Positions 1 through 26,568 of a stretch of DNA of 26,568 nt are shown piece by piece; position 1 is the stretch's first letter; every line of letters starts with the position of its first letter. The stretch covers positions 1 through 26,568 of the IMG/VR virus record IMGVR_UViG_3300009790_002175; one strand, written 5' to 3'. The stretch is from a virus. Below the pieces are notes generated by a model. That model was not told the origin of the DNA and made no database searches. It saw only the letters and a list, made by a program, of their open reading frames with translations. The position numbers and the translations under genes were made by a program.

Positions 1-846
1 CATTTGTTTTTTATCTGGTGCAGGTTGTCCTTTAGGTCTTCTTAATACGTTTGCCATTGCTCTACCAATACCAGCACCTACTGTAGCACCAACTTTTTGT
101 GCCGCACTTGCATCTGGATCGGATCTTGTTTTAGATGCTAAATTGCTCATTCCTGCTTTAGCCGCCGCACCTGCAACGCCTTTTTGTAATGCACCTTTAA
201 TTTTAGAACCTATAGTTTGGTCAATATTTGCTTTTGGATCTTTTAATAATGTGTTAAGGTCTTTACCTAACTGACTATCCATAGGAGCCGCTTTTCCGCC
301 TGGAGTTGGTTTTGCCAATTCAGGTTTTGTTATTACTCCTGTTTTTTTATTTACTGTAGGTCCTGTTACTTCTATCCAACCTTCTTTTTTACCTAATAGT
401 TGATACATTAAACCATTTGGGTGCTGTATAACTTTACCAGGTTTCCATAAAGCACGGTCATCTGCAAATCTGCCAATATCACCTTTGGTCTGTGATTTTT
501 GCATTCTTGCTTTTTCTTCTTTGTCTTTTTTGAATTGTGCTATTCTACTAGAACCACCTGCTAATGAATCATCGTTTCCAAATTTTTGATTAATTTGTTG
601 GTCTGCTCTTTTAAATTTAGTGTCTTGACCCGCTTGGTTTTGCTTACCTGGATCACCTAAAGGATTCATAGGATTGTCAGATCCTCTAGGATCGTTAGTG
701 CCTTTTGGTACACTTCTAAATTGGTTATTGGATTTCGCTACTCTGCCTGCTCCAGGAGTACCATCTTTTTTGTATTGTGTTCTGGCAGAACCTGATGCTC
801 TACCTCTACCGTCACCTGGTGCTTCTATAATGTCCTTAACTCTCAT
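1..846 (-). CDS. Candidate internal head protein, 3'-truncated by window edge
   Basis: An open frame of 282 codons runs from an ATG at 846 to the window edge without a stop, so the C-terminus lies outside. The protein begins MRVKDIIEAPGDG and is rich in Lys, Gln, Gly, Asn and Pro, with a low-complexity, strongly basic character and Gly/Ala-rich helices near residues 230-265. The first nine residues resemble T4 capsid-targeting sequences (compare MKTYQEFIAEA of the T4 internal proteins), with I-I-E followed by A matching the gp21 protease rule (I/L-x-E). Its start overlaps the stop of the upstream 88-residue gene by 11 nt, so it is translated from the late transcript starting near 1120. Inference: a virion-internal, DNA-associated protein. 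I recognise no enzymatic domain. It could equally be an unrelated structural protein. Confidence 0.6.
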   Translation of the reverse strand, partial: MRVKDIIEAPGDGRGRASGSARTQYKKDGTPGAGRVAKSNNQFRSVPKGTNDPRGSDNPMNPLGDPGKQNQAGQDTKFKRADQQINQKFGNDDSLAGGSSRIAQFKKDKEEKARMQKSQTKGDIGRFADDRALWKPGKVIQHPNGLMYQLLGKKEGWIEVTGPTVNKKTGVITKPELAKPTPGGKAAPMDSQLGKDLNTLLKDPKANIDQTIGSKIKGALQKGVAGAAAKAGMSNLASKTRSDPDASAAQKVGATVGAGIGRAMANVLRRPKGQPAPDKKQM

Positions 847-1102
847 TTGATTCGCTCTCCGCAACAACTTTCTTTATGCCACGAGAGAATTTTTTAGAAT
901 CACCTGATTTAATTGAGTTTATTAGTCTACGTTCTAAGTCCAATGCTTCTTCTGGACTATAAGATTCACGTAGAATTGCTTTAATGTTTTCAGCACTACT
1001 AACTAAATGTTGTACTCTATTTTCGAGAACATGATGACGACTTCTATCAACACTGATAGAGTTTAACTCTTCTAAAATGCTCCTCGATTTTCTCATAGAC
1101 AT
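836..1102 (-). CDS. Small basic hypothetical protein, 88 aa, late gene
   Basis: An 88-residue helical, charge-rich protein with no recognised family. It contains a heptad-like stretch around residues 20-60 (NRVQHLVSSAENIKAIL, then ALDLERRLINSIK) suggesting a coiled coil. The ATG at 1102 follows a Shine-Dalgarno-like GGAAA and a T4-type late promoter GATAAATA at 1126-1133, which would give a leader of about 18 nt. Its stop overlaps the start of the following gene by 11 nt. Late promoter plus coupling to a candidate head protein suggests a role in virion assembly, but that is inference from context only. Confidence 0.6.
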   Translation of the reverse strand: MSMRKSRSILEELNSISVDRSRHHVLENRVQHLVSSAENIKAILRESYSPEEALDLERRLINSIKSGDSKKFSRGIKKVVAESESNES

Positions 1103-1125
1103 ATTATTTCCTATCTTATATGCAT

Positions 1126-1133
1126 ATTTATCA
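1126..1133 (-). promoter_or_regulatory. T4-type late promoter (GATAAATA)
   Basis: On the minus strand the 8-mer GATAAATA matches the T4 late -10 element TATAAATA at 7 of 8 positions. It sits 24 nt before the ATG at 1102; transcription would begin near 1120. It lies in the 32-nt gap between the helicase stop and the 88-residue gene. Confidence 0.6.
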
Positions 1134-1134
1134 T

Positions 1135-2517
1135 TTAAAGGTCATTTTTCTTCATGAACTCCTGCATGTTCAATGCAGTACTGATAGTTTTTTGTGCTTC
1201 TGGCTCGTCTGCCTTAATACTATTGGATCTTTTTAGTTGGTCAATTAAGTTTCCAGATGTCATTGTTAGTGTATCTTCGTCATCTTCATCTAAATCCTCT
1301 ACTCTAAGTGTATCAGGATTAAATTTTAAGTCTACTTTACTACCAACACCACTACTAGAACGTGTTTTCATAAACTGTATTTGATATCTTCCACGTTCTC
1401 TCATAGCATTACTTGTAAAAATACCTACAACATTATCTGCTGTTTGTATTTTACTAATACCACCTGCAATATGATGGTGGTCAAATTCTATTTCTTCTAC
1501 TGCACCTCTATTCAACTGTGATGCTGTAACAAATAATGTCTGAGATTCCATTGCTAAATTACGCAACTCTTCAGATACATACTTGTCTTTAATAAACAAA
1601 TCACCTGGACTTACTTTAGCACTAATAGGACTCATTAAGTCTAAGTAGTCAACTAAAATACAATCTACTTTTACATCTGTGTTTATTTCATACTCTCTAA
1701 CAAATGCTCTAATATCATTTGCAGTTACTCCACTGCTCATTTGTTTTACTCTAAACTTACCTGCACCTTTTCCTTTCATACGAACTTTTAAATCTACATC
1801 GTCCATATTTCTCATAATTTCTTTTGTGCTATATTCACTTACCATAGCATCAAGACGCATACTAATTAATTGTTCACTTAATTCTAAACTAATGTAAACT
1901 ACATTAAGTCCTGCTAAACTCCAATTAACACCTAAGTTTTGTAAGAATAAACTTTTACCTGCACCAGAACCACCAGCAAAGATTGTAATCTCTCCTCTAT
2001 TCAACCCACCATAAAGTTTTTGGTCAAACATTTTCCAACCTGTACTAACTGCACCTGCTTGGCTTTTAATATATTGTAAACGTTCTTTTGGATTCTCAAA
2101 ATACTCTAATCCTAAATCTTTTACAAGACTAACTTGACTTGCATCTTTAATTTTTTTCTCTACTGCTCCATAGTCTGCTTTCTCTAATAAGTCCGTACTA
2201 TCAAGTATTGCTTTTTCTAATGCTTTGTGTCTGCAAAATCTTTCAAAACTATCTAAGAACCAATCTGAATGATTAGATGTTAATCCTTCTATACGTTCTA
2301 ATTCTACATTTGTTGTTGCTTTAATTTGGTCAATAGTTGGAATAGCACTATATTCTTCACTATGCTGTTTTAAAAATTTAATTGTGTCTTGAAACCTTTT
2401 GTTAAACATATAAGGTTCAACAATATTGTTTACTCTAACAAATAGTTCAGGATCAGTTACCAAGAAATTTAAGTACATTTCTTGTATTTCTTCTGTGTAG
2501 TTCTCTATATTATCCAT
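1135..2517 (-). CDS. 41: Replicative DNA helicase, DnaB/T4 gp41 type
   Basis: A 460-residue RecA-fold hexameric helicase, close to T4 gp41 in length (475). The Walker A GGSGAGKS is at residues 182-189 and Walker B (CILVDYLDLM) near 286-295, followed by a helicase motif-3-like TASQLNRGA and an arginine-rich C-terminal segment. The N-terminal 150 residues are helical, as in the primase-interacting domain of DnaB/gp41. It would unwind the lagging-strand template 5' to 3' and recruit the primase. The ATG at 2517 overlaps the preceding SGNH-like gene's stop by 8 nt, and the primase is the first gene of the same operon, so gp61- and gp41-type proteins would be co-produced. No terminator is evident after the stop at 1135. 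Confidence 0.9.
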   Translation of the reverse strand: MDNIENYTEEIQEMYLNFLVTDPELFVRVNNIVEPYMFNKRFQDTIKFLKQHSEEYSAIPTIDQIKATTNVELERIEGLTSNHSDWFLDSFERFCRHKALEKAILDSTDLLEKADYGAVEKKIKDASQVSLVKDLGLEYFENPKERLQYIKSQAGAVSTGWKMFDQKLYGGLNRGEITIFAGGSGAGKSLFLQNLGVNWSLAGLNVVYISLELSEQLISMRLDAMVSEYSTKEIMRNMDDVDLKVRMKGKGAGKFRVKQMSSGVTANDIRAFVREYEINTDVKVDCILVDYLDLMSPISAKVSPGDLFIKDKYVSEELRNLAMESQTLFVTASQLNRGAVEEIEFDHHHIAGGISKIQTADNVVGIFTSNAMRERGRYQIQFMKTRSSSGVGSKVDLKFNPDTLRVEDLDEDDEDTLTMTSGNLIDQLKRSNSIKADEPEAQKTISTALNMQEFMKKNDL

Positions 2518-3265
2518 TTACTCTTCTAAACTCCCTCATTAATTCAGCACCAATCTTTTTATGCCCTTGTTCATTTGGATGACCATCAGCACTAGTATCA
2601 TTACTTACAATATGTGTTAGTGGTCTTTTAGTCCACTTGCTCATATCTAATCTATCTTTCAATAGTATTTCATAGTCAGTTTGGCAAATTAAAAATTTGC
2701 TATGACTATGTTGAGACATACTAGTAAACAAATAAGGCATATCCATTTTTTCTAATGCATATTGCATTAACAACACATCTTGCATAAACTGTATTCTATA
2801 ATCAACTTCACTGTTTAGCCAAATATAGTTATTAGATGCCGCCGTTAGTAGTTTATCTAATGTATTTAACTTTTCTCCGTGGTCTTCTTCAAATTTATCG
2901 AAATGCAATCCAAACAACTGTTCCCCATCACGTTGCTCAACTTGGTTTGGTACTGTATCTTCTTTATGCAGAACTCCGGGTACATTACAAATATTTCCCC
3001 ATAACTTATATTGTTCTATATAACGTTCAAGTCTATACAATGCTGACCATTGAACAATAACACCATCATAATTATTTTTACTTAAATGCTCTATTGTTGT
3101 TCTAGCAATTTTATCATTACTATTACCTGCTATTGCTATATTAGTTGTATCTACACCTGTGTGGTTAGACCAAACATAGTCAGGTATAGGTGCTAATGTT
3201 CCACTTTCATCGTGTATAACCTCATTACCTCCTGTAAAACTACATCCGTTTACTAATAACTTCAT
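2510..3265 (-). CDS. SGNH/GDSL-like hydrolase-fold protein between primase and helicase
   Basis: A 251-residue protein with the block signature of SGNH hydrolases: block I VNGCSFTGG (candidate nucleophile Ser9), block III-like AGNSN (Asn48), and block V DGHPNEQGH near 227-235 (Asp227, His229). The family includes esterases, lipases and carbohydrate deacetylases; the substrate here is unknown. It overlaps the primase stop by 4 nt (ATGA) and the helicase start by 8 nt, so it is translationally locked into the primosome operon. That location is odd for an esterase: either it hitchhikes there for early expression or it acts on nucleic acid or nucleotide substrates. Family call is fairly secure from motifs; function is not. 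Confidence 0.65.
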   Translation of the reverse strand: MKLLVNGCSFTGGNEVIHDESGTLAPIPDYVWSNHTGVDTTNIAIAGNSNDKIARTTIEHLSKNNYDGVIVQWSALYRLERYIEQYKLWGNICNVPGVLHKEDTVPNQVEQRDGEQLFGLHFDKFEEDHGEKLNTLDKLLTAASNNYIWLNSEVDYRIQFMQDVLLMQYALEKMDMPYLFTSMSQHSHSKFLICQTDYEILLKDRLDMSKWTKRPLTHIVSNDTSADGHPNEQGHKKIGAELMREFRRVNG

Positions 3266-4239
3266 AGCATTTTTGCCTTTACTTTGTTCTTTACTGTATT
3301 ACTACTAGCATGTTTTATAATACTTGCTAAAGTAAGTAACCTACCATATTTATTTACAGCATCAGCGGCATCTTTACAATCACTGCTCCAAGGTGGAAAA
3401 CTAATTTCCCATCCTAGTTCTATTGCTTTATCAATAAGTTCTTTACCTGCTTCATCTCTATCAGGACATAGTATAACACGTTTATTAAGTTTGTCTATTA
3501 AATGTGCCTGTTCGGCTGTTACGCCATTACCTAACACACTAATACCATCTATTAATATTGCATCAAATACGCCTTCAACAACAACTACAACTTCTCTATC
3601 TGTGTCAACAAATTTATCTATGTTAAACACATATCCACTTTGCATGTTAAGAAGATATTTTGCTGTTTCTTTATTGGGTGGGTTTATGTGCCTACCTGTC
3701 CAGCCGACTAGTTGGTTGTTATACATAAAAGGTACAACTAATCTTGCATTATACATACTGTTGTTAATATGTAATAGAGGATAGTTTCCTAATAAGCCAC
3801 GTTGTATAGCATATTGCTTTACTTTGTTGTCATCAGGTAAATCATCTACAATCGAGGTTTCCTCTGGAAGTTGTCTAGTTTCAAACTTTGCGGCAGTATA
3901 AACATAATCTGAATTATCTTCAGTTTCTAGTTCTTCTGCATGTCGCATTAAATCTAAAACAACTTTATGTATGTCAGTTGCTGGCACACCCAAAGTTTCA
4001 CATAACTTTTTGTACTTACCACCTAGTTTAGGACTTGGTGCCCACCCAGTTGTAAATCCACAGTTAAAGCAATGATAACTTATTTTAGCATTACTTTGTA
4101 TAACACCACCACGTTTTCTCTTATCAGTACACATTGGACAATTAAATGTAGTCCAGCCACTAGGAGTTTTGCCACTATTGATTGGCAAATTATCCATAAG
4201 TAATCTATGTACGTTGTCTACGAGTTCGTGATGATGCAT
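3262..4239 (-). CDS. 61: DNA primase, T4 gp61 / DnaG type
   Basis: A 325-residue primase. An N-terminal zinc finger uses Cys34, Cys37, Cys57 and Cys60 (CPMC then CFNC). A TOPRIM domain follows, with VVEGVFDA (Glu222, Gly223) and CPDRDEAGK (Asp260, Asp262) as the Mg-binding acidic residues. It would synthesise RNA primers for lagging-strand replication with the gp41-type helicase two genes downstream. T4 gp61 is 342 residues, so it is full length. The ATG at 4239 lies only 9 nt after a near-consensus -10 element and has no Shine-Dalgarno, so the mRNA would be leaderless or nearly so; the next in-frame Met is residue 15 and would still keep the zinc finger. Confidence 0.88.
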   Translation of the reverse strand: MHHHELVDNVHRLLMDNLPINSGKTPSGWTTFNCPMCTDKRKRGGVIQSNAKISYHCFNCGFTTGWAPSPKLGGKYKKLCETLGVPATDIHKVVLDLMRHAEELETEDNSDYVYTAAKFETRQLPEETSIVDDLPDDNKVKQYAIQRGLLGNYPLLHINNSMYNARLVVPFMYNNQLVGWTGRHINPPNKETAKYLLNMQSGYVFNIDKFVDTDREVVVVVEGVFDAILIDGISVLGNGVTAEQAHLIDKLNKRVILCPDRDEAGKELIDKAIELGWEISFPPWSSDCKDAADAVNKYGRLLTLASIIKHASSNTVKNKVKAKML

Positions 4240-4248
4240 AACAAAACT

Positions 4249-4276
4249 ATTATAACACCAATTAGAATAAAGTCAA
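4249..4276 (-). promoter_or_regulatory. Early sigma70-type promoter of the primase operon (TTGACT-16-TATAAT)
   Basis: On the minus strand, -35 TTGACT is at 4276-4271 and -10 TATAAT at 4254-4249, with a 16-nt spacer. The predicted start near 4242 is about 3 nt before the primase ATG. The same three-part pattern occurs before the AAA+ ATPase and TonB receptor genes. A short inverted repeat CTAA-N4-TTAG (4277-4288) abuts the -35 and overlaps the stop of the neighbouring gene. Confidence 0.75.
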
Positions 4277-5089
4277 CTAATTTCTTAGTAAAACTTTATC
4301 CAAAGAACCCGAGGTTTTATCGAATTTAACCCTGACCCAATTGGTGTTGACATTGAAATTATAAGCATCTATACCATTAAATGCACTACTAAAAGGTACT
4401 GCATCAGATCCTTGGTCACCTTGTACATTAATATTATACCAATCACTATCTTGTGTTGGTGTACTAGATAAAGCAGAACCTTGTATAGTTACGTTACCAA
4501 CAAAATCAGTCATATAAAGACCAATAGTGTGTTGACTACTTGTAAAGTTATTATCCTGATTACCATACATAGCACTTGTAACAAATACGTTTGACCCTTG
4601 GTCAGTAAATGTTGTTTGTTCTTGTGTTGCTACAGGATCATACTCTAAACTACTTCTAATTTCTAAATCTGTAATAATTCTATCGTTTTGGTTAGCATAC
4701 AAAGGACTTTGTGTTACACCACTATCACTGCTTTCACTGATACTAATTTGATATAAACCTGGTGACAAGTTAGTTAGATCTCCTGGAACAAAATTCAATT
4801 TTGCTTCTCCAGTTGTTCCACTATTAACTAAAGTTAATTGCTTGAATACAACTCTCTTGTTTGTATTAGGGTTTATAATACTAGCATACAATGTTTTTCC
4901 ACTGAGGTTTTGTAATACTCTGTCTCTATTTCTTACATGAAAGTTCAACTGCGAGTCGAATCCTTTATGTATTGTTAATTTAGTTTGATTCATTGGTCTA
5001 TTGTCCACTGTTATACCGTCCGACGTTAAAACAAGGTCGATTGACGGGTTTCCTAAAATGTATAATGTATTGTTACTGCCAAATGACAT
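4277..5089 (-). CDS. Predicted virion/baseplate-type beta-rich protein
   Basis: A 270-residue Ser/Thr/Asn/Gly-rich protein of almost all-beta character. Residues about 35-120 (KLTIHKGFDSQLNF, then GKTLYASI, then LSPGLYQISI) resemble the Ig-like N-terminal domain of phage baseplate upper proteins (BppU type), where a linear combination rule for intrinsic polymer properties is typical. The C-terminal half contains further beta-strand repeats (GLYMTDFVGNVTIQGS, then NTNWVRVKFDKTSGSLDKV). It has a T4-type late promoter 25 nt upstream and a GGAAG ribosome-binding site, consistent with a structural protein. The exact location in the particle is unknown; a neck, baseplate or fibre-associated role are alternatives. 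Confidence 0.6.
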   Translation of the reverse strand: MSFGSNNTLYILGNPSIDLVLTSDGITVDNRPMNQTKLTIHKGFDSQLNFHVRNRDRVLQNLSGKTLYASIINPNTNKRVVFKQLTLVNSGTTGEAKLNFVPGDLTNLSPGLYQISISESSDSGVTQSPLYANQNDRIITDLEIRSSLEYDPVATQEQTTFTDQGSNVFVTSAMYGNQDNNFTSSQHTIGLYMTDFVGNVTIQGSALSSTPTQDSDWYNINVQGDQGSDAVPFSSAFNGIDAYNFNVNTNWVRVKFDKTSGSLDKVLLRN

Positions 5090-5112
5090 AATTTATCTTC
5101 CATTTATAATAT

Positions 5113-5121
5113 GTATTTATC
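5113..5121 (-). promoter_or_regulatory. T4-type late promoter (GATAAATAC)
   Basis: Minus-strand GATAAATAC in the 55-nt divergent gap. Predicted start near 5108 gives a leader of about 19 nt carrying GGAAG before the ATG at 5089. It is paired back-to-back with the plus-strand late promoter at 5131-5138. Confidence 0.65.
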
Positions 5122-5130
5122 TATACTGTT

Positions 5131-5138
5131 TATAAATA
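5131..5138 (+). promoter_or_regulatory. T4-type late promoter, exact TATAAATA, plus strand
   Basis: An exact match to the T4 late -10 consensus, ending 6 nt before the ATG at 5145. The predicted transcription start falls on about 5144, so the mRNA would have essentially no leader. No Shine-Dalgarno is present upstream. Confidence 0.65.
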
Positions 5139-5144
5139 TCTAAG

Positions 5145-5525
5145 ATGACTAAACAAGAAGAACTCCAAGAGAAATATCCATTTTTAACAGGATTAGAATT
5201 TAACGACACAGAATTTGTAGGAATAGTTCAAAATAAAGACCAACATATCATAAGTTTTTACGATATTGAGAAGTGTAGAAACGATGATGAGAAACGTTTA
5301 ATGCTAGAACATGCTGATTTATGGTGGTGGGAATCTAATAGAATGTTACCCATAGATGTATTTTTATATCAAGAAATGATGGAATTTAGACATTGTTTAA
5401 GAACTTTTATTAACAAAGAAACAGAAATACTGTTTGGTCCTGTTACAAGTATGCAAAATATTTTGAGAAAAAGGATTAAAAGAAGAAGTATTCAGTTAGT
5501 TAAGAAGATTCCGCCTGAAGAGTAG
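5145..5525 (+). CDS. Hypothetical protein, 126 aa, the only plus-strand gene
   Basis: A 126-residue protein of unrecognised family, with an aromatic segment (DLWWWESNRMLP, residues about 58-69) and a strongly basic C-terminal region (RKRIKRRSIQLVKK). It is the sole gene on the plus strand and has an exact T4 late promoter immediately before its ATG. Its 3' end overlaps that of the convergent DnaE-like gene by 26 nt (5500-5525), so both transcripts would be antisense to each other at their ends. The late promoter implies expression with virion genes; a head, neck or tail accessory role is possible but unsupported by homology I can recall. Confidence 0.65.
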   Translation: MTKQEELQEKYPFLTGLEFNDTEFVGIVQNKDQHIISFYDIEKCRNDDEKRLMLEHADLWWWESNRMLPIDVFLYQEMMEFRHCLRTFINKETEILFGPVTSMQNILRKRIKRRSIQLVKKIPPEE

Positions 5526-6084
5526 ATTCCACAATTAAATTTAATTGCACAAGAATTAATGTTGCATATCCTATTGCATGACTTCTTTTAAAGAAATAAT
5601 CATCTGTTTTTTGCCAAACTTCCTTTTCAATAACTGACCAATCGTTTCCAACCAAATATCTTTTACCTGGTCTAATCATAGCAAGTATCATTGCAAGTTG
5701 TTCTATACTGTTAGGCATGTGTTGTTTAATAATTTCAAAGTGATTACCAACATGGAATAATTGCTCAACTATTTCTTTATGACCAAACAACTCCCACATA
5801 GGTTCTGTATTAAGTAGTTTATCAAGATGTGCTTCATCTTTTATACCTTCGTACACATGGTTATTTAGAAAATCAACTTTAAAGTATCCTAATTCCTCTG
5901 CTTCTTTGTGGTCTATTGTACTGTACCCTTCAACAGGAAAGTTTGGAATAGGTTGGAAATAAACACCAGTGTTGTGCTTTTCAAATTCACCATCACGTTT
6001 AATACTAGCAGGAATATGTTCAACAAGTTTTAAAAACTCATCTCTATCTGCCATATCGATGTCTACATCAAAATTTATTTTCAT
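5500..6084 (-). CDS. Miniature DNA polymerase III alpha (DnaE) core-like protein, 194 aa
   Basis: The 194 residues carry, in the correct order, the landmark motifs of the bacterial C-family polymerase catalytic core: FDVDIDMADRDE (6-16; cf. DnaE PDFDVDFCMEKRDQ), EKHNTGVYFQP (35-45; cf. GKHAGGVVIAP), IDHKEAEELGYFKVDFLN (57-74; cf. FDKSDVEYAGLVKFDFLG), SIEQLAMILAMIRPG (126-140; cf. FEDMIALVALFRPG) and FFKRSHAIGYATL (164-176; cf. FNKSHSAAYALV). Candidate catalytic Asp residues are 6/8/10 and 71. The family's full subunit is about 1160 residues; the PHP domain, the roughly 100-residue insert after the first motif, beta-binding and C-terminal domains are absent. It starts by ATGA overlap with the 74-residue gene upstream and is last in the UvsW operon. 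Independent polymerase activity seems unlikely; a DNA-end or primer-terminus binding role is inference. Confidence 0.6.
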   Translation of the reverse strand: MKINFDVDIDMADRDEFLKLVEHIPASIKRDGEFEKHNTGVYFQPIPNFPVEGYSTIDHKEAEELGYFKVDFLNNHVYEGIKDEAHLDKLLNTEPMWELFGHKEIVEQLFHVGNHFEIIKQHMPNSIEQLAMILAMIRPGKRYLVGNDWSVIEKEVWQKTDDYFFKRSHAIGYATLILVQLNLIVESTLQAESS

Positions 6085-6305
6085 CTATAAGTTCCAACTA
6101 CCTTTGGTCCGTTTGTAACAAACTCCATACCAGCCATACTACCCACATAAACTTTATGTGCTGGCTGATATTGTAATGTTACTTTAACTGTATTCATAAA
6201 CACTTGTAAAAACTCTTCTGGTTTAAAGTTGCCAACTTCTGCTTCTACAGTTTTACCATTATCTGTGCATTCTATTATACACTCTTTTGCGTATGCTTCA
6301 TTCAT
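6081..6305 (-). CDS. Hypothetical protein, 74 aa
   Basis: A 74-residue, probably single-domain alpha/beta protein with no recognised family. It overlaps its upstream neighbour by 8 nt and its downstream neighbour by 4 nt (ATGA), so it is clearly part of the UvsW-led operon. No signal peptide, membrane segment or metal-binding motif is visible. Confidence 0.6.
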   Translation of the reverse strand: MNEAYAKECIIECTDNGKTVEAEVGNFKPEEFLQVFMNTVKVTLQYQPAHKVYVGSMAGMEFVTNGPKVVGTYR

Positions 6306-6618
6306 CTTTTACCTTCATTTTGTCTAACATTTTTTTAGAATTAAACAATGCTTTGATAGGATTGTCGTCATCTAATTCCTTAATAATATCTAATAGTACT
6401 CTTATATCTTTAATATCACTTTCGTGTAATGTTGTACCTCCGATTGTAATATTCTGGTCTAAAACACTGGTATCAATTGTGACTGTTCCTGAACTACTTG
6501 TCATACCTTGTAATGTAAATCCAGAATCTAAACTTCCATCTGTAAGTGTAACAGTATCATTGTCATTTGTCAATGTAATTGTATCAGTGAGATACGGACT
6601 TAGAGTGTATTCATTCAT
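6298..6618 (-). CDS. Hypothetical Thr/Ser-rich protein with acidic helical tail, 106 aa
   Basis: The N-terminal two-thirds is beta-prone and rich in Thr, Ser, Asp and Gly (ITLTNDNDTVTLTDGS, then SSSGTVTIDTS), like phage tail-associated or adhesin-like beta segments. Residues about 65-106 form a charged helix (DIKDIRVLLDIIKELDDD) ending in Lys-rich sequence. This two-part plan is seen in small proteins accompanying marine phage tail genes, but I cannot assign it to a family. It overlaps thyX by 8 nt and the 74-residue gene by 8 nt. Being in an operon of nucleotide-metabolism genes rather than under a late promoter is unusual for a virion protein. Confidence 0.6.
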   Translation of the reverse strand: MNEYTLSPYLTDTITLTNDNDTVTLTDGSLDSGFTLQGMTSSSGTVTIDTSVLDQNITIGGTTLHESDIKDIRVLLDIIKELDDDNPIKALFNSKKMLDKMKVKDE

Positions 6619-7288
6619 CGTTTATAACCTCATTTGCTAGTGGAAAAATTTTACTAATTACTTTTGCTACTGCTTTGGCAATCTCAATATGTTCTTTTTG
6701 AGTACCATTTGCACCTCTCAACTCTATGTAGTGAACCCAACTTCTTAATGTACCATTAACATACATTCTACTCATTGTATTGCCTTCTGGTAGTACCGCT
6801 CTTGCCTGTTCTTTTGCAATACCATTTTCAGTTGCCCAAAAATATGTATCTCTTGCCAGCCTAATTAAATACTCTTGCTTTTCTTTCCATTTAGATATAA
6901 TTTCATAATCATGAGTATCATCGGCATCAATACTATTTTGCCTATTTTTAGGATCTTGAAATCTTGCTTCTCTAACTTCAAAGTCTAAATTGTTTGTGGG
7001 GTCTGCATAACGTTGACTGAATTCTTGAAAACTAAAACTTCTATGTCTTAGAATTTGCCTTCCAATATCTCTTGTTGTTTCTATTTCTAAACACACACTA
7101 ACCATCTCTAGTGGTGACCAGTGTTTATGTTTCATTAAATATTTTATAAGTTTATCACTTGTTTCTTTATTAAATTGGTTCTCCGGATTACTTACTCTGG
7201 CACAATAGGCAACTAATTCTGTTGCACTTGTACTTTCAATTAAGTGACTTCCGTCTGACTTACTATAACTAACTAAATTAACGTTCAT
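6611..7288 (-). CDS. thyX: Flavin-dependent thymidylate synthase ThyX
   Basis: A 225-residue ThyX, which makes dTMP from dUMP using methylenetetrahydrofolate, FAD and NADPH. The family signature RHR-x2-S-x4-S-x-R is intact at residues 81-93 (RHRSFSFQEFSQR). Residues about 165-190 (EQARAVLPEGNTMSRMYVNGTLRSW) contain the C-terminal substrate-binding arginines typical of the family. Length is normal. It overlaps the upstream zinc-finger gene by 4 nt. In an AT-rich phage, ThyX boosts dTTP supply without generating dihydrofolate, fitting the adenine salvage genes in the same operon. Confidence 0.95.
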   Translation of the reverse strand: MNVNLVSYSKSDGSHLIESTSATELVAYCARVSNPENQFNKETSDKLIKYLMKHKHWSPLEMVSVCLEIETTRDIGRQILRHRSFSFQEFSQRYADPTNNLDFEVREARFQDPKNRQNSIDADDTHDYEIISKWKEKQEYLIRLARDTYFWATENGIAKEQARAVLPEGNTMSRMYVNGTLRSWVHYIELRGANGTQKEHIEIAKAVAKVISKIFPLANEVINDE

Positions 7289-7953
7289 ATATTTGCATCC
7301 TTACATGTTTGTTTTATTGTTTTTACTTCTTCTTTACTTGTTGTAAAGAGTTTCATCCAAAATGGAGGATCTATCATCTCATCTATCATTTGGACTTGTT
7401 CGTCATTGAATCTTTCCAATAACTTGTTGCCTGTGCTACTTAAATATATTACCCAAGGACTAACTTTTGCCGCTCTTATATCATGTACTGCTCTGCTTGG
7501 ACTTACTGTAGTAAAGTAATCTTGCCATTTGTTATCGCTTTCTTCACTCCATTTAGCAAGATATATAATAGTCCTTTCTAATGCTTTTAGTCCTGGTTCT
7601 TTTCTAACATAATCTTTTACAAATTTATCATACTGTCTATCTGATGTCCATTGCTTTAACTTAACACCATTTTTAATTAACCATTCTGTGTACTTTTCTG
7701 GTTGTAACCATTCATTGGTCATACAACTTCTACCAAACTTTACAAATGCTTCATAGTATTGACTCATAATAAAGTCTTCTATACTCTTAGGTTCTTTAGC
7801 ACTTGTATTCAATTCATAAAACATTTGAAATGCTCTGTGTCCTAAACGTATATGGCTCATATCTCTATCTGCCCAACGTCTTTTCTTTACGCACATATGA
7901 GCCGAGAGTGTTCTTTCACTTGCAAACTCTTTGTTACACCATTTACACTTCAT
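7285..7953 (-). CDS. Zinc-finger-containing hypothetical protein, 222 aa
   Basis: The protein starts with a C2H2/C2HC-type finger: Cys3, Cys6, His19 and Cys21 (MKCKWC ... LSAHMC), followed by a basic KKRRW patch. The remaining 200 residues are helical with many Trp and Lys, and no recognised domain. The finger suggests nucleic-acid binding. It overlaps the gp62-like candidate by 4 nt upstream and thyX by 4 nt downstream. Being between a possible clamp-loader subunit and ThyX suggests a replication or late-transcription accessory role, but I recognise no family and a structural prediction would be needed. Confidence 0.65.
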   Translation of the reverse strand: MKCKWCNKEFASERTLSAHMCVKKRRWADRDMSHIRLGHRAFQMFYELNTSAKEPKSIEDFIMSQYYEAFVKFGRSCMTNEWLQPEKYTEWLIKNGVKLKQWTSDRQYDKFVKDYVRKEPGLKALERTIIYLAKWSEESDNKWQDYFTTVSPSRAVHDIRAAKVSPWVIYLSSTGNKLLERFNDEQVQMIDEMIDPPFWMKLFTTSKEEVKTIKQTCKDANI

Positions 7954-8414
7954 TTCATTAACTCTTTTATTTCTTTATCTGTATAAGCATGTGCTTGGAA
8001 AAACTGCTTTAGTTCATCTTTATCATTAATGCTTAATAGTAAATTTATCTCTTCTTGACTAATATGAGGATATATCTTTGCAATAGCATCTGATATTTTA
8101 TTTTTCTTTCTTTTACTGTTAGGTGGTTTTATGTATGGGTGATGTTGTACTTTACTACTACCTACTGCTGTCATCAGTAACCATTGTAATTCTGGATATT
8201 TACTTACGTCAGAAAATTTATGATTTACTAATTCATTAACCATCCAAATATAATCTGGTGCAGAGCCACCTTGTACACTACTTGCATACCTCATCATCAT
8301 CCAGGCACTAAATGCCTTCTTTTGTTCAGCACTCAATCTATTATACCAGCCACGGTCTTTTTTATCTATGGCTTTCATAACTTCTGCTAAAGGTATTTGA
8401 GGTTTCTTAGCCAT
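7950..8414 (-). CDS. Possible clamp-loader small subunit (T4 gp62-like)
   Basis: A 154-residue, all-helical protein. The segment VNELVNHKFSDVSKYPELQW near residues 59-78, followed by LLMTAVGSS and a basic KRKKNK loop, has the helix pattern of T4 gp62 (PECMPAVYAMN then LMAAVP in gp62). T4 gp62 is 187 residues and works with gp44 ATPase to load the gp45 clamp. No gp44 or gp45 is present in this window, so the call rests on a weak pattern match only. It overlaps MTAN by 8 nt and the zinc-finger gene by 4 nt. Confidence 0.4.
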   Translation of the reverse strand: MAKKPQIPLAEVMKAIDKKDRGWYNRLSAEQKKAFSAWMMMRYASSVQGGSAPDYIWMVNELVNHKFSDVSKYPELQWLLMTAVGSSKVQHHPYIKPPNSKRKKNKISDAIAKIYPHISQEEINLLLSINDKDELKQFFQAHAYTDKEIKELMK

Positions 8415-8967
8415 TGTTGTGATCCAAGTATGCGTTTATATAATGCTGTTCTCCATCTGCTACAGTTTCGCTCCAATCTTTACTAGCATTTTCATCTGCT
8501 TGGTCACTTACATATTTAAAACATTTAAAATTTGTTCCTGTTTTTTGACATGCTTTTGCTATTGCATAGGCTTCCATTTCTACCACATCTGAGATAATGC
8601 CCAAATCTGAATCACCACTAACAAAATTATCACCGCTACTACAACACATATCATCTATTGGGTCTCCAAAACTAATAATACCACTTTCTTCAAAAGGTGT
8701 TTGTCCTATACCAAATCCTAGTTCACTGCATAACATATCACGTTGTACAAAGTTTTTCATTTCATGTAACCCACTACTAACACTAATACCACCTGCTGTA
8801 CCAAAGTTCCAAACAGTTGTAGGTTTATATCTTTCAATAAGTTTACCAGCACAAATACCTGCATTTACTTTTCCAACACCTGTAAAAAACACATTACTCC
8901 ATTTAGCCATAGTAGGTGCTTCTTCTTTTAAAGCAATTAAAATTATATTATTAAATTCATTCGTCAT
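8407..8967 (-). CDS. mtnN: 5'-methylthioadenosine/S-adenosylhomocysteine nucleosidase (MTAN)
   Basis: A 186-residue phosphorylase-superfamily nucleosidase, shorter than the usual about 230. Motifs: IALKEEA (Glu15/16, matching the catalytic-site acid near the N-terminus), GVGKVNAG (30-37), TVWNFGTAGGI (51-61), VVEMEAYAIA (128-137, the ribose-binding Met-Glu) and YVSDQAD (152-158, general-acid Asp155). It cleaves MTA or SAH to adenine plus the thio-ribose moiety. The region between residues 80 and 120 is compressed relative to bacterial enzymes. It overlaps the APRT gene by 11 nt upstream, so the product adenine has its salvage enzyme made from the same mRNA. A related nucleosidase specificity cannot be excluded. 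Confidence 0.85.
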   Translation of the reverse strand: MTNEFNNIILIALKEEAPTMAKWSNVFFTGVGKVNAGICAGKLIERYKPTTVWNFGTAGGISVSSGLHEMKNFVQRDMLCSELGFGIGQTPFEESGIISFGDPIDDMCCSSGDNFVSGDSDLGIISDVVEMEAYAIAKACQKTGTNFKCFKYVSDQADENASKDWSETVADGEQHYINAYLDHNNG

Positions 8968-9487
8968 AAGATATCACACTAAAAGTATCCATTCCGCAAT
9001 ACTCTTGCAGTTTAGCACTTCCTTCTAAGAAAGTCAAGTCAATTACACATGCATAATGCAAAGGTTGGCAATTAAAGTTTTGTAGCAGTTCAAATATAGC
9101 ACTTGCAGTACCACCCGTAGCATTTACATCATCCATAATACAAACGTTGCTGTCTGGCCCTAATTTTGCGTCCTGCTTTATGTTTAAGTTAGTTTCTGCA
9201 TACTCATATGTAAAGTGATGCTCAAATGTTGGGGGAGGTAGTTTACCTGGTTTACGAACTATGTGTAAAGGTATTTCCATATCTAATGCCACTGGAGCAC
9301 CCCATAAAAATCCTCTGGCATCCGGAGCCACAATATCTGTAACTTTATTACGCATACAGTAATCAGTTAGTTTTGTAACTGTATATTGAAATGCTTGTGG
9401 TTGTGTTAGAATGCTAGTAACGTCTTTGTACTGTATTCCTTTAACAGGAAAGTCAGGTACAGTAGTTATAAGTTCTTTAAGATCCAT
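8957..9487 (-). CDS. apt: Adenine phosphoribosyltransferase (APRT)
   Basis: A 176-residue type I phosphoribosyltransferase converting adenine and PRPP to AMP. Motifs: FPVKGIQYKDVTSIL (residues 13-27), DARGFLWGAP (56-65), RKPGKLPP (78-85) and the PRPP loop CIMDDVNATGGTA (116-128). Length and order match bacterial APRT. I chose the ATG at 9487 because it follows a purine-rich GGAAGAAGAG and gives the family N-terminus (MDLKELI...), with an 11-nt overlap; an in-frame ATG at 9517 would add ten residues and overlap the upstream gene by 41 nt. MTAN lies immediately downstream, forming a two-step MTA/SAH-to-AMP route. Confidence 0.92.
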   Translation of the reverse strand: MDLKELITTVPDFPVKGIQYKDVTSILTQPQAFQYTVTKLTDYCMRNKVTDIVAPDARGFLWGAPVALDMEIPLHIVRKPGKLPPPTFEHHFTYEYAETNLNIKQDAKLGPDSNVCIMDDVNATGGTASAIFELLQNFNCQPLHYACVIDLTFLEGSAKLQEYCGMDTFSVISYDE

Positions 9488-10229
9488 TCTCTTCTTCCCA
9501 TGCAAGATTCTCTTCATGTTCTTCCCAATACTCTGATAAGTCGCTATCTTCAGGATCTACATATGGGTCTCTCCATTTGTCTGTAATCCATCCAACTGCG
9601 GCTTCATAACTTTTGCCTGTTGTATCGTTACAGTCATAATTTGGATCTAACCATTCTTTATCATACCAAACATCTTCTATAAAATCACCTAAGTGTGTTT
9701 CTACAATACTAAAAACTAACTTGTCAGGGTCGAAAGGTTCGTCTGAGTCTACAAACCAACTTGCAAAGCCACCTTTTTCTGCACTATGGAAAAGCATAAC
9801 AGGTGTACAGCCTTCTGGAGTTTCACCTTCTGTTTCTATGCTTATATATGCTCCTTCTCTACCTTTTAAACAATGCCCTTCTATTTCCATTTCGCCTTCA
9901 TCGTAATCCCAATCTGCTTCTCCATCTGGTTTTACACTAGAAACAAAAAAGCCACCATCTGCGTAGGCGGCGTTTATATGCTCAATACCATCTAATTCAT
10001 ACCAACCAGGAATATCATCTCTATCTTCTAAAATAGCAGGAGACTCAGAAATAATATCTTCGTCATCGTCCCATTCACCTAAAGAAAGTACATGTGGAAT
10101 AAATTGTTCGTATGCACCATCATCTTCAATCCTAGGTACCCAAAATCTTACAAACTCATCAGTAACTTCTCCTACTGTAAGTTCTCCTCCATATCTTCCG
10201 CCGTCAATTCTATATCTATATTTTGCCAT
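9477..10229 (-). CDS. Highly acidic hypothetical protein, 250 aa
   Basis: A 250-residue protein with a striking excess of Asp and Glu, many Trp and Tyr, and little Lys. It starts with a beta-hairpin-like basic segment (AKYRYRIDGGRYGG) and becomes strongly acidic, ending WEEHEENLAWEEENGS. The middle contains GGFFVSS and GAYISIETEGETP strands. No family is recognised. The charge pattern is like DNA-mimic or nucleic-acid-binding-protein inhibitors, but also like many phage or host proteins of unknown role. It has one of the best ribosome-binding sites in the window (AGGAGG, 6 nt before ATG at 10229) and overlaps the APRT gene by 11 nt, so high expression is expected. Confidence 0.7.
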   Translation of the reverse strand: MAKYRYRIDGGRYGGELTVGEVTDEFVRFWVPRIEDDGAYEQFIPHVLSLGEWDDDEDIISESPAILEDRDDIPGWYELDGIEHINAAYADGGFFVSSVKPDGEADWDYDEGEMEIEGHCLKGREGAYISIETEGETPEGCTPVMLFHSAEKGGFASWFVDSDEPFDPDKLVFSIVETHLGDFIEDVWYDKEWLDPNYDCNDTTGKSYEAAVGWITDKWRDPYVDPEDSDLSEYWEEHEENLAWEEENGS

Positions 10230-10238
10230 ATTAACCTC

Positions 10239-10742
10239 CTAGTCTAGTAAATGACCTATATCAATTTCATTTGGAATTTTGTTTGCTTCTTTAACAAACA
10301 TAGCACATTGTGGATTATCTCTACTTTCTAAAGGTGCCAACAACATGTGTCCATTTTTTAATTTAGGAAAGTACCATTTTACATCTTGAAATATATTTGT
10401 AATTTTTACTTCATGACATTCAATGAGCCTACCACTCAAGGGATTTAACGTTGCAGTTAAGAATCCTCTATTGTTTAAACTAGTCAAAGGTATAACTTCA
10501 ATACCACTTAAATCTTCATCTGTTATTGCAATACTCCAATCCATAGGCATTTGTATATTGTGTTCTCCTATTTGTAAACATATTGCAGGTGCATAAAAAC
10601 TCTCTAAAAAGATTAGAGGTAAAAAATAGTAATCCATCCATTCTGGATCACTAGTGTCAAATACACCAAATCTGATATCATCTATTTCATCAGGTACTTG
10701 GTCTATCTCATATACGGAATTATCTACTGTTAATATTTTCAT
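10239..10742 (-). CDS. Hypothetical protein, 167 aa, second gene of the UvsW operon
   Basis: A 167-residue acidic protein of predicted alpha/beta fold with no recognised domain. It starts with MKILTVDNSVYEIDQVPDE, a beta-hairpin, and has hydrophobic strands around residues 40-62 and a C-terminal acidic tail. It overlaps the UvsW stop by 4 nt, so translation is coupled to UvsW, and is followed after 9 nt by the acidic 250-residue gene. Nothing visible points to a specific biochemical function. Confidence 0.65.
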   Translation of the reverse strand: MKILTVDNSVYEIDQVPDEIDDIRFGVFDTSDPEWMDYYFLPLIFLESFYAPAICLQIGEHNIQMPMDWSIAITDEDLSGIEVIPLTSLNNRGFLTATLNPLSGRLIECHEVKITNIFQDVKWYFPKLKNGHMLLAPLESRDNPQCAMFVKEANKIPNEIDIGHLLD

Positions 10743-12196
10743 TTATACTCCACTTTAGTAACTTGAAAAGGGAATCCTTGTTCTTTATAGAATGCTTTTC
10801 TTTTAGTTAAATGTCGCTTACTATACTTAAGATTACTTGTAATGTCGACAACATTCAAATAGTCTTTGTCTTCTGCTTTACGGATTCCTCTTCCGATACT
10901 TTGTATTACTCTTACGAAACTTTTACCTGGCTCTAAAAGAACCAAATTAAATATTCGAGGAATATTAATACCGACCGCCGCAACTCCGTACGTTGCAACA
11001 ATTACTTTATTATCCATTTCTGATATTTGTGCATACTCTGATTGCCTATCAGAAACTTTCATATCTCCACTTATAAAAACCCAATCAGGATTTTTATCTA
11101 TAAGTAATTCACCTGTTGCTAATCTATCTATTAGTACAAGTGTATTGCCTGTTCCACTTAACCCTTTAATAATATCACTTATGTGAGTTACTCTAGGGTC
11201 GTCTGTTACAAGCCATTTTAATTCTTGTGCATAGTTATTAAAACCTAAAACTCCATCTTGTAGTTGGAATATGTTAATGTCTAAGTTTGCTAACACACCT
11301 TTATCTTGTAGTTCTTTACTGCTAAGGTTTCCTGTAACAGGTCCTAAACAACATGTACAACCAATTGCTTCATAGTCATCTTTAGGAATAGTTCCTGTTA
11401 GTCCCCAACGAATAGGAACATTAGCAAACACACCACCTAGTAGATTTCTTAATACATCTGCTTTTGCTTTATGTACTTCGTCTACCATAATACATACAAC
11501 ACCTTGTAAGAACAAGTCTATTGGAAAATCTGCTTCATACTTTTTACTTTTCTTTTCTAGTATTGCAAGACTTTGCCAAGTACAAATTGTATGTGTTTTA
11601 TCATATTCTTTTCTATCACCAAACAGTACACCAACATCAAGACCTAAGTTTTTATAATCTCGTTCTGTTTGTACAACTAAATCTTTATTAGGAACAATTA
11701 CTATTGTTCTACCATAGGGCTCACATAAGTCGCTTAAGGCGGCAGTTATGAGTGTTTTACCGGCGCCTGTAGCCACTTCTTGCAAACTTTGTGGATTAGT
11801 TAAAAACTCATTAATAACTTGTACTTGGTAATCCCTTAAAATAATAGGTTCGCCATCTGCAGGATGCCCTTTGGGCCATGCTATGTTTTCATACCTTGTT
11901 TGTTCTATGGGTTCAAAATCAAACTTCCATTCATCACGTTGGTCATCTATTTCTATTTCATATCCATCTGCTTGTACAATAGGTATTAATCTATCCAACA
12001 AGTTCATATATGTTCTACCGCCAATATCACAATACCTTACGCAACCATCCCATCTGCCTAATTTATAAGCAGGCATATGATATGCATAAGGTAAAAAGTA
12101 TTTTGCTTCGTCAGAAATTTTACGTCTTGTACTCGGTGCTAAACCAGAGAACTTAACATTTACTTCATCACGTATTTCTAGAACACATTTAGCCAT
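10739..12196 (-). CDS. uvsW: UvsW-type recombination helicase (superfamily 2)
   Basis: A 485-residue SF2 helicase of T4 UvsW type (503 in T4), which branch-migrates recombination intermediates and unwinds R-loops, helping the switch from origin- to recombination-dependent replication. The N-terminal 115 residues form the substrate-recognition domain. Motifs: Q-like LRDYQ (120-124), Walker A ATGAGKT (142-149 region), DEVH box (239-242), GLTGT, then in domain 2 VATYGVAAVGINIP and QSIGRGIRK with the arginine finger. It is the first gene of an eleven-gene operon. The ATG at 12196 lies 5 nt after a perfect TATAAT and has no Shine-Dalgarno, so the transcript would start on or next to the A of ATG. 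Confidence 0.92.
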   Translation of the reverse strand: MAKCVLEIRDEVNVKFSGLAPSTRRKISDEAKYFLPYAYHMPAYKLGRWDGCVRYCDIGGRTYMNLLDRLIPIVQADGYEIEIDDQRDEWKFDFEPIEQTRYENIAWPKGHPADGEPIILRDYQVQVINEFLTNPQSLQEVATGAGKTLITAALSDLCEPYGRTIVIVPNKDLVVQTERDYKNLGLDVGVLFGDRKEYDKTHTICTWQSLAILEKKSKKYEADFPIDLFLQGVVCIMVDEVHKAKADVLRNLLGGVFANVPIRWGLTGTIPKDDYEAIGCTCCLGPVTGNLSSKELQDKGVLANLDINIFQLQDGVLGFNNYAQELKWLVTDDPRVTHISDIIKGLSGTGNTLVLIDRLATGELLIDKNPDWVFISGDMKVSDRQSEYAQISEMDNKVIVATYGVAAVGINIPRIFNLVLLEPGKSFVRVIQSIGRGIRKAEDKDYLNVVDITSNLKYSKRHLTKRKAFYKEQGFPFQVTKVEYK

Positions 12197-12201
12197 AGTT
12201 T

Positions 12202-12231
12202 ATTATACTACCATTTTCGTTGTATTGTCAA
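12202..12231 (-). promoter_or_regulatory. Sigma70-type promoter of the UvsW operon (TTGACA-18-TATAAT)
   Basis: On the minus strand, -35 TTGACA is at 12231-12226 and -10 TATAAT at 12207-12202, with an 18-nt spacer. The -35 and spacer lie in the last codons of the TonB receptor gene. The predicted start (about 12195) coincides with the UvsW ATG at 12196. Confidence 0.65.
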
Positions 12232-13950
12232 CATAAATTGTCTTCCACGATTGTTATATCCAGGAAGTACTTCTAATTCTTCATCTAATACATTATCAAC
12301 TCTTAATGCTAATTCTAATTCATTAGCAAAAGTTTTAATATATCTAAAAGATAAATTTTGTAAATCTTCTAATTCATCACCATCAAATATTCCAGGTATT
12401 CTTTCAAACTGTCCTCTATATGTAATGTTAAAATTATGACTTCCAAAATCTTGGTCCCAACTAAACACACCAACATACTTAGGAACTCTTGGTTGGTCCG
12501 TATCAGTGTATTTAAGTGCAACACCAAATGCTCCAAATGTTTGAGAGTATCTAAAACCTGTTGTTTCGTATGACCCCGTATTGTAGTATTTAGGTGCGTT
12601 CCAAACTTGTTCAGTTGTTATAATTACTTCTACTTCACCTGTATCATTTCCATCTTCATCATAGATAGGAACAGTTTCTGATGATGTAACATCTTCATAA
12701 AACCCTGGTGTATATTCAATTGCTTGTTCAAATTCATATCTAAATAAACTTAATACACCAAAACCAATTTCATACCCTACTGCTTCTTCAGGCAATAAGT
12801 CTAAGTTAGCATCTACATAGCCGTCACCATTTTGTTCATATAATGTAGGTCTTCTAAAACTGTTTCCAACATTTAAAAAGAATGGTCCACTTTCAAGTCC
12901 AAATCGTAATGCGTTTTGGTCTTCATTGCCAACTCTAAAACCAAAGTTATATTTCATGGCAAAGTCGGCATTAATATTTAAGTAAGCACCATAGTTATCT
13001 CTATTGTAATCATCACTTAATGTTTCATACTGTTCATGACTTGCATCAAGTCCATATGCAACTTGCAATTTTTGTGAAAGGTTAGTTTGGTCGCCTACTC
13101 GTAAATAGTCTGTGCTACTTTCACTATAGAAAGACATCCAATCACCTGTATAGTATTCTGATTTATCATGTGTTCTACCTATTGTAAGGTATTCGTTGTT
13201 TACTGCAATATTATACTTCTCACCATCTTGTTCACAATCATTTGATGCTTCAAATTGAGAATCATAACAGTTATCATAATCATATGTATAATCAGTATAA
13301 TTCATTGTAATTGTAAAGTCTTGTAAGTCAAAATTTAACTTTGCATTTCTATTACTGTATATGTCTTCTTCTACATTATCATTTCTAGCACTACCTTGCT
13401 TTACTTCCATTGCAGTATATTGAAGCCAATTAGTAGGTGCAAGACTTAAATATCTATTACTGTCTGTTCCAAATGATGCTGTTGCACTCTTTTGAATAGT
13501 GTCTTTGATTAATATTGTTCCAGCAATACTACCACTTCCATATACAACACTATTAGCACCAGAAATAATTTTAACTTCTTGTCCAGTTACTAATTCTGTT
13601 CCAAAGTCATACCATGCAGTACCAGGTAAATTTGCTGGTATGCCATTTCTATATACTGTGGTGTGTACATTTTGAGCACCACGTTCGTTATATCCTTGAA
13701 AAGCACCTTGTCCACCAGCAGTCCAAGTATGACTAGGTAGTAATGCTCTTATAAAGGAATTCTCTTTTAGTGGATCTGTTTTAACTGTTTTAGTCTGTTG
13801 TGCCACTACCACAACTTCTTCTATCTCCTCTGCTTGTGCTTTTGGACTTATACATATTGCTACTGAGAACAATACCATCCATACAAAAGCCGCATACATC
13901 GGAGAAAAATTGATATGGAAATTCCAGTCAATTTTGTTTCCGTTCTTCAT
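12208..13950 (-). CDS. TonB-dependent outer-membrane receptor
   Basis: A 580-residue protein with a signal peptide (hydrophobic core about residues 18-35, cleavage expected after AQA at 40), then a TonB-box-like IEEVVVVA (43-50) that matches the typical E-x-V-V-V-A form. A plug domain follows (SFIRALLPSHTW, then YRNGIPAN, then GQEVKIISGANSVVYGSGSIAGTILI, about 65-150). Residues about 155-580 are alternating-hydrophobicity beta strands with a C-terminal FMLTIQRKW, ending in an aromatic residue as outer-membrane barrels do. Family members import siderophores, cobalamin or glycans; substrate is not determinable. It is short (usual 650-800) but has plug, barrel and ending. It has its own promoter and a ribosome-binding site (GGAG). 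A phage-encoded receptor is unusual: nutrient uptake and receptor masking are alternatives. Confidence 0.88.
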   Translation of the reverse strand: MKNGNKIDWNFHINFSPMYAAFVWMVLFSVAICISPKAQAEEIEEVVVVAQQTKTVKTDPLKENSFIRALLPSHTWTAGGQGAFQGYNERGAQNVHTTVYRNGIPANLPGTAWYDFGTELVTGQEVKIISGANSVVYGSGSIAGTILIKDTIQKSATASFGTDSNRYLSLAPTNWLQYTAMEVKQGSARNDNVEEDIYSNRNAKLNFDLQDFTITMNYTDYTYDYDNCYDSQFEASNDCEQDGEKYNIAVNNEYLTIGRTHDKSEYYTGDWMSFYSESSTDYLRVGDQTNLSQKLQVAYGLDASHEQYETLSDDYNRDNYGAYLNINADFAMKYNFGFRVGNEDQNALRFGLESGPFFLNVGNSFRRPTLYEQNGDGYVDANLDLLPEEAVGYEIGFGVLSLFRYEFEQAIEYTPGFYEDVTSSETVPIYDEDGNDTGEVEVIITTEQVWNAPKYYNTGSYETTGFRYSQTFGAFGVALKYTDTDQPRVPKYVGVFSWDQDFGSHNFNITYRGQFERIPGIFDGDELEDLQNLSFRYIKTFANELELALRVDNVLDEELEVLPGYNNRGRQFMLTIQRKW

Positions 13951-13966
13951 TCTGTCTCCAGGTTGG

Positions 13967-14025
13967 TTAATTCTATATTAATTATACGTCTTTCTACTGA
14001 AAAGTCAAGTTAATTCTAGAATTAA
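13967..14025 (-). promoter_or_regulatory. TonB receptor promoter with flanking palindromic operator candidate
   Basis: On the minus strand, -35 TTGACT is at 14008-14003 and -10 TATAAT at 13986-13981, spacer 16 nt. A perfect 16-bp palindrome (TTAATTCT/AGAATTAA) at 14010-14025 ends one base from the -35, and a second AGAATTAA half-site lies at 13974-13967 across the predicted start. The promoter is thus bracketed by the same half-site, as in repressor-controlled promoters. The 24-nt leader includes GGAG. It is not a recognisable Fur box. Confidence 0.65.
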
Positions 14026-14038
14026 ATGCACAAAAGGT

Positions 14039-14063
14039 GAAGCCCGGAAGAACTCCGGGCTTC
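14039..14063 (-). terminator. Strong stem-loop terminator-like hairpin
   Basis: A perfect 10-bp GC-rich stem (GAAGCCCGGA/TCCGGGCTTC) closed by a 5-nt loop. It is on the transcript running from the AAA+ ATPase toward the TonB receptor, with ACCTTTTG following, so the U-tract is short. It could act in either direction. It stands out against roughly one-third GC surroundings. Confidence 0.75.
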
Positions 14064-14138
14064 TATGGTGCTCTAGTGGGGGATGACTAACGTTGAGCAC
14101 CAGGGAACCGTTAGCAATATATAATTATCTTATATTGC
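14064..14138 (-). ncRNA. Structured RNA: hairpin plus H-type pseudoknot downstream of the AAA+ ATPase
   Basis: Read on the minus strand: an 8-bp hairpin GCAATATA/TATATTGC (14138-14114) spans the ATPase stop codon. Next come stem 1 CTAACG (14114-14109) with CGTTAG (14092-14087), and stem 2 GGTGCTC (14101-14095) with GAGCACC (14073-14067). The stems interleave (S1a, S2a, S1b, S2b), which is the H-type pseudoknot order, with loops of 7, 2 and 13 nt; the last contains CCCCC. The terminator hairpin at 14039-14063 follows 3 nt later. There is no open reading frame of note here. It could be a 3'-UTR element, a processed small RNA or a metabolite sensor. Confidence 0.6.
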
Positions 14139-15167
14139 TCCAGACATGCAAGTTGTTTTGGCTAGTTTTTGCCAGTTCTCAGAATCCATTTTCTTAAGAT
14201 CCGCAATCTTTAAAACCATACGCAAACTAATCTCTCTTACGATGTCTTGGTTCTCAGTCATGAAGTCGATAATTTCTTTATCTCCTTCTTTCCCAAACCC
14301 ATACTCATCAAGCATACCATCTCTAACGATTTGGTTAATCCTTAGAAACTTATCTCTTTTAGAGTTCATTGTAAGGTCTAGGTAATGACATCTTGACATA
14401 AGTGCCGCCAAGTGATCCTTAATCTTCTTAGAACGAACGTTTTCAAAATCAACGTTAGTAATAAAGATACAACCACCTTTGAATTCAAACCTATCAGGAA
14501 TACCTTCCCTTCTAAGTGCTTGTGATTCTGACTTCCAAGTAATAGTTCTTTTCTTACCTGAATCAAGTGTAGCCTTAAGCATGTTCAAACATACTTCATC
14601 AAACAACACACTATCACAGTCATCAAATACTAAGATGTTACCTTTTTGTGAATTGTTATAAAGTGTTTGGAAAAGACCAATTGGTGTAACTGAACCTTTA
14701 ACAACTTCAGTTCTTGCAGGTTTACCAGCAACTTCTGTAAGCATGTCATAATCTTCAAGAACAGTTTCAACACCAAATGACTTACCAACTCCTGGAGGGC
14801 CACTTACTATCATACCTCTTACAGTACCTTCTGCTACTGCATGAGTCATTCTGTCCAAAATATCAAAACGTTCACGAATTCGCTCAATTGCTTGTTCGTC
14901 ACTTTCCTCATCTTTTGGAGTGTTGTCGATTTTAGGTTGTTCTGCATAAACACCTGGAGTAACATACTCTAAGTCTTTAGTAGGATCTTCTATTAAAACC
15001 CTAATACTTGCAAATTTATCACCCATCACTTCAGTACCGTTTACAGTAATGAAAGCACCTTTTTTACCAACATTAAGTGGCTTAAGAATTGGAAATACAG
15101 TATCAACGATTTCGTTTTTACGGTAAGTTCCGCTCTTAATTTTTACATAATTTAATGCGTTTGTCAT
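14130..15167 (-). CDS. AAA+ ATPase of phage type
   Basis: A 345-residue protein. The N-terminal 100 residues are a beta-rich accessory domain (VNGTEVMGDKFASIRVLIE). The AAA+ core has Walker A GPPGVGKS (123-130), Walker B GNILVFDDCD (176-185), a sensor-1-like FITNVDF and a C-terminal helical lid. It does not resemble gp44, because RFC-box and clamp-loader features are missing. Families like this in marine T4-like phages are of unknown role; ring-forming remodelling of DNA or protein complexes is expected. It has its own strong early promoter and a 50-nt leader with GGGGAT. It appears as a single-gene transcription unit ending in the structured RNA region. Confidence 0.85.
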   Translation of the reverse strand: MTNALNYVKIKSGTYRKNEIVDTVFPILKPLNVGKKGAFITVNGTEVMGDKFASIRVLIEDPTKDLEYVTPGVYAEQPKIDNTPKDEESDEQAIERIRERFDILDRMTHAVAEGTVRGMIVSGPPGVGKSFGVETVLEDYDMLTEVAGKPARTEVVKGSVTPIGLFQTLYNNSQKGNILVFDDCDSVLFDEVCLNMLKATLDSGKKRTITWKSESQALRREGIPDRFEFKGGCIFITNVDFENVRSKKIKDHLAALMSRCHYLDLTMNSKRDKFLRINQIVRDGMLDEYGFGKEGDKEIIDFMTENQDIVREISLRMVLKIADLKKMDSENWQKLAKTTCMSGAI

Positions 15168-15225
15168 ATTGTCATCCCCGACTTTATGGTTTTGTTAAGG
15201 ACCCTTTCCCTAACTCTTATATACT

Positions 15226-15253
15226 ATTATACTTCTTTTTGAGTGTAAGTCAA
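15226..15253 (-). promoter_or_regulatory. Early sigma70-type promoter of the AAA+ ATPase (TTGACT-16-TATAAT)
   Basis: On the minus strand, -35 TTGACT is at 15253-15248 and -10 TATAAT at 15231-15226, spacer 16 nt; the start would be near 15219. Same -35, spacer length and -10 as the primase and TonB receptor promoters. Confidence 0.8.
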
Positions 15254-15255
15254 CC

Positions 15256-15280
15256 TTTTTACCACTTTTTTTGGTAAAAA
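15256..15280 (-). terminator. A/T-rich inverted repeat after the exonuclease stop, possible terminator or operator
   Basis: A perfect 9-bp inverted repeat TTTTTACCA/TGGTAAAAA with a 7-nt loop lies one base after the exonuclease stop codon and two bases upstream of the ATPase promoter -35. Its stem is mostly A/T, so termination would be weak; an operator or UP-like role for the next promoter is equally possible. Confidence 0.4.
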
Positions 15281-15281
15281 A

Positions 15282-15821
15282 TTAATCTTTTTTGATGTTT
15301 AGCATGAAAAAGCAGGTTTGTAAACATTTTGCCTGCCATTTTGCATCATCTACAGCACTATGTAGGTCTTCTTGAATGCCTTTTCTAGGGTCTACATCCA
15401 TCATGCTGAATACAGTTCTGCTATCTCTGATTTGCCAATATGCCCAATTTGTGTGGGTGTTTAGCATTTTATATAGATTCTCAATAATGACCATATCAAA
15501 TTGTGGGCCTTGGCACCATATTTGGTCACACCCAACTAGCCATTTATTAAGCGATTTTGTGAATTCATTTAGTGGAGTTCTGCCCTCTTCTGCAAAGGCA
15601 ATATCCTGAATATGTTTTGGTTGTTTTGCCCACCATTCCATAGTACCATCATCTACATCTCTGTGTAAGTTTGTTTGCTCATCAATGTCTAATTTAAAGT
15701 CTAAGAATGTGTGTGGCTCTTCATTTGTGTAAGGATCGAACTTTACACCACCCACACTTAATACTACTGCTTCTGGCGTTGTAGCCAAAGTTTCGATATC
15801 AATCATTGCATGGGTGGTCAT
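15282..15821 (-). CDS. DexA-like 3'-5' exonuclease (DEDDh family)
   Basis: A 179-residue DnaQ-fold exonuclease. Exo I: MIDIETL with Asp8 and Glu10; Exo II: QFDMVIIENLY with Asp109; Exo III: HSAVDDA with His154 and Asp159 (H-x4-D). EWWAKQ (62-67) and RDSRTVF (132-138) match the pattern in T4 DexA (EWWKNQ, RDIRTRI). T4 DexA, 227 residues, degrades single-stranded DNA 3' to 5'. Other members include RNase T-like enzymes, so an RNA substrate is possible. The ATG at 15821 follows AGGAGA and lies 9 nt after the 59-residue gene's stop; the two would be co-transcribed from the promoter near 16040-16068. Confidence 0.85.
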   Translation of the reverse strand: MTTHAMIDIETLATTPEAVVLSVGGVKFDPYTNEEPHTFLDFKLDIDEQTNLHRDVDDGTMEWWAKQPKHIQDIAFAEEGRTPLNEFTKSLNKWLVGCDQIWCQGPQFDMVIIENLYKMLNTHTNWAYWQIRDSRTVFSMMDVDPRKGIQEDLHSAVDDAKWQAKCLQTCFFMLNIKKD

Positions 15822-15830
15822 AAGTATCTC

Positions 15831-16010
15831 CTAAGAATTGGTATTGTTTACTTCAAATATTCCTGAAAAAACAGCAAATCCTTCTTCTTTTGAATATGGT
15901 TCTTCACCATATGCACTTCTTTCGTAAGTGTTCATATCGAACCATACTGAAAAATTTTCGTTGAAAGACATGCTCTCATCATATACAAAAACACCGTTTA
16001 CATTACTCAT
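15831..16010 (-). CDS. Small hypothetical protein, 59 aa
   Basis: An ATG at 16010 preceded by a good ribosome-binding site (TTAGGAGACAAT) opens a 59-residue frame ending in TAG at 15831. The protein begins MSNVNGVFVYDESMSF and is aromatic-rich and acidic, with no recognised family. It lies between a near-consensus promoter and the exonuclease gene, whose ribosome-binding site begins at its stop codon. The promoter, ribosome-binding site and tight spacing make it convincing despite its small size. A small early protein modulating the host or the exonuclease is possible. Confidence 0.7.
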   Translation of the reverse strand: MSNVNGVFVYDESMSFNENFSVWFDMNTYERSAYGEEPYSKEEGFAVFSGIFEVNNTNS

Positions 16011-16039
16011 ATTGTCTCCTAAAAAATAAAAGTAATATA

Positions 16040-16068
16040 ATAATACTAAAAAATCTGGTAAATGTCAA
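16040..16068 (-). promoter_or_regulatory. Sigma70-type promoter of the 59-aa gene and exonuclease (TTGACA-17-TATTAT)
   Basis: On the minus strand, -35 TTGACA is at 16068-16063 and -10 TATTAT at 16045-16040, spacer 17 nt. The predicted start near 16033 leaves a 22-nt leader carrying AGGAG before the ATG at 16010. Confidence 0.7.
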
Positions 16069-16073
16069 CCTAA

Positions 16074-16655
16074 TTATGCATTAAGTTTTTGGAAGTATTT
16101 CTCGTAAAGACGTTTTTCCCAACGGTATGCTTCACGTTCCCACGGTTGATGACTATACGGAACTTTGGAATAATCTGCTTTTTTCCATCTCATACTAGAA
16201 GGAGATAGTTCTCCTGTAATAAACTGTTTAGCATGAATTAATTCATGTGTTAAGTTCATTAACATTTCGTCCCTTGTATAGTGTTCACCTTCTGAAGTTC
16301 TTGCAACTTCAATGTCTATAGACTTTTTATCTCCCCAACAGTAACCACCTACTTGTTCTTCACATACAGTTTGTATCCAAACGTCTACTTCTACATAACG
16401 TCTTAATCGTGTTGGAACAATGTTTTCTAATAGTAGTTCTGAGACTTTTTCTACAAATTTTTTGTTTTTAAACTGACCATGTATTTGAACATGAATCATA
16501 TCCTGATTCCCTACCCAGTTAGATATGGTGCTTATATTAGCATCTATTGTGGCTTTGTCAACCTTTTTGTAAGTTATTGATTTGGAAGATGCTATTGTAT
16601 TACAATGTCTTCCATTCCTGCTGTTCTTAGTCTTGTTATGTGACCTATTTGCCAT
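16074..16655 (-). CDS. HExxH zinc-metallopeptidase-like protein
   Basis: A 193-residue protein with the zinc motif HELIH at residues 137-141 in LTHELIHAKQF, and a later PWEREAYRWE (171-180) that may give the third ligand, as in gluzincin-like or SprT-like metalloproteins. The N-terminal 50 residues are basic and Ser/Asn-rich. The ATG at 16655 overlaps the UvsY-like gene by 64 nt, which is much longer than other overlaps here; a downstream start is possible, but the next in-frame Met is residue 53. Context is the recombination operon (gp32, UvsX, UvsY), so processing of DNA-bound proteins, as for SprT/Spartan proteases, is an attractive but unproven idea. Confidence 0.65.
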   Translation of the reverse strand: MANRSHNKTKNSRNGRHCNTIASSKSITYKKVDKATIDANISTISNWVGNQDMIHVQIHGQFKNKKFVEKVSELLLENIVPTRLRRYVEVDVWIQTVCEEQVGGYCWGDKKSIDIEVARTSEGEHYTRDEMLMNLTHELIHAKQFITGELSPSSMRWKKADYSKVPYSHQPWEREAYRWEKRLYEKYFQKLNA

Positions 16656-17053
16656 TGTTTTGTATCAAGTCCTTTCATAATACCCAGATACTTATTTCTG
16701 AGTAGACTGTATTGATTGCAAAGGTGTGTTAGGTTAATAACACTAGGTTCACTATCAACAAACTTTTCTGCGTCTCTACTACTTAACTGTCTGTTGTAAG
16801 ATTCTAAGAATTTTCTGAATGTTTTTGAACGTTCTTTTCTTAGTTCAATATTTAGATGTTCTAGTATTGCTTCAATCTCTTGTAATTGATTAAATCGATG
16901 TTCAGTAATGCCTGGAAGGGCGGCACTAGATTTCTCTAGGCTACCCTTAATACTGCATTCGTATTTGGCTTCTTCTAATTCTTTTTCGTAGTGGTCAATA
17001 GAGTCAACAATTTTGCCTAAATCTTCTACTACAGAGTTATACCAACCAGCCAT
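16592..17053 (-). CDS. uvsY: UvsY-like recombination mediator
   Basis: A 153-residue helical protein, close to T4 UvsY (137 residues), the mediator that loads UvsX on gp32-coated DNA. It has an N-terminal helix pair, a central charged helix ELRKERSKTFRKFLESYNRQ (residues 72-91) matching the basic ssDNA-binding segment, and an oligomerisation-type C-terminus (GIMKGLDTKQWQIGHITRLRTAG; T4: ILLDFCSGALDAIKSRGFAIKHIQDMRAFEAG). Location two genes after uvsX in the gp32-UvsX operon supports the call. It is 3 nt after the 77-residue gene. Similarity is at pattern level only. Confidence 0.65.
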   Translation of the reverse strand: MAGWYNSVVEDLGKIVDSIDHYEKELEEAKYECSIKGSLEKSSAALPGITEHRFNQLQEIEAILEHLNIELRKERSKTFRKFLESYNRQLSSRDAEKFVDSEPSVINLTHLCNQYSLLRNKYLGIMKGLDTKQWQIGHITRLRTAGMEDIVIQ

Positions 17054-17056
17054 AAT

Positions 17057-17290
17057 TTAATCCCAATCTTCCTCAAAGTCGTCCTCATTTTCACCGAAGC
17101 CGTAATGTCCGACTACAGCGGTTTTTAAGGCGCCATCAAAAGTATGGGCTTCTTCCTCTATACCGTTCATATCACTTTCTTCGTCAAATACACGAACAAG
17201 GTGTTCTGCGGCTTCAACTCTATCCTTCTTTTGGATATAGTTTTTCATAGAGTCCCATATACTAATTAATAGTTGTATTTCAGGATTCAT
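17057..17290 (-). CDS. Small acidic hypothetical protein between UvsX and UvsY-like genes, 77 aa
   Basis: A 77-residue acidic helical protein ending in a run of Asp/Glu (GENEDDFEEDWD). Its ATG at 17290 overlaps the uvsX stop by 11 nt and its stop is 3 nt before the UvsY-like ATG, so it is embedded in the recombination operon. The acidic tail recalls gp32-type protein-protein contact tails. A recombination accessory role is inferred from position only. Confidence 0.6.
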   Translation of the reverse strand: MNPEIQLLISIWDSMKNYIQKKDRVEAAEHLVRVFDEESDMNGIEEEAHTFDGALKTAVVGHYGFGENEDDFEEDWD

Positions 17291-18389
17291 CTTTTAACTC
17301 CTCAAGTGTAGGTTCGTCAATTAATGTTTCATCATCTACAAGATCCTCTTCTTCAACAGGTTCTGCAATATGACTCCACTCATCCATAATTACCTGAAGT
17401 TTGTCTCCACTCCAGCCTTTTCTGAACTCTTTAATTTCTTCGCCAGTTACAGGTGAGATATAAGAAAGTTTATTGCCAACTTTTTCTACAATACCTTTTG
17501 CTTCAAGCATTTCTAGGAGCCCACTATATGGGTCCATACCTTCTTCGTATGGGATTTTTACTTGAACACTTTCAAACGGTTTACTGTAACGAGTTTTCAT
17601 TACTTTACAAGCCGCTCTAATACCTTGTACTGTAGACACTTTGTTGCCGTCAATGTCTTCCTTAAGTTTTAGTTTTTTCATAGCAACTACTATACTACTT
17701 GCATATATAAAACCTTGTCCGCCTGATATTTTATCATCAGGGTCAAACATGTCTTGTGATGCATAAGTATGGTTTGTTGCAATTAGACCAATCGGGTGTG
17801 GTGCTAATTGATTAACTGTATTCCTAACTAGGGCAGTTAATGCCTTTGGTTTTCTACCCATATCACCTTTCATATCACCTTTTTCAAATTGTGCTACGTC
17901 TGTTGGTGTAAGTAACATACCTAAACTATCTACTACAAATAGCATTTTAGGTTGTTCTTCATATGGTAAGTCACCATAGTTAGTTTTATAGTCTTTTACA
18001 AAATCACTGATTGTTTTAGCAACATCATCTATCATGCTAACACTAATTTTCAGAAGTGCTTCTGGACTAGTGTCTACATCTAATGCTTGTAGCCAATCTT
18101 CATCAAGTGCATTTTCACTGTCAAATAATACAACCTGACAGCCTTGTTTTTGTGCATTACGCACTAAATTACCTGAACAGATAAAACTTTTACCCGAACC
18201 AGATTCTCCAGCAAACACACTCACCTTACCAAGGGGAACTCCTTTTTGGAAGTCCCCACTTATTAAGTAATTTAGAGTGTAGTTACCAGTTGATATCCAA
18301 TCCTGTGGGTCATGAAAGCCAGCACTTATTCCAGTGATGCTTTTAGTCAATCCTGTTCGGAACTTGGTTAAGTCAAATGGTTTCTGCAT
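17280..18389 (-). CDS. uvsX: UvsX / RecA-like recombinase
   Basis: A 369-residue strand-exchange protein (T4 UvsX 391). Walker A GESGSGKS at 61-68, a RecA-type FDSENALDEDW (89-99, with catalytic Glu), Walker B MLFVVDSLGML near 149-159, and loop-2 region ATNHTYASQDMFDPDDKISGGQG. The C-terminus is acidic (EEEDLVDDETLIDEPTLEELKDE), as in T4 UvsX and RecA, where it regulates DNA binding. It drives recombination-dependent replication with gp32, UvsY and UvsW. The gp32 stop and a strong AAGGAG ribosome-binding site overlap just before the ATG at 18389, so the two are co-translated from one mRNA. Confidence 0.93.
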   Translation of the reverse strand: MQKPFDLTKFRTGLTKSITGISAGFHDPQDWISTGNYTLNYLISGDFQKGVPLGKVSVFAGESGSGKSFICSGNLVRNAQKQGCQVVLFDSENALDEDWLQALDVDTSPEALLKISVSMIDDVAKTISDFVKDYKTNYGDLPYEEQPKMLFVVDSLGMLLTPTDVAQFEKGDMKGDMGRKPKALTALVRNTVNQLAPHPIGLIATNHTYASQDMFDPDDKISGGQGFIYASSIVVAMKKLKLKEDIDGNKVSTVQGIRAACKVMKTRYSKPFESVQVKIPYEEGMDPYSGLLEMLEAKGIVEKVGNKLSYISPVTGEEIKEFRKGWSGDKLQVIMDEWSHIAEPVEEEDLVDDETLIDEPTLEELKDES

Positions 18390-18398
18390 GATGTCTCC

Positions 18399-19397
18399 TT
18401 AAGAACGGTTACGGATCATATTTAAAATATCATCAGCACTAGGTTTTTCACCACTTGCTTCTGCTGTTGCAGGAGCAGGTGCTTCTTCCGTAGCCGGTGC
18501 AGGAGCAGGTGCTTCTGCCTTAGGTTCATTAGTAACTTCTGGTGCTTTAGTTTCAGCAACTGGTTGTGCAGGAGCCGTTGTGGCTGGTTTTGCACTACTA
18601 CTTGCTGGAGCATCTACGCCGTAAGGCTTGTAGAAGTTACCCCATCTTTCCACATCATATAACTCACCGTCAACTGATGCTTGGAACATTTCGCTAATTG
18701 CGTTAAGTTCTTCTTCACCAGGTCTTTTTGGTAAAAAGTCTGATAATGTGTATAAACCATTTGTGTCAACAGATGCTAATTCTGTTTCATCTAATGCACG
18801 TTCTTTACGCATCCATTTAGATGTAGAATAATCTGCATATTGACCTTTGGTTGTTTTAGTTACCCTAAAGTCTGTACCATTAACATAATCAGTAGGAATG
18901 TTTTCCATGTCTGGGTCCATCAATGCTGATTTAATAATGTTAAAGATTTGTGGGGAAATAACAAAACGTCTGATTGGGTTTTCAGGTGCTGTTTCGTTAA
19001 GTGGGTTTTCAATTACAAATCCTTGGAATATGTAACTTCTTTTTTTCCAATACTTACGACCCATGTCTTCTAGACTTGCGTCTTTAAACCAAGGACGAAC
19101 CTCAGTTAGTACTGGACAAGTATCGCCGTACATTTCTGCACAAGGTACTTGTACTGTAACAGGTTTACTGTCGCCGCCTTTTACACCTGGAAAAGAAAGT
19201 CTAATCATTTGTCTTTCTTGCCAAAAGAATGTGTTATCAACGTCTGCGTCAGGTAAGAACCTGAGGACTGCTGATGTTCCTTCGTCGATATTCCAGTGTG
19301 GATAAATGGCGTTGTCGCCGCCTGTTGATGATTGGCTAGAACTTCTGTTGTTCTCCATGCTTGCCAATTTAGCCCTTATTTCTGCCAAAGATGCCAT
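18399..19397 (-). CDS. 32: gp32-like single-stranded DNA-binding protein
   Basis: A 332-residue protein (T4 gp32 301). The N-terminus MASLAEIRAKLASMENN corresponds to the cooperativity B domain. The core (YPHWNIDEGTSAVLRFLPDAD, then NTFFWQERQMIRLSFPG) matches the gp32 OB-fold start. Only two nearby cysteines (CAEMYGDTC) remain of the T4 zinc site (His-Cys3), so zinc binding may be lost or changed. After residue 270 comes a Pro/Ala/Glu low-complexity linker and short acidic-to-basic end (KPSADDILNMIRNRS), the equivalent of the protein-interaction tail. It leads the recombination operon after a 142-nt leader region with an 11-bp repeat. Confidence 0.85.
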   Translation of the reverse strand: MASLAEIRAKLASMENNRSSSQSSTGGDNAIYPHWNIDEGTSAVLRFLPDADVDNTFFWQERQMIRLSFPGVKGGDSKPVTVQVPCAEMYGDTCPVLTEVRPWFKDASLEDMGRKYWKKRSYIFQGFVIENPLNETAPENPIRRFVISPQIFNIIKSALMDPDMENIPTDYVNGTDFRVTKTTKGQYADYSTSKWMRKERALDETELASVDTNGLYTLSDFLPKRPGEEELNAISEMFQASVDGELYDVERWGNFYKPYGVDAPASSSAKPATTAPAQPVAETKAPEVTNEPKAEAPAPAPATEEAPAPATAEASGEKPSADDILNMIRNRS

Positions 19398-19415
19398 AAT
19401 AATTTCTCCTATGTA

Positions 19416-19492
19416 TGTGCCATGTTTGTAATACTGTCTGTGTTTATGTATTACTAATGCCTAAGTTTATATTCTTTGTGCCATGTTGTCAA
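19416..19492 (-). promoter_or_regulatory. gp32 operon promoter/leader with 11-bp direct repeat
   Basis: The 142-nt gap before gp32 holds, on the minus strand, a -35 TTGACA (19492-19487) and -10 TATAAA (19471-19466), spacer 15 nt, shorter than ideal. The 11-mer TGTGCCATGTT (plus strand) occurs at 19416-19426 and again at 19477-19487, once in the leader and once in the spacer next to the -35. The later leader has AGGAGA before the ATG. A late-promoter-like AATAAATACTATT (minus strand, from about 19544) is also present at the end of the upstream gene, so early and late expression are both possible. Confidence 0.5.
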
Positions 19493-19539
19493 CCTTTTTT
19501 TGTCTTTCGACAATAACCGTTGTCTTGTTATAATAGTAT

Positions 19540-21252
19540 TTATTCTTCTTCTACAAAACTCTCTATAAATTTGGTGTATTTCTCTTCTTCTGTTACTGTT
19601 TCTGCCATTTGTGCTTGTTCAGGACGTTGTGCAGAAAGTAGAGAAGCCTTAACTGCTCTATATTCAAATTGATTCATTTGTCCACCATTACTTAACTTAT
19701 TACTAATACTACCTAAGTAATTTGCAAGTTGTGGATTTGTAGCAGTAGCACCTAACTGTGATACTTGATGTCCTAGTTTTGCTTCTGGTGTAGCAAAGTC
19801 TAAAGGATCTTCACTAATAAGTTCTTTAACACCTGCAAAGTTTTCTGATTCAATTGTTTTCATAATCATACTTTCAAATGCAGTTTGCTTGTTTACTAAC
19901 TTGCTTAATGTTTCATGTGCATTACCCACTTTGTTATCAAAGTGTGTTTCAGTAAAGTGGTCTTCTAAGTTTACTTCATTAACAATATCAATATTGTTCA
20001 TGTCTTTTAAACTCTCTACTGCTTTACTATAAGTTTTTACACCACTTAATTTTTTAAATGTTTCTTTAATTGTATTAATATGTTGTTTAGCAAGTTCGAC
20101 ATAGTCGTTGTTTTCTTCATTTATAAGACCTTGCTTCTTAACATAGTTTGCGAATTCTTTTAATGTTTTTAATTCAGTACACATAGCAACAATGCTTTCA
20201 CCTACTGTATCATGCATTACGCCACCGTTGTATAAGTGCCTTGCCATTGCTCTAGCACCGTTTAAATTTTTGCTTGGGAATAAGAATCTTTCTTCATTAT
20301 TCTCAATGAATATCTTTTGTATGTTTCTACTTCTTGAACCACGTACTTCTTCGTTTACTGGTTTAGTGTGCTTAACAATAATCTTTGTTGAGCCTAATGG
20401 TTGATTACTTGTTTTAATACTTCCTCTCATAGAACCTAAACTTGCTTCAACAATAGTTTCTTCAACTTCTTCTTCAACTTCTTCAACGTTTTCTTGTACT
20501 ACTCCTTTGCCGCCACATGTTCCACAAACTTCTTTGCCATGTGAGCAATCACTTTTTCCGCCATCACAACAAGGGCAAGGTACTGTTGATTCTCTTACTG
20601 CACCACTTCTCATTTCACCATAAAGTTCTATTGCTTTGTCCATTAGTTCTTTAGCCGCATCGTCATTTTTAAAACCACATTCTTCTGCAAAGTCCATGCT
20701 TGAACTGTAATACATATCATCAAAATCTATTACGTCACCTAGTTCATGTAATTTTGAAGCAATCTCTTCTTCAGTTTTACCTAAGTCAACCATTCCGTTA
20801 TTTAAAAAGATATACAATGATTGGTCATCGTTACAACCAACTACTGTTCTTTCTTCATTAATAGGTTCTAGTCCTGCTAGTTTTCTCATTTCATTATGTT
20901 CTTTCATGTCTTCATCTCTTCTAATGTTTATTGCTTCACTACTTGGTTTTAATGTTTTTCCAAATACTCTAAAGTCAAGCATCATTAAGTAATCTTTTGC
21001 AATTTCGTCTAATTGACTTCTTAATGTATCAGTTTGGTCAGAGTTGTCACTAATGCTTAAACGTATTTCTTCTCTTGGTACATTAAGTGTAACAAGTAAG
21101 TTAGGATCTTCAACAAAAAATCTAATAGCATCTGCTGGGTCACCAACAACTTCACCTGCTTTATTATAAGTGTCTATTTGAAAACCGTAACCTTTTAATA
21201 GATTAAAAACTCTATCTGCTACTGTTTTTACACTTGTTGCTTCTACTAACAT
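19540..21252 (-). CDS. Large late protein with DnaJ-type zinc finger, 570 aa
   Basis: A 570-residue protein of unrecognised family. N-terminal part (residues 1-125) is alpha/beta, then comes EMRKLAGLEPINEE, a motif recurring in marine phage head-associated proteins. Residues 224-250 carry clustered cysteines (CPCC, then C236, H238, then CGTCGGKG at 243-250) like a CxxCxGxG DnaJ zinc finger. An acidic linker EEVEEEVEETIVEA follows, and the C-terminal 300 residues are helical. The start MLVEATS and the internal IVEAS each contain an I/L-V-E-A sequence like gp21 protease sites. It has a late promoter, a GGAG ribosome-binding site and TerL as upstream neighbour, suggesting a virion or head-assembly role. 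Function is unknown. Confidence 0.65.
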   Translation of the reverse strand: MLVEATSVKTVADRVFNLLKGYGFQIDTYNKAGEVVGDPADAIRFFVEDPNLLVTLNVPREEIRLSISDNSDQTDTLRSQLDEIAKDYLMMLDFRVFGKTLKPSSEAINIRRDEDMKEHNEMRKLAGLEPINEERTVVGCNDDQSLYIFLNNGMVDLGKTEEEIASKLHELGDVIDFDDMYYSSSMDFAEECGFKNDDAAKELMDKAIELYGEMRSGAVRESTVPCPCCDGGKSDCSHGKEVCGTCGGKGVVQENVEEVEEEVEETIVEASLGSMRGSIKTSNQPLGSTKIIVKHTKPVNEEVRGSRSRNIQKIFIENNEERFLFPSKNLNGARAMARHLYNGGVMHDTVGESIVAMCTELKTLKEFANYVKKQGLINEENNDYVELAKQHINTIKETFKKLSGVKTYSKAVESLKDMNNIDIVNEVNLEDHFTETHFDNKVGNAHETLSKLVNKQTAFESMIMKTIESENFAGVKELISEDPLDFATPEAKLGHQVSQLGATATNPQLANYLGSISNKLSNGGQMNQFEYRAVKASLLSAQRPEQAQMAETVTEEEKYTKFIESFVEEE

Positions 21253-21275
21253 TAGTCTGTATCTCCGTTATGTAT

Positions 21276-21284
21276 GTATTTATC
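21276..21284 (-). promoter_or_regulatory. T4-type late promoter (GATAAATAC)
   Basis: Minus-strand GATAAATAC in the 46-nt gap after TerL. Predicted start near 21271 gives a leader of about 19 nt with CGGAG before the ATG at 21252. Confidence 0.65.
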
Positions 21285-21298
21285 ATTTAATGGAGATT

Positions 21299-22897
21299 TT
21301 ACAACAATCCAACGGGCATGGGTTCATCGTATTCATCTAAAGGACCATCGTCATCACTAGGTCCTGTACCATCTCCAATGTTTTGATTTACTACTGTAAA
21401 TATATCATCTTCAAATGTACTAATGTAATTAATCATTCTACATGCAATTACCATACTCATAACCAAGTCATCGCTTTCACCTGGTTGTCCTGCAAAACTA
21501 TTACCACGTGCAACAAAGTTTTTTAGTTCACTTAAAAATGCTTTACTGTAAACTTTTAATTTGTTTTGTTCTATAAAACGTTTAAGTGCTAAACAGCCGT
21601 CAATTTTTGTTTTACTGCTTGTATGGAATCCTTTACGACCTCTTTTGCCTTGAACTTTAACAGGATCATGTAAAAATGTTCCTGGGAATTGTTCTTCGCC
21701 TGTATCTCTAATTACAACAAGTGCGGCTTCACCAATACTGTTATTCTCTACTGTCCAATATAATTCTTTAGAACCATATTGTTTTAATTCTTTTAATATG
21801 TCTAACATTACTCTTATTTGCCCTTCAATAGGAGTTTTATTATGACACCATTCTGCTACTTGTACCATTGTAGGTAATTCAATAACTTGTATTGCAGAGT
21901 TATCTCCGCCTGTTCCTGCACTAGGATCTAATGCTAATACATACATTTTATCTGCAGTGGGCCTTTTGTACCAACGAACTTGTCCTGTTTTATACAAGGT
22001 GTCTGTGTGCTTCATATTAGCCAATAATAATGCATCTATTAATGTTTCATTGTAAATGATAAATTCACATTCATGTTCTCTTCTAAAACGTTCTTCACCA
22101 ATCCTGCTCATTTCTTCTGTGGCCCATTCATCATCTCTATCAGGATGTTGATTCCATTTAGCCATATAGCCTTTAAATCCATTTATACCAACGTCTTGTT
22201 CATTACCATATTCGTCTACAGTTTTAATTGCTTGATTCCATATACCAGCAAATGTATCGTCATCACTATTTGGTGTACTAGTAACAATACATTTACCACC
22301 TGTTGCTAATGTTGGTGATAATGAAGTCCAAAACTCTTTGGCTATTCTAGGTGGTACGAACGCAAACTCATCTAAGTACACTAATGTAAGCGACATACCA
22401 CGACCAGTATTTTCAGTAGTTGTACTTGCTACAATCCTACTTCCGTTATCAAATGTAATACTACCTTTGTTGTATTCTACTACTCCTGCTCTGATATGGT
22501 TTGGTATGCTTTCATATGCATATCTAATACGTTGCATAATTTCTTGAGCACCTGCCGCCTTATGAGCCGCAACTAATATTGTGCTGTCAGGTTTAAACAT
22601 AGCAAACCATAGCAAATATCCGGCGGCTACAGTAGTTTTACCCATCTGTCTGCCTAGCATATTAATACTATATCTGTTATTGTTGTAGTTTACAATTAAA
22701 TCTTCTTGATAATCAAAAGGCTCAAAGTCAATACCACCTTTTGTAGGGTGTTGAATGCGTACAAACTTCTTCATAAAATGCATTGGACCGTCATTAGGAT
22801 CACAACATGCTTGAAATTCTTTCAGCATTTCTGAATCATACGGTATTTTAGAGTATGCTTGTTTTACTAACTCAGTATTAACTGTTCCTTTTGGCAT
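21299..22897 (-). CDS. terL: Terminase large subunit, T4 gp17 type
   Basis: A 532-residue packaging motor protein. ATPase domain: Walker A GRQMGKT (82-88), Walker B LVYLDE (172-177) and a C-motif-like STPNS (207-211). RNase H-fold nuclease domain: LALDPSAGTGGDNSA (Asp324), TVENNSIGEA, and near the end ESDDLVMSMVIA, giving the acidic metal-binding residues. T4 gp17 is 610 residues; the N-terminus is shorter here. It would pump and cut DNA in the prohead. The ATG at 22897 is only 4 nt after the late -10 motif, with no Shine-Dalgarno; the predicted transcript starts at the A of ATG. The next in-frame Met is residue 24, so the distal start remains the best. Confidence 0.95.
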   Translation of the reverse strand: MPKGTVNTELVKQAYSKIPYDSEMLKEFQACCDPNDGPMHFMKKFVRIQHPTKGGIDFEPFDYQEDLIVNYNNNRYSINMLGRQMGKTTVAAGYLLWFAMFKPDSTILVAAHKAAGAQEIMQRIRYAYESIPNHIRAGVVEYNKGSITFDNGSRIVASTTTENTGRGMSLTLVYLDEFAFVPPRIAKEFWTSLSPTLATGGKCIVTSTPNSDDDTFAGIWNQAIKTVDEYGNEQDVGINGFKGYMAKWNQHPDRDDEWATEEMSRIGEERFRREHECEFIIYNETLIDALLLANMKHTDTLYKTGQVRWYKRPTADKMYVLALDPSAGTGGDNSAIQVIELPTMVQVAEWCHNKTPIEGQIRVMLDILKELKQYGSKELYWTVENNSIGEAALVVIRDTGEEQFPGTFLHDPVKVQGKRGRKGFHTSSKTKIDGCLALKRFIEQNKLKVYSKAFLSELKNFVARGNSFAGQPGESDDLVMSMVIACRMINYISTFEDDIFTVVNQNIGDGTGPSDDDGPLDEYDEPMPVGLL

Positions 22898-22901
22898 AAC
22901 A

Positions 22902-22910
22902 GTATTTATC
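22902..22910 (-). promoter_or_regulatory. T4-type late promoter abutting the TerL start (GATAAATAC)
   Basis: Minus-strand GATAAATAC ends 4 nt before the TerL ATG. If transcription starts 6 nt after the 8-mer, +1 is the A of ATG (22897). No Shine-Dalgarno lies between. Confidence 0.65.
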
Positions 22911-22925
22911 GAGTATTAAAGGGGA

Positions 22926-23204
22926 TTATTTACTATTGCGGAGATAATCTTTAAGTCTGTCCCTAATAATGCTAGTTAAGACTTCTTTATCAGTGGTCAT
23001 TGATGCATCAGGATTAACATCTGTCTTAGGAAATTGCATAGCAGAATCGCCATCTTCGTCATCTACGTCTATTGCAATTACTTTAGGCTCTTCTTCTGAA
23101 TCACATGGTGCTTCAGGCTCATCATCATGTTGTTCTGGGCCTTGTACACCTGCTAGTTTTAGCAAATGTTGAAGTTCATCTATTCCCAACTTTAGTTCTG
23201 CCAT
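22926..23204 (-). CDS. Small acidic late protein, 92 aa
   Basis: A 92-residue acidic protein. Residues 1-20 form an amphipathic helix with LLKLAGVQ, resembling the KLAGLE motif of the 570-residue protein; a disordered Asp/Glu-rich middle (EPEAPCDSEEEPK, then DVDDEDGDSA) and a basic helical end (IIRDRLKDYLRNSK) follow. Its ATG shares a base with the stop of the upstream gene (junction at 23204), so translation is coupled. It lies directly before the TerL promoter. No family recognised; a scaffold-like or packaging accessory function would suit its charge pattern and position. Confidence 0.6.
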   Translation of the reverse strand: MAELKLGIDELQHLLKLAGVQGPEQHDDEPEAPCDSEEEPKVIAIDVDDEDGDSAMQFPKTDVNPDASMTTDKEVLTSIIRDRLKDYLRNSK

Positions 23205-23908
23205 TAGTTTCTTCTAGAACTTTGTGATATTACATCAACTTGTTTAGCCTCTGGTGCCAATCCACCGTGTGCTTTACCAGTTATTGTATCATGCATCGCG
23301 GCTAAATCATCTCCCATTATACCATCTTTACTAGGATAGTTACGGAAGTAATCTGCGCCTTTTTCTGCTTTGATTTTTTCTAACTCTGCTAAGAATTTAG
23401 CATTGTATTCTTCACCAAATAATGGACCATCACTAACACCTTCTTGTTGTGCTTCGTAATGCTCTTGGTCTGCGGAACTATCTACTTCATCTAAAATTGC
23501 TTCTGGAACTTCTACTTGTCTATCTTTATCATTAGCAAGTCTTTCTTCAGCCATTTCACTTTCGATTCTTTTTGGACTGTCTACACCCATAACAATAACA
23601 CGTTCATGGTCACAACCACAAGCAACTGCTACATATACTTCTAAAATTCTTTCGTTGACTGGGTATTTTAAAATAACATCAGTACTACAAACTTCAGATG
23701 TAGTGTTTAAACCTTTAAGTCTTTTAAACTCAATTGGGTTTTCTTGTATTGGTAACCTTTTCCAAGGTGTAGCACTAACAAGGTTATACTTTTGCAAAGC
23801 ATTTTCTAACTTAGATAAGTCATCTGCTGAACAGTCTCTTGCTAGTTTAATTCTATAACCGTATTCTTTGTTGAATGATTCGGTTATAATGTCTTTAAGT
23901 TCTCTCAT
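23204..23908 (-). CDS. Candidate head/internal protein with capsid-targeting-like N-terminus, 234 aa
   Basis: A 234-residue late protein starting MRELKDIITESFNKEYG. This resembles T4 capsid-targeting peptides, with I-T-E then S fitting the gp21 cleavage rule. The central part (residues about 85-125) has strands and a CGCDHE motif (VACGCDHERVIVMG) that could bind metal, then an acidic helical region and a C-terminal flexible tail. It has a late promoter and CGGAG leader, between gp16-like and TerL genes, where T4 has packaging and neck genes. I recognise no family. Alternatives are a neck protein or a prohead component. Confidence 0.6.
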   Translation of the reverse strand: MRELKDIITESFNKEYGYRIKLARDCSADDLSKLENALQKYNLVSATPWKRLPIQENPIEFKRLKGLNTTSEVCSTDVILKYPVNERILEVYVAVACGCDHERVIVMGVDSPKRIESEMAEERLANDKDRQVEVPEAILDEVDSSADQEHYEAQQEGVSDGPLFGEEYNAKFLAELEKIKAEKGADYFRNYPSKDGIMGDDLAAMHDTITGKAHGGLAPEAKQVDVISQSSRRN

Positions 23909-23930
23909 TGTTAATAACTCCGTATGTACT

Positions 23931-23938
23931 TATTTATC
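23931..23938 (-). promoter_or_regulatory. T4-type late promoter (GATAAATA)
   Basis: Minus-strand GATAAATA in the 44-nt gap. Predicted start near 23925 leaves a leader of about 17 nt with CGGAG before the ATG at 23908. Confidence 0.65.
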
Positions 23939-23952
23939 AAAATAAGGTAAAA

Positions 23953-24450
23953 TTATTCTTTTTTATCAGAGTTGATGATTTTAAGTAGTTCGTTTCTATC
24001 TACTGCAGGGCCACCACTTGCAGTATTACTTGCTGATTGTGTGTTGTTATCCAGTCTGCCTTTTTTAATCATTAAATCAATTTGTTTTAATTTAGTATCG
24101 ATTTTACTCTCTTTGGCTTCTAAGGCTGTCTTTAACATTTTGGCGGCACTATCAAAAATACTACCTGCTTCTCTGTCTCCAACATTCATACCTAAGTTCA
24201 TTAACTGTTGATAACTGTCAATTGCTTGTTGTCCAATGTCATCCATTTCTTCATCATGTTCATCTAACCCTTTTACATTTTTTAATGCAAGGTCTATTTT
24301 TTCTGCATTACTTAATGCTGTTTGAACATCTTCTATATCTACTTGCGTAACTTCTTGTACATCAAATTTCTCTGTCGCATCTGCATTTTCTTTTGCAGTT
24401 GCTTCTTCCATTGGTGGTAAATTAAATTCTTCTTCTAATTTTTTGGTCAT
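23953..24450 (-). CDS. Terminase small subunit candidate (T4 gp16-like)
   Basis: A 165-residue protein (T4 gp16 164). The N-terminal 50 residues are acidic and probably disordered. The central helical hairpin DREAGSIFDSAAKMLKTALEAKESKIDTKLKQIDLMIKKGRL (about residues 97-138; split by a turn near ESK) matches the coiled-coil core of gp16-type subunits, which form the DNA-recognition ring that stimulates gp17. A flexible Ser/Asn/Gly segment and a short helix follow. It is the gene two places upstream of TerL and has its own late promoter. The -10 TATAAATA ends 5 nt before ATG, so the message would be leaderless; an internal ATG at codon 14 is possible. Confidence 0.6.
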   Translation of the reverse strand: MTKKLEEEFNLPPMEEATAKENADATEKFDVQEVTQVDIEDVQTALSNAEKIDLALKNVKGLDEHDEEMDDIGQQAIDSYQQLMNLGMNVGDREAGSIFDSAAKMLKTALEAKESKIDTKLKQIDLMIKKGRLDNNTQSASNTASGGPAVDRNELLKIINSDKKE

Positions 24451-24455
24451 ACTGC

Positions 24456-24463
24456 TATTTATA
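24456..24463 (-). promoter_or_regulatory. T4-type late promoter, exact TATAAATA, abutting the gp16-like start
   Basis: An exact TATAAATA on the minus strand between the radical SAM stop (24469) and the ATG at 24450. The predicted +1 coincides with the A of ATG. No Shine-Dalgarno is present. Confidence 0.7.
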
Positions 24464-24468
24464 CTATG

Positions 24469-25551
24469 TTATAAGTACTTCGTTATGTTATATGGTATAG
24501 ATACATAAGGTAAATCTACTACTTCACGTATTTGTTCTAAAAATCCGGGCCTTAACGGATGGTCTAATTGGTCAACTACGTCCTCTTCTGCAAAATTATC
24601 AAATGTTCCCCAATCGTCTAATCTAGATATAGAGCATTCAGCATCATAACGTTCTGCTAGTTTTACAAAATTAACAACGTCATGTGCATTTGCTTTTTGA
24701 CATACAAATCTAAAGTGTATATTAGGACCTTCTTTGTGAAAACCTTTTTGAAATGAGCCGGCTATGTTTTTGTTTTCATGCATCCAATCTAAATTTTCTA
24801 TAAGTTTTTCAAATTTACCCGGTCTTCTGACTATTTCATATACTTCTTTAGATCCTGCGTCTATACTAATTTTAAATTCACTTATGTTTGGAAGTATTTT
24901 ACTGTCAGGAAGTTGTTTACTCATTAACAATCCATTTGTAAACAATGTAATTGTGTGATTTTCATTTGGTATCCAGTTAGTAACAAGCGGTCTCATTATG
25001 TTACTTGCTAAAGGATCGCCATTTCCAGTAAGAGTTATGTGTGTTCGTTCTTTGAAGTTGCGTAATAGTTTAACAACATGTTCTGCATAAGCATATTGTC
25101 TGTTATAATCGTCACCTTGTGTATGCAATATCATATCTGTCCTACAACTTGGACATGCAAGATTGCAACTTTCATCTACATTTACATATATGCTATAAAA
25201 TTCTTGCCCTTTATTGTTTATCCAATGCAAATCCCTTTCCATAATTCTACAATGCTCTACAGCACACCATGTAAATTTTTTATCTTCTACATCTTTCTGT
25301 AATTCTCTTGCTAAAGGGTTTGACCAAACATCTTCTAAACGTTCTAAATCTAATATATTACATATAACAAAAGGCAAATACATTTCACAGTTATCTATGA
25401 AACATTCGCCTTTTGTTGTTATGTTTAGACTCCTATGGGGTATAGTACAGTCATTTGTAATGTTATGTTTAAGTTCGTTGTTCCTTTTTGCTAAAGGAAT
25501 AAGGCCCTTGGTCGGTGTTTCCAATAATTTGTAATCTATTAAAGAGGACAT
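24469..25551 (-). CDS. Radical SAM enzyme with N-terminal SPASM-like cysteine cluster
   Basis: A 360-residue radical SAM protein. The 4Fe-4S/AdoMet motif is C129-x3-C133-x2-C136 (CNLACPSC), followed by LTGNGDPL, the GGE-like AdoMet motif, and an SKISIDAGSKE-like strand near 230. Unusually, cysteines 35, 50, 55, 64, 96 and 101 precede the core, in a pattern (GECFIDNCEM, then EDVWSNPLAREL, then CAVEHC) like a SPASM auxiliary-cluster domain, which normally lies C-terminal. Such proteins modify peptides, proteins or small molecules. It lies 3 nt after a Lys-rich 50-residue gene and close to a diiron protein gene. Substrate is unknown. Confidence 0.85.
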   Translation of the reverse strand: MSSLIDYKLLETPTKGLIPLAKRNNELKHNITNDCTIPHRSLNITTKGECFIDNCEMYLPFVICNILDLERLEDVWSNPLARELQKDVEDKKFTWCAVEHCRIMERDLHWINNKGQEFYSIYVNVDESCNLACPSCRTDMILHTQGDDYNRQYAYAEHVVKLLRNFKERTHITLTGNGDPLASNIMRPLVTNWIPNENHTITLFTNGLLMSKQLPDSKILPNISEFKISIDAGSKEVYEIVRRPGKFEKLIENLDWMHENKNIAGSFQKGFHKEGPNIHFRFVCQKANAHDVVNFVKLAERYDAECSISRLDDWGTFDNFAEEDVVDQLDHPLRPGFLEQIREVVDLPYVSIPYNITKYL

Positions 25552-25554
25552 ACA

Positions 25555-25710
25555 TTACTTCTTTTTCTTTTTGGACTTTTTCTTCTTAAGTTTTCTAGTA
25601 GGGTGTCCAAACATTTGGTCAAATCTATGATTTCTAGCATCCACATAGTCTTGTGGTTTATCATAAACCTTTTTAGGTGCTTTGAATTCTATAATTTCAC
25701 TTATCTTCAT
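25555..25710 (-). CDS. Lys-rich small protein with capsid-targeting-like start, 51 aa
   Basis: From an ATG at 25710 the protein begins MKISEIIEFKAPKKVYD and ends with a Lys-rich tail (KLKKKKSKKKKK). The N-terminus again has M-K/R-x-x-E/D-I-I-x as in the 282- and 234-residue proteins. An in-frame ATG at 25752 would add 14 residues but overlap the preceding gene by 56 nt; the shorter start overlaps it by 14 nt, as is usual here. Extreme basicity suggests DNA or RNA contact, or a packaged internal protein. It lies immediately before the radical SAM gene, so a substrate role for that enzyme is also conceivable. Confidence 0.55.
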   Translation of the reverse strand: MKISEIIEFKAPKKVYDKPQDYVDARNHRFDQMFGHPTRKLKKKKSKKKKK

Positions 25711-25816
25711 TTGGTCTAACCCACTTACCATTTCTAAATACAGCAACTTCACCTCTATTACAAAGTGTATGTTCGCCTTCTACAGGTATTTGTGGTTCTC
25801 TTACTACTATTTTCAT
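25697..25816 (-). CDS. Very small protein, 39 aa, coupled to the diiron gene
   Basis: A 39-residue frame starting MKIVVREPQIPVEGE and ending in TGA at 25697. Its ATG overlaps the diiron gene's TGA in the sequence ATGA, a typical coupled junction in this genome, which makes it more convincing than its size alone. It has one Cys (LCNRGEVAVF), a short beta-like middle and a charged end. No family recognised. A leader-core-like precursor peptide is a possibility because the radical SAM gene is near, but no such hallmark is visible. Confidence 0.55.
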   Translation of the reverse strand: MKIVVREPQIPVEGEHTLCNRGEVAVFRNGKWVRPNEDK

Positions 25817-26568
25817 TTTAATGGTTTACTTAATTCTTCCCAACTTGTTTCATAATCACTATCGCCTTCTGCATAACCCATAACACCTAATTTTTCATAT
25901 TCAGGTACTAGGTCATCTGTTAATAGTCCAATTTTTTTAAGGTTAGGCATAATCCTACTAAACAATACATCTTGGAATTGTGTTTGAAATATGTTTTCTT
26001 TTTGATATGTATCAGTATAATCTAAATCCATACCATATTTTTCCCATACATCATATGCTCGTAATCTATTTCTACTTACTGTACAGGCTTCTAAGGCAAA
26101 ATTTGCTCTATCAACTACTTCTTCTTCACTTAATGTAGTAACATAGTCTTTTAAATAGTTAATACCAAATGTAACGTGCCTTGCTTCATCTCTAATAATG
26201 TATTCTAACATTTGTTCGTACACAGGATCGTTAGTTGCTGACTTGGCGGCGTTAAAGGCGGCTAATGCCAATCCTTCTATGACTACTTGCATACCAATAA
26301 ACTTTAAATCCCAACGAGGATCAGTTAATATTTTGTCTAATAGTCCTTTTAATGCTCTACCTATGGGCCAACTACGTTGTAAACGTTGCTGTAAGTATTT
26401 GTTAAATGCTTCTACATGTCTTGCTTCATCGAAAGTTTGCGATGCGGCGTAAAGTTTTGCGTTATAGGTCGGCGCACAACAGGCTAACTGCGATGCTACT
26501 AATAATGCTCCTTGTTCCCCATGCAAAAATTGACTTGTTGCCCAACTGTTTAAGTCTTTCATGAACTC
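25813..26568 (-). CDS. Ferritin-like diiron protein, 5' end beyond the window
   Basis: The frame stays open through the right edge (two more codons before the internal Met at 26562), so the N-terminus is probably outside. Numbering from that Met, all six diiron ligands of a ferritin-like four-helix bundle are present: Glu16 (GEQGAL), Glu46/His49 (DEARH), Glu96 (VIEGLAL) and Glu126/His129 (DEARH). The 30-50-30 spacing is closer to ferritin-like oxidases/oxygenases than to canonical ribonucleotide reductase R2, where the middle gap is longer. It would bind two irons and activate O2; substrate unknown. It is followed by the 39-residue gene with an ATGA overlap and then the radical SAM gene. Confidence 0.75.
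   Translation of the reverse strand, partial: EFMKDLNSWATSQFLHGEQGALLVASQLACCAPTYNAKLYAASQTFDEARHVEAFNKYLQQRLQRSWPIGRALKGLLDKILTDPRWDLKFIGMQVVIEGLALAAFNAAKSATNDPVYEQMLEYIIRDEARHVTFGINYLKDYVTTLSEEEVVDRANFALEACTVSRNRLRAYDVWEKYGMDLDYTDTYQKENIFQTQFQDVLFSRIMPNLKKIGLLTDDLVPEYEKLGVMGYAEGDSDYETSWEELSKPLK

Follow-up and report, generated by a model that had tools for sequence, protein, structure and literature searches.

The question raised by this locus is what a gene for a TonB-dependent outer-membrane receptor (TBDR) is doing among the replication genes of a phage. The whole stretch of DNA analysed (26,568 nucleotides, called the window below) is a fragment of a marine jumbo phage, kin of the PA5oct group of Pseudomonas jumbo phages, which are classed as Arenbergviridae and are its nearest cultured relatives (58% for TerL and 56% for UvsW). 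Related contigs reach 216,820 bases, none of them known to be complete, and no tRNA was found within the window. The presence of a TBDR suggests that the host is Gram-negative.

A complete receptor gene among phage replication genes

The receptor gene occupies positions 12208–13950, exactly as proposed in an earlier note on this DNA, and lies on the minus strand; the plus strand is packed with stop codons in this interval. Its 580-residue product was assigned from its translation, Pfam matches and predicted structure, and all the parts named in that note (signal peptide, TonB box, plug and barrel terminus) were found. The signal peptide (residues 1–40; 13831–13950, minus strand), delimited by eye and not by a predictor, is a hydrophobic leader that terminates in AQA (residues 38–40), the likely cleavage site being just after this motif; most relatives have an A-x-A-type leader end. 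The TonB box, EEIEEVVVVAQQ (residues 41–52; 13795–13830, minus strand), was defined in an alignment of 44 members, in which E44 and V48 are invariant. The plug core (residues 71–152; 13495–13740, minus strand) was delimited by Pfam and by the alignment: Plug PF07715 matched residues 71–145 of the window protein with 29.4 bits (cut-off 23.9), and matched 22 of the 22 relatives scanned. The match begins only at position 32 of the 107-position model, as the plug is short at its N-terminal end. The beta-barrel (residues 155–580; 12211–13488, minus strand) ends in W580, the terminal aromatic residue of the predicted barrel, which is near-invariant in the 44 members. The barrel model PF00593 gave no match at E 0.001 with the window protein or at E 0.01 with 22 members; the barrel was recognised solely by profile-profile and fold comparison, and PF00593 was taken as a detection aid, not as a defining feature. 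Two invariant cysteines of the 44-member alignment, C228 and C239, lie in a predicted extracellular loop (13234–13275, minus strand) and probably form a disulphide. A ribosome-binding site, GGAGA, precedes the gene (13955–13959, minus strand).

The N-region of the leader (window 13901–13950 and homologues) was unusually conserved, reading DKNFHINFSPLY in many members and MEEFFHKH in others. The idea that 'NFHINFSP' is a phage secretion signal shared with other proteins was rejected, as a motif scan of the available loci placed it at receptor N-termini alone.

Single-protein searches of PHROGs, the PDB and the INPHARED phages gave no match, no INPHARED record matching the receptor, which places the protein at a large distance from known sequences; a PDB match was obtained only with an alignment. 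The profile of the relatives then found Escherichia coli BtuB as best PDB profile match (E 2e-5), spanning plug and barrel, and hhalign of the family profile against BtuB gave a probability of 98.2 (E 4.8e-14, 24% identity, 462 columns). AlphaFold2 models had a pLDDT of 73 with 22 sequences, and of 82.3 with 44 sequences (pTM 0.79). With the latter model, the best Foldseek match in the PDB was again BtuB (2gsk; E 1.1e-18, TM 0.69/0.68, 17% identity), followed by PirA, ZnuD, PfeA and Cir, all of them TBDRs among the matches listed. The plug-and-barrel fold, the loss of which would have spoken against the earlier note, is thus retained in the prediction. The model is that of a TBDR with a predicted 22-stranded barrel, a strand number reached by merging two pairs, since DSSP gives more segments.

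The receptor shares with BtuB (PDB 2gsk, 1nqe and 3m8d) the plug-plus-barrel fold, the TonB box and a similar length. It differs from BtuB by an identity of only 17–24%, by the invariant cysteines C228 and C239 of a predicted extracellular loop and by a box-to-plug-core segment that is 16 residues shorter in 43 of the 44 members (33 residues separate the TonB box from the plug-core GGxG, compared with 49 in BtuB; the last member had no pattern match). Its score with the BtuB equivalog model TIGR01779 was 26 bits, far under the cut-off of 599.7; some members scored better with haemoglobin/transferrin-receptor models, and SusC-type NCBIfam models matched none of 22 members. Two pattern scans of cellular genome contigs found no relative, and a search of plasmid TBDRs returned btuB as the sole match (E 0.02, 22% identity). 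With the searches used, the family appears to have no detected cellular relative above about 22–24% identity.

As the earlier note had stated, the gene lies between core replication genes: a UvsW-type DNA helicase downstream (10739–12196, minus strand), and an AAA ATPase (phrog_1250; 14130–15167, minus strand), an exonuclease, UvsX and gp32 upstream. Both immediate neighbours were assigned by domain and PHROG matches. The AAA ATPase, which in the subclade of the window is usually the next gene upstream of the receptor, is annotated as 'unknown function' in phrog_1250 and has its own strict promoter at 15226–15253. PA5oct, Cassandra and Callisto (Arenbergviridae) have the same TerL-SSB-UvsX-UvsW order but no receptor; in Cassandra, nothing but a homing endonuclease and small genes separates UvsX from UvsW. 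Elsewhere in the window, an MTA/SAH-type nucleosidase adjoins an adenine phosphoribosyltransferase (8407–9517), possibly a purine or methylthioadenosine salvage pair, and a radical SAM protein (24469–25551) is followed by a partial ferritin-like di-iron protein (25813–26568) that weakly matches R2-like oxidase, AurF and aldehyde decarbonylase.

A pattern scan placed a promoter, TTGACT-N16-TATAAT, upstream of the receptor gene (13981–14008, minus strand), and it is conserved in relatives: promoters of this kind precede 75 of 92 receptors, 62 of 75 AAA genes and no UvsX gene, and the window contains three such sites, compared with 0.04 expected by chance. The receptor promoter is absent in L018–L022. 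It is preceded by the intrinsic terminator of the upstream AAA gene (14039–14063, minus strand; computed in the window, conservation judged by eye), which insulates the receptor gene. A promoter-like TTGACA-N18-TATAAT of the downstream UvsW gene (12202–12231, minus strand; pattern scan) overlaps the 3' end of the receptor gene. The receptor gene is therefore a predicted separate transcription unit under a phage promoter of a general class, and the sigma-70 consensus of this promoter suggests that transcription is probably early. The earlier note was right to give the gene a promoter of its own, which is real and conserved, but read too much into it in speaking of tight, timed regulation, as a 217-kb relative has 27 copies of the strict pattern, which is also found before the AAA gene.

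Distribution, selection and allele exchange

A receptor scan of IMG/VR returned 45 loci, most of which share the gene order of the window and have the receptor in the interval from the AAA gene to UvsW, or nearby. In a survey anchored on UvsW, for which the best 80 of 200 loci were taken (79 informative, one uninformative), a homologue was present upstream of UvsW in 70 of the 79 informative loci and absent in nine, the latter including near-identical records. The phage-encoded TBDR put forward in the earlier note is thus confirmed by the Plug match, the TonB box, the fold and synteny in dozens of contigs, and the same gene is found at the same locus in related phages.

The absences require three changes on the UvsW tree. 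Two receptor-less loci, L076 and L078, carry a deletion scar, in which the promoter, the terminator, the receptor start MNKMFTFAATMLLAF and the tail NNKGREINLTIQYN remain and the body is missing; the remaining receptor-less sites inspected are clean, with 114–120 bases. A small ORF (MKTFKLKVIGKWTGIVVGGFILFQILCHFHCLSMM) was observed between the receptor remnants of L078 (5488–6001). No record was seen to contain two separate receptor genes, paired matches being pieces of one gene.

In ten loci (L016, L028–L034, L043 and L045), the receptor lies away from UvsW, immediately downstream of a nucleosidase-like (MTAN) gene, and has no promoter of its own. These contigs lack the other genes of the window; one of them encodes a large virion protein whose best match is in the PA5oct group. 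On the receptor tree, L016, L043 and L028/L030 are scattered among the UvsW-site receptors, which indicates that the move occurred more than once, or back.

The receptor is under purifying selection (dN/dS 0.06–0.26). Its dS is about that of the neighbouring genes, and its dN is mostly 2–6 times higher than theirs. For topology tests, clades were fixed on the UvsW tree ahead of any inspection of the receptor tree. Receptor data rejected the UvsW clade composed of the window, L007, L011, L013, L037 and L056 (AU p 0.0003), and also the grouping of the window with L007 alone (AU p 0.01). Furthermore, between L002 and L009 the receptor dS is 0.82, but that of AAA and UvsW is 0.19–0.25. The conflict between the two trees, together with this dS gap, indicates that receptor alleles have been exchanged between phages. 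In keeping with an auxiliary metabolic gene, the receptor gene is flanked by phage genes in a phage genome, under selection and optional; it may alter host metabolism.

Conservation along the protein was uneven. Mean column entropy in the 44 members was 0.76 bits for the plug, 0.81 for the TonB box, 1.46 for the strands and 1.77 for the linker after the box. Loops were assigned by ourselves from DSSP of the predicted model; those predicted to be extracellular at residues 186–195, 226–239, 342–346 and 367–387 were strongly conserved (0.65–1.08 bits), and indel-rich sites were found near residues 162–165, 313, 436 and 523.

A proposed energised importer and its alternatives

We consider it moderately probable that this marine jumbo phage makes a complete TonB-dependent outer-membrane importer, which would supply a scarce nutrient to the infected cell. 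The host RNA polymerase would read the consensus sigma-70-type promoter early in infection, and the protein would be exported via Sec, after which the host BAM machine would fold it into the outer membrane. Host TonB-ExbB-ExbD would then energise it via the conserved TonB box; 18 records of related phages yielded neither TonB/TonB_C nor an Fe/B12-binding protein of the periplasm, which suggests that receptor function depends on the host. A chelated metal or cofactor in short supply would pass through the receptor into the periplasm, from where host ABC transporters would continue; it is probably either a corrinoid or an iron chelate (haem or a siderophore). Phage replication may draw on the imported product, for instance through the class Ia ribonucleotide reductase of close relatives, which depends on iron.

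Among the roles listed in the earlier note, nutrient import fits best, and replacement of the host receptor or a decoy is less favoured. The constraint on TonB box, plug and loops is expected of a functional, energised importer whose members share a ligand site, and not of a mere mask or decoy; in particular, a passive decoy needs no TonB box, so its conservation, under purifying selection, favours transport.

As for the substrate, an iron chelate or haem is our tentative first choice, at somewhat under even confidence. Close relatives encode NrdA/NrdB of class Ia, above curated cut-offs in the one classified, and class Ia ribonucleotide reductase is an iron-dependent enzyme; the nearest relative would accordingly need iron, and an obvious need for B12 is removed. 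A B12-dependent reductase was considered as the reason for a B12 importer and rejected, as the classified close relative has class Ia. The complete sufBCDS operon of a 217-kb relative fits the iron theme. A substrate other than iron chelate, haem or corrinoid is a possibility to be taken seriously, and a corrinoid is unlikely.

The sufB-sufC-sufD-sufS operon just mentioned was observed in the record of L088 (L148:419–2862 and L149:278–2748), with SufB above curated cut-offs and SufC, SufD and SufS below theirs. A coupling between receptor and SUF genes was not supported, since a SufB/D-type gene (L147) is present in the record of L128, whose site has no receptor. Pfam matches in the 217-kb relative (L131–L141) also included a CsgG curli-secretion channel, a GH6 glycosidase, a class 3 lipase, a ketoacyl synthase, a fatty acid desaturase, UvdE, IMPDH, CHASE2 and a eukaryotic-type PMM.

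A special case of import, compatible with the general proposal, is that the protein is a cobalamin (vitamin B12) importer proper, a phage BtuB. BtuB is its best match in the PDB by profile and by fold, the length is similar, and a B12-binding-domain protein is encoded in one 217-kb relative. We nevertheless find it improbable: the TIGR01779 score is a small fraction of the cut-off, the reductase of relatives is of class Ia and not B12-dependent, the B12-binding domain occurs in 1 of 18 records, and a cobalamin riboswitch was found neither in the window nor in seven stretches of 20 kb from the 217-kb relative.

Superinfection exclusion or receptor interference would have the phage barrel compete with, displace or mask a host TBDR used by rival phages or bacteriocins. 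TBDRs commonly serve as phage receptors, the gene is accessory, its alleles are exchanged between phages, and its amino acids change faster than those of neighbouring genes in most comparisons; allele exchange and the repeated absence of the receptor would also suit an arms-race role. However, conservation is highest in the TonB box and plug and extends to several extracellular loops, neither of which a blocker requires, and the loops show no sign of being the hypervariable part, the indel-rich sites apart. We hold exclusion to be quite unlikely. Finally, TBDRs are ordinarily cellular genes, but host DNA, contig chimerism or a passenger gene in decay can be dismissed as an explanation, since the same gene at the same site between phage genes in dozens of independent contigs leaves no room for chance, chimera or host contamination, no cellular relative was found in the two scans of cellular genome contigs, and dN/dS is well below 1.

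Precedents and significance

The Lc porin of lambdoid phage PA-2 is a phage-made beta-barrel in the host outer membrane; phage outer-membrane proteins of this type work as passive porins or in lysogenic conversion rather than as TonB-coupled importers. In a viral-structure Foldseek search, the sole convincing match was BFVD A0A8D9FQQ5, 'TonB-dependent receptor SusC [uncultured marine phage]'. It is probably the SusC protein of the marine megaphage Mar_Mega_1, a putative TBDR also reported in LR745206 and proposed to raise carbohydrate uptake (PMC9723777). Like the receptor studied here, the Mar_Mega_1 protein is a TBDR from a marine phage of very large size, with a proposed role in nutrient uptake; A0A8D9FQQ5 is structurally distant from ours (805 residues, 11% identity, TM 0.54/0.41). 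The main text of the Mar_Mega_1 paper (PMC9723777) makes a short mention of it, without analysis of locus, selection or presence and absence, and TonB goes unmentioned in a jumbo-phage review of 2026 (PMC13282480). Mar_Mega_1 SusC was the only precedent found in the literature searched, outside which lay most subscription papers and all preprints, and priority is therefore uncertain.

It is an evenly balanced proposition that marine relatives of PA5oct carry phage-specific TonB-dependent importers with a shortened plug, in a separate and probably early unit and with exchanged alleles, which would re-equip the outer-membrane uptake of their hosts. Enzymes and some parts of transporters are known from phage genomes; an active TonB-coupled importer would let a virus alter the uptake of an ocean bacterium. 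As TBDRs are also phage receptors, the gene stands at the junction of nutrition and competition between phages, and the family supplies natural presence/absence pairs, one of them scarred, together with exchanged alleles, which make the question testable.
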